Shown: in pieces, positions 1 through 64,000 of the stretch
Position numbering within the stretch: the stretch's first letter is position 1
How the letters are laid out: each line of letters starts with the position of its first letter
Origin: Leptolyngbyaceae cyanobacterium JSC-12
GTDB lineage: Bacteria; Cyanobacteriota; Cyanobacteriia; Leptolyngbyales; Leptolyngbyaceae
Direction of reading: 5' to 3'
Assembly (NCBI GenBank): GCA_000309945.1
Contig: CM001633.1
Span: forward strand, 71,264-135,263
DNA length: 64,000 nt
Notes under the pieces: generated by a model
The model's database searches: none
Told to the model about the DNA's origin: nothing
What the model saw: the letters and a program-made list of their open reading frames with translations, nothing else
Made by a program: the position numbers and the translations under genes

Positions 1-2
1 CA

Positions 3-869
3 GGGGGTGCTCAATTAGGGTTTTGGTGTGTGGAAGATTTAGCAAAAGCAAATCGAACTGAGCAAGTTTTTATTGTGCCAATTGGAATTCAATATCATTA
101 CACTAAACCCATTTGGAAGAATCTAGATCGAGTATTAAACCAGCTAGAAAAAGATTGCGGACTATCTTCACAATTTTTAGAACTAAGTCATTCTGATGAT
201 CTAAAATCTATTTACTACCAACGACTATTTCGTTTAGGAGATCATCTTTTATCTCAGTTAGAAAATTTCTATTGTGAGTTTTACCATCAAACCTTATCCC
301 CTTTACAACCAGTTGACCACAATACTAAATCCGATGTAAATGTGCTACTTTCAGTTCGGCTTCAACGATTGTTGGATACTGCTTTACGTGTATCTGAAAG
401 TTATTTCAACTTGGAGTCGCAAGGTAACCTGACAGAACGGTGCCGTCGGATCGAGGAAGCCTGCTGGCGCTATGTGTATCGGGATGATATCACAGATGTG
501 AAGCAGCTTTCAGCCGTGAATCGAGGGTTGGGAAACTGGGTGGCAGAAGAAGCGTTGCTACGAGTCAAACATATGCGGTTAGTGGAGAGCTTCGTCGCAG
601 TGACAGGCACCTATGTCCGGGAAAAACCAACAGTTGAACGGTTTGCTGAAACAACCCTGATCTTATTTGATGCGATTGCCCGGATTAAAGGACAAAAGCT
701 TCCTCGTCGTCCTCGCTTAGGCTGGCGCAAATCAACAATTACTGTGGGAGAACCAATTTGTATATCAGAGCGCTGGGAGAGGTATTGCTCTAGCCGCCAA
801 GCTGCCCGCCAAGCTGTTGCAGATCTAACTCAAGAATTGCAGGTCGCGCTTAACAAAATGATTGCTTAA
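3..869 (+). CDS. 1-acyl-sn-glycerol-3-phosphate acyltransferase-like protein, 3' part (5' end outside window)
   Basis: The frame is open from base 3 with no credible start. The GTG at 30 lies inside conserved sequence (GFWCVEDLAKA), so the gene begins before the window. The visible 288 residues resemble the C-terminal part of cyanobacterial PlsC-type acyltransferases, including the segment FIVPIGIQYHY that follows the PEG motif in that family. The HX4D and PEG motifs themselves would lie outside the window. The expected role is acylation of lysophosphatidate or a related lipid at the membrane. The long helical C-terminal extension (from about 450) is typical of the cyanobacterial version. The gene ends 90 bases before a B12 riboswitch and no terminator is visible between them. 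The family call is from remembered similarity. Confidence 0.7.
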   Translation, partial: GGAQLGFWCVEDLAKANRTEQVFIVPIGIQYHYTKPIWKNLDRVLNQLEKDCGLSSQFLELSHSDDLKSIYYQRLFRLGDHLLSQLENFYCEFYHQTLSPLQPVDHNTKSDVNVLLSVRLQRLLDTALRVSESYFNLESQGNLTERCRRIEEACWRYVYRDDITDVKQLSAVNRGLGNWVAEEALLRVKHMRLVESFVAVTGTYVREKPTVERFAETTLILFDAIARIKGQKLPRRPRLGWRKSTITVGEPICISERWERYCSSRQAARQAVADLTQELQVALNKMIA

Positions 870-954
870 ATCCAGCAACAGTTCAGACATTGTCCCAAGA
901 AGAAATTTAAACGTAATTTTTAGTTTGCTGACAACAGTGCTATTCTTAGACCAG

Positions 955-1116
955 AACTATCGGTTCTGATGGGGAGCAGCCATCAGACGCAAGGGGGAAA
1001 GTGCAGTGTGAATCTGCCGCTGTCCCGCAGCTGTGAAGAGAGGCGCAACTCTCTGAGTCAGAATGCCCGCCGAGTCATAAACCCATTACATAAACATCTG
1101 CGAGGTACGGATGATG
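955..1116 (+). promoter_or_regulatory. Cobalamin riboswitch 1
   Basis: Aptamer hallmarks are in order. ATCGG (959-963) opens P1 opposite CCGAG (1070-1074). A 7-bp hairpin CTGATGG/CCATCAG follows (966-972 with 980-986). Then come GGGGGAAAGTGCAG, CTGTCCCGCAGCTGTGA and a B12 box AGTCAGAATGCCCGCCGA (1056-1073). The hairpin covaries with the second copy at 6.1 kb, which has CTAGTGG/CCACTAG at the same place. A 22-nt segment at 1095-1116 is identical to 6241-6262 and may be the regulatory hairpin. The riboswitch sits in front of a metE remnant, which fits the known B12 repression of B12-independent methionine synthase. Confidence 0.93.
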
Positions 1117-1238
1117 CAAACTTTAAGCTTTTGCGATCGGCTATTAGTCGGAATTTTAAGGTTATAGCGTTCTGAGACGACTATTTGAGTTGAACGCGAG
1201 GTTGACATTCAGCGAGGCTACCTGAGTAAAGGTGGCGG

Positions 1239-1320
1239 CTAGCTGTTCTGGCAGTTAAAGCCAGCACTTTCGCGATGTCTAACCGTAGTCTGCCTCCCAA
1301 TCAGGAGACAGCTAGTTTTT
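1239..1320 (+). terminator. Candidate riboswitch-controlled terminator
   Basis: CTAGCTGT (1239-1246) is exactly complementary to ACAGCTAG (1308-1315), which is followed by five T residues (1316-1320). Inside the arms are two smaller hairpins: CTGGC/GCCAG (1248-1264) and a CTCC/GGAG pair near 1294-1307. The structure lies between the B12 aptamer and the metE remnant start at 1354, the expected place for an expression platform. Termination in response to B12 is inferred from position only. Confidence 0.45.
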
Positions 1321-1353
1321 CTAGTTATTTACAAATTTTAGGACGCTACAGCT

Positions 1354-1668
1354 ATGGCTCCTCAAACTGCAACGCTGGGGTATCCCCGTATTGGTAAAAA
1401 TCGTGAGGTGAAAAAGGCGTTAGAAACCTTTTGGAGCAGTGAATCTGATGTAGAAACTTTGCTGCAAACGATTCGAGCGGTTGAACTTGCGAAACAGATG
1501 GTGCAACAGCTTAAAACGGGAGTGGCGCATCTACCTAGTGAACAAATCTGGGTGAATCCCGATTGTGGTCTCAAGACACGACGCTGGGAGGAGGTCATTC
1601 CTGCCCTCAAAAACATAGTGGAGGCCGCAGAGATCCTACGGGAGGAAGTAAATGCGTCCCAGACATGA
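1354..1668 (+). pseudogene. metE: metE remnant with large internal deletion
   Basis: The 104-codon frame joins the extreme N-terminus of cobalamin-independent methionine synthase (ATLGYPRIGKNREVKKALE, residues 5-23) to its extreme C-terminus (IWVNPDCGLKTRRWEE, about residues 65-80). Intact MetE is about 750-770 residues. Roughly 650 residues are therefore missing, including the barrels that carry the zinc ligands and the folate and homocysteine sites. The junction is in frame near residues 45-50, so a short peptide could still be made, but it cannot be a methionine synthase. The upstream B12 riboswitch and the downstream coupled ORF remain. The likely story is B12 dependence through MetH, with metE lost and its leader kept for the following genes. 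Confidence 0.88.
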
Positions 1669-2110
1669 AGTGTGGCAGGGATGCTCTGACGACTGGCAAA
1701 ATTACTTTATCCAGCAGAATCTACTTTTGCTTGGATATACAGCCTGGGATGGTTATCTGCGCCAAGGGCGGGGTGTGCTGATCTGCAAAGTTGCAGATAT
1801 GATTCCTGCATCGATCAATTGGCAAGTTAAGCGAGTTCAGTTTACGCAACGGTTCATCCCACAGGCGCAGATTGGCTCTGATTTAGAGGAATCTGGCCTA
1901 CAACCATCAGCGATCGCCCCTTTGCTCCAAGCTGTTGCCACTTACGATCCTACCCACGAGATCGTCGTCCTGATTCAGGGCAATGGGACGATTGACATCA
2001 ACCTTCTGCAACCCAAGATTACTCCACCTCGTTGCCATGAACAGGTCAAGCGGCGTTGGGCAGAGTTTCAACTAGACTGCTTCCAGCCACCCCGGAGGTT
2101 TTATGGATGA
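1652..2110 (+). CDS. Conserved-looking hypothetical protein in the B12-riboswitch operon
   Basis: This is a 152-residue protein that I do not recognise. The start ATG at 1652 has GGAGG at 1638-1642 and overlaps the last 17 bases of the metE remnant in another frame, so translation may be coupled. No signal peptide or membrane span is evident. The sequence is rich in Trp, Gln and aromatic residues near the N-terminus (WQGCSDDWQNYF), and a mixed alpha/beta fold is plausible. The stop overlaps the start of the next small ORF (ATGGATGA). Its place behind a B12 riboswitch and ahead of DUF1636/CobW genes suggests a link to B12 or methionine supply. No function can be assigned. Confidence 0.7.
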   Translation: MRPRHEVWQGCSDDWQNYFIQQNLLLLGYTAWDGYLRQGRGVLICKVADMIPASINWQVKRVQFTQRFIPQAQIGSDLEESGLQPSAIAPLLQAVATYDPTHEIVVLIQGNGTIDINLLQPKITPPRCHEQVKRRWAEFQLDCFQPPRRFYG

Positions 2111-2279
2111 AACACCTGAGACGATGAATCCACAAAAATCTGCCAATTACACCCCCCCATGCTATGAGCAGATCTGTAAAAGCTGGGAAGAGTTTCAGCC
2201 CACTGTTTGCCCGCTACCAGAGCCGAGTCGAAAATCAGTTCACCAGTCAATTCCCGCGTCCACCAATATCCCTCAGTAG
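2103..2279 (+). CDS. Small hypothetical protein (58 aa), translationally coupled
   Basis: The ATG at 2103 overlaps the stop of the 152-aa gene (ATGGATGA) and has a strong GGAGG at 2094-2098, four bases upstream. The 58-residue product is Pro- and Ser-rich with three Cys (C20, C25, C36, pattern CYEQIC then C) and no membrane span. The Shine-Dalgarno and overlap argue that it is translated. The Cys residues could bind metal, which would suit the neighbourhood, but this is conjecture. I do not recognise a family. Confidence 0.5.
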   Translation: MDETPETMNPQKSANYTPPCYEQICKSWEEFQPTVCPLPEPSRKSVHQSIPASTNIPQ

Positions 2280-2288
2280 AGATCTTCT

Positions 2289-2468
2289 ATGCTCAAATAT
2301 TATCTACAGCGCACCGGACAGATTCCCACCTCCATTCATCCCTTTATCAAGCAGCCAGTCCTTGCCCAGCCCCAACCCCTATCCTTATCCCAACTCCTGA
2401 TCCAACGATGGTATCGATTGTGTGCCAGGCTGCGATCGCCCCTCAATCCCCCCTATCAAAACCAATAA
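2289..2468 (+). CDS. Possible small hypothetical protein (59 aa)
   Basis: This frame opens nine bases after the previous stop with ATG at 2289 and ends at TAA 2466-2468. The product begins MLKYYLQRTGQIP, is basic, and has a short helical stretch (SLSQLLIQRWYRL). A weak purine stretch is the only candidate ribosome site. It may be a real third small protein of the operon or the decayed end of something larger. Bases 2469-2560 hold nothing I recognise. Confidence 0.3.
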   Translation: MLKYYLQRTGQIPTSIHPFIKQPVLAQPQPLSLSQLLIQRWYRLCARLRSPLNPPYQNQ

Positions 2469-2560
2469 TCCACTCTCTGTGTCCTCCGTACCTCTGTGGT
2501 TAGCTTCATCTGCGTTCTGGCAAACGATACCTAAACCCAACCCCTAAGCCCATTATTTCC

Positions 2561-3568
2561 ATGATGAACATCGTCTTATTTACTCTTGCTGCTTCTCTGG
2601 GTTTAGTACTACTTGGACTAATTCTCTACCTACTCTTTCCCCGCAAGTATCAGTCTGCTGATTCTGTCGCTAATTCCTATGATGATTGGACAAACGACGG
2701 CATTTTGGAATTTTACTGGGGCGAACACATCCACCTGGGACACTATGGTGCTCCACCCCGCAACAAGGATTTTCTCAAAGCGAAGGAAGACTTTGTGCAT
2801 GAAATGGTGCATTGGGGCGAACTCGATCGCCTTCCTCCCGGCACTACAGTTTTAGACGTGGGCTGTGGCATTGGCGGCAGCAGTCGCATTCTGGCACGGG
2901 ATTATGGCTTCCATGTGACTGGCATTACCATCAGTCCGCAGCAAGTAAGACGCGCCCAAGAACTGACCCCACCGGATCTCAGTGTTCAGTTTCAGATTGA
3001 TGATGCTTTGGCTTTGTCCTTTCCAGATGCCAGTTTTGATGTAGTCTGGTCGATCGAGGCAGGGCCGCACATGCCGGATAAAGCGCAGTTTGCCAGAGAA
3101 CTATTGCGGGTTCTGAAACCAGGCGGAATTCTAGTGGTCGCCGATTGGAATCAACGGGACGATCGCTGTACCCCCTTAAATTTCTGGGAAAAATTAGTGA
3201 TGCACCAACTTCTGGATCAGTGGTCTCATCCTGCTTTTGCCAGCATCGAAGGCTTTGCCGAACTTTTAGAGGCAACGGGATGGGTTGAGGGAACGGTCAT
3301 AACAGCAGACTGGACAGCGGAAACCTTACCCTCTTGGCTCGACTCCATCTGGCAGGGAATCGTGCGTCCAGAAGGACTCATTCGATTTGGCTTGATCGGG
3401 TTGATTAAATCCTTGCGAGAAGTGCCCACATTCCTCCTAATGCGGTTGGCATTTGGAGCCGGTCTGTGCCGATTTGGTATGTTTCGGGCAGTCAGAGCAA
3501 ATAATTCTGCACAATCTATCCAGTCAATGTCAAACCAGATTGCTCACACGAATTCATCCATTCATTAG
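2561..3568 (+). CDS. MPBQ/MSBQ methyltransferase-like SAM enzyme (tocopherol pathway)
   Basis: This is a 335-residue protein with one N-terminal membrane helix (about residues 3-26) and a class I SAM-methyltransferase domain. Motif I is VLDVGCGIGGSSR (about residues 98-110), and the family signatures GITISPQQV, EAGPHMPDK and LRVLKPGGILVVADW follow. It closely resembles my recollection of Synechocystis Sll0418, which methylates 2-methyl-6-phytyl-1,4-benzoquinol. The whole second half (HPAFASIEGFAE, LLMRLAFGAGLCRFGMF) is of that type. A related tocopherol or quinone methyltransferase is the alternative. It probably belongs to the B12-riboswitch transcript, and a SAM-consuming enzyme fits a methionine theme. 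ATG codons at 2561 and 2564 are both possible. Confidence 0.82.
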   Translation: MMNIVLFTLAASLGLVLLGLILYLLFPRKYQSADSVANSYDDWTNDGILEFYWGEHIHLGHYGAPPRNKDFLKAKEDFVHEMVHWGELDRLPPGTTVLDVGCGIGGSSRILARDYGFHVTGITISPQQVRRAQELTPPDLSVQFQIDDALALSFPDASFDVVWSIEAGPHMPDKAQFARELLRVLKPGGILVVADWNQRDDRCTPLNFWEKLVMHQLLDQWSHPAFASIEGFAELLEATGWVEGTVITADWTAETLPSWLDSIWQGIVRPEGLIRFGLIGLIKSLREVPTFLLMRLAFGAGLCRFGMFRAVRANNSAQSIQSMSNQIAHTNSSIH

Positions 3569-3629
3569 TTATCAAAACTGCTCAATAAAGTTAACAACCT
3601 ATCCGGTAAGAGTGTGAAGAAGAAATTCT

Positions 3630-4034
3630 ATGGCACAAGATACGCTACTCGTCTGTATTCTCTGTCGATGTTCACAAACTGAAGAACAACAAACAAGTTT
3701 AAGTGACGGACAATCTCTGTTTAATCGACTTCAAGATGGACTGAAAACTATTGATAACAGCCATTGCATCCGACTTCAATCTGTTCGCTGTATGGGTGCC
3801 TGCGATCGCGCCTGTGTAGCAGCATTTATGGCTGCCAACAAACTCACCTTTATCTTGAGTCAACTTTCCCCAACCGATGCTGTCCCTGATTTATTGCAAT
3901 TCAGTCATCAATATATGGACTCCTCAGACGGCAAAGTCCCTTACAAAGACCGCCCCATCACCATCAAGCAAAAAATTCACGCAGTTTTACCCCCGTTACC
4001 AGTTCGCCTTGATAGCCATAGCCATGAGAGTTAA
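3630..4034 (+). CDS. DUF1636 metal-binding protein
   Basis: This is a 134-residue protein of the thioredoxin-fold, 2Fe-2S-ferredoxin-like DUF1636 family. Cys residues cluster at positions 9, 12 and 14 and again in CMGACDRAC (54, 58, 62), the pattern expected for a metal or cluster site. The family is commonly encoded beside CobW-type GTPases, and here cobW follows 104 bases downstream. A role in cobalt or zinc handling for B12 metabolism is inferred from context. Its upstream neighbour is the methyltransferase, 61 bases away, with no terminator between. Confidence 0.75.
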   Translation: MAQDTLLVCILCRCSQTEEQQTSLSDGQSLFNRLQDGLKTIDNSHCIRLQSVRCMGACDRACVAAFMAANKLTFILSQLSPTDAVPDLLQFSHQYMDSSDGKVPYKDRPITIKQKIHAVLPPLPVRLDSHSHES

Positions 4035-4065
4035 CCCAGTTAGCAAGCCCAAACTTTTGCTACGC

Positions 4066-4130
4066 GACTTTTCACCTTCTTCCCTACTCCCTGTTTCCTC
4101 TTCCCTCTTCCCTCTCTTCCTTCTTTCAGG
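4066..4130 (+). repeat. Low-complexity polypyrimidine tract
   Basis: About 65 bases are almost entirely C/T with repeating CTTCCCT and CTTCCTT units, directly upstream of the CAGGAG ribosome site of cobW. Such tracts are common between cyanobacterial genes. No function is apparent. Confidence 0.6.
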
Positions 4131-4138
4131 AGTCAAAT

Positions 4139-5242
4139 ATGCATAAAATTCCCGTAACCGTTGTGACTGGCTTTTTAGGAGCCGGAAAAACCACGCTCGT
4201 GCGTCATTTATTACAAAACAATCAGGGCCGTCGCATTGCCGTGCTAGTGAATGAGTTTGGTGAAGTAGGCATTGATGGTGAATTGCTGCGTTCATGCCGC
4301 GTTTGTGATGAGGATGAAGACCCGAATAATAATATTTTGGAACTGGCGAATGGCTGTTTGTGCTGCACCGTGCAGGAAGAATTTCTGCCGACAATGCGGG
4401 AGTTGTTAAAAAGACGCGATCGCCTCGATTGCATTTTGATTGAAACCTCTGGCTTAGCCCTGCCTAAACCCCTGGTACAGGCTTTTCGCTGGCCCGAAAT
4501 TCGCACCGGGGCAACAGTGGATGGCGTAGTGACAGTCGTGGATTGCGAAGCCCTTGCCAGCGGGCAGTTTGTGGGTGACTTAGATGCCCTGGAAGCCCAA
4601 CGACAGGCCGATGATAGCTTAGAGCACGAAACTCCGATTGAGGAACTGTTTGAGGATCAGTTAGCCTGTGCCGATATGGTGTTATTAACAAAGGTCGATC
4701 GCGTTGATTTACAAGCTCAAAATCGAGTGCAGCAATGGTTGCGAAAAGAACTTCCAGATAGTGTAAAGATTGTGCCCTGCAAACAGGGAGAAATCAGTCC
4801 CGATCTTTTGCTGGGATTCAATGCCGCCGTTGAAGATAATCTGGATTCTCGCCCCAGTCATCATGACACAGAAGAAGACCATGAACACGATGAAGATATT
4901 ACTTCGATTCATGTGGTACTAGATCAGGCATTTGAACCGACAGCATTGGTGAATCATTTGCAGACGCTAGTTCAACACTATGAAATCTATCGGATCAAAG
5001 GTTTTGTAGCTGTGCCTAATAAGGGAATGCGGTTAGTCATTCAAGGAGTAGGCAATCGGTTTGATACCTTTTACGATCGCCCCTGGCAACCCGATGAACC
5101 TCGTCAAACTCGATTAGTCTTCATCGGGCGATCGCTTCAGCAAACCCAGATTTCTACAAGCCTTTCAGAAAAAGCGGAGAATAACCGGGATTTTCACCCC
5201 AGAGACACGGAGGGGACGGAGAAATCGCTTCAGGTTTCTTGA
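4139..5242 (+). CDS. cobW: CobW-family (COG0523) metal-chaperone GTPase
   Basis: This is a 367-residue P-loop GTPase. Walker A is GFLGAGKTT (11-19), the metal motif is GCLCC (72-76; C73, C75, C76), ETSGLALP follows, and the G4 motif TKVD is at 184-187. A His- and acid-rich linker SHHDTEEDHEHDED (240-253) probably binds metal, and the C-terminal CobW_C domain follows. The family delivers metals, with cobalt in B12 synthesis as one proposed substrate. The B12-riboswitch operon and the DUF1636 neighbour support a cobalt/B12 role over a zinc one. The ribosome site is CAGGAG and the start is ATG 4139. The last ~35 residues look like a loosely conserved tail. It converges with the Uma2 gene, 12 bases away. 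Confidence 0.85.
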   Translation: MHKIPVTVVTGFLGAGKTTLVRHLLQNNQGRRIAVLVNEFGEVGIDGELLRSCRVCDEDEDPNNNILELANGCLCCTVQEEFLPTMRELLKRRDRLDCILIETSGLALPKPLVQAFRWPEIRTGATVDGVVTVVDCEALASGQFVGDLDALEAQRQADDSLEHETPIEELFEDQLACADMVLLTKVDRVDLQAQNRVQQWLRKELPDSVKIVPCKQGEISPDLLLGFNAAVEDNLDSRPSHHDTEEDHEHDEDITSIHVVLDQAFEPTALVNHLQTLVQHYEIYRIKGFVAVPNKGMRLVIQGVGNRFDTFYDRPWQPDEPRQTRLVFIGRSLQQTQISTSLSEKAENNRDFHPRDTEGTEKSLQVS

Positions 5243-5254
5243 TGCTGCGGCGCA

Positions 5255-5935
5255 CTATCGCCTCGCCAACTCCTGCACAAACGCCTGATGAGCTGGGTCA
5301 GCAATCCCGGCCTGCATCCCATTCAGCACCTCCATCATCCGGCCCTCTAATAGGGCTGATACATTCAGCCACAACCCTGGAAACACGGTGCTGCGAATCA
5401 TGCCATCCGCATCCGGTGCAACTAAGACAAACGCCTCCGCCTGCAACCGGAACCAACTGAAGCGATTCTCAAAGGTTTGCCACACCAGATATTCCTGTAC
5501 CCGATTGCGGCGATAAGCATTTTGCTTGGCTCCCAGGTCAATCGAGGCGCTGCTGGTAGCAATTTCTGCGACCAGTTCTGGTGCTCCTTCAATGTAGCCA
5601 TCCTCGCTAACGGTCGAGGTGCCTCCCACTTCAATCCGCAGTAGTGCATCTGGTTGAGGTTCGTTGTCTAAATCTAACCGGATTGTGGTGTTATCGGCAG
5701 CACTGACTCCAGGGGTTGCTGCCCAATAAGCTGCTAACCAACCGACTAAGGCTGCATGGGGCGTACCGTGAAAGACTCGAACCGGTGATGCCACGTAAAC
5801 CACTCCTTCAATTAATTCCGCTTTGAATTTTTCCGGGGTCGCCTCATAGCGGCGCTCAAACTCAGCGCGAGTCAGGCGATCGCCACTTTCTAAGGGTGGA
5901 AATGGCATTGAATGGGCAGGCTGCTGCAACACCAT
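5255..5935 (-). CDS. Uma2-family (DUF820) PD-(D/E)xK nuclease-like protein
   Basis: This is a 226-residue protein starting MVLQQPAHSMPFPPLES and followed by the family segments GDRLTRAEFERRYEA and AELIEGVVYVASPV. The nuclease-like core follows: PQPDALLRI, APELVAEI and a later Lys-Asn segment (LGAKQNAYRRNRVQEYLVW). Uma2 genes are highly multiplied in cyanobacteria and their role is unknown. A frameshifted copy of this gene's 5' end lies at about 12.34-12.41 kb. It is a single gene, convergent with cobW and divergent from riboswitch 2. Confidence 0.85.
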   Translation of the reverse strand: MVLQQPAHSMPFPPLESGDRLTRAEFERRYEATPEKFKAELIEGVVYVASPVRVFHGTPHAALVGWLAAYWAATPGVSAADNTTIRLDLDNEPQPDALLRIEVGGTSTVSEDGYIEGAPELVAEIATSSASIDLGAKQNAYRRNRVQEYLVWQTFENRFSWFRLQAEAFVLVAPDADGMIRSTVFPGLWLNVSALLEGRMMEVLNGMQAGIADPAHQAFVQELARR

Positions 5936-6104
5936 CGTTAATCTCTAGGACACAAATCTCTAGAACATGAAGGAGATAGAGCCATCTTAGCAACGACTCA
6001 CACAGAACCAAGCGACCAGAGAACGATTTCCAGAACTGGGGTTTCCCTTCTTAACATTTTATTACTATTGCCTATAACCTATTTCAAACCATGCTTCAAT
6101 ACTA

Positions 6105-6262
6105 AAAATCGGTTCTAGTGGGAATCAGCCACTAGACGCAAGGGGGAAAGTCCGGTGCAAATCCGGCGCTGTCCCGCAACTGTAATGAAACATTGGTTTC
6201 TAAGTCAGGATGCCCGCCGATATTTGTTGACTGTTCACAGCATCTGCGAGGTACGGATGATG
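6105..6262 (+). promoter_or_regulatory. Cobalamin riboswitch 2
   Basis: P1 is ATCGG (6108-6112) with CCGAT (6217-6221). The covarying hairpin is CTAGTGG/CCACTAG (6115-6121 with 6129-6135). The conserved core GGGGGAAAGTCCGG, CTGTCCCGCAACTGTAA and the B12 box AGTCAGGATGCCCGCCGA (6203-6220) follow. The 22-nt block at 6241-6262 is identical to the one behind riboswitch 1. It lies directly before a decayed TonB-receptor gene, so it once probably controlled a corrinoid receptor. It may still affect the intact receptor beyond. Confidence 0.93.
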
Positions 6263-6600
6263 ACAATCATTGAGTGGCTTTCCCGTGGTGGAAAGCTGAT
6301 TTTGGGTATTGCGGTAGAGCGATCGCGGTTCTCTTCAATTGTGCGATCGTGTTTGCTGAATCTATTTCCCTCTTTCCCTGCAGCAGACTTCCTCGAAGAA
6401 GGCGAAGAGGAGATTGCTGTTACGAATCAGATTCTGCATCAGCCTGTGTTTGCGCCGTTTCGGTGAAAGACTCCACTCGTCTGGTAGATGGAATCAGTCA
6501 GGAATTGATCGAAGCCCAGGGAGACCACACCGTTCAGGAAGCCTCCAAATGTTTGCCATTGGATGGATTGCACTACTGCTAGGAGGCGGTTTACCTTCTA
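6260..6600 (+). pseudogene. Decayed TonB-dependent receptor 5' fragment
   Basis: Two frames together reproduce the start of the plug region of the intact receptor downstream. EEGEEEIAVTNQILHQPV (to about 6460) matches DADEEELIIIERILRQPV. After a frameshift, VKDSTRLVDGISQELIEAQ and HTVQEASKCLP match LRDSTRPTYVINREEMEQR and RTVREALRFLP. DNA similarity is visible too (GAAGAGGAG...GATTCT...CCTGTGT). The plug and barrel beyond this point are absent. It looks like a degenerate tandem copy left behind riboswitch 2. Bases 6601-6748 show nothing recognisable. Confidence 0.75.
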
Positions 6601-6748
6601 GGGTTCTGATCCGTTGGGTGGGGTGATTAGCGGTGTGGCGCGATCGCTAATCCTTCGCAGCCTGCCCTGGGCTAGCTCCAATAGTCTGTCAGTCAAATTT
6701 CCCAGCCTGCATGAGTCCAGTTGGGAGGTTGCAAGTGCGCAGCCACAA

Positions 6749-6769
6749 TGAGAATAATAATCATTCTCA
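6749..6769 (+). promoter_or_regulatory. Fur box
   Basis: TGAGAAT (6749-6755) and ATTCTCA (6763-6769) form a perfect 7-bp inverted repeat around AATAATC. The whole closely resembles the Fur consensus GATAATGATAATCATTATC. It lies 37 bases before the receptor ATG, with a possible -10 TAATAT at 6770-6775. Iron-dependent repression of the receptor operon is inferred. Confidence 0.8.
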
Positions 6770-6805
6770 TAATATGGTAAACTCGATTATGTGAGGAAAT
6801 TGAAC

Positions 6806-8983
6806 ATGGGGTATCAGTATTCGGTTGTTGCCTTCGGATGCTTAGTAGCGGGAGGATTCATCGTCAGTCCACTTGCGGCTCTGGCTGTACCTTCTGCGGC
6901 GGATTTGCTGCCCTTGGGAGAAACAGTCATCACTGCCCAGGAGCAAGCCAGCCCTTCCCCCAGCCCCGATTCCATGCCTGCTCAGTCGGATGAGATGGAT
7001 GCAGATGAAGAGGAGTTGATCATCATCGAGCGGATTCTCCGACAACCTGTGTCTACGCCAGGACGGGGAGAAGCGACGTTACGAGATTCCACCCGCCCCA
7101 CCTATGTGATCAATCGGGAAGAAATGGAGCAACGGGGAGCCAGAACTGTGCGGGAAGCCCTGCGGTTTTTGCCAGGAATCTTGGGCGATGGCACCGTGGG
7201 CAGCCAGGTTAACTCTCTTAGTGGACAGTTTATTCGCGGCTCAAATACAGGGCAGGTGTTGATTTTGCTGGATGGTCGTCCGGTGAATAACCTGGGAAGC
7301 GGCGGATTTGATTTATCGGAATTCACCACCGATGGGGTTGAGCGGATCGAGGTGTTGCCGGGGGGTGGTTCAACCTTATATGGGTCAGATGCGATCGGGG
7401 GGATTATCAATATCATTACCCGCCGAGCCGGGCAGAAGCCATTCAACGCTCGTGTCAGCAGTAGTTTTGGTAGCTATGGCTATGATGATCAAACGTTGCA
7501 AATTGACGGCACGGTTGATCCGGTGCGCTATTTCCTCAGCTACAACCGCATCCAGGCGGACTATAACTTTCCCTTTTCGATTCCCGAAGCAGGATTTCGA
7601 GGCACCCAGAAGAACGGCGATACGCTCTATAACAACCTGAATGCACGGCTGGAATTTAAGCTGAGCGATCGCGCCACCCTCAGCTTCAACACCCTCTACT
7701 TACCCAAAGAGCAGGGGGTTCCGGGCGGTGTGCCAATTCCTTTTCCTGTCTTTGGGCAGGGTTTCTTCAACTCCCTCACAGACAACAATCGCAAGTACAC
7801 CGACCAAGTCTTGAGTGATGTCACATTGCAAGCCCAGTTGGGAGCAGGCAATGATTCTTTACTCACCGCCAGACTGTATTTAGACTTTCTCAATACTCGC
7901 TTTGATAATCGCACCGCCTTTGCCGATACGCTCTCGGTGGTGGGTGGCGCTCCGGTCTTACGGCGCACCCGCCAGACTCAACAGCGGTTTCAAACTAAGC
8001 AGCGATCGCTGGGCATCCAGGTGCAACACAACTGGAAACTGGCTGCCAATCAAACTCTAATCTATGGCTTTGACTATCGCAGTACCAATGTCGAAAACCT
8101 GACCCAAAATCTAGTGACGGATGTGGTGCGGATTAACTACGACGATCGCATTAATCAGGGAGCGGTGTTTGCCCAATATGTCATTGACATCGTGCCCCAA
8201 TTTACCGTGACCGCAGGACTGCGCCAGGATTTCAGCAGCCTGAGCAACGGTTCCGCCCTGTCCCCCTCTGTGGGAGCCAAGTTATTGTTAGGTGATTCAA
8301 CGACGTTACGTGCCAACTATATTCGCAACTTCCGCACCCCCACATTGGCAAACCTGTTCAATGCCAATCCCACTAATATCGGCAATCCCGACCTCAAGCC
8401 AGAACGAGGCAATAGCTTCGATGTCGGCATTGATCAAAAAATTGGGGATTTTGCCCTACTGCGGTTGACTTATTACAACAACACCATCTCCGATCTGATT
8501 GCCTTCAAACGAATTGCTCCCCCCGTCAATGGCATTTCTGGCACCTGGCAAAACCTGGGCAAAGTCCGCAGCCAGGGACTTGAAGCAGCATTGAATATGC
8601 AAATTGTGCCCAATGTTTATGCGCTGGTGGGCTATACCCTCAACGATCCAAAGATCCTGGAAAGCGTGAATCCTAACGAAGAGGGACGGGAGTTACGCTT
8701 TGCCGGAGCCGATAAACTAAACCTGGGGTTGTGGTACGAGAATCGCTTTGGTTGGTACGCTGGGCTGTTGATGAATTCCTTAAGTAGCTATCCAACGGAT
8801 AACCTCAACAGTGAGTTTCTTCCTGGTTACACCACCTTTGATTTACGCCTGCGTGTACCTGTGACTCCCAAACTCACTGTTAACTTTGGGATTGAAAATA
8901 TTTTCAATCAACGTTATCAAGTGTTTGCAGGATTTCCAGATGCAGGACGGATTTTTCAGGGAGGTATTCGGTATGAATTTTAA
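6806..8983 (+). CDS. TonB-dependent outer-membrane receptor
   Basis: The product is about 725 residues. The ATG at 6806 is preferred over GTG 6791 because GAGGA (6793-6797) sits eight bases before it. A signal peptide ending near LAALAV is followed by an acidic linker. The plug domain follows (REALRFLPGILGDG, VLILLDGRPVNN, GVERIEVLPGGGSTLYGSDA, GGIINIITR), then a 22-strand-type barrel ending in an aromatic residue (GGIRYEF). ETVITA just after the signal peptide may be the TonB box. The substrate is not determined by sequence: the Fur box suggests a ferric siderophore or heme-like ligand, while riboswitch 2 and the neighbours suggest a corrinoid. It heads the transport cluster to 12.3 kb. Confidence 0.9.
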   Translation: MGYQYSVVAFGCLVAGGFIVSPLAALAVPSAADLLPLGETVITAQEQASPSPSPDSMPAQSDEMDADEEELIIIERILRQPVSTPGRGEATLRDSTRPTYVINREEMEQRGARTVREALRFLPGILGDGTVGSQVNSLSGQFIRGSNTGQVLILLDGRPVNNLGSGGFDLSEFTTDGVERIEVLPGGGSTLYGSDAIGGIINIITRRAGQKPFNARVSSSFGSYGYDDQTLQIDGTVDPVRYFLSYNRIQADYNFPFSIPEAGFRGTQKNGDTLYNNLNARLEFKLSDRATLSFNTLYLPKEQGVPGGVPIPFPVFGQGFFNSLTDNNRKYTDQVLSDVTLQAQLGAGNDSLLTARLYLDFLNTRFDNRTAFADTLSVVGGAPVLRRTRQTQQRFQTKQRSLGIQVQHNWKLAANQTLIYGFDYRSTNVENLTQNLVTDVVRINYDDRINQGAVFAQYVIDIVPQFTVTAGLRQDFSSLSNGSALSPSVGAKLLLGDSTTLRANYIRNFRTPTLANLFNANPTNIGNPDLKPERGNSFDVGIDQKIGDFALLRLTYYNNTISDLIAFKRIAPPVNGISGTWQNLGKVRSQGLEAALNMQIVPNVYALVGYTLNDPKILESVNPNEEGRELRFAGADKLNLGLWYENRFGWYAGLLMNSLSSYPTDNLNSEFLPGYTTFDLRLRVPVTPKLTVNFGIENIFNQRYQVFAGFPDAGRIFQGGIRYEF

Positions 8984-8995
8984 GGAGAACCAGCC

Positions 8996-9874
8996 ATGAA
9001 TTTATTCAATCGTCAGGTAACGCCCCTCCAACATAGGATTGAAGAACCCTTACCCAACGGGGGACGGATTGAGTACGAAGACATTCCAGCCCACATCAAT
9101 GTCCTTGGACCTTTACTGTATTCCCTGTTTCATGACCACTGGCAGGAGGTTGGTTTAGGGCATGTGGTCGATGGCAGTGTGTTGGAGTTGGAGTTTACCC
9201 AGGCACCCAAAATTATTCGATTGTACGATGGGTATCTTACTGTCGTTGCCCAGGGCTGGCATATGCATTTATGCCTTGAGGAAAATCAGGGCGGCCCAAA
9301 CGCAGCAACCCCAGATGAACTGCGACGGAAACGGTTAGTGAGTCGGGCAGCGCTTTATCGACGGTTTAACCCACGGGGACAAGCTCGCAGTTGGGGCATC
9401 CAGTTTTGGAATGGGGCAGGAGAGCGGATGATGAATGTGTTTTTACCGAATCCGTTTGTGGGTAATAATGAAGATCTGTTGCCGGAGAATAAGCCCGATC
9501 GCACAAAGCTTAAACTCTATGAGCAGTTGCGTGAAATTTATGTCTTGGGAAATGAGCTGATTCCCTATGACATGAACCCACTCAAGCGCCCGTTTATTTC
9601 GGTTTGTCGCTCTAGTCGATGCAACCCCTCGCTGAATTGGCAACCAATTTATGAGGCATTACAGAGTGCTGTAGCGGAGTCTGAGTTAGAAGTGGATGTG
9701 ATTCACTCTGGTTGTTTAGAGGTGTGTAAATTGGGACCTGTTGTCTTTTATTCTGGAGACAAAACCTGGTATACCCGTGTCACCCCTGAACTGGCTCAGG
9801 AGATAGTGCGTGAGCATGTTTGCGAAGGACGTAAAATCAAACCTCATTTGTATCCAACAGTGAAAGAGTCGTGA
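8996..9874 (+). CDS. (2Fe-2S) ferredoxin-domain protein with unknown N-terminal domain
   Basis: This is a 292-residue protein. The C-terminal third (from about 198) is a thioredoxin-like 2Fe-2S domain with four Cys: C204 and C209 in ISVCRSSRCN, and C240 and C244 in HSGCLEVCKLG. The N-terminal 180 residues form a domain I know only from cyanobacterial proteins of this architecture (WHMHLCLEE; RRFNPRGQARSWGIQFWNG). It sits 12 bases after the receptor with AAGGAGA before its ATG, and its TGA overlaps the GTG of the next gene. Redox or metal release during import of the transported complex is a reasonable inference, as is a chaperone role. It resembles DUF1636 in cluster layout. Confidence 0.75.
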   Translation: MNLFNRQVTPLQHRIEEPLPNGGRIEYEDIPAHINVLGPLLYSLFHDHWQEVGLGHVVDGSVLELEFTQAPKIIRLYDGYLTVVAQGWHMHLCLEENQGGPNAATPDELRRKRLVSRAALYRRFNPRGQARSWGIQFWNGAGERMMNVFLPNPFVGNNEDLLPENKPDRTKLKLYEQLREIYVLGNELIPYDMNPLKRPFISVCRSSRCNPSLNWQPIYEALQSAVAESELEVDVIHSGCLEVCKLGPVVFYSGDKTWYTRVTPELAQEIVREHVCEGRKIKPHLYPTVKES

Positions 9875-11067
9875 TCAAGCAATGGAGTCTTGTTTGGTTG
9901 ATTTTGGGAAGTGCGATCGCCCTTTCTTCCTGTGCGATCGCGCCTCCTCAAGAGACCATTAGTTCTCGTCCAGAGTGCATCGAAAATTACCAACCAGAAG
10001 TCGATTATTTTCCCAATAAAATACGCATTACAGATGCTCAGGGGTTTACCGTTGACTACCACAAGCATTACAAAGTTGTATCGGTAAATCGACCCTGGAA
10101 AGAGTCCAAAGCTCAGTTCCAATATGTCCTAGTACAGTGTGGTACGCCTACTCCTGAAGGATTTAAACCAGAACAAATTGTGCAAGTTCCGGTGCGATCG
10201 GTGATTTCGCTATCCACAACTCACTTTGTACCCTTGCAACGGCTGGGAGTTCTCGATCGCCTGATTGGCATTAGCAACTTCAAAGATGTCACCACACCAG
10301 CGGTGCTTGAAAAAATCCAAAAGACTCAACTCACAGAAGTAGGAAATGCGGGGAGTTTGAAGTTAGAAAAGATTTTGGAATTATCGCCTGATTTGGTGAC
10401 GACCTATGGCACTGGCAATCCCCAAACAGATACCCATCCCAAGCTATTAGAGGCAGGGGTTAAGGTTGCGATCGTGGCCGAGTATATGGAGTCTACACCG
10501 CTGGGACAGGCAGAGTGGATGAAATTTTTAGCCCTCTTCTTCAATCGGGAAGCAGAAGCGGAAAAGAGTTTTGCGGAAATTCGGCAACGCTATCAGGCGA
10601 TCGCGGCCAAAACGAAAACAGTCAAACGCCGCCCGACCGTGTTTTCAGGCTTCGATCGCAAGGGCACTTGGTACGCACCGGGGGGCGATAGCTATGTCGC
10701 CAAGTTCCTAGCAGATGCGGGGGCAAATTACCTTTGGTCAGACGATCGCAGCCCTGGTAGTTTGCAACTCACCTTTGAGCAAGTGTACGATCGCGCGGCA
10801 CAGGCGCAATATTGGATTGTCAACGCCCATAGTGTTAAAACGCGCTCCGATTTGTTAGCGGCTGATCCGCGCTATCAGGGGTTTGCCGCCTTGCAAGCGA
10901 ATAATGTGTTTAGTCCTACGGCAAAGGTGAATGCTCAGGGCGGGAACGATTACTGGCAGAGTGGTATCGCCAATCCAGACATTATCCTCGCTGATCTGGT
11001 GAAAATCTTCCATCCAGAGTTGGTGCCCGGTCATCAATTTGTTTACTATCGGCAACTTCCCCAATGA
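9871..11067 (+). CDS. ABC transporter substrate-binding lipoprotein (BtuF/FepB type)
   Basis: This is a 398-residue lipoprotein with signal sequence and lipobox ALSSC (Cys21). The GTG start overlaps the upstream TGA (GTGA), indicating coupled translation. The core is a class III periplasmic-binding fold, visible in VPLQRLGVLDRLIGIS, LKLEKILELSPDLVTTYG and AQYWIVNAH. The family carries iron-siderophores, heme or corrinoids to FecCD/BtuCD permeases. An additional N-terminal segment (residues 30-100) is longer than in BtuF. Its operon partners are the TonB receptor upstream and the FecCD permease downstream. Confidence 0.87.
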   Translation: MIKQWSLVWLILGSAIALSSCAIAPPQETISSRPECIENYQPEVDYFPNKIRITDAQGFTVDYHKHYKVVSVNRPWKESKAQFQYVLVQCGTPTPEGFKPEQIVQVPVRSVISLSTTHFVPLQRLGVLDRLIGISNFKDVTTPAVLEKIQKTQLTEVGNAGSLKLEKILELSPDLVTTYGTGNPQTDTHPKLLEAGVKVAIVAEYMESTPLGQAEWMKFLALFFNREAEAEKSFAEIRQRYQAIAAKTKTVKRRPTVFSGFDRKGTWYAPGGDSYVAKFLADAGANYLWSDDRSPGSLQLTFEQVYDRAAQAQYWIVNAHSVKTRSDLLAADPRYQGFAALQANNVFSPTAKVNAQGGNDYWQSGIANPDIILADLVKIFHPELVPGHQFVYYRQLPQ

Positions 11068-11086
11068 AATGGAAAGGGAGCATATC

Positions 11087-11270
11087 AGTTTTGCAAGTCT
11101 CTGCATTTGCCCTCATCCCCCAACATTGCGGGGAAAGGTCGTGGTGGCAGGGCGTGGACAAGTTTTGCAAGTCTCTGCATTTGCCCTCATCCCCCAACCC
11201 CTTCTCCCAAACTTGGGAGAAGGGGAGTCGAAGCTTCAAGTCCCTCTCCCAACCTTGGGAGAGGGATTTA
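11087..11270. repeat. Intergenic repeat cluster: 38-bp direct repeat plus two hairpins
   Basis: A 38-bp sequence starting AGTTTTGCAAGTCTCTGC occurs exactly twice (11087-11124 and 11161-11198). Two near-perfect stem-loops follow: a 13-bp stem CCCCTTCTCCCAA/TTGGGAGAAGGGG (11198-11225) and a 12-bp stem TCCCTCTCCCAA/TTGGGAGAGGGA (11241-11266). This is the CCCTCATCCCCC...TTGGGAGAAGGG type of element scattered in cyanobacterial genomes. A diverged relative is at 32161-32228. It separates the binding protein from the permease and could weaken read-through. Confidence 0.85.
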
Positions 11271-11286
11271 GGGTGAGGGCGCAAAG

Positions 11287-12309
11287 GTGACATACTCCCG
11301 ATGGAAATGGCATCATCCCTTACCCCGCACCGTTTGGCTCGGAGTTTTGCTGGCTGGGGTCGGGTTGATCTTTGTCCTCAGTTTAGCGATCGGCTCTGTC
11401 TCCATTCCCCTCCCCGATGTCCTGACCATCCTTCTGGGCGGCACCCCCACCAAACCTGGATGGCGCAATATCATCTGGCAATTTCGGTTGCCCCGATCCC
11501 TGACGGCAATGCTGGCGGGGGCTGCTTTAGCGATCAGTGGCTTGCAACTACAAACGCTGTTCTGCAATCCCTTAGCGGGACCGTTTGTGCTGGGGATTAG
11601 TTCCGGTGCCAGTTTGGGGGTGGCGATCGTTGTGCTGGCATCCCAGCAACTGGGACTATTCTATGGTGATCTGGGAATTATCACCGCGGCCTGTATTGGA
11701 GCCGCCAGTGTGGCACTGTTGGTGATTGTGGTTGCCCGTCTCGTGCAAAGCGCGATCGCATTGCTGGTATTGGGTTTGATGTTTGGCTATGCCACGGGTG
11801 CGATGGTGAATATCCTGCTCCAACTCAGTTCTGCCCAACAGGTGCAACAGTTTGTCATCTGGACCTTTGGCAGTTTTGGCGGAGTCACCTGGGTGCAATT
11901 GCCCCTCTTGGCGACGGGCGTTGGCATCGGTGGGGCGATCGCCCTGATCAGTACCGCTGCCTTAAATGTCATGTTGTTGGGTGAAGTACAGGCACAATCA
12001 TTAGGCGTAAACCTGGCACGGCTACGATTGCTAGTGTTGCTCAGTTCGTCCCTTTTGGCAGGCATTGTCACCGCATTTTGTGGACCGATCGCCTTCTTGG
12101 GCGTTGCTGTACCACACTTGTGCCGGGGAATGTTGCGAACGGCTGATTTGCGCTGGCTATTACCGGGTGTGGTCATTGTTGGAGCGGGGCTGGCACTCGT
12201 GGCTGATTTACTGTCTCAAATTCTGGTGCGATCGTCAGTGTTACCGCTCAATTCAGTCACAGCATTGATTGGAACTCCCATCCTGATTTGGGTCATCCTT
12301 CGCAAATAA
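11287..12309 (+). CDS. FecCD-family ABC permease
   Basis: This is a 340-residue integral membrane protein with about ten hydrophobic segments. Family signatures include RLPRSLTAMLAGAALAISG, NPLAGPFVLGISSGASLG, FCGPIAFLGVAVPHLCR and the C-terminal GTPILIWVILRK. It would form the inner-membrane channel for the substrate delivered by the upstream lipoprotein. The GTG start at 11287 has a poor ribosome site because the repeat cluster directly precedes it. No ATPase gene (FecE/BtuD type) follows, so the ATPase must be supplied from elsewhere or has been lost. Confidence 0.9.
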   Translation: MTYSRWKWHHPLPRTVWLGVLLAGVGLIFVLSLAIGSVSIPLPDVLTILLGGTPTKPGWRNIIWQFRLPRSLTAMLAGAALAISGLQLQTLFCNPLAGPFVLGISSGASLGVAIVVLASQQLGLFYGDLGIITAACIGAASVALLVIVVARLVQSAIALLVLGLMFGYATGAMVNILLQLSSAQQVQQFVIWTFGSFGGVTWVQLPLLATGVGIGGAIALISTAALNVMLLGEVQAQSLGVNLARLRLLVLLSSSLLAGIVTAFCGPIAFLGVAVPHLCRGMLRTADLRWLLPGVVIVGAGLALVADLLSQILVRSSVLPLNSVTALIGTPILIWVILRK

Positions 12310-12339
12310 CCCCTCCGTCCGCCCACCGTCAGTAATTCC

Positions 12340-12413
12340 TCAAAACGGGTCAGGCGATCGCCACTCTCCAGGGGAAAATTGAAAGGAAACGGGCAGGTTG
12401 CTGCAAGACCATA
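12340..12413 (-). pseudogene. Uma2 5' remnant, frameshifted
   Basis: Read on the minus strand, an ATG near 12412 gives MVLQQPA, identical to the start of the intact Uma2 protein at 5935. After a frameshift the segment PLESGDRLTRFEE matches PLESGDRLTRAEF. Nothing of the remaining ~190 codons is present. It is a leftover of a duplicated or recombined Uma2 gene. Confidence 0.7.
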
Positions 12414-12506
12414 AGCCATCAAGAGGTGAAAAAAAGAACGTGGATACCTGGTTTTATCATAGTCGGTGAACTCAATAATTCTGGTAAGGGACATTAGGAG
12501 AAGGTA

Positions 12507-13100
12507 ATGCTCAAAGGCATTTTTGTTTTAGGTTGCACTGTGCTCCTATGGGGAGTCTGGCGGTTTGATAGCAACTGGATAGTTTCTGACATTGCATCCA
12601 GCCTGGGACAATCCAGGATAGAGCACGATTATTTCCGTGCAGTGGCGCTTCAACCAACCCTTCCCACCGAAACACCAGAGCAATGGGTAGAACTGGGGCG
12701 ACGGGTGCATGGTGGGTTTGGTTCCTACGTCGCGCTGGGAATTCAGATTGGGTTGGATGCTATGCAACGGTTGGAAGCAACACCCCGCACCCTGGACGTT
12801 ACCTACTACAGTGGGGCGATCGCACCGTGTCCCTGTGTGGCAGATGGCATTATGATTGCAACCACCTCCACTCCCGGACAAAACCTGTTGCGCGTTGCAG
12901 CAACTCCCAGCCCAGAGGGGACCTTTGGTGTGGCTGAGATTCGTAATACGAGAACAGGCAAAAGGCTGCGCTACTCAATTCCCGCCACGGCGAAAGCCCA
13001 ATTAGATGACTGGAATCGAAACACTACCGGGCTGCAACGCTATGATGCAGTCATGAACGCTTCAGAAAAAACTCTTTTCAAGGTAGAAGCTATCGACTGA
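12507..13100 (+). CDS. FmdE-domain protein, membrane-anchored
   Basis: This is a 197-residue protein with an N-terminal hydrophobic segment (GIFVLGCTVLLWGVW). An FmdE-like core follows: HGGFGSYVALGIQIGLDAM (about 68-86) carries the His-Gly and Gly-rich start, and APCPCVADGI (about 106-115) the Cys-containing loop. FmdE family members bind metal and are named after formylmethanofuran dehydrogenase subunit E, although cyanobacteria lack that enzyme. AGGAGAAGG precedes the ATG. Its position after the FecCD permease suggests a metal- or cofactor-handling step after import. Function unproven. Confidence 0.65.
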   Translation: MLKGIFVLGCTVLLWGVWRFDSNWIVSDIASSLGQSRIEHDYFRAVALQPTLPTETPEQWVELGRRVHGGFGSYVALGIQIGLDAMQRLEATPRTLDVTYYSGAIAPCPCVADGIMIATTSTPGQNLLRVAATPSPEGTFGVAEIRNTRTGKRLRYSIPATAKAQLDDWNRNTTGLQRYDAVMNASEKTLFKVEAID

Positions 13101-13440
13101 CGGAGTGCCGCAACGCAAAGAAGCACGGAATGCAGCTATGCTTTTGCCCTTTCACTTAATAACTTTAGGAACTTCCTAATTCGGATAGAATTTGAAACTC
13201 CTCTAAAAGTTGGTTTTTCAATAATTGTTTTGATTGTGTAATCGTTTCCTGGTTAACTTTTTGCACCGAACCTGAATCGAATGGAAGATATGGATTATCC
13301 TCGATTGCGATTAATACAGGACAAAAGTTTGCAAAGGAAGAAAGGAAAGGGTTTCACAAAATAGCTTTAATCGTATGAAACCCTTATGTATCGGATGACT
13401 CGAATGTGCTAAATCTTGCAGCCTCAATTAGTGCCCGTTA
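13101..13440. other. Intergenic region with one hairpin
   Basis: This stretch lies between convergent genes and holds no ORF worth calling. The one clear structure is a 10-bp stem AAGGGTTTCA (13347-13356) with TGAAACCCTT (13376-13385). On the minus strand it is followed by a pyrimidine-rich run, so it may terminate the secreted-protein gene. Confidence 0.4.
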
Positions 13441-13968
13441 TCAGTGAATATTGATCAGTTCCACTACAAAGTTGCGCCCTCCATCATGCTTGAAGCCAGC
13501 CATCGGTAACGGTATTGGATTGCTCCAACCACTGGGAAATACACGCAACCCAATAGGTGGAACTTCGGCAACTAGATAAGCTTTTTCGCCCGCATTCGCC
13601 GGAACCGCTAAAGAGAACTTGCATCCCAGCCCAATGTGGTTACCTGTCGCCTGAACGGTAACTGGAGCGTAGCTGTCAGGAAATTTGGATTTAGGAGGTT
13701 GACCAGGGACGGAGACCACTACATCATTAGGGTTACTCTGCCGCAGAGTAACCTTAAACTGATTACACTTAACCGGACCATATTCTTTGAAGATTTGGTT
13801 AGGGTTTTTGGCCGTAATGGTGCCGCTAATAGTGGTTCGGATGGTGGGATTGTTAGGTATACTCAGATTTTGGGATAGATTACCAGGATTGGGCATCTGT
13901 TGCGCCTGGGCTGCCGTCGGTAGCAGGGTTGTTACAGCAAACAACAAGGGTAAAATCTTCGCGTTCAT
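13441..13968 (-). CDS. Secreted hypothetical protein
   Basis: This is a 175-residue protein with a clear Sec signal peptide (MNAKILPLLFAVTTLLPTAAQAQ, cleavage after AQA). The mature part is Pro/Asn-rich at first and then beta-rich, with two Cys (in KCNQFKV and LGCKFSL) that could form a disulfide. I do not recognise a family. It is a single gene, likely periplasmic or exported. Confidence 0.65.
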   Translation of the reverse strand: MNAKILPLLFAVTTLLPTAAQAQQMPNPGNLSQNLSIPNNPTIRTTISGTITAKNPNQIFKEYGPVKCNQFKVTLRQSNPNDVVVSVPGQPPKSKFPDSYAPVTVQATGNHIGLGCKFSLAVPANAGEKAYLVAEVPPIGLRVFPSGWSNPIPLPMAGFKHDGGRNFVVELINIH

Positions 13969-14360
13969 ATAGACTCCTGAATCGTAGTATTAGGCTGGTT
14001 TTGAGTCAACTTTTTACAAGCTCTAGCTACAACCTCTGTATTCTTCATTCTTTAGAGTTATTTAAAGTATTCGACCTGTTAAGATATAAATTTGATGAAG
14101 ATTTTGCGTTCTCAGGCGTGTGCATAAACCGCACCAGAGCAGCAGCAGAGAGACCCTACTAGCCCTGTGACCTGCAACGCAGCGTTATATCTCCATGTGG
14201 AAAGGTACTGAAGAAATGGCTGTTCCCGGTTGACAGGGCGATCTCCTGAATTCCAAATAAATTCTAAACATGGCATTTTCATGACAAAATGCAACTGAAG
14301 TTTGGCGTATTGTGGTTGACTCAGAACGATTCAACTGAACTTTAGGGTTGAACAGAACCG
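13969..14360. other. Intergenic region, divergent promoters presumed
   Basis: 392 bases between the divergent secreted-protein and cyclase genes. I see no ORF, RNA gene or strong repeat here. Confidence 0.4.
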
Positions 14361-16502
14361 ATGCTCAATCTGAAATTCCAAGCTAGTTTGCGATCGCAGC
14401 TCATGGTCATGTTGCTGACAGTTAGTGTATGTGCCATGTTTGCGATCGCCTATCTCTGCTATCACAGTGGTGAAACTAATCTGACGAGTCGAATTTTCAG
14501 TCAACTGACTAGTGTCCGAGCTTCTAAGGCTTATCAAATTCAGGCTTACTTCGAAAGTATTCGAGATCAAACTCAGGCACTTAGTGAAGACTTAATGGTA
14601 ATCAATGCCATAAAGGAGTTCAAAGCTGCCTACCATCAACTCGAAACTAAACCACTCCCAACAGAGTGGGATACCGTAATTAATAGATATTATCAGCAAG
14701 AATACTTGCCTAAACTGGCAAAGCTGCATCAGGGTGTTCCGATTCCAGAACTCTATCAACCCACTACAGTTGCCGCCCAATATCTGCAGTATTACTATAT
14801 TGCTGCTAACCCAAATCCTGTTGGTAAAAAGCACTTATTGGATGATCCAGGTGATGGCAGCAAGTACAGCCAGGTGCATGCTCAGTATCATCCGATATTA
14901 AAAAAGTTTCACGATCGCTTTGGCTATTATGACTTGTTTTTAATTGATCCGAATACTGGTGCGATCGTCTATTCTATCTTCAAGGAAGTGGACTATGGTA
15001 CCAGTTTATTCACAGGACCCTATAGCAATAGCAATCTAGCAAAAGCTGTGGTCGCTGCGATTGAAGCTAAAGGAACAGGTTATACCAAAATTGTAGACTT
15101 TGACCAATACAAACCATCCTACGGAGCGCCTGCTGCCTTCATTGCTGCACCTATTTTTGATCATTCTAAGTTCATTGGTGTACTTGCCCTCCAATTCCCT
15201 GTAGACGAGATTAATCGGGTGATGACAGGAAACAAAAATTGGAAAAAAGATGGCTTGGGGAACTCTGGCGAGACCTATCTTGTGGGGCAAGATCGCACCA
15301 TGCGCTCAGTGTCTCGATTTTTAATCGAGGAACCTGATCGCTACCTGGAACTCTTGCGCAACATCCATACTAGTGAAGACACAGTTGATGCCATACAGCG
15401 GTTTGGCACCTCAATTTTACTCCAGGACGTAAACACTGCGGCTGTACAAGAGGCGTTGGCACAGCGGGAAGGAACCCGGATTGTAGAGGATTATCGAGGA
15501 ATTCCAGTGTTAAGCTCCTACGCCCCTCTTGATATACCTGGATTGAATTGGGCAATTTTGTCTGAAATGGATTTATCAGAAGCCTATGCTCCAGTATACG
15601 CTTTTCAACGAGTGATTCTGATTTGGGCAACGTTCATTATTCTGCTGATTACAGTCGCTTCAATGGTATTGTCTTACATCTTTATCAAACCAATTAACAC
15701 TTTAATTACCAGTGCCAAAAAAATTGGTAAGGGGGAAGTGGATGTATTGGTCACGCTCAACTCGCAAGATGAATTTGGGGAATTAGCACATGCTTTTAAT
15801 GACATGGTGCATAGCCTGCAAGCAAAAACTGAAATGATTGAACAGAAAAATCGCGAAAATGAAGAGCTGTTACTCAATATTTTTCCTGCCTCCGTTGCTA
15901 AACGTCTGAAAAGTGGTGAAAAGGATATTGCAGATCAAGTATCGAATGTTACGGTGTTGTTTGCGGACGTGACTGGCTTTACGGAATTATCAGAGTCCAT
16001 GACCGTATATGAAGCGGTCAAGACGCTGAATGATCTGGTGACGACCTTTGATGAAGCAACAGAGCGATTCGGTGTAGAAAAAATCAAAACCAGTGGCGAT
16101 AACTATATGGCAGTGTGTGGCTTATCGGCTCCTCGATTGGATCATATGAACCGTATGATTGATTTTGCTGTTGAGGTGCGATCGCTGGTTCGCCGCTTTA
16201 ACTACGAGAAAGGTTGTCAACTAGATGTGAAAATCAGCATTCATTCGGGTGATGTAATTGCTGGAATTGTGGGTAGAAAAAAGGTCATTTATGATGTCTG
16301 GGGTGATACGGTTAATGTTGCTAACATCATCCTGGCACGATCGCCATCTAGTCCTGGTACGATTATGGTTTCCCAACTTATTTATGACTATTTACAGGAC
16401 TTGTACGAGTTTGAATGGGTAGACACCTTGCATCAAAATTCTGATCAAGGATTAGGAGTTTGGCGATTGAAAAGTGCTGGTAAACGAGGGGTAGATTTGT
16501 AG
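14361..16502 (+). CDS. Membrane class III adenylate/guanylate cyclase (Cache-HAMP-cyclase)
   Basis: This is a 713-residue protein. TM1 is at about 13-32, a large extracytoplasmic Cache-like sensor spans about 35-410, and TM2 is at about 417-440. A HAMP domain and short coiled coil follow, then the class III cyclase from about 520. Metal-binding Asp residues are present (FADVTGF and SGDNYMA), as is the purine-selecting Lys of KTSGD. The usual transition-state Arg in the N-x-A-x-R motif is not at its normal place: the sequence reads NVANIILARS. The MscS/cNMP-binding gene starts two bases after the stop, so the two are very probably co-expressed. Confidence 0.85.
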   Translation: MLNLKFQASLRSQLMVMLLTVSVCAMFAIAYLCYHSGETNLTSRIFSQLTSVRASKAYQIQAYFESIRDQTQALSEDLMVINAIKEFKAAYHQLETKPLPTEWDTVINRYYQQEYLPKLAKLHQGVPIPELYQPTTVAAQYLQYYYIAANPNPVGKKHLLDDPGDGSKYSQVHAQYHPILKKFHDRFGYYDLFLIDPNTGAIVYSIFKEVDYGTSLFTGPYSNSNLAKAVVAAIEAKGTGYTKIVDFDQYKPSYGAPAAFIAAPIFDHSKFIGVLALQFPVDEINRVMTGNKNWKKDGLGNSGETYLVGQDRTMRSVSRFLIEEPDRYLELLRNIHTSEDTVDAIQRFGTSILLQDVNTAAVQEALAQREGTRIVEDYRGIPVLSSYAPLDIPGLNWAILSEMDLSEAYAPVYAFQRVILIWATFIILLITVASMVLSYIFIKPINTLITSAKKIGKGEVDVLVTLNSQDEFGELAHAFNDMVHSLQAKTEMIEQKNRENEELLLNIFPASVAKRLKSGEKDIADQVSNVTVLFADVTGFTELSESMTVYEAVKTLNDLVTTFDEATERFGVEKIKTSGDNYMAVCGLSAPRLDHMNRMIDFAVEVRSLVRRFNYEKGCQLDVKISIHSGDVIAGIVGRKKVIYDVWGDTVNVANIILARSPSSPGTIMVSQLIYDYLQDLYEFEWVDTLHQNSDQGLGVWRLKSAGKRGVDL

Positions 16503-16504
16503 AT

Positions 16505-17977
16505 ATGAATATCTGGCAAGATAATTTATTGAATTGGGCATTGGCTTTAGCGATTGGATTTCCTCTGGCAGAGCTTGTTTTAGGAGAAGTAATCCATGCG
16601 CTCAAACAACAAGGGAATGCTCTCGCTCCAACCTTAAGAATTATTCGTAATCTATTCATTCCAGTACTCGTTTTACTGCTGTTTTTGACTCATATCTTAC
16701 AACTCGATTCAGATGGACAGGTTGTTAAATTTGTTGAGACGTTATTCTGGATATGTGCAATTCATACGGCTCTATCACTTGTCAATGTTGTTGTGTTCGC
16801 AGAAACAGAATCTGACTCGGAAATAGATAATTGGAAAACTCGAATTCCAAAGTTGTTTCGGGATTTGGCTCGGTTCTTTTTGGTGATGGTGGGTACGGCG
16901 ATCGTGCTCTCAGCAACCTGGGATATTGATTTGGCAGGACTTGTTACAGCGTTGGGCGTTGGTTCAATCGTTCTCGGTTTGGCATTGCAAGATACTCTTG
17001 GCAGCATTGTATCTGGAATTGCACTCTTGTTTGAGCGTCCTTTTAATGTTGGTGATTGGCTGAAGGTAGGAGACGCGATCGGCAAAGTCACTGATATTAA
17101 CTGGCGAGCAGTGCGGTTAGAAACAATCGATAACTATCAGATCAATATTCCTCATCTGATTATTGGCAAAGAAACCATAATTAACTATAGTGAACCAATT
17201 CGTGCCCATGAAGAAGAAGTATTCTTGCGCTTTTCGTTGAATCATCCACCCAATTTCGTGAAACAAGTGTTGAAAGCAACGGCACTTTCTACACCTGGTG
17301 TCCTGGCGGAGCCTGAAGTAGAAGTGGAAACCGCAGCCTATGAGGACTTCGGCATCTTGTATCGAGTAACTTTTTACATTGAAGATTATCAACAACGATT
17401 GCGAATTCGTGATGAGTTTCAAACGCGAGTCTGGTATGCTAACCAACGGTATAACCTGCGGATTCCCTTCCCAGTTCGAGAAATTTATCCAGTAGATAAT
17501 CCCAATGCTAATACAGAACAAACATCCAACAAGGTTACAAAGAGTCTGGAATCGATTCCAGTGTTAGTTCGGATGGAGCCAGATTCCTTAGAAGACTTGG
17601 CTAGGGGAGCAATTCTACACAATTTCGCAGCTGGGGAAGAAGTGATTAGTGAGGGTGACCCAGTGAAAGCATTACATCTGATCCTGGCAGGCAAGGCTAG
17701 CGTGACAGTTAAGACAGAAACTGGACATATTCAAGAAATCTTTTCTTTATCGCGTGGGGACTTTTTTGGAGAAATGGCTCTGTTTACAGGGCAGCCCAGT
17801 ACGGTTTCTATTCGTGCGATTGAAGATCTGGAAGTTATCTTGATTTACTCTGATATTGCTACGATGTTGATTGAGCGCAAACCTAGCCTGGCTCGTGAAA
17901 TTGGGCAAATTATGGAAGCCCGTAGTAAAGTGATTAACTCGGTCAAACAAGAGGCGGGAAATGGAAAATCATCGTAA
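16505..17977 (+). CDS. MscS-type channel with C-terminal cyclic-nucleotide-binding domain
   Basis: This is a 490-residue protein. N-terminal membrane helices come first. The MscS pore and beta domain follow (LGLALQDTLGSIVSGIALL, RPFNVGDWLKVGD, INWRAVRLETIDN, IINYS), then a cNMP-binding domain from about residue 350. The phosphate-binding cassette reads GEMALFTGQPSTVSIRA, where Ser replaces the Arg usually found after Pro. The architecture matches bacterial cyclic-nucleotide-gated MscS-like (bCNG) channels. It lies two bases after the cyclase stop, which suggests local ligand production and gating. It converges with the CheA gene, 10 bases away, with no obvious terminator. Confidence 0.87.
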   Translation: MNIWQDNLLNWALALAIGFPLAELVLGEVIHALKQQGNALAPTLRIIRNLFIPVLVLLLFLTHILQLDSDGQVVKFVETLFWICAIHTALSLVNVVVFAETESDSEIDNWKTRIPKLFRDLARFFLVMVGTAIVLSATWDIDLAGLVTALGVGSIVLGLALQDTLGSIVSGIALLFERPFNVGDWLKVGDAIGKVTDINWRAVRLETIDNYQINIPHLIIGKETIINYSEPIRAHEEEVFLRFSLNHPPNFVKQVLKATALSTPGVLAEPEVEVETAAYEDFGILYRVTFYIEDYQQRLRIRDEFQTRVWYANQRYNLRIPFPVREIYPVDNPNANTEQTSNKVTKSLESIPVLVRMEPDSLEDLARGAILHNFAAGEEVISEGDPVKALHLILAGKASVTVKTETGHIQEIFSLSRGDFFGEMALFTGQPSTVSIRAIEDLEVILIYSDIATMLIERKPSLAREIGQIMEARSKVINSVKQEAGNGKSS

Positions 17978-17987
17978 TTTTGAATCA

Positions 17988-20900
17988 TTATTTTCTATCT
18001 CGAATAATATTTTCAAGTTCACTTAAAAAGTCTTGTTCTAAAAAGGGTTTAGTGAAATAAGCGTCTGCACCTAATTGAGTTGCCAGCCAGCGATGCTTAT
18101 CGTTACTCCGCGATGTCAACATCACGATTGGAATGACTGAGAGACGAGAATCTTGGCGGCGGTAGGTAAGAAACTCGAATCCATTCATGGTTGGCATTTC
18201 AATATCACAAATAATCAACTGTACTGATGTGCTCTGTTGCAATTGAGCGAGTGCTTCTTGTCCATTTTGTGCCTGCAACACTCGGAATCCTGCTCGTTTC
18301 AAAGAAAAACTTAGGGTTCTGCGAAGCGTGGCAGAATCATCAACTACAAGCACGGTCGGTGCTTTCATAGTTCTTCGGGCACTGGGTAAAAGTTTACGAG
18401 GGGGATCAATCTCTGCCTGAATGACTGTGGGAGATTCGGATTCTGCCGCCATTGCGATCGCAGGTGGAGTTCGATCTTGCTTCCAATTCAGCAACGTAAC
18501 TGCATCAATGACTGGAATCAAGCTGCCATCGCCTAAGACTGTACAACCATAGGTATAACTGGGTGGTGTAATCGTAGCACTAAAGGGTTTAATTACCAGT
18601 TCTTGTTCAGTGATTAAGCGATCAACCTCTACTGCAAAAATGTGTTGTTCTCCACGGAGAATCAGCATTGGCAATGCCCAGGCTTTGGGCGCAGGGATTG
18701 CAGTGAATGACTTGTTTAGTGTGACTTCTGATAGAGGACAATTGTAATTAACGAGACTTGCCAGGCGATGAACAGGAATAACTTGTTCTCGCCAATAAAG
18801 GAAACGCTGTGCTCCCAACTGGCGGATGTTTCCTGCCGGGGGAGTGATGATTTCTTCAATTCCATCGGTTGGTAGGGCTAAGGTGGCAATATCTGCTAAG
18901 CACACTACTAATTTCGCGATCGTTAGGGTGAATGGCAAATATAGGGTAAAGATTGTGCCCTCACCCGGAGAGGATTTAACTGTCACTGTTCCTTTGATTG
19001 AGCGGAGTTGCGATCGCACCACATCCAGTCCAACTCCACGCCCAGAGAGTTCACTCACTTGCATTGCAGTTGAAAATCCTGGCTCAAAAATGAATTCCTG
19101 GAGCTGATCTGGAGAAACATTAGCCAATTGTTCAGGAGATAGCCAACCCAGCTCAATTACTCGATTGCGAATCCGTTCTAGATCTAAACCTTGACCATCA
19201 TCCCTGACTTCAATGATGGTTTGATTTCCCTTATGATAAGCTCGAATTTCAATTTGCCCTTGCTCCGGTTTGCCCCATTGCCGTCTTGTTATTGGTGGCT
19301 CAATCCCATGATCAAATGCATTGCGGAGCAGATGCAGCAATGGATCATAGAGTTTTTCCAGAATCGCTTTCTCAACTAACACACCTGTCCCAGTTAGCTT
19401 TAAGTTGACGGGTTTATGGTAAGTCGTAGAGAGATCCCGCAATACTCGTGGAAAACGGTTCAAAATCTCGCCAAGTGGTAACATGCGTGCCCAGATTAAC
19501 TCATCTCGTAGGCGAGCCAGCATCTGTCGCTGTTGTTCTAGGGCTTGGTTGGATTGTTCAGTAAATAGCGAAATGTCTTCAACGGTCTCTTCCAGTGGCA
19601 CCATATCTTCTAGAATTTCTTGAAGCTGAGAGTGTAGTACTCCATAGCTGTCCATCTCTAGAGAATCAAACTCGGTCTCAGGAACTGTGAGGATAGAGTG
19701 AGAAGCTGATGCTAAAGTCTGGTTAGAGATCCTTTGTTTCAGTTGTTCCAGTCCAGAGGGCGAATTGCGATCTAAACGATGTTTAGCACTGTAGCGATAG
19801 CGTTCTGCATCAACCAGCATTTGATCGGAGAGTTCTTGCAACTGATTGACCCGATGCTGAAATCGGCTGAACCGACTAAGTAGCTCTCGTAGCGCAGCTT
19901 TCAGTTGCTCATTTTGCAGCGAAAGTCCATCTCGATTTATTGCCAGTTCACCAACTAGATTGTTCATCCGTTCCAAACGATCTGCATCAACCCGCACAGT
20001 TAACGCGGGAGCCGCTGGCATTTCAACAGGATGAATATTAGTAGAGTCTTCTAGGAAGGTGTTATCGGTAGATTGATATTGATACAGGTCTATTGATTGG
20101 CTGACTTGAAGTTCCCTATCTTCCCTTTCTTCTAAGGGCATGACATGAACAGATGATGCAGGTGTAGCCCGAACATCAATTGGCTCAGTAGAGTCCGGGG
20201 GGACTTGCAGGGGAGGCAAGTTCCCAAAGATCTGCTCAATTGACTGAATGGCTGTTTCCAGGACTGATGGTGCCTTGATCGCTGCATCTGTGTCTATCTC
20301 TGGCTGAAGACCAGCTTTATCGGAGTCTTTTCTATCGTTTACTTCCTCCAATTCGGGTAGACTTTGGGCAGCTTGGCTTTCCTCGGATTGAGAAGTAGGA
20401 ATCGGAGTATTTGCTAATTCAATTAAAGCTGGAGAGGGTCCCTTTAGCTGAGTGCGATCGCCCGCGATAATAATTTGTCTAAACTGGGAAAAATCGGTCA
20501 GTGCAAGTTTTGTAATATCTAGAACCTTTTCTGGATGAGCATTTAGAGCTTTTTGAGCGGTTGCCGCGATAGCACCAAATTGGGGCAGATTCAGTAACTC
20601 GGCAAACCCAGCAAAGATTTCGATCTGCGCTCGCAATTCTCCAGCAACTTCATAGTTTTGCGGAGATGCAACAACGTTTGCCAGACGCTCAAGTCCCTGA
20701 GCAACATCCACATCAAAGATTGAAGTAACCATATCAATTCCCAATTCGGATGAACTAGGAATATAGGTTTCAGCCTGAGTAAGAGCGTCACCGCATCGGG
20801 TTTCAATTTGAGTAAAGATTGGGTCTGCGATCGCTAAAGCCATTTCTGAATTGAAGCCCCCATTAGTCAGTTGCTCCATTAAAGGTAGTCTGAGACAGTC

Positions 20901-21191
20901 AAAGGCTTGTAATAACTGGGTTTCCAATTCAGTATCAATGATCAGTGTTTCACCATAGAGTGCCTTAAAGATTGCCTCAAGCCGATGAGCCAAGGTTGCG
21001 ATCACCTCTAAACCGACACTAGCAGATCCACCTTTGATAGAGTGGGCAGCTCGCATTAGGTTGTGGATTTTGGTGGTACTGCGGTCTTGAGTTAATGTGA
21101 GCAATCCTGACTCTATCACCTGCAACAGTTCAGGAGCTTCTTCCAAAAAGAACTGATATGCTTGACTACGAATATCGGAGTTAATTGCCAT
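17988..21191 (-). CDS. Hybrid CheA-type histidine kinase (PixL/HmpE-like)
   Basis: This is a 1067-residue protein. The HPt domain carries the phospho-acceptor His50 (AAHSIKGGSASVG). A second HPt-like segment lacks His, and a Pro/Ser/Glu-rich linker follows. Then come the dimerisation helices, an HATPase (LRNAFDHGIE, GRGVGLDVV), a CheW domain and a C-terminal REC domain (VLVVDDSATLRR, CDIEMPTMNG, TKPF). This order is that of cyanobacterial PixL and HmpE kinases, which drive phototaxis or pilus/hormogonium motility. It is the last gene of the minus-strand operon beginning at 29368. Confidence 0.9.
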   Translation of the reverse strand: MAINSDIRSQAYQFFLEEAPELLQVIESGLLTLTQDRSTTKIHNLMRAAHSIKGGSASVGLEVIATLAHRLEAIFKALYGETLIIDTELETQLLQAFDCLRLPLMEQLTNGGFNSEMALAIADPIFTQIETRCGDALTQAETYIPSSSELGIDMVTSIFDVDVAQGLERLANVVASPQNYEVAGELRAQIEIFAGFAELLNLPQFGAIAATAQKALNAHPEKVLDITKLALTDFSQFRQIIIAGDRTQLKGPSPALIELANTPIPTSQSEESQAAQSLPELEEVNDRKDSDKAGLQPEIDTDAAIKAPSVLETAIQSIEQIFGNLPPLQVPPDSTEPIDVRATPASSVHVMPLEEREDRELQVSQSIDLYQYQSTDNTFLEDSTNIHPVEMPAAPALTVRVDADRLERMNNLVGELAINRDGLSLQNEQLKAALRELLSRFSRFQHRVNQLQELSDQMLVDAERYRYSAKHRLDRNSPSGLEQLKQRISNQTLASASHSILTVPETEFDSLEMDSYGVLHSQLQEILEDMVPLEETVEDISLFTEQSNQALEQQRQMLARLRDELIWARMLPLGEILNRFPRVLRDLSTTYHKPVNLKLTGTGVLVEKAILEKLYDPLLHLLRNAFDHGIEPPITRRQWGKPEQGQIEIRAYHKGNQTIIEVRDDGQGLDLERIRNRVIELGWLSPEQLANVSPDQLQEFIFEPGFSTAMQVSELSGRGVGLDVVRSQLRSIKGTVTVKSSPGEGTIFTLYLPFTLTIAKLVVCLADIATLALPTDGIEEIITPPAGNIRQLGAQRFLYWREQVIPVHRLASLVNYNCPLSEVTLNKSFTAIPAPKAWALPMLILRGEQHIFAVEVDRLITEQELVIKPFSATITPPSYTYGCTVLGDGSLIPVIDAVTLLNWKQDRTPPAIAMAAESESPTVIQAEIDPPRKLLPSARRTMKAPTVLVVDDSATLRRTLSFSLKRAGFRVLQAQNGQEALAQLQQSTSVQLIICDIEMPTMNGFEFLTYRRQDSRLSVIPIVMLTSRSNDKHRWLATQLGADAYFTKPFLEQDFLSELENIIRDRK

Positions 21192-21247
21192 GGCTCAGAA
21201 AGGATGGGGGACAGAAGAAGAGGAACAGATTAGCTCCTAAACTTGGG

Positions 21248-23746
21248 TTAGCTCATTTTGAATTGACCAATGCTCGTTTGCAGTTTTTGGGCAATCTGAC
21301 GGAGTTGCTCAAAAGAAGATGAAACCTGACTGGTTTCCAGCGATGTTTTGTTGGCGATCGCTGACACCTCTTGCATGGTTTGAGTTACTGTTTCTGAGAC
21401 TTGGGCTTGCATAACAGTTGCCTGGGCGATCGCCGAAATAAGCTGGTCGATTTGATGGCTTGCTGCCGTAATATCGTTCAAACTTCGCCGCGATTCGTCT
21501 ACCAGTTTTGTTCCAGCAACAACTTGCTCAGTCCCCGATTCCATAGCAACAACCACTTCATTTGTTTCGGCTTGAATGTTGGCAACTAGCTTACGAATCT
21601 CTTCGGTTGCCTCAGCAGATTGCCGTGCTAACGCTCGCACTTCATCTGCCACCACCGCAAAACTACGGCCTTCTTCGCCTGCTAAAGCCGCTTCAATAGA
21701 AGCATTGAGTGCGAGCATCTTAGTTTGTTCAGCAAAAGCACTAATCAATTCCACAACAGTAAAAATCTTTTGGGATGATTCTCCTAGGTGCTTTACTTTC
21801 TTTGCAGTTTCCGCCACAGTTACCCGAATCGCGTGAATCCCATCCACTGTTCGATCCATCGCGGCATCGCTAGACTCCACCGTTTGTGTCGTCTGATGTA
21901 CGACTACTTTGGCGCGTTCAGCATTCATTGCAACCTCTTGAGTCACATCCGCCATAGCTTGCACTTGCTCAAGCATGATCGCAATCTCTGCAGCTTGGAG
22001 AGAGGCATCTGCTGAGATGGCTTGAATGTAGGGCGCATTTTGATTCGCTGTTTCAGCAACTTGGTTAGCGGCATCCTGCACCTGCACTACAATTTTGCGT
22101 AATTTCTCAACAGTAGCGTTGTAAGAATCTGCAATTGTCCCAATTTCGTCATTCGTGACTGTTGCCTTAACGGTGAGGTCTCCCTGACTAATGCGCTCAA
22201 CTGCCAGTAGCAGGTCTAAGGCGTGCTGCTGGAGTTCTTCTTTTTGCTGACGTTGTTCTTGAGCCAGTTGCTCTGCTTCTTGTCGTGTGGCTTCTGCTTC
22301 CTGCCGTGCCTGGCGAGCAATCTCCGTCTCTTGCCTTAAGAGAGCTTCTTGGCGACGAATTTCCTTAATACTGGTTTCAATTCGGTCTGCCATGATGTTG
22401 AAGTCGCCCGCGAGTTGACCTACTTCATCCGTTGCGATAATCTCAGCTCGCGCTTGCAAATCCCCTTGTGAGAATTGTTGAGTTGTATGCTGTAACTTTT
22501 TCAGTGGTTTAGAAATCACACGTCCAAATATAAACGCTAACAAAATGCCAGTCGTGATAGTCAGTATTGTCACAATCAGTTGTAACAGTAGGCTATCCCG
22601 AATGAGTTGATCAAGTGCAATTTCTGGAGTTCCGCGCAGCAAAACAGCAACTGGTTGCCCTGCAAAATTGTTGAGTGTTCTGGCAGCCATTGTATAGGTT
22701 TGCCCTCCTATCTGAACTCGCTTAGTCACGGGTTCTACACCTGCATTAACTGCTTCCTGAAGCAATGAGTTATCTGGTAATGCAACATCAGGTTGAGCCT
22801 GGTCTAATGCAGTTACTATCTCAAATTCTCCCGACGGTTGACGTAAATAAACTCCGCTATATCCTCCACCAAATGCCCGGACAGTGCTTTCAACGATCGC
22901 ACGTTTACGATTTACAATGTCTCCGGAGACCAATGCGCCGATGACCACTTGTGTAGCAGGGTCTTTAACAGGTGTCACTGCATACCGGATTAACGCATCT
23001 TGATTGGAAAATTCTTTAGGTAAAGGGGGAGACTCTTTCTTAATCTCTTCCCAACTTATAATCTCATTCGATTTAATTTGTTGGGGATTACTTAAAACCT
23101 GGCTGACAAGATCATTAGGATTAAATGTCTCCCCAGCGCGATCGGTATTTGCATTTGCAATAATTTTTAAGTCCTTATCAACTAAGGTAGCGTATTCAAT
23201 ATTGCGTGCTTTGATTTCATTTTGGAGAATTTTCCGCACTTGAGTTTTTAGACTTGAAGCAAGGGTTTCACGTCTAGCAACTGCTTGAGCCGCAGCAATA
23301 ATTGCCGCATTATCTGCTTGTCCTCGAAAACCAAACCCCATCTGATTGACTTTGATATTGTAGTTAATGTCTGTCACCACAAGTTCAGACTTTGCCTGGT
23401 TCGTGAGTTGATTTCGACCACTGATAATAATCAAGAAGGCTCCAACTCCCACCAGCCCAATCACAGAAATAATTTCAACCGTGAGTAGCGCTAGCAACTG
23501 CTTATTTCTAATCGGCAAGTTAAGAAATTTTTGTCGAAAGAAAGACTTACGTGATTGCTGAGGTAAGGGCAATCTGGATAAACCATTCGCATCAGATTTC
23601 AATGGGTTCACCAAGGGGGCAGTTCCAGGTGTAGAACTGTGATGCTCGTTACCCAGGCTAAGATTTGTTGGTATCCTGTACCGACTGCTGAATCTATCAG
23701 TTGTGCTCCTATTGGAAGGAGCAGACTTAGGAGAAAACTGAGTCAC
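21248..23746 (-). CDS. Methyl-accepting chemotaxis protein 2 (Cache-HAMP-MCP)
   Basis: This is an 832-residue protein. A ~75-residue cytoplasmic leader precedes TM1 ([19 protein letters not shown]). A double-Cache-like periplasmic domain (about 110-370) and TM2 follow, then two HAMP units separated by a Glu/Gln/Arg-rich coiled coil. The MCP signalling tip is [19 protein letters not shown]. The tip differs slightly from the usual GRGFAVVA (here GRSFAVVA). It shares leader layout and coiled coil with the neighbouring MCP, so the two look like old paralogues. The sensed ligand is unknown. Confidence 0.9.
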
Positions 23747-24007
23747 GGAAAAACCTCACTAAGTGAAAAATTAAAGAAAAAATAGTAATGTCATTGACTG
23801 CTTTGCAAGCTAAGAGGATGTTTTAAAGGCCCGGTTTCTAGTGATTGGGATGACTAAAGTCGTGACTATAAACAGAAGAACACGGATGAATGCAGTTGTT
23901 TTTGGGGGTTTATCGTGACGGGTTTAACCATCTCCACCCTTTTCAAACACCCTCTAAGACAACAAGTTGTGATTGCTTGAAGATGCACCTGATGACATCA
24001 CAATCCA

Positions 24008-26869
24008 TTAACCAAGTTTGAATCGACCAATGCTCTTTTCCAGGGCTTGGGCAACTTTTTGTAACTGACCAAATGAGGATGAAACCTGATTTGCCTCTAC
24101 TGCTGTTTGGTCAGCAATATCAGCTACGTTCTTCATGGTTTGACTCACGGTTTCCGAAGCTTGAGACTGTAACATGGTTGCTTCTGTGATTGAGGTAACC
24201 AACTGGCTAATTTGCAAACTAGCTGCCATGATTTTGTTCAAACTTTGCCGGGTTTCATCGACTAGTTGGGTTCCGATCGCTACTTGCTCCGTTCCTGCTT
24301 CCATGGCTTCTACTACTTCACTGGTTTCTGCTTGAATACTGGCAACCAGTTTGCGGATTTCCTCTGTTGCTTCTGCAGACTGTCGCGCCAGAGCACGCAC
24401 CTCACCTGCCACTACTGCAAACCCACGACCCTCTTCCCCTGCTCGCGAGGCTTCGATTGAAGCATTTAATGCCAGCATATTCGTTTGAGCCGCAAATGCA
24501 CTAATTAGTTCAACGACTGCCGAGATCTTTTGGGAGGATTCGCCTAAGTGTTTCACTTTTTCTGCTGTCTCTGCCACAGTTGAACGAATAGCTTGAATGC
24601 CATCAACCGCACGTACCATTGCTTCATCCCCATCTTCTACGGTTTGAGCAGCTTGTTGTACTGCCGCTTTGGCTTCTTCAGCGCTGGCAGCAACGTCCTG
24701 GGCAGTGCGAGTCATAGTTCTGACAATTTCTAAAGCACTGGCAATTTCCTCAGCTTGGCGTAGTGCTTCTTCTGCCAAAGTCTGAACAGACATCTCACTC
24801 TTGCTGGTTGATGTTGTTACTTCGGCTGCTGCTGCCTGTACCTGCAGCACAATTTGCCGCAAGCTATCAACTGTGGCGTTGTAAGAGTCGGCGATCGTGC
24901 CAATTTCATCCGCAGTTACTTTTGCCCGTGTTGTCAGGTCTCCTTGGCTAATTGGGTCAACCTCTTGCAGCAGTTGCAAGGCACGAGTTTGTAGTTCCTC
25001 TTTTAACTGTCGTTGCTCTGTTGCCAGATTGGTCGTTTGCTCCAGCAATTCAACCCGATAAATTGCCAATCCTAATTCTTGGCTAAGTTGTTGCAGCAGG
25101 TTAACTTCAAACTCCTGCCAGATACGAGGCGATGAACACGAATGAGCAATCAGCAACCCAGCCAACTCACCACCACTTAGGATTGGAGTGATCAGACTAG
25201 ACTTAACCTCCAAATGCTGTAGCAGATCCAAATGGGCTGAGTTGAAGCCTGCCTCTCGAACATCATAGGCTACAGTAATTCGACCTTGTCGGTAAGCCTC
25301 CCGAATTTCTAGGGGAATGCAGGTATCACTCACACTGTTCTCCAGAGCACTGGGTAAACTAGCACTAACCGACTCTGAAACGACTCCACTATCTGAACTT
25401 GTATTGAAGCAATAGATGACGACTCGCTCAAGCCGAAGCAGCGTTCGAGTTCCTGCTACAGTTTGGTCGAAAATGTTTTGCAAATCGGATGGATGGATGA
25501 CTCTCGAACCTTTGGCAATGGTTAAAAGCTGTGCCTGGGCAGCATCAAACGTAAGACTAGCAAGTGACTCTTGAAGTTGAGCCGCCATGTGGTTGATATT
25601 TGCTCCTAATACTGCAATTTCGTCAGATCCCTGAAATTGGAGACGAGTATCTAATTTTCCTTGCCCAATTTTTTCCACAGCTTCAGCCGCATCCAGAATC
25701 GGACGAGTAGCTCGATTCGCCAGAATTGCTGCAACGATCGCAACTAACAAGGCTGCGATCGCGGTTCCAATCTCAATTGTGAACAGCAAGTCTCTCTGGG
25801 CTGCAAAGGCGATTTTAGCATCACTGGCAATTAATACTCCAAAATTAAGTTCTGGCAGACCTGCTAGTTTTTTCAAGGGCATGTAGGTCAACAGCTTTTC
25901 AGAATTGTTATCCGGATCGACATCAATTACTGAGTCTGAAGTCTGAGCTTTTTGTAGTCGAGCATAACTTGGAAAATGGTCTGAAGCTAATTTTCCAATT
26001 CTATCTGGATTGCCAGAGGCTAGAAAATATTTATTACTGTTGTCAATCACAAAATACTCATCTCCAGCAGTCTTGTAATATTCTTGGAGAACTCGATCTA
26101 AGCCTTTTACAGGTAATTGAAAGCGGACAACTCCTCTCAATTCTTTTGTCTTGAAATCTTTCACAGGAGCAGCCAAATGCATGCTCAATGTTCCTGTGGT
26201 GCGCGAAATAGAGGGTGGGTTAATTGTTGGTTTCCCAGTGGTTATCACTCGTTGAAAGAAGTCGCGTGTTTTGTGGTTGGGGACTGGTGCCCCCTGAGCT
26301 TGAACTGGAGCATCTCCGTTGAGATCAAAAAAAGCGATGCTATTATAGATACCACCATATAGTTGGACGTAGCGATCGAGCAAGGCAACTTTCTCTGCTT
26401 GAGGTACGTCTGCATATACCTTGGGATTGGTGAAAACTGGAACCTGACTGAGGACTTGAATATCTGCAAACCGATCGCTCATAAACAAATTAATTTCATT
26501 TGCCAATTGAGCCGCACGATCTCGTTTTGTTTGTTTAATTTGATTTGTAATTGATTGGTTTACAAAGTAGTAAGCGATCGCACCAACTGCAACGACCGGC
26601 GTTATCCCTATTAGAACTGCCACAAGGGTGGCTTTTGTTTTAACACTTAAACGACTCCACCACTGAGCACGACTGGACAAATTTACTACATGCTGCTGTT
26701 CCTGAGCGAGTCGAGTACGATCCCGTTCTAAGTCAAACGACTCCTGTTGCTCAGAAGGAAACGAAGAATTCTTTGCTGTTGCCCAATCGGTTGCCAGAAG
26801 ATGATCAAACTCTGAGTAAGTTGTCTTGGTAGAGTTGCGGATAGAAGGCTTGTAGGGCATCTGAGCCAT
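24008..26869 (-). CDS. Methyl-accepting chemotaxis protein 1 with dCache and degenerate CBCR-like GAF (PixJ-like)
   Basis: This is a 953-residue protein. A cytoplasmic leader, TM1 (about 82-103), a dCache-like sensor, TM2, HAMP and a GAF domain (about 440-610) come first. A second HAMP and an MCP domain with the canonical tip [19 protein letters not shown] follow. The GAF has the layout of PixJ cyanobacteriochromes: DTCI stands where DXCF is expected, followed by [13 protein letters not shown] and LLIAHSC. However, the canonical chromophore Cys-His pair reads Ala-His (NSAHLDLL). Covalent bilin binding at the usual site is therefore unlikely. It may sense another ligand or act through the second Cys only. 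Confidence 0.88.
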
Positions 26870-27079
26870 GATGTAGACCTCATAAACAGTAAAGGGGTTG
26901 CTTGAACTTGCTTCATTTCAGGGGAAGCAAAAGACCGCAATGACTCAGTGATAAGTCAGCGCGATCGCCGAAGAATGTAGATGCTCTGATACTGCTTCTA
27001 TCTTGTAGGAGTTATTTTTGTAGACTTGATGCAGTGGATGATCGACTTGAAAAAGACTCGATTTTTCACGTTAGAGCAA

Positions 27080-27643
27080 TTATCCTGACACGGCTTTAAG
27101 AATTGCTATTCCATTCAAAATAGCTAACATATCATCATCAGACTTCCACCAATAGCCACGCAAAAGTCTAGCAAACTCAGGAGCTACATTCGATAGTGGA
27201 AGAGTCTGAATCATCTCAACATTGCACCACTCAACATCTTCTACTTGATTGACTACAAGTCCTAACATCTGGCTTTTAACTTGAGTTGCTACATTTGTGT
27301 CTTGCACCTTTAACACAACCGCTCTATGAATTGAAGTATTCGTTGTTTGCTCATACCAGGGCGATAACCCAGCCAAATGCCCTAGATCCACAATCCAGAG
27401 AATTTCGCCTCGCCAGTTATAGATACCCATGACCCAAGGCGGCATATGAGGAATTGGTACAATCTGACTCGTTGGGATAGTGAGTACTGATGCCATTTGA
27501 AGAATTGGTAAAAGGGCATCAGTATTGGGTGCAAGATGCAATCTCAGAAACTGCTCTTTATTACTCTGGAAAGGCACCGATGCAAGAGTCTGCATTTGCC
27601 CAGATGATGATTCTGGATTGAGGATTGGTAAAGGGTTCGACAT
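27080..27643 (-). CDS. CheW-like coupling protein (PixI-like)
   Basis: This is a 187-residue protein with one CheW domain. Signatures include FLRLHLAPNTDALLP, MPPWVMGIYNWRGEILWIVD and LGLVVNQVEDVEW. It links the MCPs to the CheA-type kinase in the same operon. It starts 16 bases after the CheY stop. Confidence 0.88.
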   Translation of the reverse strand: MSNPLPILNPESSSGQMQTLASVPFQSNKEQFLRLHLAPNTDALLPILQMASVLTIPTSQIVPIPHMPPWVMGIYNWRGEILWIVDLGHLAGLSPWYEQTTNTSIHRAVVLKVQDTNVATQVKSQMLGLVVNQVEDVEWCNVEMIQTLPLSNVAPEFARLLRGYWWKSDDDMLAILNGIAILKAVSG

Positions 27644-27659
27644 TGATCTGCCTTCAGCC

Positions 27660-28025
27660 TTAACTTTTCATCAGTTGTTTGACAGTGCGCACAAGCTCAT
27701 CCTGGTCAATGGGTTTCGCAAGATAAGCATCTGCTCCCTGTTTCATGCCCCAAAATCTGTCCATTTCCCCCCCCTTTGTGGAGCAAATGATAACTGGAAT
27801 ATTGCTGGTATCTGCTTTTGCTTTGAGTTCACGACAAACTTCAAAACCGCTACAACCTGGTAAAACAATATCCAAAACAATTACATCCGGTCTTTGTTTG
27901 GCAATCGTTGCGATCGCCTCTTCTCCACTCAGCGCAACTAGAACATTAATTCCGCCTTGCTGCAAACAGCGGCTGAGAACTTGCACATCAGTTAAGGAAT
28001 CTTCAACAACGAGCGCAGTACGCAT
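27660..28025 (-). CDS. CheY-like response regulator (PixH-like)
   Basis: This is a single-domain receiver of 121 residues. The ATG at 28025 (MRTALVVEDSLTD) is preferred because longer in-frame starts add a non-conserved leader overlapping the upstream gene. Acidic pocket residues lie in VVEDS, the phospho-acceptor Asp in VIVLDIVLPG, the conserved Thr/Ser position in ICSTKG and the Lys in AKPID. It is a short REC output, probably acting on pilus motors as PixH does. Confidence 0.88.
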   Translation of the reverse strand: MRTALVVEDSLTDVQVLSRCLQQGGINVLVALSGEEAIATIAKQRPDVIVLDIVLPGCSGFEVCRELKAKADTSNIPVIICSTKGGEMDRFWGMKQGADAYLAKPIDQDELVRTVKQLMKS

Positions 28026-28108
28026 AGTTTTACCTTGTGAATAAATTGGAACGTGGTAGTGACCGAGCAATAAATCATTGCAGATAGATAAGTGAATGAC
28101 ATCCTGAT

Positions 28109-29368
28109 TTAAGTATTGACGCAATTTAAGTGCTTGTGCAGCACGCTTAACACTGCTCCAGCATCCAACGGTTTGCTTAAAAACTCTGATGCTCCAGCAA
28201 AGCTAGAGCGGAGACGATTTACATAGCGATCATTTCCAGTCAGCATTACAATTGGCGTTGTGCGGAAGCAGGAAATTTTGCGTAACTCTTCACAAATCTC
28301 ATAGCCGTTCGTGTTTGGCATCACCAAATCAAGAAAAATGAGGTCTGGTTTATGCGTGAGCATCGCTGCAATCGCTCGCAACCCATCCTCTACTCCTATA
28401 AACTGATAGCCAGCCGAAGTCAGTAACTGTTCCATCATATTGAGGACTAAAGAACTGTCATCAATGCAGGCAATCAGTGCCTTTCGAGAAGTGATCGCTT
28501 CTGGAGAAACGCTGACAGCCGAAGCAACTTCTATGCGTTGAGACATTGCCCGTTGAAAAACAGCTTTTCCTTGCTTGAGGATAGGTTGATTACCCTGAAA
28601 AGCATTGCTCTGATAGATAGGGGCATAATAATCCGGAGTCTGAACAAAATCTACCCACCCCACCCTCACAAAAGGCTGAAGTGAAACTGCAACTTCTACG
28701 ACATTCCGCTGCATCTGAATTGCTAATTCATGCAGTGTATTTTGCCCATTCAGTAACTCAACCAGATTTTGGTAAGACTGAATAGAACTATGTTTTCGCA
28801 GTTGCTCTGGCTGCCTGAGGATAGGAGCCTGATTAGGGGAGTAGTGAGCCAGTTTCGCATTTTGCCAAATTTGCCAACGTCGTTCGGCTTCTGCGATCGC
28901 ATCTGTGACGCTGATAGCCCCTAATTGATCAGAAAGGATGTTCTCTTGTCTGATCGGTTCTGTTACATCTACCGCTTGTGCAATGTCAAACAACACCTCA
29001 ATCACAGATGCATAAATCATCTGAGCAGCTTGCTTACAAGTAATTGTGCATTGCGCTACCCATAAGTTCAACAACGCATATTCCCAACCTACTTCAAGGA
29101 TTTCAGGATCACAATTCGCTAAATGAGACTGCCATCCTACTCGATGATTTGGTATCAAAGGACAATAGATTGCTAGATTTCTTCGCCACCGTCTGACTGG
29201 ATGAACTCCACCCGAAACATAAGTAATTTGACCTTCAAACAGATAGAAGTTCCAATAGTATCCTGATAAGCTTGTCAACGTTAGTTGACCACTAAATTGA
29301 AGTTGTTCTAAATCTCCAAGAAGTTCAAAATATCTCAAGCTGCTACCCCTCTTGATACGTAGGGACAA
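28109..29368 (-). CDS. PatA-type response regulator (PixG-like)
   Basis: This is a 419-residue protein with an N-terminal PATAN/DUF4388-like domain (LQFSGQLTLTS...YLFEGQITYVSGG) and a middle region. The C-terminal REC domain shows ACIDDSSLVLNMM, IFLDLVMPNTNG and LSKPLD. PixG and HmpA proteins share this layout and head the corresponding operons. It is the first gene of the minus-strand operon PatA, CheY, CheW, MCP, MCP, CheA. The last ~16 bases overlap a longer alternative CheY frame, but the likely CheY start is downstream. Confidence 0.87.
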   Translation of the reverse strand: MSLRIKRGSSLRYFELLGDLEQLQFSGQLTLTSLSGYYWNFYLFEGQITYVSGGVHPVRRWRRNLAIYCPLIPNHRVGWQSHLANCDPEILEVGWEYALLNLWVAQCTITCKQAAQMIYASVIEVLFDIAQAVDVTEPIRQENILSDQLGAISVTDAIAEAERRWQIWQNAKLAHYSPNQAPILRQPEQLRKHSSIQSYQNLVELLNGQNTLHELAIQMQRNVVEVAVSLQPFVRVGWVDFVQTPDYYAPIYQSNAFQGNQPILKQGKAVFQRAMSQRIEVASAVSVSPEAITSRKALIACIDDSSLVLNMMEQLLTSAGYQFIGVEDGLRAIAAMLTHKPDLIFLDLVMPNTNGYEICEELRKISCFRTTPIVMLTGNDRYVNRLRSSFAGASEFLSKPLDAGAVLSVLHKHLNCVNT

Positions 29369-29818
29369 TCTCTTTTAGCAATGGCTTGCAAACTCGGTAG
29401 ACTTATTAAACGCCCTGCGGTTGAAGTATGAATCAAGGTACGATGCTTAAAAACTGATAATGTGCCAGATTAAGATGCGCACAGGCTCAGACACGTCTTA
29501 TTCACAATGCTCTCATTATTCACGATGCTCTCAGCATAATGTGTGAGCGTGCTGACTCACTAGAATTCCTAATCATAATGAGTCACACTCGGACGAGCGA
29601 TCGCAAGAGTATTGTCAATTTTAATATTGGCAGGTTTTTAATCAAACCTTGTCCATATCCAAATCGGTAATTTTTTTTAGAGAAACCTCTAGTTTTCGAG
29701 TTGGAAGTCGTTTAATAGATTGCACCTCCGCTTCCTTGATAACATACTCTTGCGGAGAGTCAACCCTTACAATAGTTCTTATTTGAAGAGAAATCAGAAT
29801 ATTCCCTATGCAATTTAG
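29369..29818. other. Intergenic region with repeat copy A (29644-29715)
   Basis: This is the presumed promoter region of the chemotaxis operon. It contains near-direct repeats of TTCAC(A/G)ATGCTCTCA (29502-29532). A ~72-nt sequence at 29644-29715 (centre AGAGAAACCTCTAGTTTTC) recurs with about 75 percent identity at 32319-32391. No ORF or RNA gene was recognised. Confidence 0.5.
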
Positions 29819-30250
29819 TCATCCACTGACTGATGCGTGGCTCACGAAGATGCGATCGCCCTCAATTTTCACTTGATAGAGCTGTAAAGGTTCTTCCGCT
29901 GGAGGACTTAAGACTTTACCAGCAGTATCAAACTTAGAGTCATGACAGCTACAGAGAAACACATTCCGTTCCTTGTCCCAGTTAATGACACAATCTCGAT
30001 GAGTACAAATAGGATTTACAGCCACCAATTCACTTGGATTAGCTGCATCACGAACTACTAATACTGGATTGTCTGCCTTTTCCTGATTTAGAATCTGACC
30101 ATCCTTTTCTAAATCAGAAACTAACCCAATCTGCCGAAATTCTTTTGTAGTGGACTCGGTGCTTTTTGAAGAGCAGGCTGCAAGTGCCACAGGCATAGAG
30201 TTGGCAAGCAAACCAAAGCCAACCCAGTTGAGAAATGTACGACGATCCAT
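29819..30250 (-). CDS. Rieske 2Fe-2S protein
   Basis: This is a 143-residue protein. An N-terminal Tat-like signal (MDRRTFLNWVGFG) ends in a lipobox-like ALAAC (Cys26). The Rieske ligands are C82-T-H84 and C100-S-C-H103, with C87 and C102 placed for the disulfide. It is short and lacks the transmembrane helix and length of PetC, so it is not the b6f subunit. It forms a minus-strand cluster with a PepSY-like membrane protein and a c-heme lipoprotein, so it is probably part of a small exported redox chain. Confidence 0.85.
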   Translation of the reverse strand: MDRRTFLNWVGFGLLANSMPVALAACSSKSTESTTKEFRQIGLVSDLEKDGQILNQEKADNPVLVVRDAANPSELVAVNPICTHRDCVINWDKERNVFLCSCHDSKFDTAGKVLSPPAEEPLQLYQVKIEGDRIFVSHASVSG

Positions 30251-30282
30251 AATCTCGTTGAGAATTTAGTGTTAGCGCTGAA

Positions 30283-30612
30283 TTAATTTTTCATTCGTTT
30301 TTTCTCTAGTTCAAGTTGCCCGACCGGAACTTCCGCGATCGCCCCCTTTTTAGAAAATAAACTGGTCATGCTTAAGCCTGTGATAAGCAGCCCCATCAAG
30401 CCTAGCCCATTGAAAATGGGATAGATTGCATCAAGTCCAAAAACACTACCTGAATGAATCTTAAGAATAAATCCAGATACTTTATGAAGCGAAAGCCATC
30501 CATCCAAAATTGGATAAGCTGTTCCTGTAATAATTGTGAGCGTCAATGGTAAGCACATAATTACAGCTACTTGCCGATGATATCGGCGAAAAACACGAGT
30601 CCCTCTCATCAT
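30283..30612 (-). CDS. PepSY-type two/three-helix membrane protein
   Basis: This is a 109-residue protein starting RVFRRYHRQVAVIMCLPLTLTIITG, the first-helix pattern of PepSY-associated membrane proteins. LHKVSGFILKIHSG and a hydrophobic helix ending GLSMTSL follow. His residues in the first helix (YHR) and in LHK/KIH could bind heme. It is 32 bases from the Rieske gene and probably co-transcribed. It may be the membrane anchor or electron conduit for its partners. Confidence 0.65.
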   Translation of the reverse strand: MMRGTRVFRRYHRQVAVIMCLPLTLTIITGTAYPILDGWLSLHKVSGFILKIHSGSVFGLDAIYPIFNGLGLMGLLITGLSMTSLFSKKGAIAEVPVGQLELEKKRMKN

Positions 30613-30697
30613 TCATCTCCTATCAGTAAAAACACCACACACAACCTGACAATGTAGACTAAAAAAGTTGCAAACGTTGTGGAATCAGCATCCTATT

Positions 30698-30740
30698 TTT
30701 TACGGGCTTTTGAGCTATTATCGGTCAAAAACCCGTAAAA
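30698..30740 (-). terminator. Strong intergenic hairpin
   Basis: TTTTACGGG (30698-30706) pairs with CCCGTAAAA (30732-30740), and inside it CTTTTGA pairs roughly with TCAAAAA. It sits just downstream of the c-heme gene on the minus strand. A clean U-tract after the stem is missing on that strand, so it may be an mRNA-stabilising or attenuating hairpin instead. Confidence 0.45.
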
Positions 30741-30747
30741 CTAAGAA

Positions 30748-31866
30748 TTAACTAGCATTTGATGATTTTATTTTTTCTGCCTTCACTGACTTTTCACCTT
30801 CATAAGCAAGTGCTTGATCCCCAACTTTGGCAAATTCCTCAGCTAACTTAACAATCTTTCCTAGCTCTGCCTCATCCTGGATGCCATTGGGTGGTGGCAT
30901 TAACTTTTCCTTAATTTGGCGAAGCGTTTCATGGCGTAAGGTCAGCGCCTGATTTGGGTAGTTCAATATCAGCAATGGGTTCATCTCGTTTGCATTATGC
31001 GGGCTGTGGCAAATATCACATGAATGCTGCCGCATCTCTACTTCAAAAGCCCGGTAAGTTGCATCCAATTTCTTAACGTGCGGATTGCTAGCAGAGAAAA
31101 GATACTGGTAAAGTACAACCCGCGGTTCTTGTTGTCCTGATATATTTTTCCAACTCCATTGACCATCCCACTCACGTTCAACTAATGGACGTTGGGTATC
31201 TTTATCAGCTGATCGAAGTGCACCTTTGATTTCCCCATCCTTCATGATCAGCATAATTTCTTTCGCTTGCTGATAAGAAGTCCACTTTCGGTGTGAATGC
31301 CAGAAAGGATACGGAAAAGCACCAGCATCAAGCTTATTGCGAAATTGCACAGGTAAATGGACGATCGTCAGATTGTCCTTTTGCTCAACTCTGGGTTCAC
31401 CCGAAAACATAAAAGTAGAAAGGTATGTTCGCCGCCAAACCAGCGGATCAAATGAGGTGGTGTGGTTTTCTTTGAGGGCATATTTACCAGCCTCTTTTTG
31501 TGCCCCCCAGACAACCTCTTTCGCCATTGCATTACGCAAGGATTCAAGTCTGGAAAGCTTATCTGCACAGAGATTACGAGCATTATCATCGCCAGGATCA
31601 GCAATCGGACATGCGGCAATGATATCTTTGGCAATTCCCGTTGCCAAGGTTATGGCTTCGCTGTTAAGCGAGGTAGCTTCGGTCGATGTCTGATTGCTTG
31701 AGAGAGACGATTGCTTGCTTGGAAGGGTAGATGAACATCCCCACGCAAGTGCGATCGGCAAAATAATACATGCAAGAAAAACTAAGAGCTTAGAACGAAG
31801 CCTAAGTCGTTTAAGCACAAATTCCCCCTTATGCTGATTTAGCAAAAAACTTCTTTCAGGAACCAA
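30748..31866 (-). CDS. Mono-heme c-type cytochrome-like lipoprotein
   Basis: The longest frame is 372 residues; an internal GTG start at about residue 17 is also possible. A hydrophobic signal runs to LAWGCSS (Cys44, slightly atypical lipobox). The central region is unlike any family I know (WRRTYLSTFMFSGEPRVE, WDGQWSW). The C-terminal part has one heme motif, CDICHSPH, and a probable axial Met in KLMPPPNGI. This looks like a cytochrome c fold appended to an unknown periplasmic domain. With the Rieske and PepSY neighbours it suggests electron transfer at the cell envelope. Confidence 0.65.
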   Translation of the reverse strand: MVPERSFLLNQHKGEFVLKRLRLRSKLLVFLACIILPIALAWGCSSTLPSKQSSLSSNQTSTEATSLNSEAITLATGIAKDIIAACPIADPGDDNARNLCADKLSRLESLRNAMAKEVVWGAQKEAGKYALKENHTTSFDPLVWRRTYLSTFMFSGEPRVEQKDNLTIVHLPVQFRNKLDAGAFPYPFWHSHRKWTSYQQAKEIMLIMKDGEIKGALRSADKDTQRPLVEREWDGQWSWKNISGQQEPRVVLYQYLFSASNPHVKKLDATYRAFEVEMRQHSCDICHSPHNANEMNPLLILNYPNQALTLRHETLRQIKEKLMPPPNGIQDEAELGKIVKLAEEFAKVGDQALAYEGEKSVKAEKIKSSNAS

Positions 31867-32965
31867 TAAAAATTGCTTCCAAGTAAAATTGACAGCAGAA
31901 TAAGCAGCTTTTGATTAGAAAGCTTAGAGCAGAAGAAATGAGGCAGTTGCAAGACTTCAGTGAACTGTCTGACGCACTATTGCCGTAATGCAAATAGCAG
32001 CAGCTAAGACATTCGCAGTAACCTGTTAGTCTCTTAGATTGAAAAAGATAGTAATGCTCTTCAGTCACTACCTTTTAGCCAGAATCAGATATTCAAGCAT
32101 ACCTTTGTACTGCTCTTAGGATCATGGATTCAATAACTTTGGTAGCTGGAGGCTTCCAATCTCTCACCCCTAACGCCCAGACCCGACCGCTCTCGCAAAC
32201 TTGAGAGAGGGGGCAGGGGGATGAGGGCAGCACAAGCCTTCCAGGTTATTTAATTCCTGTTCCTTAGACAACACCTTCAGGGAAAAAACCCGTAAATCTG
32301 ACTCAGATCTGCCGCATTAAACCCTGTCCACGTCTAAATTCGTAGTTCTTCCTTAGAGAAACCTCCAGTTTCGGAGTTGGACGTAGTTTAAGTTTCGCCA
32401 GGGACTCACATGAAAGTAGATTGTAGGGATATTCATTGCCCCTGCGGGTGTAGAAAATCTGACACAAGTGGTAGTTATTTGCATGAAAATAGTCACCTGA
32501 TTGCTAATTAATTAGTTGATCAGCGTTTAACTATCTCAATGACACCCTGTAAACTTTGCCTGACAGAGAGACACACATTCCTAAAACTCAAAATTGCTTC
32601 CAGTCAGTCGTAATACTCATAGGCTCGAATTACGGATTCGTTGTGTGTCATACAACCAAGTGCACCATAACTGAAAACGACATTTAAAGCAAGTAGCATT
32701 GCATCCTAATTAGAACTACTGCATGATTTGAATGAAGGCTAACTTGTAGATAAAAAATAAAGTCATTGCTTGTTTCATCGTTAAGCGTGTTTAAGAACTA
32801 AGGGAGGCGAATGACTTGCAAGCTATCTCATAGCTTTGCAGGAGTCCGGAGATTTGATTACCTTGTAATAAATACAAACGATTAGTTTTTTCGATAGAAA
32901 GGCGGCTTACATATAAGCTTATTTAAGAGTAAGCTGAAGTTAGTCGATGTTTGAGGGCTGACTCA
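31867..32965. other. 1.1-kb intergenic region with two repeat elements
   Basis: There is no convincing gene. At 32161-32228 there is a diverged copy of the CCCTCATCCCCC-type element, with a CTCTCGCAA/TTGAGAGAG hairpin (about 32190-32208). At 32319-32391 is repeat copy B, matching copy A at 29644-29715 in the same orientation (shared core TTAGAGAAACCTC). The rest is AT-rich and probably carries the promoters for the flanking divergent genes. Confidence 0.5.
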
Positions 32966-33538
32966 ATGCAGATTTCTTCGAAAAATTTAGCGACGAATCG
33001 GTTGTTATCAACTCAGCGTGATTTGTTGGTTCAGGTGCTAGAAGCTGTTCAAGATTTGATTGTAGTATCGCTTTGTATTGGACTGTTTAGCTTTATGGTG
33101 TTGCAGCTACGAGAAATGTTTTTGTCTCTGTTGCCACCTCTCAATTTTCAAGTTGTGACGGCTGACATTTTATTTTTATTGATTCTTGTTGAACTGTTTC
33201 GTCTTTTGATTATTTATTTGCAAGAACAACGGGTTTCTATTGGGGTAGCAGTAGAAGTATCGATTGTGTCGGTCTTGCGGGAGGTGATTGTGCGGGGAGT
33301 GTTAGAAACTCCCTGGAGTCAAATTTTAGCGGCAGGAGCATTTTTGCTTGTAATGGGGGCATTGTTAGTTGTGCGGGTTTGGCTGCCTCCTACATTTGAG
33401 GGTATTGATCCTGAAAAACGGCTCTCTAAACGGCGTAAGCTAGAACGAGATGAATTAAAGGCGGATTCTTCTCTAACAACCAATGAACTCCATCTGGCTG
33501 ATTCACCAGCCCTTGTAGAAGTCAAACACCCTATCTAG
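32966..33538 (+). CDS. PsiE-like (phosphate-starvation-inducible) membrane protein
   Basis: The ATG at 32966 is chosen over TTG 32951 because GAGGG lies eight bases before it. The ~190-residue protein has about four membrane helices. PsiE-family features include ILFLLILVELFRLLIIYL, VLREVIVRGVLE and MGALLVVRVWLPP. A charged cytoplasmic tail follows. Its function is unknown in the family. It lies 61 bases before the flavodiiron gene on the same strand. Confidence 0.8.
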   Translation: MQISSKNLATNRLLSTQRDLLVQVLEAVQDLIVVSLCIGLFSFMVLQLREMFLSLLPPLNFQVVTADILFLLILVELFRLLIIYLQEQRVSIGVAVEVSIVSVLREVIVRGVLETPWSQILAAGAFLLVMGALLVVRVWLPPTFEGIDPEKRLSKRRKLERDELKADSSLTTNELHLADSPALVEVKHPI

Positions 33539-33599
33539 TTCAAACGCAGGTGTTACAGTTGTTTCCCCTTTGTCCACTTCTTCTCCCTCATGTTGACCT

Positions 33600-35390
33600 A
33601 TGGCTGACTTTAAACCCCGTGATGTGCAAGTAGCTGAGATTGGTACGAGTACAACCGTGTTGCGATCGCGCACCTGGGATCGGCTCAAGTTTGAAATAGA
33701 GTATGCCCGTCAGAAAGGCACGACGGCAAACTCTTATCTGATTCAAGGAGAAAGTACTGCGTTAATCGATCCACCTGGCGAGTCATTTACCGACTTATTT
33801 TTAGAAAAGTTAGGGCATCACATTTATTATCAACGCTTGAACTACATTATTCTGAGCCATGTGAACCCTAACCGCATCGCAACACTCAAACACCTACTGG
33901 AAGCCGCTCCTTACGCAACAGTAATTTGTTCCAAGCCAGGAGCAAATACCCTGCGATCAGTGTTTGCAAGTCAAACATTTAACCTTCCCTCGCCTCGTGA
34001 AGATGAGGCGCAGGATTTAGGGATTGAATATGGTGCTAATCAAACCTTGAAGGTGCATATTGTGCGGGATGAGGAAACACTGGATTTAGGTAATGGGCAT
34101 GTGCTGCAATTTCGCTTTGTTCCAACACCCCGCCATCCAGACGCTCTGTGTACCTACGATTCGGAAAGTCGGATTCTTTATACTGATAAACTATTCGCTG
34201 CCCATGTTTGCGACGACTCTGTGTTTGATGAACATTGGAAAACATTAGATGAAGACCGTCGCTATTATTTTGATTGCATCCATGCAGCGCAGGCTCCGCA
34301 GGTGGAAGCTGTGCTGGAAAAACTGACACTGTTCCAGGCGAGAGTGTATGCACCAGGGCATGGTCCGATTGTGCGGCACAGTGTCAGTGTGTTGACTTTG
34401 GACTATCGTCGTTGGTGCGAGCAACAGTTAACCAAGGATTTGAATGCGGTGCTGTTGTATACCTCGGCTTATGGGAATACAGCAACGTTGGCAACGGCGA
34501 TCGCCAGGGGCATTACTCAAGCTGGAGTGTCTGTTCAAACTATCAATTGTGAGTTTGCTAGCCCCGAAGAAATTACAGCCGCTGTGCGAGACTGCGATGG
34601 TTTTATCATTGGTACTCCTACCCTGGCAGGACATGCCCCTACCCAAATTCAAACAGCGCTGGGAATTGTTCTTTCAACAGCCAACCAAACTAAAGTAGCA
34701 GGTGTTTTTGGGTCATTTGGCTGGAGTGGCGAAGCGGTAGATTTCGTCGAAAACAAGCTCCAGGATGCAGGCTATCCGTTGGGGTTTGAAACGATTCGAG
34801 TAAAATTTTCTCCAACTGAAGAAACGTTGCAACAGTGTGAAGTTGCTGGAACTGAGTTTGCTAAAACCCTGAACCGAGCCAGGAAAATCCGATCGCCCCG
34901 TCAGCCAGTGATGGATGCCCAAAGCGATCGCACCAGTCAGGCAGTTGGGCGGGTAACGGGTTCGCTCTGTGTTGTCACTATGCGAAGCAACCAAAATCAC
35001 TACGGTTTTTTAACCTCCTGGGTATCGCAGGCTGGATTTACCCCTCCCGCCATCACGATTTCTGTTGCCAAAGATCAGATAGAAGAAAGCATTGCCCATA
35101 TTGGTGATCAGTTTGTACTCAATATCCTGAAAGAGGGGAGAAACTTACGACGCTACTTCCTGAAGCCTCCTACTCCCAGCGAGAACCCATTTGAAAACAT
35201 TGCCACATCCCCTGCCGAAAACGGCTGTTTGATCCTGACAGATGCTCTGGCATACCTGGAATGTACAGTGCAAAATCGCATGGATTGTGGAGATCATTGG
35301 CTATTGTATGCCAAAGTCAACAATGGCAAGCTGCTGGAATCAACTGGTGTGACAGCCGTGAATCACCGGAAATCGGCCAGTCGGTATTAA
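33600..35390 (+). CDS. Flavodiiron protein, class C, with non-canonical metal site (Flv1/Flv4-type)
   Basis: This is a 596-residue protein. A metallo-beta-lactamase-like domain (about 30-260), a flavodoxin domain (about 280-420) and a C-terminal flavin reductase domain (about 440-590) give the cyanobacterial Flv architecture. The diiron motif HxExDH reads HVNPNR, so two acidic ligands and one His are lost. A second ligand position reads TPRHPD. GHGP and YTDKLF are kept. Cyanobacterial Flv1 and Flv4 lack canonical ligands and work as heterodimers with Flv3 or Flv2. No partner flv gene is in the window. The role is photoprotective O2 reduction. Confidence 0.87.
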   Translation: MADFKPRDVQVAEIGTSTTVLRSRTWDRLKFEIEYARQKGTTANSYLIQGESTALIDPPGESFTDLFLEKLGHHIYYQRLNYIILSHVNPNRIATLKHLLEAAPYATVICSKPGANTLRSVFASQTFNLPSPREDEAQDLGIEYGANQTLKVHIVRDEETLDLGNGHVLQFRFVPTPRHPDALCTYDSESRILYTDKLFAAHVCDDSVFDEHWKTLDEDRRYYFDCIHAAQAPQVEAVLEKLTLFQARVYAPGHGPIVRHSVSVLTLDYRRWCEQQLTKDLNAVLLYTSAYGNTATLATAIARGITQAGVSVQTINCEFASPEEITAAVRDCDGFIIGTPTLAGHAPTQIQTALGIVLSTANQTKVAGVFGSFGWSGEAVDFVENKLQDAGYPLGFETIRVKFSPTEETLQQCEVAGTEFAKTLNRARKIRSPRQPVMDAQSDRTSQAVGRVTGSLCVVTMRSNQNHYGFLTSWVSQAGFTPPAITISVAKDQIEESIAHIGDQFVLNILKEGRNLRRYFLKPPTPSENPFENIATSPAENGCLILTDALAYLECTVQNRMDCGDHWLLYAKVNNGKLLESTGVTAVNHRKSASRY

Positions 35391-35424
35391 GCCCGCTAAT
35401 ATTAAGCTCGCCTAATTGCACCCA

Positions 35425-36534
35425 TCAAAACGTCAGCACCGTGCGAATAGCTTCGCCTTTGTGCATGAGATTAAAGGCTTCGTTAATTTGCGCGATCGGC
35501 ATCACATTTGTAATCAAATCATCAATGTTGATTTTGCCGTCCATATACCAATCCACAATCTGGGGAACATCCGTCCGACCTCTTGCACCACCAAAGGCAC
35601 TTCCTTTCCAAACTCGACCTGTAACCAGTTGAAACGGACGAGTGCTAATTTCTTCTCCGGCTCCAGCCACGCCAATAATCACGCTGACTCCCCATCCCTT
35701 GTGGCAACATTCCAATGCTTGCCGCATTACATGAACATTACCAATACATTCAAAACTGTAATCGGCTCCGCCTTTCGTGAGTTCAATGAGATACGCAACT
35801 AAGTCGCCATCAACTTCTTGAGGATTAACAAAGTGAGTCATTCCCAGTTTTTCAGCCAGTGCTTTTTTACGAGGATTTAAGTCTACTCCAACAATCATGC
35901 TGGCTCCTACCATACGGCAGCCTTGAATCACATTTAGCCCAATGCCCCCTAATCCAAACACTACGACATTTGCCCCTGGCTCTACCCTGGCAGTATTAAT
36001 CACAGCGCCCACGCCCGTTGTCACCCCACAACCGATGTAGCAAACCTTGTCGAAGGGAGCATCCTCTCGAATTTTGGCGAGTGCAATTTCAGGCAGTACG
36101 GTGTAGTTAGCGAAAGTAGATGTGCCCATATAATGATGAATCAGCTTGCCACGTTGAGAAAAGCGACTGGTGCCATCTGGCATCAAGCCCTTTCCCTGGG
36201 TTGCACGAATTGCCTGACACAGATTGGTTTTGCGACTTAAGCAATATTCACAATTACGACATTCTGGTATGTATAGCGGAATCACATGGTCACCGGGCTT
36301 AAGACTGGTGACTCCAGGCCCTACTTCCACTACAACTCCGGCTCCTTCATGCCCCAAGATGGTAGGGAACAACCCTTCTGGATCTTTGCCAGACAGCGTG
36401 TAAGCATCAGTATGGCAGACTCCAGTTGCCTTAATTTCAACTAAAATTTCCCCAGCTTTGGGTCCTTCCAGTTGCACTGTTTCGATGCTTAATGGTTTTC
36501 CAGGTTCGTAGGCAACAGCGGCTTTAACATCCAT
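35425..36534 (-). CDS. frmA: S-(hydroxymethyl)glutathione dehydrogenase / class III alcohol dehydrogenase
   Basis: This is a 369-residue zinc alcohol dehydrogenase. Catalytic zinc region motifs are [11 protein letters not shown] and LGHEGAGVV, and the structural zinc Cys set is [15 protein letters not shown]. The cofactor fold is [17 protein letters not shown] and the family C-terminus is [14 protein letters not shown]. It oxidises the glutathione adduct of formaldehyde and reduces S-nitrosoglutathione. It is a single gene, convergent with flv (34 bases) and with its own promoter side near 36.55 kb. Confidence 0.93.
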
Positions 36535-36742
36535 AAGGCTTCTTGGTTAAGGAGTAGTTGTGCGTTGCTTATTATCAGGTGCGATCGCGTTCCTTTCTTA
36601 GAAATTAAGTTTCCTTTCATTCGGCTTACTCGTTCACGGGGTGAAACAGTTACATGAGCGATTAATACCCTGAGTTAATTAGGATTGTCCTGATCCGGAG
36701 TCAAGCGGTGTGGCAGTGAATATTACAATTAGCAGGAAACGG

Positions 36743-36771
36743 TTGACGAAATCAGATCTCATGCTAAATAT
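36743..36771 (+). promoter_or_regulatory. Candidate promoter of the IS1-interrupted small ORF
   Basis: TTGACG (36743-36748) and AAATAT (36766-36771) are 17 bases apart. The ATG of the interrupted small ORF lies 87 bases further on. Other bases between frmA and the IS1 hold nothing recognisable. Confidence 0.35.
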
Positions 36772-36885
36772 AGAGGCTGTTTCTATCACTTAGGGCGTAA
36801 GACGCTGAATGTAGTGGTGTTTTATGCCGCCATTAACCACTCCAGGAAGTAAAACTTATGTCCTCTACTACAATTACCGGTAGTG

Positions 36886-37383
36886 CTATACAAGTAATGA
36901 TGCATTGTAGTGATGGATGAAATACCAGATCGCACCAATGTGATTTTCCAAGGATTTTGAGAAGGACAAGGTTTTTCGCACTAGCCGCGACACTCGTTGC
37001 CTTAAGGTATTGTTGAATCGCTCAATGTAACTTGTCTTGCCTGGACTCATCGACAATTTGCAGATCAAGCTCAACCCACGTATTGTTGAATCGCTCAATG
37101 TAACTTGTCTTGCCTGTCTCCTTGCCGACGGCTCGATGCCGCTTGCTCGGTAGCACTGCCCCATACGCTGCCCAGAAATCAGTGTAAGCAATCGCACATT
37201 GACGATAAATTGGAGGCAATGAGTCCCACAATTTGCGGGCAGCCGCTTCATCGCGGGCGCCAATGTAAACGCCAACAATTTCACGAGTGTTAGCATCAAG
37301 CGCCAACCAAACCCACTGCTTGTTCCCCTTGTTGTCCACGAATGACCCTAACTCATCACATTGAATCGTTAGCCTCCCCTTTT
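36886..37383 (-). pseudogene. insB: IS1 InsB, frameshifted by an internal duplication
   Basis: The catalytic frame shows CDELGSF, AYTDFWAAY and ERFNNTLRQR, consistent with the IS1 DDE set, and ends HHYNASLLV. It is broken near 37.04-37.12 kb by a 73-bp insertion that contains a second copy of a 37-bp sequence (37007-37043 and 37080-37116). Because 73 is not a multiple of three, the last ~45 residues fall out of frame. This copy should not make full transposase. Confidence 0.8.
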
Positions 37384-37668
37384 TTTGGGTGTCACCTGCA
37401 CTTGGCGGGGCACCTTGGCATATTTCTCATTGACGTAGGTTTGCAGCCATTGCTCAGAAACCTGGGCAGCACGGGCAATGCCCGCTAGAGAGATGCGTTC
37501 CAAAAGCAATCGGTCAATCAACTGGCGAGTGAGTTGGTCAATCACTTTTTTGGTCGGTTGTTCGATGAACTGTCGTCCGCAGTCGTGGCATTTGAATCGT
37601 TGTTTACCGTTGTGAATGCGACCGTTCTTGACCGTTTTAGCGGAAGCACAAATGGGGCAGGCAGGCAT
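37369..37668 (-). CDS. insA: IS1 InsA
   Basis: This is a 99-residue protein with an N-terminal zinc-finger pattern CPICAS...CHDCGRQF and an HTH region (LAGIARAAQVSEQWLQ), as in IS1 InsA. At its end, a run of seven A (complement of T7 at 37380-37386) in CCCAAAAAAAGGGG is a -1 slippery site. Shifting there gives KGRLTIQCDELGSFVDNKG and continues into InsB, the normal IS1 way of making the InsAB transposase. Confidence 0.85.
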   Translation of the reverse strand: MPACPICASAKTVKNGRIHNGKQRFKCHDCGRQFIEQPTKKVIDQLTRQLIDRLLLERISLAGIARAAQVSEQWLQTYVNEKYAKVPRQVQVTPKKRGG

Positions 37669-37901
37669 GATAGAAGAACAGCAAAGACTCTACTTCCCCA
37701 TCATTACATCTTGAGCACTACCCAATTACCCGCAAGCAAATCTCCAGCCCGAAGGCTGAGCCGTTACCATTTCAGGTGAGACAGAAGAAAAAGAAGAATC
37801 GAACATCTGAAATGGTGCAAATCCTACCCTCTTCAACCCAATACAACCTACAAAAGCATCAGCGTGAAAGCTTAAGTGATTGGAACCACGCTTCTTAAAA
37901 A

Positions 37902-38498
37902 TTAAATCCTAATTTGACCCACAACTCTTGTTTGATTATTGGGTAGAACTTGCAGAACAACCATCTCACCGGATTGCGGAAAGATATTGGTGAGTGCAGT
38001 GATATTCACTTGGTGAGTCACCAGGATAATTACTCCTTGAGTCTTCCACTGATCGAAGATAAATTGTTGTAACGCTCTTGTCTGTTGGCGTTCTATTCGC
38101 TGATTTTGAAAGAATGAGTTCAACAGGGCAAACGGTTCAACCGGGGTCAGGTTGAGTAGCCGAGCAGTATCCAGGCAGCGGCACCATTGACTGGACAGTA
38201 CACGGGCAATTTGAATATTGCGTTGACGAAAGGCTTGGCCAATTCTGATGGCTTGAGATCGCCCTGCAGCAGAAAGGTTGCGTTGAGTTGAACAATCAGA
38301 TAACTGGAAATCCGGCGGGTCACCTGTTCCAGGTGCTTCGGCATGGCGCATAATCACGACCATCCCTTGCTGCTCTTGTTGCAATACTTGCCAACTAGAA
38401 TCATCACTAGCAGCGTAGCCAGTGATGTTCTGCCGAAGCCCAACAAACCCTATCAGTAAAAAAATAGTACTGCATCCAACTGCGATCGCCCATTTCAT
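37902..38498 (-). CDS. Histidine phosphatase superfamily protein
   Basis: The likely start is M at 38498 (MKWAIAVGCSTIF), giving about 198 residues with an N-terminal signal or anchor helix. Motifs are the catalytic RHA in VVIMRHAEAPGTGDPP, the second-site RCLDTA and the later THQVN. It is probably periplasmic or membrane-tethered. Substrate is unknown. It is divergent from csbD. Confidence 0.82.
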   Translation of the reverse strand: MKWAIAVGCSTIFLLIGFVGLRQNITGYAASDDSSWQVLQQEQQGMVVIMRHAEAPGTGDPPDFQLSDCSTQRNLSAAGRSQAIRIGQAFRQRNIQIARVLSSQWCRCLDTARLLNLTPVEPFALLNSFFQNQRIERQQTRALQQFIFDQWKTQGVIILVTHQVNITALTNIFPQSGEMVVLQVLPNNQTRVVGQIRI

Positions 38499-38587
38499 CT
38501 TTTCACACCTGTGGTAGAGGAGTAATCTAAAGTTACTCGATAGGATTAGCATATACAGTTTAAGCTAACTTAGAAAAGGAGACTGTT

Positions 38588-38770
38588 ATGAGCGCAGAAG
38601 ATAGAGCAAAAGCAACCGCAAAAAATATCGAAGGAAAAGTTCAAGAATTTGTGGGTAACGTCACTGGTGACCCTGAGCAAAAAGCTGAAGGGAAAGCCAA
38701 GCAGGTGGAAGCCAACGTTCGCCATTTAGTTGAGAACATTAAGGATGACGTAAAGCGGGCGATCGACTAG
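38588..38770 (+). CDS. CsbD-family stress-response protein
   Basis: This is a 60-residue hydrophilic helical protein, with the AEDRAKATAKNIEGKVQEF start and the GDPEQKAEGKAKQ core of the CsbD family. AAAGGAGA precedes the ATG. CsbD proteins are general stress-induced; the biochemical role is unknown. A terminator follows. Confidence 0.88.
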   Translation: MSAEDRAKATAKNIEGKVQEFVGNVTGDPEQKAEGKAKQVEANVRHLVENIKDDVKRAID

Positions 38771-38831
38771 TCTAAATTAATCACTAAAGACTAGTAGGTG
38801 CCGGTCTCATGCCGATTCTGGCTAAAGACGA

Positions 38832-38857
38832 GGGCAATCTTTATGGTTGCCCTTTTG
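38832..38857 (+). terminator. Rho-independent terminator after csbD
   Basis: GGGCAA (38832-38837) pairs with TTGCCC (38847-38852) around a nine-base loop, followed by TTTT. Confidence 0.75.
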
Positions 38858-38987
38858 ATTGGCTTTATCTATCCAGGTTCAAAAACAGTTGCGCTTTAGC
38901 TCTCTAGATTAGTTATTTTTGTAGTGAAAATATCTGACTGATTGAGTCAATCATTTATCATCATAAGGTTGATAAATAGCATTCTGC

Positions 38988-40130
38988 TTAATATATTTCC
39001 AGGTCTAGATTTTCAGCAGTTTTGAATTGGCGAATATCAGAATGCTCTTCCAAATAATCCAGCAGGTTTAGGAAATCAGCTTTGGGTGCACATTTACCAC
39101 CGATGGTTGTAAAAGCAAGCTCTGGTTTCTCACCACTGTAAATATGATACCCCCAATAAAAAAGCTGCTTACTATTGCGAATTGCTGCATCCTCTGGGTC
39201 GATAAACTGAAATCGAGGTTCTTGTTGTGAGAGCTTTGAAAAATATTTTTTGTATTGTTCTTTGATAACCTGGGCTTTATGAGCTTCGTCTTTGAAGTAG
39301 TTGTTGATCAGCACAAAAATATACGCATTCTTATTCACACTGCGAATTTCTCTGAGGGTATTTTTAATCACGAAACCATTTTTGTTTAGACCCAATGGGT
39401 TGAGTGTGGTTGGAATGATACAGTAAGAGAATTTTTCGACAATGTGAACGGGGTTTTCTTCAAAGACAGGCGAGCAATCACATACGACAAGCTTGATTCC
39501 GGGTGGCGGTTGTGTGTCATCCCATTCATCAATGCGAAAAACTTTGAGGCTACGAGGTGGCTCCTTTCCAACGCCTGGTACCAGTACCCCTCCATCCAAC
39601 AAAGTGGTGAGGTTTTTTTGTGGGTCAAGATCAATGATGGCAACATTGTAACCGGATAGCGCGATCGCCCCTGCTAGATGAGCGCTGATCGTAGTTTTAC
39701 CCACTCCCCCTTTACAAGTAAACACACCAATGTATACTAGCTCGTTGGATTCTGGGACGGGTTGCTTATCGTTAAATCGGATCCAGTGAACGGTACCTTC
39801 TTTAACCACAGCCAACCGCACCCGGCTACTGTTGACATTCGAGAAATAAGTGAGGGCATTGTGGGTAAAGCCACTCAGAGAAACGAGTAAGCCTCTAGTG
39901 AATCGCCGAGAAATCGGAAGATCGAAAAAGTCGAGAAATCGCTCAATTTGAGGAACTTTGACGGGTGATTTGTGGCTTTTAACCTGAACTGCAATCACTT
40001 CTTTGGCTTTGGTTGCTTCAAAGTCGTAGCCAGCCGTGTTAGGTGGTGGCAGCGTAATGGTCCAACCAGCTTGCTCCAATTGTTTGGCAACCTGTTCTTC
40101 GGCACCCCTTAATTGTCCAACGCTCACCAT
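38988..40130 (-). CDS. Mrr-like restriction-endonuclease domain fused to ParA/MinD-type ATPase
   Basis: This is a 380-residue fusion. Residues about 1-115 look like an Mrr-type PD-(D/E)xK nuclease: helix LRGAEEQVAKQLEQAGW, catalytic-type D36 in GYDFEAT, and the QxK pair Q49/K51 in VIAVQVKSH. From about 132 a ParA-like deviant Walker A is clear (FTCKGGVGKTT, 138-147; IIDLDPQKN, 166-173). A Walker B-like VVCDCSP and ParA-type PTTLNPLGL follow. No parB, parS or methyltransferase gene is adjacent, and it is transcribed alone. The fold calls are by motif. Function is not known to me; defence, plasmid control or DNA repair are possible. Confidence 0.72.
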   Translation of the reverse strand: MVSVGQLRGAEEQVAKQLEQAGWTITLPPPNTAGYDFEATKAKEVIAVQVKSHKSPVKVPQIERFLDFFDLPISRRFTRGLLVSLSGFTHNALTYFSNVNSSRVRLAVVKEGTVHWIRFNDKQPVPESNELVYIGVFTCKGGVGKTTISAHLAGAIALSGYNVAIIDLDPQKNLTTLLDGGVLVPGVGKEPPRSLKVFRIDEWDDTQPPPGIKLVVCDCSPVFEENPVHIVEKFSYCIIPTTLNPLGLNKNGFVIKNTLREIRSVNKNAYIFVLINNYFKDEAHKAQVIKEQYKKYFSKLSQQEPRFQFIDPEDAAIRNSKQLFYWGYHIYSGEKPELAFTTIGGKCAPKADFLNLLDYLEEHSDIRQFKTAENLDLEIY

Positions 40131-40466
40131 GTGCTTACACGCTTAAATCTGGATACAGGCGGGTTCATCAAACGCTTGGTTGCCCTGTTCGCAGCCATTT
40201 GGCAACATCTGCCTCGACGAGGAAGTTTGGTTCAAAGATACGACCTTATTACACTAAAAAATTCGATTTGATGCATTGCTGTTACTTTTCTTGATGTTCG
40301 TAATATGGGACTCTCATCTATTCTTCATGCAAATCTAAGATATCGGCGTATAAATGTTAGCGGTTCTGCGTAGATGCAGCATCTTAAACAGGGTAGACGG
40401 TACAATTCTGTACTACTGACTTGATGTTCTTCCGTAACCTTTGTTCACTCATATTCACTCCCACAA
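40131..40466. other. Intergenic region between divergent nuclease-ParA and recJ genes
   Basis: 336 bases with no ORF, RNA gene or repeat that I can support. It presumably contains both promoters. Confidence 0.4.
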
Positions 40467-42539
40467 TTGCACTTGCCTGTGACTACTTCACTGTCTATCT
40501 CGTCTGAAGCCGCTTTACGCGCAAAATTGCCAGATCAACGCTGGCAGATTGCCCCAGCCGAAACCCAGTTAGCAGAGGAAATTGCTCAAACAGCGGGAGT
40601 ATCCCCCTTACTGGCGCAGGTGTTGATCAATCGCAATTTAACTGAAAAGGAACAGGTTCAGGCGTTTCTGAATCCCGACTCCCAGTTTTTACCCTCTCCC
40701 CTGGCAGAATTTCCTGATTTGCCGTTGAGCCTGGAACTGTTGATTAATGCCATCAATACTCGTCAGAAAATTGCGATTTGTGGAGACTATGACGCGGATG
40801 GCATGACCAGTACTGCCTTATTAATCCGGGCGTTGCGATCGCTGGGGGCACAAGTTGATTACGCTATTCCCAGCCGCATGAGCGAGGGGTATGGCATCAA
40901 TCAGCGGATTGTAGAAGAGTTTTATGACGAGGGAGTGGGGCTAATTCTCACAGTGGATAATGGCATTGCTGCCCATGCACCTATCGCTCGTGCGCGTGAA
41001 CTGGGCATTGCTGTGATTATTACCGATCATCATGACTTGCCGCCAAGCCTGCCAGAAGCTAACGCTATTCTCAATCCTAAGTTGCTGGAACCTACTTCGC
41101 CCTATCGCGGTTTAGCGGGGGTGGGGGTGGCATATGTGCTGGCGCGATCGCTAGCGCAGAGCATGGGCAATCCTTACGATTTGGGAAACTCTCTGCTGGA
41201 ACTGTTTACGCTAGGGACCATTGCCGACCTTGCCGCATTGACAGGTGTGAATCGCCGTTGGGTGAAACAGGGTTTGCAGTCTCTCGCAAAATCGCAGCTA
41301 GCAGGGGTACAGGCATTGAGCCAGGTTGCTGGATTGGGAAACGAAAAGAACCTCAAGCCGGAAGCGATAGGGTTTCGACTAGGTCCTCGGATTAACGCCG
41401 TGGGTCGCCTGGCAGATCCGCAAATTGTGATTGAACTGCTGACAACAGATGATCCCAGCACAGCACTGGAACGGGCGATGCAGTGCGAACAAATTAATCA
41501 GCAACGGCAAAAGCTGTGTGAGCAAATTGAGCAAGAAGCGATCGCCCTATGTGAAGCGGGGCACCTGGATGTTGAAAGTAATCGCGTGTTGCTGTTAACC
41601 CAGGCGGGCTGGCATCATGGCGTAATTGGGATCGTTGCCTCGCGGTTGGTGGAACGTTACGGAGTGCCCGTTTTTATCAGCACCTACGAAGACGACGAAC
41701 AGCAACTGATTCGCGGATCAGCACGCAGCATTCCTGAATTTGATGTGTTTGCGGCGTTGGAATTTTGCAAAGACCTACTAGAAAAGCATGGCGGACATCG
41801 AGCGGCGGGCGGCTTTTCCTTCAAAACGGAGAACCTGGAAGCCTTGCGGTCACGCCTGCGAATCTTTGCTCACCAATGCCTGGAACTCGATCATCTCAAG
41901 CCCTTAGTTCGGATTGATGCTCAGGCTCCCCTGGAAGCTGTGGATTTTGCTCTCTTCAATGAAATGGATGCCTTGCAGCCCTGCGGCGTTGAGAATCCTG
42001 AACCTGTGTTCTGGTCATCCCATGTGCGAATACATGAGCAACGGCTATTTGGCAAAGGGCATCTCAAACTCACCATCAGCCAGGATACTGGCAACGGGAT
42101 GTTACCCCGCAAGTTTCAGGCGATTGCCTGGCGCTGGGGTTGTTACTACCCGATGCCAACTTTTTTGGATATTGCTTACCGGTTGCGGCGATCGGACTGG
42201 AACGGCGAGGTAGCGCTGGAGTTAGAATTGGTAGGTGCACGCCCATCCACAATTCCCACTCAAACCGCTAACTTTGTTTATGACGATCGCGCCTATTCCT
42301 GTCATCTGTTGGAACTGGAAACTGGTAAGCAATTGCGCATTCGCAACAGTCAAGGCAAATTACTGGTCTTACAGCAAGGACAGCGAGTAGGGATTCTCTG
42401 CAAAAGTCCAACCGATGTTATCGAGGTTGATGTTTGCCAGTCTTACTATTTCAATTTGATCAAGGCGGCATTAGCAGCCTTAGAGGTTGAATCCTTGCAA
42501 TGCAACTCCACCCCTGAAAGTACGATGGATGCTGTATGA
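40467..42539 (+). CDS. recJ: Single-stranded-DNA exonuclease RecJ
   Basis: This is a ~690-residue DHH-family exonuclease. Motifs are AICGDYDADGMTSTALL (metal-binding Asp), LTVDNGIAA and IITDHHDLP (DHH). DHHA1-type GGHRAAGGFSF and an OB-like C-terminal part follow, with a cyanobacterial extension. The start is uncertain: TTG 40467 or a nearby TTG/GTG is needed, because no ATG precedes the conserved region. Its TGA overlaps the ATG of the hydrolase gene (ATGA). Confidence 0.92.
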   Translation: MHLPVTTSLSISSEAALRAKLPDQRWQIAPAETQLAEEIAQTAGVSPLLAQVLINRNLTEKEQVQAFLNPDSQFLPSPLAEFPDLPLSLELLINAINTRQKIAICGDYDADGMTSTALLIRALRSLGAQVDYAIPSRMSEGYGINQRIVEEFYDEGVGLILTVDNGIAAHAPIARARELGIAVIITDHHDLPPSLPEANAILNPKLLEPTSPYRGLAGVGVAYVLARSLAQSMGNPYDLGNSLLELFTLGTIADLAALTGVNRRWVKQGLQSLAKSQLAGVQALSQVAGLGNEKNLKPEAIGFRLGPRINAVGRLADPQIVIELLTTDDPSTALERAMQCEQINQQRQKLCEQIEQEAIALCEAGHLDVESNRVLLLTQAGWHHGVIGIVASRLVERYGVPVFISTYEDDEQQLIRGSARSIPEFDVFAALEFCKDLLEKHGGHRAAGGFSFKTENLEALRSRLRIFAHQCLELDHLKPLVRIDAQAPLEAVDFALFNEMDALQPCGVENPEPVFWSSHVRIHEQRLFGKGHLKLTISQDTGNGMLPRKFQAIAWRWGCYYPMPTFLDIAYRLRRSDWNGEVALELELVGARPSTIPTQTANFVYDDRAYSCHLLELETGKQLRIRNSQGKLLVLQQGQRVGILCKSPTDVIEVDVCQSYYFNLIKAALAALEVESLQCNSTPESTMDAV

Positions 42540-43110
42540 ATACTATGCTGGGGCGACTGTTGTTCGGACGATCGCTACTTACTCTGCTGGTTCTGATCCT
42601 ATTTTCCTACCTGGTATTAAATCTCTTGGCTCTGCTTGTGGCAGATCGGATTATTTTCCAGCCTCCGCCTGCCACCTATCAGGATACGCCTGATATCATT
42701 AAACTCACCACACGTAACCACACACAAATCTCAGCCGTATACTTGCCTAACCCTACTGCAACCTACACGATACTATTTAGTCATGGGAACGGCAGCGATT
42801 TAGGTATGAGCCGCCCAACGCTTGAACTCATTCAAGCCATTGGATTTACAGTCTTCGCTTACGACTATCAGGGCTATGGCACCAGCCAGGGTACACCCTC
42901 TGAACACAATACTTATCAGGATATTGACGCGGCTTACACCTATCTTACAACCATGTTACAAACCCCTGCCCATCGCATTGTTCTGTATGGGTTTTCAGTC
43001 GGAAGTGGTCCCAGTATTGAGTTAGCAATGCGGCGACAAGTCGCAGGCATTATCCTAGAAGGGGCATTTACCAGTGCATTTCGGGTTGCGACCTATTTCC
43101 CGATTTTAAT

Positions 43111-43637
43111 CTCTATGGGTCAATTCCCCGCTGCTCTGCAGCGTAAAATGCAGGGATGAGCGAGTACATCCACAAAAGTCATAACGTTACGGTTTTGCTA
43201 TACCACCTTGTGTTTCCAGCAAAGTATCGGCGGGCTGTGTTTGATGAACAGGTCGATGAAGTTTTGCGAGAAGTTTGCCTGGAGATTGAGAAACGCTACG
43301 AGATTAAATTTATAGAAATCGGTGTAGACAAAGACCATGTGCACTTTTTAGTCCAATCGGTGCCGACATACAGCGTGACCAAATTGGTCAAAATGATCAA
43401 GAGTTTGACCGCAAGGGAAGTGTTTCGGCGTTGTCCTCAGGTGAAGCAAAAGCTATGGGGTGGAGAGTTTTGGAGTGATGGCTATTTTGCAAGTACAGTT
43501 GGGAAACACGGGGATGAAGGGATGATTGCGAACTACGTCAAAAATCAGGGTAACGAATATCTCAAGCTACACCGAGATGAGCAGCTTACTCTTTTTTGAT
43601 TCTGATACCCCGTCTGCTTGCAGCGGGGTAGTTCATT
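43111..43637 (+). mobile_element. IS200/IS605-type element, copy 1 (tnpA only)
   Basis: This 527-bp element lies directly 3' of TTTAAT. Ends carry subterminal hairpins: CGCTGC/GCAGCG at left (about 43129-43143) and TACCCCG...CGGGGTA with inner CTGC/GCAG at right (about 43607-43630). No target duplication is present, as expected for HUH transposition. It appears base-for-base the same as copy 2 at 54029-54555. Boundaries are uncertain by one base. Confidence 0.92.
43156..43599 (+). CDS. tnpA: IS200/IS605 transposase TnpA, copy 1
   Basis: This is a 147-residue Y1 HUH transposase. The HUH motif is HVH in VDKDHVHFLVQ, and the catalytic Tyr is probably in GMIANYVKNQG. LVFPAKYRRAVF is typical of the family. 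Its ATG overlaps the TGA that ends the interrupted host frame (GGATGAGC) and has no good ribosome site, so translation may rely on coupling with the host gene. Confidence 0.93.
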   Translation: MSEYIHKSHNVTVLLYHLVFPAKYRRAVFDEQVDEVLREVCLEIEKRYEIKFIEIGVDKDHVHFLVQSVPTYSVTKLVKMIKSLTAREVFRRCPQVKQKLWGGEFWSDGYFASTVGKHGDEGMIANYVKNQGNEYLKLHRDEQLTLF

Positions 43638-43922
43638 GTTTGATCGCTTCAACAATATCAGCAAAATCAAATCAATTAATTGCCCCATTTTGTTTATTCA
43701 TGGAACTGCCGACAGCATTATCCCTTTGCATCAGGGGAAGACATTGTATGAGCATGCCAATCAACCCAAGTGGTTTATAGAAATTCCAGGTGCCGATCAC
43801 AATAATTTGATTGCGATCGCTGGAAGCCGCTATGAGCAAGCTCTAAAGGAGTTTGCTCTGAAGATAGAGTCGTAATTTCATGGAGACCAATCTTGCAATA
43901 GAGCCGATCATCCAGTTCACTC

Positions 43923-44180
43923 ATGGATGATGAGGGTCTATTATTCACAGAAGTTGCCATGCTGAACCTACTAGAGACAACCATCAAACCCTTAATGCTA
44001 AACCAGCGAGTGTTGGAAGTTGCTTACGAACTCTAGCTTCAGGCTCCTGATAGTGTCTATCCCCTGATCAATTTGAAAGAGTTATCCTGCAGAACTAGCG
44101 CAAGTTTGCTGGAATGTCGTAACGAGATCGTCGAAGCCCATAGCCTGGGATGCTTTCCCCGCTGCGCATTGGACTCTTAA
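43923..44180 (+). pseudogene. Small hypothetical gene with an in-frame TAG
   Basis: From ATG 43923 a frame of 85 codons runs to TAA 44178-44180, broken only by TAG at 44034-44036 (EVAYEL-stop-LQAPDSVYPL). Both sides read as plausible protein, with LNLLETTIKPLMLNQ before and YPLINLKELSC after. It looks like a gene with a recent nonsense mutation, or a two-piece remnant. I do not recognise the family. Confidence 0.45.
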
Positions 44181-44187
44181 ACGTATC

Positions 44188-45417
44188 TCATCGCCACAGT
44201 AGCGTTACCGCTTGAATCAAGCCAATCACAAAGCCCAAGATTCCACCTAAATTGACAATCGCCTGGAGTTCACTCTTGACAATGCCGTTAATCGCAGTCT
44301 CCAGATCTGCTGGGGCAGTCGCCTTCACCCGGTTGATGATCACCTGGTCAATGTTCAAGATGGGAATCGCCTGTGCCACAATCTTTTCTAAATCTCGCTC
44401 CAGGTAGCGTTCCAAAATCAGTGCCAGTTCCCAACTGACGGTCTCCAGCGATTCATTAACCACTGGGGAGGAACGCAGACGACTGAGAATCACACTCGCT
44501 AAATTCTCCCACTCAATCGACTTGCTCAAATCTTGTAAAAAGTCTGCACCCTCTTGCTGCACGTAGCTACGAACGGTGTCTCGCAAGGTTTTTCGCAGTT
44601 GCCGCACCGTTGAAACTGGTAGGTTTTGCATCGATAGGTTTTGTAGCAATTCCTTTAAGCGCGATCGCAAATTCAACGACACAATCAACTCTGCCAGCCG
44701 TTCATTGCAGGCTTCTCGCTCATCTAGACAAAACGATCGCAGGCGCAAAAGGGCGTTACGAATACCAAACAGGTTCGCAATCACCCAATACGTGCCGCTG
44801 GTTTTTTCTCGGAAGCCTTCGTCAATCACCTGAATATTGCGATCAGTAAGGAAATCGATTAACGCTTGCCGAATCACATCAGGGGGTAACACTACCTGCA
44901 ATAGCCAGTCTGCTAGCTTGTTTGCCTGGTCTTCTGATAGCTGAAATTCCAATAAGACCTGATCAAAAATCTGATTTAGTTGTGGCTCTAGAAAGTCCTC
45001 ACGCCGTGCCAACACCTTGAGCAAACGGGGGAGGGATTGCCCAAACAAATCCCGCAGTACGTTCGCCAAAACTTTCACGGTTTTTTGTTCGCGATCGCCC
45101 TGTACCTGCTCCAGCGCCAGTTTCAGCAACCATAGCAACGCTGATTGAACACGCTCTGGTTGCAACAATCGCCGTGCCAGGTTTTGCAACTCCTCCGGAG
45201 TCAGCAGCGATCCCATGATCGTGTCCGAAATCCGTTTTGCCAGCCGCTCTTGATTGCGTGGAATTAGCCCTGGCGTAAAGGGCACTCGCTTGCCGCAAAG
45301 GTAATACGCCCGGTAAGGACGAAACAACATGCGGATCGCTATATCGTTGGTGAAATATCCAATAATGCCACCAACGACAGGAGGAGCAACAAAAAGCCAG
45401 ATGGTAGAGAGATCCAA
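44188..45417 (-). CDS. DUF445 family membrane protein
   Basis: This is a 409-residue protein. The N-terminal helix [30 protein letters not shown] is the family hallmark, followed by [20 protein letters not shown] long helical repeat region and a C-terminal helix ([18 protein letters not shown]) follow. Role unknown. It is downstream of menG on the same strand, 83 bases apart. Confidence 0.87.
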
Positions 45418-45500
45418 GGTAACAACTCAACAAGTATGAGATTTTAGATTGTAGATGTTGGATTTTAGCTTGATGGTGAATAAAACCTAAAAGCCAGGCT

Positions 45501-46196
45501 CTACACTTTGTTGACGACCAACACCCCCATCGTACCCCCGGCAATAGGATAGTGTGTAACGTCGGAAAACCCCACCTTGCAGGCGAGGATTACCTGTTCA
45601 GCCCCCGTGGGAAAGCGATCAAGGCTGGGGGCAATGTAAGCATACTCGTCGGTGAAGCCGTAGCGAGTTGCCGCTGGCACAACCACGCTATCCAGGTACC
45701 ATTGTTGGAAAGCTCGAACCAGGGAACTATTCGGTCGGTGTAAATCTAGAATCGCAGCACGGGCACCTGGCTTGAGGACGCGGTACAGTTCTTTCAAGCA
45801 ACGGGGAATATCCATCACGTTTCGCAAGCCATAACCCATCGTTGCCGCATCAAAGTGATCGTCAGGAAAGGGCAGGTTGAGGGCATCTCCTTCTAGCCAG
45901 GTAATAGGCAAATCAATGTGGCGCTGTTGTACTCGCTGCTGGGCGATCGCTAGTTGCTCTGGGGCAAAATCTAGCCCAATCACTTCCCCTGTTTTGCCAA
46001 CTCGTTCTGCCAGCATTTGCGCCAGATCCCCACTGCCACAGCATACATCCAGACAGCGATCGCCTATCTTAGCCCCACTCCATTTCACCGCCATTTGTTT
46101 CCAGATACGATGCTGCCCTAAACTCAGCCAGTTGTTAAGTCGGTCATATACAGGGGCAATCCGGTCAAACAGGTCACGAATAGTATCAGCAGTCAT
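45501..46196 (-). CDS. menG: 2-phytyl-1,4-naphthoquinone (demethylmenaquinone-type) methyltransferase
   Basis: This is a 231-residue UbiE/MenG-family protein. The start IRDLFDRIAPVYDRLNNWLSLGQH is the family signature. SAM motif I is CLDVCCGSGDLAQ, and MGYGLRNVMD with LYRVLKPG follows. In cyanobacteria this enzyme makes the last step of phylloquinone for photosystem I. Confidence 0.92.
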   Translation of the reverse strand: MTADTIRDLFDRIAPVYDRLNNWLSLGQHRIWKQMAVKWSGAKIGDRCLDVCCGSGDLAQMLAERVGKTGEVIGLDFAPEQLAIAQQRVQQRHIDLPITWLEGDALNLPFPDDHFDAATMGYGLRNVMDIPRCLKELYRVLKPGARAAILDLHRPNSSLVRAFQQWYLDSVVVPAATRYGFTDEYAYIAPSLDRFPTGAEQVILACKVGFSDVTHYPIAGGTMGVLVVNKV

Positions 46197-46362
46197 GAAT
46201 CCATAAACCAGTAGAGTTCCTCACTTATCCTACAGAGGATTGGGAATTCAGGAATTCCTTCCTCAAAAACTGAATCATCAGGATAGGAACCGACTTTATA
46301 ATTCTGGTACGGTCTCAAGTTTATTTTTGCTGTAAGTTATTCTGCTTTTCTGGAGAAGGCCG

Positions 46363-46803
46363 ATGTCTACCGATTCAAGCATGATGCCAAACAATTCATA
46401 CGACGAATACAGCGGATTACGCCAGCAGATTGATAACAGTCTACAACGGGCAGAAGCTCAGAGAAACAACTTGAAGAAAATTGACCGTCGATACAGCATT
46501 TTCAATATCATTCTGGGCGCGATCGCCACCTTCATTGCTGGTCAGTCGGTTGTGTCCGACCAAGCTCCGATGGGTACATGGCGCAACATGACGACCATCT
46601 CCTCCCTGTTTGCGCTGGGGGCAACTGTCGCCTCTGGACTGCATAAACAACTTGCTTCACCCGATCTTCTCGCCGAAGCCAGCCAGTGTGTTGCTAAACT
46701 CAAAGCACTGAAGGTAGAAACAGTTGCCTCAACCTTTGAACTGGAAAAAGTCTGCGAAGCCTATCAACAAATCCTCACCGAATTCTCCAAGATTGATTGT
46801 TAA
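46363..46803 (+). CDS. Two-helix membrane protein, possibly SLATT-like
   Basis: This is a 146-residue protein. An N-terminal hydrophilic helix (SGLRQQIDNSLQRAEAQRNN) is followed by two membrane helices (about 48-65 and 78-95) and a C-terminal helix of about 50 residues. GGAGAAGG precedes the ATG. The layout (coiled helix, 2 TM, helix) recalls SLATT-type proteins, but I see no decisive motif. It stands alone, without a nucleotidyltransferase or other defence partner. Confidence 0.6.
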   Translation: MSTDSSMMPNNSYDEYSGLRQQIDNSLQRAEAQRNNLKKIDRRYSIFNIILGAIATFIAGQSVVSDQAPMGTWRNMTTISSLFALGATVASGLHKQLASPDLLAEASQCVAKLKALKVETVASTFELEKVCEAYQQILTEFSKIDC

Positions 46804-46958
46804 ACCATGTCCAGGGAAAAACAGATCGTCATCTTGTTGCCTATGGGTAAAGTATTTTGAAAATCAAGCTCAGAGCCGATTTTATAAAACGCTGCTCTTT
46901 CTTTACATGGAAGTTCAGATGGCAATATAGCAATTTCTAGCCTAGCAAGGCGTATTTG

Positions 46959-47004
46959 TTATACTCATTGAGCACATTTACTTATACTCATTGAGTACAT
47001 TTAC
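46959..47004. repeat. 23-bp tandem repeat, two copies
   Basis: TTATACTCATTGAGCACATT (46959 on) is repeated immediately at 46982-47004 with one change (GAGCAC to GAGTAC). It sits before the decayed transposase and may mark its left end or a regulatory site. The rest of 46804-47019 shows nothing else. Confidence 0.75.
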
Positions 47005-47019
47005 TTTACTCTTAATCAA

Positions 47020-47780
47020 GTGCAGCCATACTCACTGGAGCTTAGCCAAAAAATTGTTGATGTCTATACTGAAGGGCGTACATCGCAACGTCAAATTGCT
47101 CAACAATTTCGAGTTGCTTATAGTTTCGTGCGAAAATGAATCAAACAATATCGGGAAACTGGTGAGATTGCCCCCAAACGCCGAACTCAGCAAACACCAA
47201 CCCAATTAAGTGTTGAGCAACTAAAGATCCTAGAAACGGTTGTTGAATCGAATCATGACGCGATGTTGGCTGAGTTATGTGACTTGCTGGAACAAAGGGT
47301 CGGTGTCCAATACGAGCACGTGCCAAGACAGGCAGACGAGCGCATGGCAAACGTCCAAGCAAACGAGGAAAACGAGTCTCGATTCTCAGTACGATTAGCC
47401 TTAAAAAAGTAATTACTGATGCCAATATCATCGGTTCAATTGATGGACTGACCTTTGAAGCCTTCATGTCCCAGAAACTTGTTCCTAAGTTGTGGAAAGG
47501 GGCCTGTGTCATCATGGATAACTGCTCCATTCATCTCAGTAGAGAAGTTAGAAAGTTGATTGAGGATGCAGGAGCTACACTGATTTTTTTACCATCGTAC
47601 TCGCCAGACTTTTCACCCATCGAGAATTGCTTTTCAAAGATTAAGAGCATTCTGCACTCCATTGGGGCACGGAGTTATCCAGAACTGGACAAAGCCATTG
47701 ATGATGCTTTCTCCCAAGTGTCATTCAATGACCTACGGAATTGGTTTTCTCATTGTGGTTACTATGCCTCACCAGAATGA
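47020..47780 (+). pseudogene. Decayed IS630-type transposase
   Basis: Starting GTGCAGCCATACTCA, the frame gives PYSLELSQKIVDVYTEGRTSQRQIAQQF, the typical HTH start. It has an in-frame TGA at about 47137 after YSFVRK. Between about 47300 and 47430 sequence is missing or shifted, including the first catalytic Asp. The C-terminal part is well kept: IMDNCSIHLS (second Asp) and LPSYSPDFSPIENCFSKIK (catalytic Glu). The element is inactive. Confidence 0.85.
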
Positions 47781-47891
47781 AAAACGCTATATAATACTAT
47801 GGCCTAACGACCAAGATAAGCGGCAGCAAACAACCTCGGACTCAACGACTTGTTAGCTGGCAAATGTTTTCTGTACTGATGACTAGGGAGC

Positions 47892-48980
47892 TTATGAACG
47901 GCGATTGTTCACTGCGGGTAAAGTGAAGTGAAAAGTTGTTCCTTCACTGACTTGCGACTCTACCCGAATCTGCCCACCATGCTGGTCTATAATTTTTTTG
48001 CAGATGGCTAACCCGATTCCAGTTCCAGGATACTTTTGGGTTGGGTGAATGCGTTGAAAGATTTCAAAAATTTGCTCAAGATGGTCTGATTCAATGCCAA
48101 TTCCATTATCACGAACACTAAAATGCCACCAGTGTTTTCGTTGGGTAGCGGAGATGTGAATCGTTGGAGTAACATCAGCCGATACAAATTTGATACTGTT
48201 GCCAATTAAATTTTGAAAAAGCTGAATCAGTTGACTCTCATGTCCCTGAACCATCGGGAGGGGGTCATGTGTCAGAATAGCCTGGCTTGTTACGATGGCT
48301 TCCCGCAAATTGTCTAACACCTGATTGAGAACCCGATTGCAATCAATCTGTTGTAATTCCTGTCCTCGTCTGTCAATCTGAGCGTAGGTAAGGAGATCTT
48401 GAATTAAACGCTGCATCCGGTTACCAGTATCGTGAATCCGATTAAGATACGTCTGCGCAACATCATCCAGGACAGCCTGATATTTTAATTGCAATAGTTT
48501 GACAAAACCTGTAACGCTTTGTAAGGGTTGTTGCAAGTCATGAGAAACAACATAGGCAAACTGTTCTAGTTCACGGTTAGAACGCAATAATTCTTCATTT
48601 CGTTTGACTAACTGACTCTGTAGCCGCTGAATCCGAATTTGATGTTCAATCCGGGCTAACACTTCTACCTCTTGAAAGGGTTTTGTCACATAATCCACAC
48701 CGCCCGATGCAAATGCTCTCACCTTATCCAGAGCATCATCCAGGGCACTAATGAAAATAATAGGAACTTCGCATGTCTCAGGGGATGCCTTCAATTGTTG
48801 GCAGACTTCATAACCATCCATCTCCGGCAGTTTGATATCTAACAGAATAAGATCAGGTAACTCAGATTGCACCGATGCGATCGCCCGCCTTCCATCTAAA
48901 GCTTTACGAACCTCATAGCCTCGACTGGTTAACATTGCAGATAAGACGCGGAGATTATCTGGTGTATCATCCACACACAA
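47892..48980 (-). pseudogene. REC-histidine kinase gene, 5' end removed at the IS junction
   Basis: About 362 residues remain. A receiver domain (LCVDDTPDNLRVLSAM, LILLDIKLPEMDGYEV, TKPF) is followed by a coiled coil and a HisKA/HATPase kinase (YVVSHDLQQPLQSVTGF, DNGIGIESDHLEQIF, GTGIGLAICKKI). The REC domain begins at its first strand: the residues before CVDDT, a normal start and an upstream region are missing. Sequence switches to the insertion sequence exactly there, and an in-frame stop lies just inside it. Any product would need the TTG at 48980. The remaining domains look intact, so loss of function is likely but not certain. Confidence 0.75.
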
Positions 48981-50427
48981 CTTGGCAAGTTACCGAAGTA
49001 GAAAAAACGATCGCCAATCAACTGGGGAGGAGAGCTTGTAAAATCTGTTCATTTGTATGTCCGTGAGAACATCGCGTCACAATGAATTGCAGCAAATCAT
49101 CAAAGGCTTGACGAGTGAGGGTATAGAGCTTCTGTCCCACCGTTTGCTTGCCTTGAGCAAACTCAAATCGTTCAGATTGTGCGCCAGAACAGGCAGTCCG
49201 TTGCAGAATCGACTGCGCCACGCAACTAAGACGGAAGTGACGGTTGACCGCTTCCTCGTTCCGCACCTGAGCCGACTCTAGCCCGGTGTGCTGTTTGCTC
49301 ACCTCATGAAAGACCTCGCAGGACCATCGATAACTCCAAGTCTGCATGACTCGCCCACTTTCCCAATGCAACGCATCGGTGAGCAGGAAGCGAGGTGGGT
49401 CTTGTAAATCTGCTTGCTCGTGGACGATGACCAATCGCTTGCGTCCAAACTTCTTGAGGCGCACGACTTTGGTAAATGCCCAAATCGGTTTCGTTTCGCC
49501 GTTGCGGCAAGTGACTTGAATCGGGCGAAAGCTCTCTGGGTGATGGATTCTGAGTTCTAAACCAATCGCATCTACCCGTTGCCATTGGTCATTCCACAAG
49601 ATGTTGCGAGAACTTTCAACTTCACTCACCCAGTGTTTTCCTGCGGACTCAATCATGGTGGTTAACTCAACAGTCAACACCCCATTGTCAAACGCATAAT
49701 CGGCGGTGGGAAATTGTCCTTCCGCTTCCACTTGGCGCACAATCTCGACGGCAATCTCGGTGCGTTTGCGATACTCCAATCGATTCTTGTGATAATGCAA
49801 CATCTCAATCAGTCGTTCTCGCACTTGGTCTAAATCGTCATAGTGGGATTTTGCCGTCACCTTCAGATACTCCCGTTCTGCCACTGAAAAATCTGGAAAC
49901 TGCACCACCACGTCAATCCCATCAATTAGGTGGCGGTTCGCAATCGTCGCCGTCACCACCGTTTGAAAGCAACTCATCCGATGTTCCACATAATCATAGG
50001 ATCGCTTCACCCCAAAGATCTGCTTGCCCCAATCGTGATGGCTGAGCGTCCAATCCAGACTGATGACTTCTCGCCCTCGCCCCTGATGCTCTTTGGCTAT
50101 CACAGCACGATGATGGGACATTAACTCTGAACTCCTCCAGCCCGCCTCAAACACCGCTGCGTGCATCGCTCTTCGTCCGCCGACCTCCCCACCTGCTACC
50201 CATTGTCCGGCAATCCCTTGCAAGGTTTTGTTCTCACTCAACAGCAATCCGGTCACATAGCGACTCACCTGCTCAAAGCCTGCGCCTCGGCAGAACAGGT
50301 CTCGATATTTCCCAAACTCTTGAGCAATCGTCGATGGCACAGCGACAAAGGGCAGCATGATACGGCTACGGCTAACGTCTCCTACATTTTCTGCTTATCT
50401 TTTTCCTTTCTGGGTAACTTGCCAAGT
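48980..50427 (-). mobile_element. DDE insertion sequence with 15-bp terminal inverted repeats
   Basis: ACTTGGCAAGTTACC (48980-48994) and its exact complement GGTAACTTGCCAAGT (50413-50427) flank one transposase gene. No target duplication is visible (left flank ends CCACACACA, right flank begins CGTGTCAATC). The sequences on the two sides belong to two different 5'-truncated genes. Confidence 0.85.
49018..50358 (-). CDS. DDE transposase, IS701/IS4-like
   Basis: This is a 446-residue protein. Candidate catalytic segments are VISLDWTLSHH (Asp), TADYAFDNGVL (Asp) and WSCEVFHEVSKQHTGLESAQVRN (Glu), the last typical of IS701/IS4-like enzymes. It ends EQILQALLPS. The frame is intact, so the element may be active. 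The exact family is uncertain. Confidence 0.8.
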   Translation of the reverse strand: MLPFVAVPSTIAQEFGKYRDLFCRGAGFEQVSRYVTGLLLSENKTLQGIAGQWVAGGEVGGRRAMHAAVFEAGWRSSELMSHHRAVIAKEHQGRGREVISLDWTLSHHDWGKQIFGVKRSYDYVEHRMSCFQTVVTATIANRHLIDGIDVVVQFPDFSVAEREYLKVTAKSHYDDLDQVRERLIEMLHYHKNRLEYRKRTEIAVEIVRQVEAEGQFPTADYAFDNGVLTVELTTMIESAGKHWVSEVESSRNILWNDQWQRVDAIGLELRIHHPESFRPIQVTCRNGETKPIWAFTKVVRLKKFGRKRLVIVHEQADLQDPPRFLLTDALHWESGRVMQTWSYRWSCEVFHEVSKQHTGLESAQVRNEEAVNRHFRLSCVAQSILQRTACSGAQSERFEFAQGKQTVGQKLYTLTRQAFDDLLQFIVTRCSHGHTNEQILQALLPS

Positions 50428-52704
50428 CGTGTCAATCAGAATATTCGCAAAGATGGCACCGCTATTACCTGTGAATGGATTAATACGCCCTTACGAGATG
50501 CGAAAGGCAATTCGGTGGGTAATTTTTCCATGGTGCAAGATATCAGCGATCGCAAACAAGCCGAACTAGCCCTAGTTGAACTCAGTCGTCAACTGAAAAA
50601 AGCTCAGGAGGTTGCCCATTTGGGACACTGGTCTCTTGATAGAGTCACTCAAAAAATCACCTGGTCAGAAGAGGTCTTTAAGATATTTAGCCGCCCCTTA
50701 GAGCGAGGAGAACCCAGCTTTGAGGAATATCTCCAACAAATTCACCCAGACGATCGTAGCTTGATAATCGAAAGACTTGCTGCTGCAAATCAAGGCATCC
50801 CCCAAGATTTTGACTATCGGATTCTGAGTCCTGATGGCACCATCCGCTACCTCAACAGTCGCCTTGAGTTAGACTTTCAAGGCGAACAGGCTTCCCGACT
50901 CTTTGGTATTGTCATGGACATCACGGATCGCCGGGTCGCCGAGCTAGAACTGGAACGCTTTTTTACCATATCCCTTGATCTCCTCTGCATTGCCGATACC
51001 AGCGGACGTTTCCGTCGCCTTAGCCAAGCTTGGTTAGACGTACTCGGGTATTCCCTACAGGAATTAGAAGGACAAGACTTCCTGGATTTTGTTCATCCCG
51101 ACGACATTGACGCAACCCTTGCTGCGGTTTCTAACCTAGATGAAGGGCAGACTGTTCTTAAGTTCACCAATCGCTATCGCACCAAGGCAGGAAGCTATCG
51201 CCATATTGAATGGCTGGCTGTGCCCCAAGAGGAGTTAATTTATGCAGCAGCGCGGGACATTACAGAGCGAGTCGAAGCTCAGGCAAGACTGGAAGCCCTC
51301 CTAAACCGCACCCAACTTCTGAATGATCTCAGTTATCAGATTCGTCAATCTTTAGATCTGTCTCAAATTATCGAGACAGTAGTTGATTCAGTCTTTAACC
51401 AGCTGCGTGTAGACATATGCACATTTGTTCGCTACTGGGAAGAGGACGGACACCCCTACTCAGAAACAGTCCACGAAAAACGTTGTCCAGAAGTACCAAG
51501 CCGGGTGGGAATTTATGACCTAGCTCAACATCCCTTTTATCATCAGTCTCTACTGAAGAATCAAATATCGACCTTTAACCTGCAAAACGCGGGGAAAAAC
51601 TATGATCAAGGCATCTATGAATTTTGTGAATCAGTGGGGGTAAGTCTGTATCTAATGTTGCCGATTCGAACTTCAGGGGAAGTTGCTTGCCTGGAACTGG
51701 GTAGGATTGACGGCAGTCAAGAATGGCGACGAGATGAGATTGAGCTATTGGAAAGCCTGGGGATGCAAATTGCGATCGCCATGCAACAAGCTGCTCTGTA
51801 CCAAACAGCTCAACGCCAAACCCAAGAACTACAAGCTGCCTATCAAGAACTGCAAGAGACGCAAGTGCAATTGATTCAAGCTGAAAAAATGTCTAGTTTA
51901 GGGCAACTAGTAGCTGGCATTGCCCATGAGATCAATAATCCTGTGAGCTTTATCTATGGCAACCTGGAACCCATGGCAGGGTATGCGAGTAATTTATTAG
52001 AAATAATTCACGCTTATCAAGACACGTACCCACAACCCACCACAGAATTAAGCCAATTAGTCGAGGAGTTAGATCTACCCTTTATTATTGATGATCTACC
52101 AAAAATCATCCAATCAATGAAGACCGGGGCTGATCGAATTCGGGATATTGTGACTTCTCTGCGGACTTTCTCTCGTTTAGATGAAGCCCAACTCAAGGAT
52201 ATTGATCTCCATGAAAACATCGACAGCACCTTGATGATTTTGCAAAATCAGCTAAATGGGCGATCGGGCAATGCAGAAATTGAAATCATTCGAAACTATG
52301 GGAATTTATCTAAGGTCGAATGCTACATCGGTTTGCTGAATCAGGTCTTTATGAACCTGCTGGTGAATGGGATTCATGCCATTGAAGAACGCCGAGAAGT
52401 TGAAAACAATCCAAATTATCGAGGGGTGATCACAATTACTACCCATCAGGATGAATCTGGAACAATTTTAATTTCGGTGCAGGATAATGGCATAGGCATG
52501 ACAGAGCAAGTGAAGACCAAGATTTTTGAACCTTTCTTTACCACCAAATCTGTGGGCAGTGGCACAGGTATGGGATTGCCAACTAGCTATCAAATCGTCA
52601 CCAAGTATCATCAGGGGACGATTGACTTCGACTCAACCTTAGGAGTGGGGACGACCTTTAGAGTGCGCCTACCACAGCTCAAACAATCTGGGATATTAGC
52701 CTAA
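50428..52704 (+). pseudogene. PAS/GAF sensor histidine kinase, 5' end removed at the IS junction
   Basis: About 758 residues remain. They start inside a PAS domain (NIRKDGTAITCEWINTPL...MVQDISDRK). Two or three further PAS domains (HLGHWSLDR; FRRLSQAWLDVLGYS), a GAF domain (about 51300-51780) and a coiled coil follow. The kinase has GIAHEINNPVSF (phospho-His), DNGIGM and GTGMGLPTSYQI. The frame stays open upstream through the antisense of the transposase, but that part is not original. The true N-terminus is gone. Confidence 0.8.
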
Positions 52705-54028
52705 AGGATTTAGAGTGGGATGTGAAGTGCTACTTTATAGCATCGCAAAATCTGGCTAATTACGTCTACTATCAGGCAGTTTCTAGTTGTAACAAAGATG
52801 GTGCGATCGCCTGCTTCTTGGGCAATCTAGGGACAATTCCTTCCCTCATTCCCCTTCTGGATATCATGACGTCAGTAGCAGCGATTGGCCGAAACCAAGT
52901 GCCACAATTACCTGGCTACACTGTGGTTGAGCAAGTGTATTTAGGCAGTCGAACAGCCGTATATCGGGCTGTACACGCAGAAACCCAGCAGTCAGTGGTG
53001 CTCAAAGTATTGCAGCGAGATTATCCCAGCTTCAGTGAATTAGTACAATTTCGTAATCAATACGCCATCACCAAGAACCTGCCCATTGCTGGAATTGTCC
53101 AGCCGCTAAGCCTAGAACCCATAGGCAGCAGCTACGTATTGGTTATGGAAGATGATCAAGGAATTTCACTATCAAAATATATCCAGCATCATACTCTAGA
53201 GCTAGGTGAAATATTGGTCATTGCTATCCAACTTGCCGACATTTTGCATGACCTGAGCCAGCACCGGATTGTGCATAAAGACATCAAACCAGCCAATATT
53301 CTGATTCAGCCTGAATCAAAACGGATTAAGCTCTTTGATTTCAGCATCGCCTCGTTATTACCAAAAGAGACCCAAGAAATCCAAAGTCCAGATGTTTTGG
53401 AAGGGACTCTGGACTACTTAGCACCAGAGCAAACGGGGCGGATGAATCGAGGTATAGATTATCGAGCGGACTTTTACGCTTTAGGGGTGACCCTGTATCA
53501 ACTGCTTACCGGGCGCCTGCCCTTTTCCTCAAATGACCCCCTAGAGTTGATGCACAGTCATATCGCCAAAGTGCCTGAGCCTGTGCATCAAGTAAATCCT
53601 AAAGTGCCTGAAATGGTAGCAAGAATTGTGGCCAAACTGATGGCCAAGAATGCTGAAGACCGCTACCAGAGCGCACTGGGACTAAAGCATGATCTAGCTG
53701 AATGCTTGACTCAGTGGCATTCTGGAGGCACGATCGCCCCTTTTGAACTGGGTCAGCATGACTTTAGCGATCGCTTTGTGATTCCTGAGAAACTGTATGG
53801 GCGCGATAAAGAAATCGCAACATTGTTGAATGCGTTTGAGCGAGTGAGTCGTGGGCACACAGAAATGGTTCTGATTGCCGGTGTTTCTGGGATTGGCAAG
53901 ACAGTGGTTGTCAATGAAGTCCATAAGCCGATGACACGCCAGAAAGGATATTTCATCAAAGGTAAATTTGACCAGTTCAATCGTGATATTCCACTCTTCG
54001 CTTTTGTCCAGGCTCTGCGTGATTTAAT

Positions 54029-54555
54029 CTCTATGGGTCAATTCCCCGCTGCTCTGCAGCGTAAAATGCAGGGATGAGCGAGTACATCCACAAAAGTCAT
54101 AACGTTACGGTTTTGCTATACCACCTTGTGTTTCCAGCAAAGTATCGGCGGGCTGTGTTTGATGAACAGGTCGATGAAGTTTTGCGAGAAGTTTGCCTGG
54201 AGATTGAGAAACGCTACGAGATTAAATTTATAGAAATCGGTGTAGACAAAGACCATGTGCACTTTTTAGTCCAATCGGTGCCGACATACAGCGTGACCAA
54301 ATTGGTCAAAATGATCAAGAGTTTGACCGCAAGGGAAGTGTTTCGGCGTTGTCCTCAGGTGAAGCAAAAGCTATGGGGTGGAGAGTTTTGGAGTGATGGC
54401 TATTTTGCAAGTACAGTTGGGAAACACGGGGATGAAGGGATGATTGCGAACTACGTCAAAAATCAGGGTAACGAATATCTCAAGCTACACCGAGATGAGC
54501 AGCTTACTCTTTTTTGATTCTGATACCCCGTCTGCTTGCAGCGGGGTAGTTCATT
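54029..54555 (+). mobile_element. IS200/IS605-type element, copy 2 (tnpA only)
   Basis: This is a 527-bp copy that appears identical to 43111-43637, again directly after TTTAAT and in the same orientation as the interrupted gene. The same terminal hairpins are present. Sequence identity points to very recent movement. Confidence 0.92.
54074..54517 (+). CDS. tnpA: IS200/IS605 transposase TnpA, copy 2
   Basis: This is a 147-residue protein identical to that of copy 1 (HVH motif, catalytic Tyr in ANYVKNQG). Its ATG overlaps the stop of the extended kinase frame, which ends in the same tail as in copy 1 (ISMGQFPAALQRKMQG). Confidence 0.93.
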   Translation: MSEYIHKSHNVTVLLYHLVFPAKYRRAVFDEQVDEVLREVCLEIEKRYEIKFIEIGVDKDHVHFLVQSVPTYSVTKLVKMIKSLTAREVFRRCPQVKQKLWGGEFWSDGYFASTVGKHGDEGMIANYVKNQGNEYLKLHRDEQLTLF

Positions 54556-57500
54556 TACTCAATTGCTTGCCGAATCTGATGAAAAGCTGGCTCAATGGCG
54601 TACTCAAATCTTGAGTGCTCTGGAGGAAAATGGTCAAATTTTAATCGACCTGGTTCCGGATCTGGAGCAAATAATTGGTAAACAGCCAATCGCACCAGAG
54701 CTATCAGGAAGCGCAACACAAAATCGGTTTAACAATTTACTTAAGAAATTTATTGAGGTTTTTACTACAGCAGATCATCCACTAGTACTTTTTCTGGATG
54801 ATTTACAGTGGGCTGATTCAGCCTCACTACAGCTTGTGAAGCTACTAATGAATGATCACAGCTATTTATTGCTTATAGGAGCCTATCGTGATAGCGAAGT
54901 ATCCCCCACACACCCCTTTAGTCTGACAATTGATGACCTAAAAAAAACTAACAAAATAATTCACACTACTACTCTTGCTCCTCTAGTATTTGAACATATC
55001 AATAACTTAGTAGCTGATGCCCTACATTGCTCTAGTGAACTGGCAAAACCACTCAGCGAACTCATTTATCGTAAGACTAAGGGAAATCCATTTTTCACTA
55101 GACAATTCCTTAAAGCACTTTACGAAGGTGGACAGATTAGAGCCGATCGCACTCAGCGCTGTTGGGTCTGTGACATTAGCCAAATCAATCAACTTTCACT
55201 TACCGAGGATGTTGTAGAGTTTATGGCACTGCAATTGCAGAAGCTACCATCTACAACCCAGGCAGCACTTCAACTTGCTGCTTGCATTGGTAGTCAATTT
55301 GACTTAGCAACATTAGCAATCGTCCTAGAACAATCACCGACAGATGCAGCCACAGCATTGTGGACAGCTTTGCAAGAAGGACTGATTGTTCCTGCGAATC
55401 AAGTCTACAAATTTTTTCAGCCAGAAGACACCAGTCAGGCTATTTTGCCGCAAACAGCAGCCCCAGCCTACCGGTTTCTGCACGATCGCATTCAGCAAGC
55501 CGCCTACTCCTTAATTCCCGAAACTCATCGTGCTACTATTCACTACCGCATTGGTCGGCTTCTGCTCAGCCACCTTTCGGACACCACCCAGCAAGAACGA
55601 ATTTTTGAGATTGTCGGACATTTGAATCCTGGTACAGATCTGGTAGCACACCCAACAGAACGTCTTGAATTAGCTCAATTGAACCTGCTGGCAGCACGAA
55701 AAGCCATGAGTTCGATCGCCTACACCGCTGCCCTATCCTATCTAAACGAAGGCATTGCCTTGTTACCCGAGAATGCCTGGAAAGACTACTATTCCCTTAC
55801 TCTGGAACTACATCACAACCGCCTAGAAGCTGCTTACCTGTGCACCCAGTTTGACTACCTGGAAGAGTGGTGTGAAGAGGTTATGCGAGAAGCAACGTCA
55901 GTACTCGATCGCGTCAAAGCCTATGAAATTTTGGTGCAAGTGAGAGTCGCACAGGATCGGCAGCTCGAAGCTATTCAACTTGGATTAGAAGCACTTTCCC
56001 ATCTCAATGTGCCTCTACTATCAGTTGACCTGAATGACCCAGCCAGCCTGGAACAATTACCGCGCTTAGAAACATTTCCAGTTGTTTCTGACATGCTTAA
56101 TCCAGCCTACTGTGCTGCTTTGCGCATTCTAGTCACCATTACACCACCCGTTCACCATGTCAAACCTGAACTGTATCCTACTGTAGCCTTAACGATGTTG
56201 CACTTATGCATGGAGCATGGTCACACTACAGAATCAGCTTTTGTGTATGGGTGCTACAGTGTCTTGGTTTGGGCTATTCTCAGTGACTTTGAAGTTGCTT
56301 ATCAAGCCTGTCAAATTGCACTCCAACTTCTAGAGCATTATCCCTCTAAGGAAATAGGCTGCAAAGTCTATATGATTTTTGGTGTATTTATTGCTGCTTG
56401 TAAAGAACCTGGCACGGCCTCATTACAGGCACTACGGCAATCTATCCAGATTGGGCAAGATGTAGGAGATTCAGAACATGTTAGCTATTCTATGATGGCA
56501 GAAGCCTCATTTCTGCCACTCTTAGAAGAACATTTAGACTCAGTATTTGAGAAGCAAACGCAGTATCTTAGTTTCCTCAAAAATGTACAACAAAGACACG
56601 CACTAGACTATCTAAAAATCTGGCACAGCTTGGTTGGTCGCCTAACCATGATAACCACACCAGATACTGATTTATTTATCGACGAGCTAGATTCTGTGGA
56701 TTTATTTACACACCTGAGCCATAATCATAACCATCAATCTTTATTCACATTGCATCTGGCTAAGACTATTTGGTTTTATCTAATGGAGCAATATGATTCG
56801 GCAGTAGCTCAGGCATCTGAGGCAGGCAAGTATGTAAATAGTGCCTTTGGATTTTTGATTGTAGTGGCACAGAATTTCTACCTGTCACTGGCGTTGCTAG
56901 GGCAGGATTTGACAGATTCTGAACTAAACCAGGCAGAGATCTTGTCAATAGTTGAGCAGAATCAACAGCGTATGCGCTACTGGGCAAGTTGTGCTCCTTA
57001 CAACTTCCAGCACAAGTACGATCTGGTTGAAGCAGAAAGATATCGGGTAGCTGGGCAAATAGCACAGGCGATCGATCTGTACGATCGCGCCATTGCTGGG
57101 GCTAGAAAAAATGGTTACCTGCAGGAAGAAGCCCTAGCCAATGAACTGGCTGCCAAATTCTATCTCAACTGGGGTAAAGAGAAAATTGCTCAAGACTATC
57201 TGACCAGAGCCTATTACGGCTATATTCACTGGGGCGCAAAGGCCAAAGCTCAAAGCTTGGAGCAGCGTTATGTGATACTGCTAGCACCCATTTTTCAACA
57301 TCAACAGACAGCAATATCTGCCACCGACACTGTATTTGCGCAGCAATCACCACTCGCACTTCAAACAACGAGTACTTCATCTTCAAGTAGTACAAGTATT
57401 TCAACAACACTGGATATTTCAACCGTGTTGAAAGCCTCGCAAACCCTCTCCAGTGAAATTCAATTTGACAAGTTGTTGTCCACTTTGTTGCATACAGTAT

Positions 57501-59372
57501 TGGAAAATGCTGGAGCTAGCAAAGGAGTGCTTCTGCTACCCCGTGACCAAGGCTGGTTTGTGGAAGCAGTGGCCAGTCTGAACCAAGCAGCCCAAGTGCA
57601 GCCTGTGGCATTGTGTGACAGTTTGGAAATTCCTCATGCTTTGGTTAACACAGTGAGACGTAGTTTACAGCCTGCTGTCATTGTTGATGCAACGATTCAC
57701 CCAACGCTGGCGATCAATCCCTATGTGGTGCAGCATCAGCCCAAAAGCATGCTGTGCACCCCAATCCTGCATCAGGGTAAGTTGATTGCCATTTTGTATT
57801 TAGAAAACAAGATTGCGGCTGGGGCGTTTACCCACGATCGCGTGGAACTGTTGAATATTCTCTGCGCTCAGGCTGCCATTTCTCTGGAAAATGCCAGACT
57901 CTACTCCACCATGCAGGCCAACCAGCGCCAACTGGCGAATCTGATGGGCAACTTACCAGGGATGGTTTACTCACGCGCAAACGATGCTGGTTGGACGATG
58001 AAATTTGTGAGTGAAGGGTGCTTTGACCTGACAGGGTATACACCAGAGGAGATGGTTGGCGATCAGACAATTTCCTATGCAGCTATCATCCATCCTGATG
58101 ATGCAGAGGTAGTCGATGTAGCTGTGCAGGCAGCACTGGCACAACATTCCTCATTTCAGATTGTCTATCGCATCACCACAAAATCTGGCCAAGAGAAATG
58201 GGTCTGGGAGCAGGGTTGTGGAGTGTTTGAACCAGATGGCAAGTTGGTAGGTTTAGAAGGGTTGATTTTAGATATTACTGATCGCAAAGCGGCCGAATCA
58301 AGGGTTATAGAAAAATCACAAGAGTTGGCTCAAGCGTTACACGACCTGCAAAGTGCTCAACTGCAAATGGTGCAAAGTGAGAAAATGGCTTCATTAGGAA
58401 ACCTAGTGGCTGGTGTGGCGCACGAAATTAATAATCCGATCGGCTTCCTTAATGGCAGTATTACCAACGCCAAAGACTACGTGCAAGATTTCCTGGAGCA
58501 TTTGGCACTTTACCAGCAACACTACCCCAATGCAGCAGCAGCAATTCAAGACCATGCAGAGGAAATAGACCTAGAGTTTCTTAGCGAAGATTTGCCTAAA
58601 CTTTTGGATTCTATGCAGAGTGCTAGCGATCGCATCAAAAGCATTAGCACCAGTTTGCGGATCTTCTCCCGTGCTGATAGGGAACATAAAGTCAGCGCCA
58701 ATTTGCATGAAGGTCTCGATAGCACTCTACTAATTTTGAAGTATCGGCTCAAAGCAAACGAGCATCGTCCAACTATTGAAGTAATTAAAGACTATGGCGA
58801 TCTGCCTTTAATAGACTGTTTCCCTGGGCAGCTTAACCAGGTATTTATGAATATTTTGGCAAATGCGATTGATATGTTTGACGAGATGGCTCAAGCTCAG
58901 TCTTTTGATGAACTCGAAGCCCATCCACAACAAATTACGATTCGTACAACGACCCATGCAAACCAGGTCGAGATTCAGATCTGCGACAATGGTAAAGGCA
59001 TGACAGAAGCGGTGAAGGCGAAGATTTTTGACTATTTGTTTACCACGAAAGGAGTGGGAAAAGGAACAGGACTAGGGTTGGCGATCGCCCGTCAAATTGT
59101 CGTAGAAAAACATGGCGGCAGTTTGGACGTTCAGTCAGAGTTAGGACGAGGAACTAAGTTCTACATTCGATTGCCAATCGTAAGTTGAGCAGCCAATTTC
59201 GCATATAAAGGATTGCAGCTAGAGCACCGTAGCGACGGAGTCCAACAAATCCTTGCAATAACGGGATAAAGAGAGTTGGAGAGGATGTTAAAGTTACTCG
59301 CCGCTGAACTCCATCGATCCACACGTTTGGAGCATTACCTTCAATTGAGATTAAAAAATAAAACTTTGAGAA

Positions 59373-61292
59373 TTATTTGAGTGGTTTTTGAGTCAGGTAA
59401 AAGTTAAATCGCTCTCGTAATTGATCAGACGTAAGATTTTGAGTCCAATACTCTGTAATTGCATGACCAAATGCCCAAGCATTACGATCAGGAGAGTCTG
59501 GATTCTCCAGTAACACTGGCCAGAGTGCCAATAAGTCAAAATTACGGCGATCGCGTTCTCCTTCATTCAAAAGATTGAACAGGTCATACGCCATTTGCAG
59601 TTTGCCAATCACCACCGGAGCTTGCTCCACGGGAATTTTTTCTGCCAGGAGATAAGCCAGTGTAGGGCTACCAGTTGTCAACGTAGAAAGAAACGTCAGC
59701 ACCGGACTCTTGAGAAAAGTCGCTAGCCCCTGAGCTGTCGCCATCAAAAACGTGTAGTGGTCAATCATCTTAGCAGCGGCAACAGTACGGGCTTGCAGAT
59801 TGCTCAAAAAACGGGCAAGTCGAAGTTGTTTAACCGGGTTGATAGACTCAACCAGACTGAGCGATAACTCTTCCACATTCCAACCTGCCCGTCCAACTTT
59901 GGCATCTGCTGTGACAATCGGTAAAACAAACTCACACCACTCATCCAACAACTGTGCCCGGTACTGGGTCGCTTCCCGAATTGCGGTTTCTTTGGGGCGA
60001 TCGCCCCATTCCCAATCATAAGGAGGTGCCCACTCTCGAATCGGACGCAATTTATCAACCTGAGTCACAATGGCGATCACAGGCAAATCTGCCACTTTAG
60101 ACTTCACATCTTTGAGAAAATCCACATCCATTTGCAGGGCTGGATCCAATGCAGGCGTCACCAGCAGCAACAGATCTGCCCGTGTTGCTCGCTCTAATAC
60201 TCGTTCCCGCAATTCTGCTCGATCTACCTGTTCATAACCAGGGGTATCCCACAGCGTTAATGTGTCTCCGCTCTCTGCTCGCCAGTGGTAATCCCGAATC
60301 GCATCCGTACTGGGCAAGACATCTACCTCTGCTTGCTCAGCCACAAATAATGTATTGATCAAACTACTTTTACCTGCACCAGTCCGCCCCACTAATAGAA
60401 TAGTGACTGGTTTCTGTTCGATTGTTTCTGGTGGTTCTGCTTTGACTAAAATTTCTTGCAGGGTTTGAGTTTGGACTTCGGGCAAGGCTGGCGTTGCAGC
60501 AGTCTCTTGAATCAGCAGTTGCCCACCATACAGCGCGATCGCCTGCCGACTCAAATTTCTCAACGCTGCTTCCTTCAACGACAGGCTAAAGTTAATCAGC
60601 AATTGTTGATTTGCCTGATCGCTATATTTCTGTGTTGCCTGTCGTGCTGCTGCCGCTGCCGGATTCAGCAACCACTGCGCCCAATTCCACACCCGCCAAA
60701 CCTTGCGAGCAGAAGGTTCCAACTTTTGATACACCTCATATGCCTGCACCGCTTGCCCCACGGTTACTTGATTCAGCACTGGAGACAACTTATTCATCCA
60801 CTGATCCAGGTCATCTACAGTGCCACGAATGAGTGAATAGGCTTGCGGTACGTAGATATTTAGCAATGGACGTTGCACTTCGGGATAATAAGCATGGGCA
60901 GTATCCACGACCAGTTGTTGGCAACGATTCCAAAAAATGCCCCAATTTTCCCAAACTGGAGGATCATTCCTAGCTAAGTCTAAAGCTTGTTGGAGGGCGG
61001 CTTCCGCTCGTTGAGTTGGTGTGTTTCCAGAGGATGGCTGAGCCGTAACTGCATTCGCCTCCAACTCTTCAGTCACCTCAGCGATCGCCACTTCTACCTG
61101 TTGCAAGACTGGACGAGTCCACTTCACCAGCAAAAACCGCCAGCCCACGAACACCAGAGTGAACACTGCCCAGATCCAGCTTAAGCCCCAGGCATGAATT
61201 TGAGATCCGGCTGCAATCAGTAAAAAAGCAGCAATCGCTCCAACCGGCAGTACCAATACAACCCATTGCCACAACTTCAAACGTACCATCAA
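59373..61292 (-). CDS. Membrane-associated GTPase (Era/YeeP-like G domain)
   Basis: This is a 639-residue protein. Two N-terminal membrane helices (about 9-27 and 34-52) and a long helical region come first. The G domain from about residue 293 has G1 LLVGRTGAGKSSLIN, G3 LWDTPGYE and G4 VTQVDKL. An additional C-terminal helical part contains hydrophobic segments (LTFLSTLTTGSPTLAYLLAE). It resembles cyanobacterial GTP-binding proteins of DUF697-type layout. Role unknown, possibly membrane remodelling or ribosome-linked. It is a single gene. Confidence 0.78.
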   Translation of the reverse strand: MMVRLKLWQWVVLVLPVGAIAAFLLIAAGSQIHAWGLSWIWAVFTLVFVGWRFLLVKWTRPVLQQVEVAIAEVTEELEANAVTAQPSSGNTPTQRAEAALQQALDLARNDPPVWENWGIFWNRCQQLVVDTAHAYYPEVQRPLLNIYVPQAYSLIRGTVDDLDQWMNKLSPVLNQVTVGQAVQAYEVYQKLEPSARKVWRVWNWAQWLLNPAAAAARQATQKYSDQANQQLLINFSLSLKEAALRNLSRQAIALYGGQLLIQETAATPALPEVQTQTLQEILVKAEPPETIEQKPVTILLVGRTGAGKSSLINTLFVAEQAEVDVLPSTDAIRDYHWRAESGDTLTLWDTPGYEQVDRAELRERVLERATRADLLLLVTPALDPALQMDVDFLKDVKSKVADLPVIAIVTQVDKLRPIREWAPPYDWEWGDRPKETAIREATQYRAQLLDEWCEFVLPIVTADAKVGRAGWNVEELSLSLVESINPVKQLRLARFLSNLQARTVAAAKMIDHYTFLMATAQGLATFLKSPVLTFLSTLTTGSPTLAYLLAEKIPVEQAPVVIGKLQMAYDLFNLLNEGERDRRNFDLLALWPVLLENPDSPDRNAWAFGHAITEYWTQNLTSDQLRERFNFYLTQKPLK

Positions 61293-61363
61293 TCCATGCC
61301 CGACACTCCTTTTCTAGTCTAGGCAGGATTTTTTTTGCGTGAGGGAGAAGAAAACCAACTCTC

Positions 61364-61519
61364 TTACTTCTGATTTACCAAACTCTTATGTAGCAGGGGT
61401 TGTGAATGAGTCAATGGCGTTAGATTCAGGGGGAAATAGCCAGAAATAATTGAAAGGGCGAGGGTAATTGCGATCGCGTTAATCACAATGGCAGATTTGG
61501 TAGAAACGGAGTCTGACAT
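61364..61519 (-). CDS. Small single-helix membrane protein (51 aa)
   Basis: ATG at 61519 to TAA at 61364-61366 gives a 51-residue protein starting MSDSVSTKSA, with one membrane helix (about 11-30, AIVINAIAITLALSIISGYF) and a polar tail. A HIP1 site lies inside. No strong ribosome site is seen. Codon use looks normal for the region. It lies between two membrane-protein genes on the same strand. The rest of 61293-61629 contains only a T8 run at 61319-61326. Confidence 0.45.
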   Translation of the reverse strand: MSDSVSTKSAIVINAIAITLALSIISGYFPLNLTPLTHSQPLLHKSLVNQK

Positions 61520-61629
61520 GGCAATACGATTTCAGGAAGCGAGCGACTCTACTAGTGTCAGCTTTCTACTCTTGCTCTGAGGTGATTTTCTGAATTCTTT
61601 TCTGTGATTGTAGTCACAGGCTGTTTCAT

Positions 61630-62136
61630 TTAATAATCGCTGTAGCCCTGAATCGTTTCAGGATTAAATCGCCGCAAGATACCTGACGCTTTCAAATTTT
61701 GAACCTCATTTCCCTCAACAATAATTAAATATTTACCAGCATCCAGACGATTGCGGTAAGGCAAGGCATCGCCACTACCACTAATTAGCCCAACGCCACC
61801 CCCTACAAAAAAGCTACCCATTGCACCAGAGGCAGCACCCAATAAGCCTCCAATTAAATGATTGCCAATCTCCCCTGCCCAGGGAAAAGTGTTTAGATTC
61901 GTAATCAGGCTGAAGGTAAATCCGGCTGCAAAACCAAAGGGAATTAACCAAAAAGACATAAATTTTGCCAACCGTCCCGCTTGTTGATTAGGATCAATTA
62001 AGCCAAACTCATCTGCCGACTTATACCCCCTCCCCAGAATCGAAACCTGATTCATCGGCAAACCTTCCTTCTCAAGTTCAGAGTAAGCGGCTTCTGCCTG
62101 GATGCGATCACTCAAAACAGCAATAACATAACTCAT
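61630..62136 (-). CDS. Glycine-zipper-type membrane protein of unknown function
   Basis: Start M at 62136 (MSYVIAVLSDRIQAEAAYSEL) is preferred over 62154 because the family begins with this ferredoxin-like strand and helix. The ~168-residue protein has two Gly/Ala-rich hydrophobic segments (about 68-90; GGLLGAASGAMGSFFVGGGVGLISG). It resembles cyanobacterial stress-related membrane proteins with an N-terminal ACT-like stretch. No firm function. Confidence 0.65.
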   Translation of the reverse strand: MSYVIAVLSDRIQAEAAYSELEKEGLPMNQVSILGRGYKSADEFGLIDPNQQAGRLAKFMSFWLIPFGFAAGFTFSLITNLNTFPWAGEIGNHLIGGLLGAASGAMGSFFVGGGVGLISGSGDALPYRNRLDAGKYLIIVEGNEVQNLKASGILRRFNPETIQGYSDY

Positions 62137-62195
62137 AGGGTTAAAGGCTCTCATGAAAACAAAGAGCTTAGTATCATCATTTACATATTATGGTT

Positions 62196-63632
62196 CTATT
62201 TTGCTTTTGGTTGCTGCACAAAAGTAGAACGAGCAGCAAGGCAGTCTCCCATTAAACCAGTTTCATCCACCTCGCGTTCCAGGCGTTGCCAGATGCTCTT
62301 GCGATCGCCAAATTCAGTATAAACGTCATTCATACGCAGCTTTTCGCGAGTCGCGTCAATGTAAAACCCATCCTGGCGGGGTGAAATGCTGCTAACGATC
62401 ACTTGTGGTCGCGCCGATGGGCTACTTGCCCCATTAACTAACTTGATACATAAACGACTCCCCCGCTTGCCAATTTCACGCCGAGAGGCACTAAACTGCG
62501 GGTCTTCCGTGTAATACACACCTGGTTTCGGCACTCGCAAAATTGGGTCATTAGTGAAATTCAGGTCATTGGATTCAGGCGAGTTAGGCAGATTTGCCGC
62601 ACCGGCATCGCGGATTCTCTGAGGGTTAGATTTCACTGCTTTTTTCGCTGTTGATCGTTGGGTGGGTGTTGCAGCGTTGGGTAGATTGAGGGGAGTTAAA
62701 CGTTGGGTTTCCTGAAATGCTCCATAGCCCATCACTCCCAACAAAATACTTGCCACGCCTGCTCCCACTGCGACTTTCCAAAAAGGGGAATGGGCAGTTT
62801 CCGGCGATAAGATAACGGAACCCATGTTCGCTGCACTCATGCGTTGCCGCGAGATCAGTTGTTCAAAAATGTTGCCCTGCTTAACTGCAACTCGTGGAAT
62901 AGCAATCAATTCTGGAGTCAAAGCTGGGTTAATCCGTAGACGCGGCATTTGAATAGGTTGCCCGTGCTGCAAATTGAGCTTAGGCAAGCGATCGCGCACA
63001 TACAGAAACCAATGTTCCAGATTAGCATTCTTGTAACGGCTCAGTGCTTGCAACCCTTCCAACAAGGCACTTGTAAAGGAACCCTGCTGTAGGACTGGAA
63101 TAGCCTGAGACAGTTGATTGTAATCAGAAGCAAATAGAGTAGTGACTCCTTCTGGATCGGTACCAAAGCCTTGCCCGAATTTTTGAGTATCGGTGCGACA
63201 TGCATCAATCAGTAAAATAATCTTGCTTGTACCACAGCGCTGCAGGCATTCTACTAAATCATCAAGTGCGATCGCACTGTGTTCAGGATTCTCTGGATCC
63301 GCATCACTGGGCATTAAATAATCACGATTAGCATAGTGCAAGCCATGCCCACTAAAAAAGAACCAGAGTGTATCCTCCGGGGTAAGGAATGGACTGGCAA
63401 ACCGGACTTGCAAAAACTGCTTCAAATTCGAAAAGGTTGGTTGAGTGAGAATTGTAATGCCCTCGCTCAACGTCAGATTTGGAGCATCATCCGAAAAGTA
63501 ATAAACTTGCTTGACAGTTAATGCTTCTGAAAGAGCGTCACGCACCACTGCGGCATCTTGTTTTGCATACGGCAATGACTTCATCTGAAGATATTGATTA
63601 ATCCCAACTGCGATCGCCCAATGGTTTGCCAT
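62196..63632 (-). CDS. Caspase-family (peptidase C14) protein
   Basis: The start is M at 63632 (MANHWAIAVGINQY) or 63638; longer starts add an unrelated leader. A caspase p20-like domain spans about 1-230 with catalytic His in FFFSGHGLHY and Cys in LLIDACRTD. A membrane helix (about 310-330, AVGAGVASILLGVMGYG) and a Ser/Pro/Asn-rich periplasmic tail follow. The dyad is complete, so this should be an active orthocaspase. Its role in cyanobacteria is unsettled (stress or cell death). Confidence 0.87.
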   Translation of the reverse strand: MANHWAIAVGINQYLQMKSLPYAKQDAAVVRDALSEALTVKQVYYFSDDAPNLTLSEGITILTQPTFSNLKQFLQVRFASPFLTPEDTLWFFFSGHGLHYANRDYLMPSDADPENPEHSAIALDDLVECLQRCGTSKIILLIDACRTDTQKFGQGFGTDPEGVTTLFASDYNQLSQAIPVLQQGSFTSALLEGLQALSRYKNANLEHWFLYVRDRLPKLNLQHGQPIQMPRLRINPALTPELIAIPRVAVKQGNIFEQLISRQRMSAANMGSVILSPETAHSPFWKVAVGAGVASILLGVMGYGAFQETQRLTPLNLPNAATPTQRSTAKKAVKSNPQRIRDAGAANLPNSPESNDLNFTNDPILRVPKPGVYYTEDPQFSASRREIGKRGSRLCIKLVNGASSPSARPQVIVSSISPRQDGFYIDATREKLRMNDVYTEFGDRKSIWQRLEREVDETGLMGDCLAARSTFVQQPKAK

Positions 63633-63780
63633 TATCATTAACCTAACGTCTACTGAACATCGACAAGTCGAATATTTCTTGAACACAGATTAACTAACCT
63701 ATCTCAATAATCCAGCTCGCGGTGTATTATCCGGACGGTACTCTGCAATTTGAAGCAGGCTTAAAGAATCAATTAAATAC

Positions 63781-63805
63781 AAAAAAAGCTCTCAAGAATG
63801 AGAGC
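63781..63805 (-). terminator. Intrinsic terminator reading the minus strand
   Basis: GCTCTCA (63788-63794) pairs with TGAGAGC (63799-63805) around a 4-base loop, with seven A on the left (63781-63787). Read on the minus strand this is a textbook hairpin plus T7. It points at transcription coming from the right, where no minus-strand gene is visible in the window. It may block antisense read-through into the caspase gene. Confidence 0.6.
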
Positions 63806-63839
63806 AATGAATTTACACTGTTGTTCGGGAGGAATTTCA

Positions 63840-64000
63840 ATGGCAAGACGCTACACTCGACGCGAATTTATCACAGACGCCTCGTTTGCGCTGGGTAGCA
63901 GCCTATTGTTAAAGCTACTGGCACCTGGCGATCGCGCAATCGTCCCCATTACTTTGTCTTCTTCAATGCCAGTAACACATCTACTTCGCCCGTCGAAGCA
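63840..64000 (+). CDS. Tat-exported protein, N-terminal part (continues beyond window)
   Basis: ATG 63840 follows GGGAGGA. The first 53 residues contain a twin-arginine signal (MARRYTRREFITDASFALG, SSLLLKLLA). The sequence leaves the window before any domain can be read. Twin-arginine substrate-binding proteins of ABC transporters in cyanobacteria begin similarly, but this is a guess. Confidence 0.65.
   Translation, partial: MARRYTRREFITDASFALGSSLLLKLLAPGDRAIVPITLSSSMPVTHLLRPSK

What the first reader, a model, noticed from the sequence alone, without database searches (positions are those of the whole stretch)
38988..40130. Mrr-like nuclease domain fused to a ParA-type ATPase in a stand-alone gene
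A PD-(D/E)xK-type domain with D36 and Q49-x-K51 is joined to a complete deviant-Walker ParA ATPase (KGGVGKTT). ParA proteins normally position plasmids or chromosomes with ParB, and Mrr domains cut modified DNA. Having both in one chain, with no parB or methylase nearby, suggests an ATP-switched nuclease that could recognise segregating or foreign DNA. This is the best candidate here for an undescribed defence or plasmid-control system. The motifs are seen; the function is inference.
Basis: partly seen in the sequence, partly recalled or inferred. Interest (0 to 1): 0.75.

Follow-up and report, generated by a model that had tools for sequence, protein, structure and literature searches.

The report
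Nuclease-fold arm on partition-type ATPase
A cyanobacterial gene joins a DNA-cutting type of fold to the ATP-driven switch that normally helps partition DNA; it is a real, conserved and apparently undescribed protein family, but its surroundings do not look like a defence or plasmid system and part of the family has lost the cutting residues.

Summary
The fusion is real. Window 38988-40130, minus strand, encodes 380 aa: residues 11-106 match Pfam Mrr_cat (E 2e-10), 137-292 a ParA-type ATPase (E 3e-16). The N-domain model resembles AF1548, XisH and several endonucleases, the rest ParF/Soj. The gene and 34 distinct relatives have both parts. The family is mainly cyanobacterial: 25 of 388 genomes of the class, 17 of 42 of the order; no full-length match turned up in plasmids, phages or sampled viral contigs.

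Defence and plasmid control are not supported by context. No neighbour is shared by all 22 loci compared; most flanking genes scanned are ordinary, and positions are shared within clades. The window's genome has no ParB_N match.

ATPase residues are invariant (36 of 36). Nuclease residues D36/K51 are both intact in 25 of 35 rows: 19 of 20 in clades A and C (window gene included), 6 of 15 in clade B, where the domain stays under purifying selection. Most likely: an ATP-gated DNA-bound dimer with a Mrr-fold arm, probably an active nuclease here, a binding module elsewhere.

The parts
38988..40130 (-). Coding sequence of the 380-aa Mrr-fold/ParA fusion protein (stop codon included)
   Evidence: conserved full length in 34 other distinct rows
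39813..40100 (-). Mrr_cat / PD-(D/E)xK-fold domain, residues 11-106
   Evidence: Pfam PF04471 E 2.1e-10; model pLDDT 83.9 for residues 1-125; Z 11.7 to AF1548, 9.8 to XisH
40023..40025 (-). Codon of D36, presumed metal ligand
   Evidence: D in 29 of 35 rows; N 3, T 2, G 1
39978..39986 (-). Codons of Q49-x-K51, presumed active-site QxK motif
   Evidence: Q49 in 35 of 35 rows; K51 in 28 of 35, R in 7
39027..39740 (-). ParA-type deviant Walker ATPase domain, residues 131-368
   Evidence: Pfam CbiA E 2.6e-16 over 137-292; ParF Z 18.4 over model 131-368
39690..39713 (-). Deviant Walker A motif KGGVGKTT, residues 140-147
   Evidence: K140, G141, G144, K145, T146, T147 each 36 of 36

Best explanation
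A chromosomal, ParB-independent ParA-type switch whose N-terminal arm is a Mrr-like PD-(D/E)xK domain. ATP binding closes the ParA halves into a sandwich dimer that holds DNA non-specifically, and the two Mrr arms are thereby brought onto the DNA together. In clades A (this gene) and C the arms keep a full D...QxK site and probably cut or nick DNA in a metal-dependent way only in the ATP-bound, DNA-bound state; hydrolysis resets the switch. In clade B the arm has kept its fold but repeatedly lost catalytic residues, and probably acts as a DNA- or partner-recognition module. Shown here by computation: fusion, predicted folds, invariant ATPase residues, intact site in this gene, erosion in clade B, no partner gene shared by all loci compared, positions shared within clades. 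Inferred: dimerisation, DNA binding, cleavage, and the biological process served (upkeep or positioning of the cell's own DNA rather than a mobile defence island).
For: Both domains by profile and fold. K140, K145, D167, D169 and D218 invariant in 36 of 36 rows; that these are the residues a ParA ATP sandwich needs is recalled. D36 and K51 both intact in 19 of 20 clade A+C rows against 6 of 15 in clade B, Fisher p 0.0006, not corrected for descent. N-domain under purifying selection: window/L018 dN 0.038, dS 1.30; clade B pair L032/L144, both R51, dN 0.007, dS 0.97. No neighbour common to the 22 loci compared, so it acts alone or with a distant partner. No ParB_N in the window's genome, while the same search rings in 10 of 14 control genomes.
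Against: No biochemical data. Loss of D36 and/or K51 in 10 of 35 rows argues that cutting is not the family's core function. Three genomes (G399, G409, G410) have as their only detected copy a protein lacking both residues, and G400 has one D36N and one K51R copy. On the other side, an aspartate two residues earlier (D34) in L136, L140 and L141 could rescue the site, so 'lost' is not certain. Nothing shows dimerisation or DNA binding; the models are of monomers.
Confidence: 0.4

Rival explanations
1. The Mrr fold is a non-catalytic DNA- or partner-binding arm in the whole family, taking the place of the N-terminal helix-turn-helix of type Ia ParA proteins; the protein is a positioning or patterning ATPase (chromosome copies, a cargo or a complex) and does not cut DNA.
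For: ATPase residues invariant in 36 of 36 rows while nuclease residues are lost in 10 of 35; at least 6 changes between intact and lost on the tree; N-domain still under purifying selection when K51 is R. Control: of 25 loci with other cyanobacterial Mrr_cat proteins, the 23 in which both positions can be read keep the D and the K (19, 4 more, where two have E or D in place of Q); the other 2 do not cover the site. Several genomes have no intact copy.
Against: 19 of 20 members of clades A and C, the window gene among them, keep both residues; such retention is not expected of a purely structural arm.
Confidence: 0.3
2. A stand-alone type IV-like restriction or anti-phage protein: the ATPase senses or tracks foreign DNA and the Mrr domain destroys it.
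For: Mrr_cat domains are recalled as typical of modification-dependent restriction. Patchy presence (25 of 388 genomes of the class; 17 of 42 of the order). Weak PADLOC hits: PDC-M28B 4.2e-6 over residues 116-169, PDC-S02 2e-4. Some neighbours could be defence genes: a caspase-domain gene at L020 and a Uma2 'putative restriction endonuclease' at L040; among 142 flanking ORFs PADLOC models matched include mad3 (4 ORFs), AriA (3), PD-T4-6 (up to 3), mad6 and MkoA (2 each). PMC7159879 (passages) names both Mrr-like and MinD/ParA-like domains among effectors of conflict systems of multicellular prokaryotes, the ParA-like ones predicted inactive there.
Against: Most of the flanking genes scanned are ordinary. 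No PADLOC family matches more than 4 of 142 flanking ORFs, and the one mad3 match looked at is a plain ABC ATPase. Positions are shared within clades and, for clade B, across genera, which is unlike mobile defence genes. Catalytic residues erode in one clade. No background scan of random loci was made, so enrichment is not measured.
Confidence: 0.2
3. A plasmid or chromosome partition ParA that works with a ParB and parS, the Mrr domain being incidental.
For: Best fold matches are partition ATPases ParF and Soj; best NCBIfam profile is ParA_partition, 57.7 bits; partial plasmid hits are mostly RepA partition proteins among the rows listed.
Against: Below NCBIfam's cut-off of 180; no ParB_N match in the genome; no parS-like repeat array in the two short flanks scanned; chromosomal locus; 0 of 72,556 plasmid records with a match covering 80% of the query.
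Confidence: 0.04

Closest known systems
Mrr_cat (PF04471) nucleases and type IV restriction enzymes (Mrr, MspJI, AspBHI)
   Same: PD-(D/E)xK fold with D...QxK in this protein; profile E 2.1e-10; Z 7.9 to AspBHI, 7.5 to MspJI
   Different: N-terminal and fused to ParA instead of a DNA-reader domain (the reader domain is recalled); active site eroded in 10 of 35 rows
ParA partition ATPases (ParF/TP228 ParA, Soj)
   Same: Deviant Walker A KGGVGKTT and Walker B; Z 17-18 over the ATPase domain
   Different: No ParB_N match in the genome; N-terminal nuclease-fold arm; own C-terminal motif with invariant Y325, W326, G327, H329
Type Ia ParA / RepA of repABC plasmids (N-terminal DNA-binding arm plus ParA)
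   Same: Arm-plus-ParA layout; RepA proteins lead the plasmid hits
   Different: The arm is of Mrr fold; the type Ia arm is recalled to be helix-turn-helix; no full-length similarity
XisH (fdxN element excision controlling factor, cyanobacteria)
   Same: Second-best structural match of the N-domain, Z 9.8, 106 aligned, 2.8 A
   Different: Solved chain of 128 residues; no ATPase part
Mrr fused to NACHT ATPase (mentioned in PMC1913061, passages read)
   Same: Mrr nuclease domain joined to a P-loop ATPase
   Different: NACHT is recalled as a STAND-type ATPase, not ParA

Membership tests
Mrr / PD-(D/E)xK nuclease | Profile match above curated cut-off | tested here: met
   41.2 bits against 21
Mrr / PD-(D/E)xK nuclease | PD-(D/E)xK fold | tested here: met
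   Model of residues 1-125: Z 11.7 to AF1548 and 7.5-8.8 to several endonucleases; also about 7.4 to non-nuclease Rpb5-type subunits
Mrr / PD-(D/E)xK nuclease | Catalytic D...QxK residues in this protein | tested here: met
   D36, Q49, K51
Mrr / PD-(D/E)xK nuclease | Catalytic residues kept across the family | tested here: not met
   Both intact in 25 of 35 rows; clade B 6 of 15
Mrr / PD-(D/E)xK nuclease | DNA cleavage | not testable with these tools
   needs biochemistry
ParA-type ATPase | Deviant Walker A with signature lysine, Walker B, ParA fold | tested here: met
   K140, K145, D169, D218 in 36 of 36 rows; ParF Z 18.4
ParABS partition system | ParB partner | tested here: not met
   No PF02195 match in the genome; small partners without ParB_N, such as ParG, were not searched for genome-wide
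ParABS partition system | Centromere-like repeats at the locus | tested here: not met
   Only short two-copy repeats in 40100-40480 and 38540-39000; no other stretch scanned
Anti-phage defence system | Location among defence genes | tested here: inconclusive
   Most flanking genes scanned are ordinary and no PADLOC family matches more than 4 of 142 flanking ORFs, but a caspase-like and a Uma2 neighbour exist and no background was measured
Anti-phage defence system | Protection against phage or plasmid | not testable with these tools
   needs an experiment

The most novel reading that the evidence does not exclude
A ParB-free DNA-patterning ATPase: ParA's ATP switch is coupled in one chain to a restriction-fold DNA arm, so that a single protein both reads DNA and patterns itself on it, and in cyanobacteria without ParB it takes over part of chromosome upkeep. 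In clades A and C it would also cut, making a nuclease gated by the partition switch. In the order, 6 of 7 genomes without a ParB_N match over the cut-off carry the fusion against 11 of 35 with one (p 0.012, found after the fact, not corrected for descent or plasmid content; three of the seven genomes are listed as only 69-87% complete).
Probability: 0.12. Interest if true: 0.75.

Novelty: new variant of a known kind. Interest (0 to 1): 0.48.

Why it matters
ParA ATPases and restriction-fold nucleases are each well known, but a conserved one-chain union of the two, without ParB or any neighbour shared by all loci, did not turn up in the paper searches, and no NCBIfam model shown reaches its cut-off (25 of 31 matches shown). 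If the ATP switch gates cutting, it would be a new way to control a nuclease; if the arm is only for binding, clade B would be a clear case of a nuclease turning into a binding module while its ATPase stays intact.

Tried and rejected
Plasmid partition: rejected on no ParB_N, no repeat array in the scanned flanks, chromosomal locus, no plasmid match covering 80%. Phage origin: no match in 50,697 phage records. In the profile listing (cut at 90 rows) the nine viral loci shown match the ParA part only, at 1e-15 or weaker, against 2e-151 or better for the full-length family rows. One viral contig (L075) matched residues 9-175 at 28% and was not followed.

Conserved partner gene: none in all 22 loci (ORFs picked greedily; L018, L024 and L025 are short loci). 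Clade B shares an ABC-2 permease gene in 10 of its 14 loci apart from the outlier L042; clade A shares recJ in 4 of 12; clade C has a metallophosphatase gene in the fetched region in 6 of 8, in L043 several kb away. These look like clade-wise shared positions rather than partners, though a link to the ABC-2 transporter in clade B is not excluded.

Idea that clade A needs a clade B or C copy in the same genome: seemed so in the first 386 genomes, rejected when G426, G427 and G428 showed a single match each. Wider spread: besides the two seed genomes, 0 of 296 and 0 of 287 others in the phyla of the two non-cyanobacterial hits at 1e-25; those seeds are short MAG contigs and may be misbinned. The full-length fold search listed ParA-type (SIMIBI ATPase) matches only, so the N-domain was predicted and searched alone. 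By sequence profile the N-domain is only weakly like solved chains (AF1548 0.003, Holliday junction resolvase 0.015, LlaBIII 0.024).

Papers: PMC7159879, PMC11090510 and PMC1913061, passages only; all others in search listings only; 10.1093/nar/gks382 is not held. Searches found no paper; one search returned 576, nearly all off topic in the 20 listed. Rows dropped before counts: L157 (C-terminal part only; its match has an in-frame TGA) was left out of the 35 and of the tree but is in the 36; fragments L026, L142, L154, L158 and L159 were not counted. Flanking ORFs: 142 of 155 were scanned; 13 were left out as repeats of a shared position or to stay within the size limit. dN/dS pairs are often saturated in dS. 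The promoter and terminator scan was close to shuffled sequence.

Full report
Observation. The ORF at 38988-40130 is on the minus strand and encodes 380 aa. Pfam finds Mrr_cat at residues 11-106 (E 2.1e-10) and CbiA/ParA at 137-292 (E 2.6e-16), both above curated cut-offs. NCBIfam shows only sub-threshold ATPase models, the best ParA_partition at 57.7 bits against 180.

Folds. AlphaFold2 with the 22-row family alignment A1 gave pLDDT 77.7 and pTM 0.75; residues 1-125 alone with the 32-row alignment A3 gave 83.9 and 0.77. The ATPase half matches ParF (Z 18.4, 199 aligned, 3.0 A) and Soj (about 17). The N-domain matches AF1548 (Z 11.7), XisH (9.8), PaqCI (8.8), the P. abyssi repair endonuclease (8.5), LlaBIII (8.3), EndoMS (8.1), AspBHI (7.9) and MspJI (7.5). 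The lower of these lie in the range the tool calls common, and non-nuclease RNA-polymerase subunits of the Rpb5 kind appear at about 7.4; many of the better rows are restriction or repair enzymes (that they share the PD-(D/E)xK fold is recalled).

Family and distribution. With the single sequence, 11 of 386 genomes drawn from the phylum have a relative at 1e-20. With the alignment profile it is 25 of 388 in the class and 17 of 42 in the order, one genome in each count (G398) having fragments only. One genus (g158) has it in 7 of 7 genomes and another (g153) in 0 of 8. A scan of genome contigs added seven cyanobacterial records (one a fragment) and one Verrucomicrobiota and one Desulfobacteraceae MAG contig, besides five ParA-only matches. 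Apart from those two seeds, 0 of 296 and 0 of 287 other genomes of their phyla have it at 1e-25. No plasmid record has a match covering 80% of the query (101 of 72,556 match in part); no phage record matches.

Active sites. Among 36 distinct rows (35 with the N-domain, the window gene included) the ATPase residues K140, G141, G144, K145, T146, T147, D167, D169 and D218 are invariant, 36 of 36. In the N-domain Q49 is invariant (35 of 35), D36 is D in 29 of 35 (N 3, T 2, G 1), and K51 is K in 28 of 35 (R in 7); both are intact in 25 of 35. A tree built from the ATPase part alone gives three groups: clade A (12 rows, including this gene), clade C (8 rows) and clade B (15 rows, including the window genome's own 47% paralogue and the long-branch outlier L042). 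Support is mixed: 12 of 32 inner branches are starred, 11 are open, and C branches from within A. Intact sites: 19 of 20 in A+C and 6 of 15 in B, with at least 6 changes between intact and lost. As a control, 25 of the 30 loci hold other Mrr_cat proteins. In the 23 where both positions can be read, D and K are kept: 19 (read from the alignment, since the automatic pattern picked wrong stretches in several rows, all with QxK) and 4 (two with QxK, one ExK, one DxK). L177 and L188 do not cover the site. The loci listed favour strong matches.

Selection. In the window gene and its closest relative (L018) the N-domain shows dN 0.038 and dS 1.30. In clade B, L032 and L144, both with R51, show dN 0.007 and dS 0.97 in the N-domain. 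So the domain is kept even where the site looks damaged. Over the whole family the N-domain is less conserved than the ATPase (mean pairwise identity 41% against 60%). Caveat: in L136, L140 and L141 an aspartate sits two residues earlier, so a migrated ligand is possible.

Context. Only the gene itself is shared by all 22 loci compared. Clade A members WIN, L018, L019 and L131 lie beside recJ. In clade B, 10 of 14 loci (L042 aside) lie beside the same ABC-2 permease gene, in at least four genera. In clade C, 6 of 8 loci have a metallophosphatase gene within the fetched region. Twenty flanking proteins were scanned one by one: among them are magnesium chelatase, a tRNA nucleotidyltransferase/poly(A) polymerase, RNase R, a cobalamin adenosyltransferase, oxidoreductases and transporter parts, but also a caspase-domain gene (L020) and a Uma2 gene, Pfam's 'putative restriction endonuclease' (L040). 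PADLOC on 142 of 155 flanking ORFs matched 68 families (25 shown), none in more than 4 ORFs; they include mad3, AriA, PD-T4-6, mad6 and MkoA, and the one mad3 match looked at is a plain ABC ATPase. No background was measured, so a weak defence link is not excluded. The scanned flanks of the window gene have no repeat array.

ParB. The window's genome (5.53 Mb, one contig, listed as 100% complete) has no ParB_N match, while the same search rings in 10 of 14 control genomes. In the order, 7 of 42 genomes have no match above the cut-off; 6 of these 7 carry the fusion, against 11 of the other 35 (Fisher p 0.012). This was noticed after the fact and is confounded by descent, plasmid content and three incomplete genomes among the seven.

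Reading. A ParA sandwich dimer on DNA carrying two restriction-fold arms is the simplest mechanism for such a chain. For this gene, with its complete site, ATP-gated cutting is the best single guess (0.4); a non-catalytic arm in a positioning ATPase comes next (0.3); defence is possible, with little contextual support (0.2). No description of this family turned up in the literature searches; the library lacks most subscription journals, so 'undescribed' is provisional.

Noticed in passing
window 42536-43875, + strand: An IS200-like Y1 transposase gene (43156-43599) lies between the two parts of what looks like one alpha/beta hydrolase gene (42536-43159 and 43618-43875); the first part and the transposase are Pfam-confirmed, the second part is judged by eye.
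   Followed up: partly
window 36886-37668, - strand: IS1-type element pieces (InsA zinc ribbon and IS1 DDE transposase) in several frames, apparently a degraded or frameshifted copy.
   Followed up: partly
window 944-1088 and 6093-6235, + strand: Two cobalamin riboswitches about 5 kb apart (54 and 70 bits).
   Followed up: no
window 38588-38770, + strand: A 60-aa ORF that looks CsbD-like by eye lies between the fusion gene and the histidine phosphatase gene; not tested against a library.
   Followed up: no
L032 7423-11304 (own genome paralogue locus): The clade B paralogue is encoded antisense between two ABC-2 permease genes (PF06182), with an ABC ATPase gene beside them; both permeases also flank the gene in L144 and L145, and the second permease lies beside L157.
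   Followed up: partly
L136, L140, L141 residues equivalent to 34-51: Members lacking both D36 and K51 carry an aspartate two residues earlier (D34), a possible migrated ligand.
   Followed up: no
L075 (viral contig): A viral contig matches residues 9-175, i.e. parts of both domains, at 28% identity; it may be a remote arm-plus-ParA protein.
   Followed up: no
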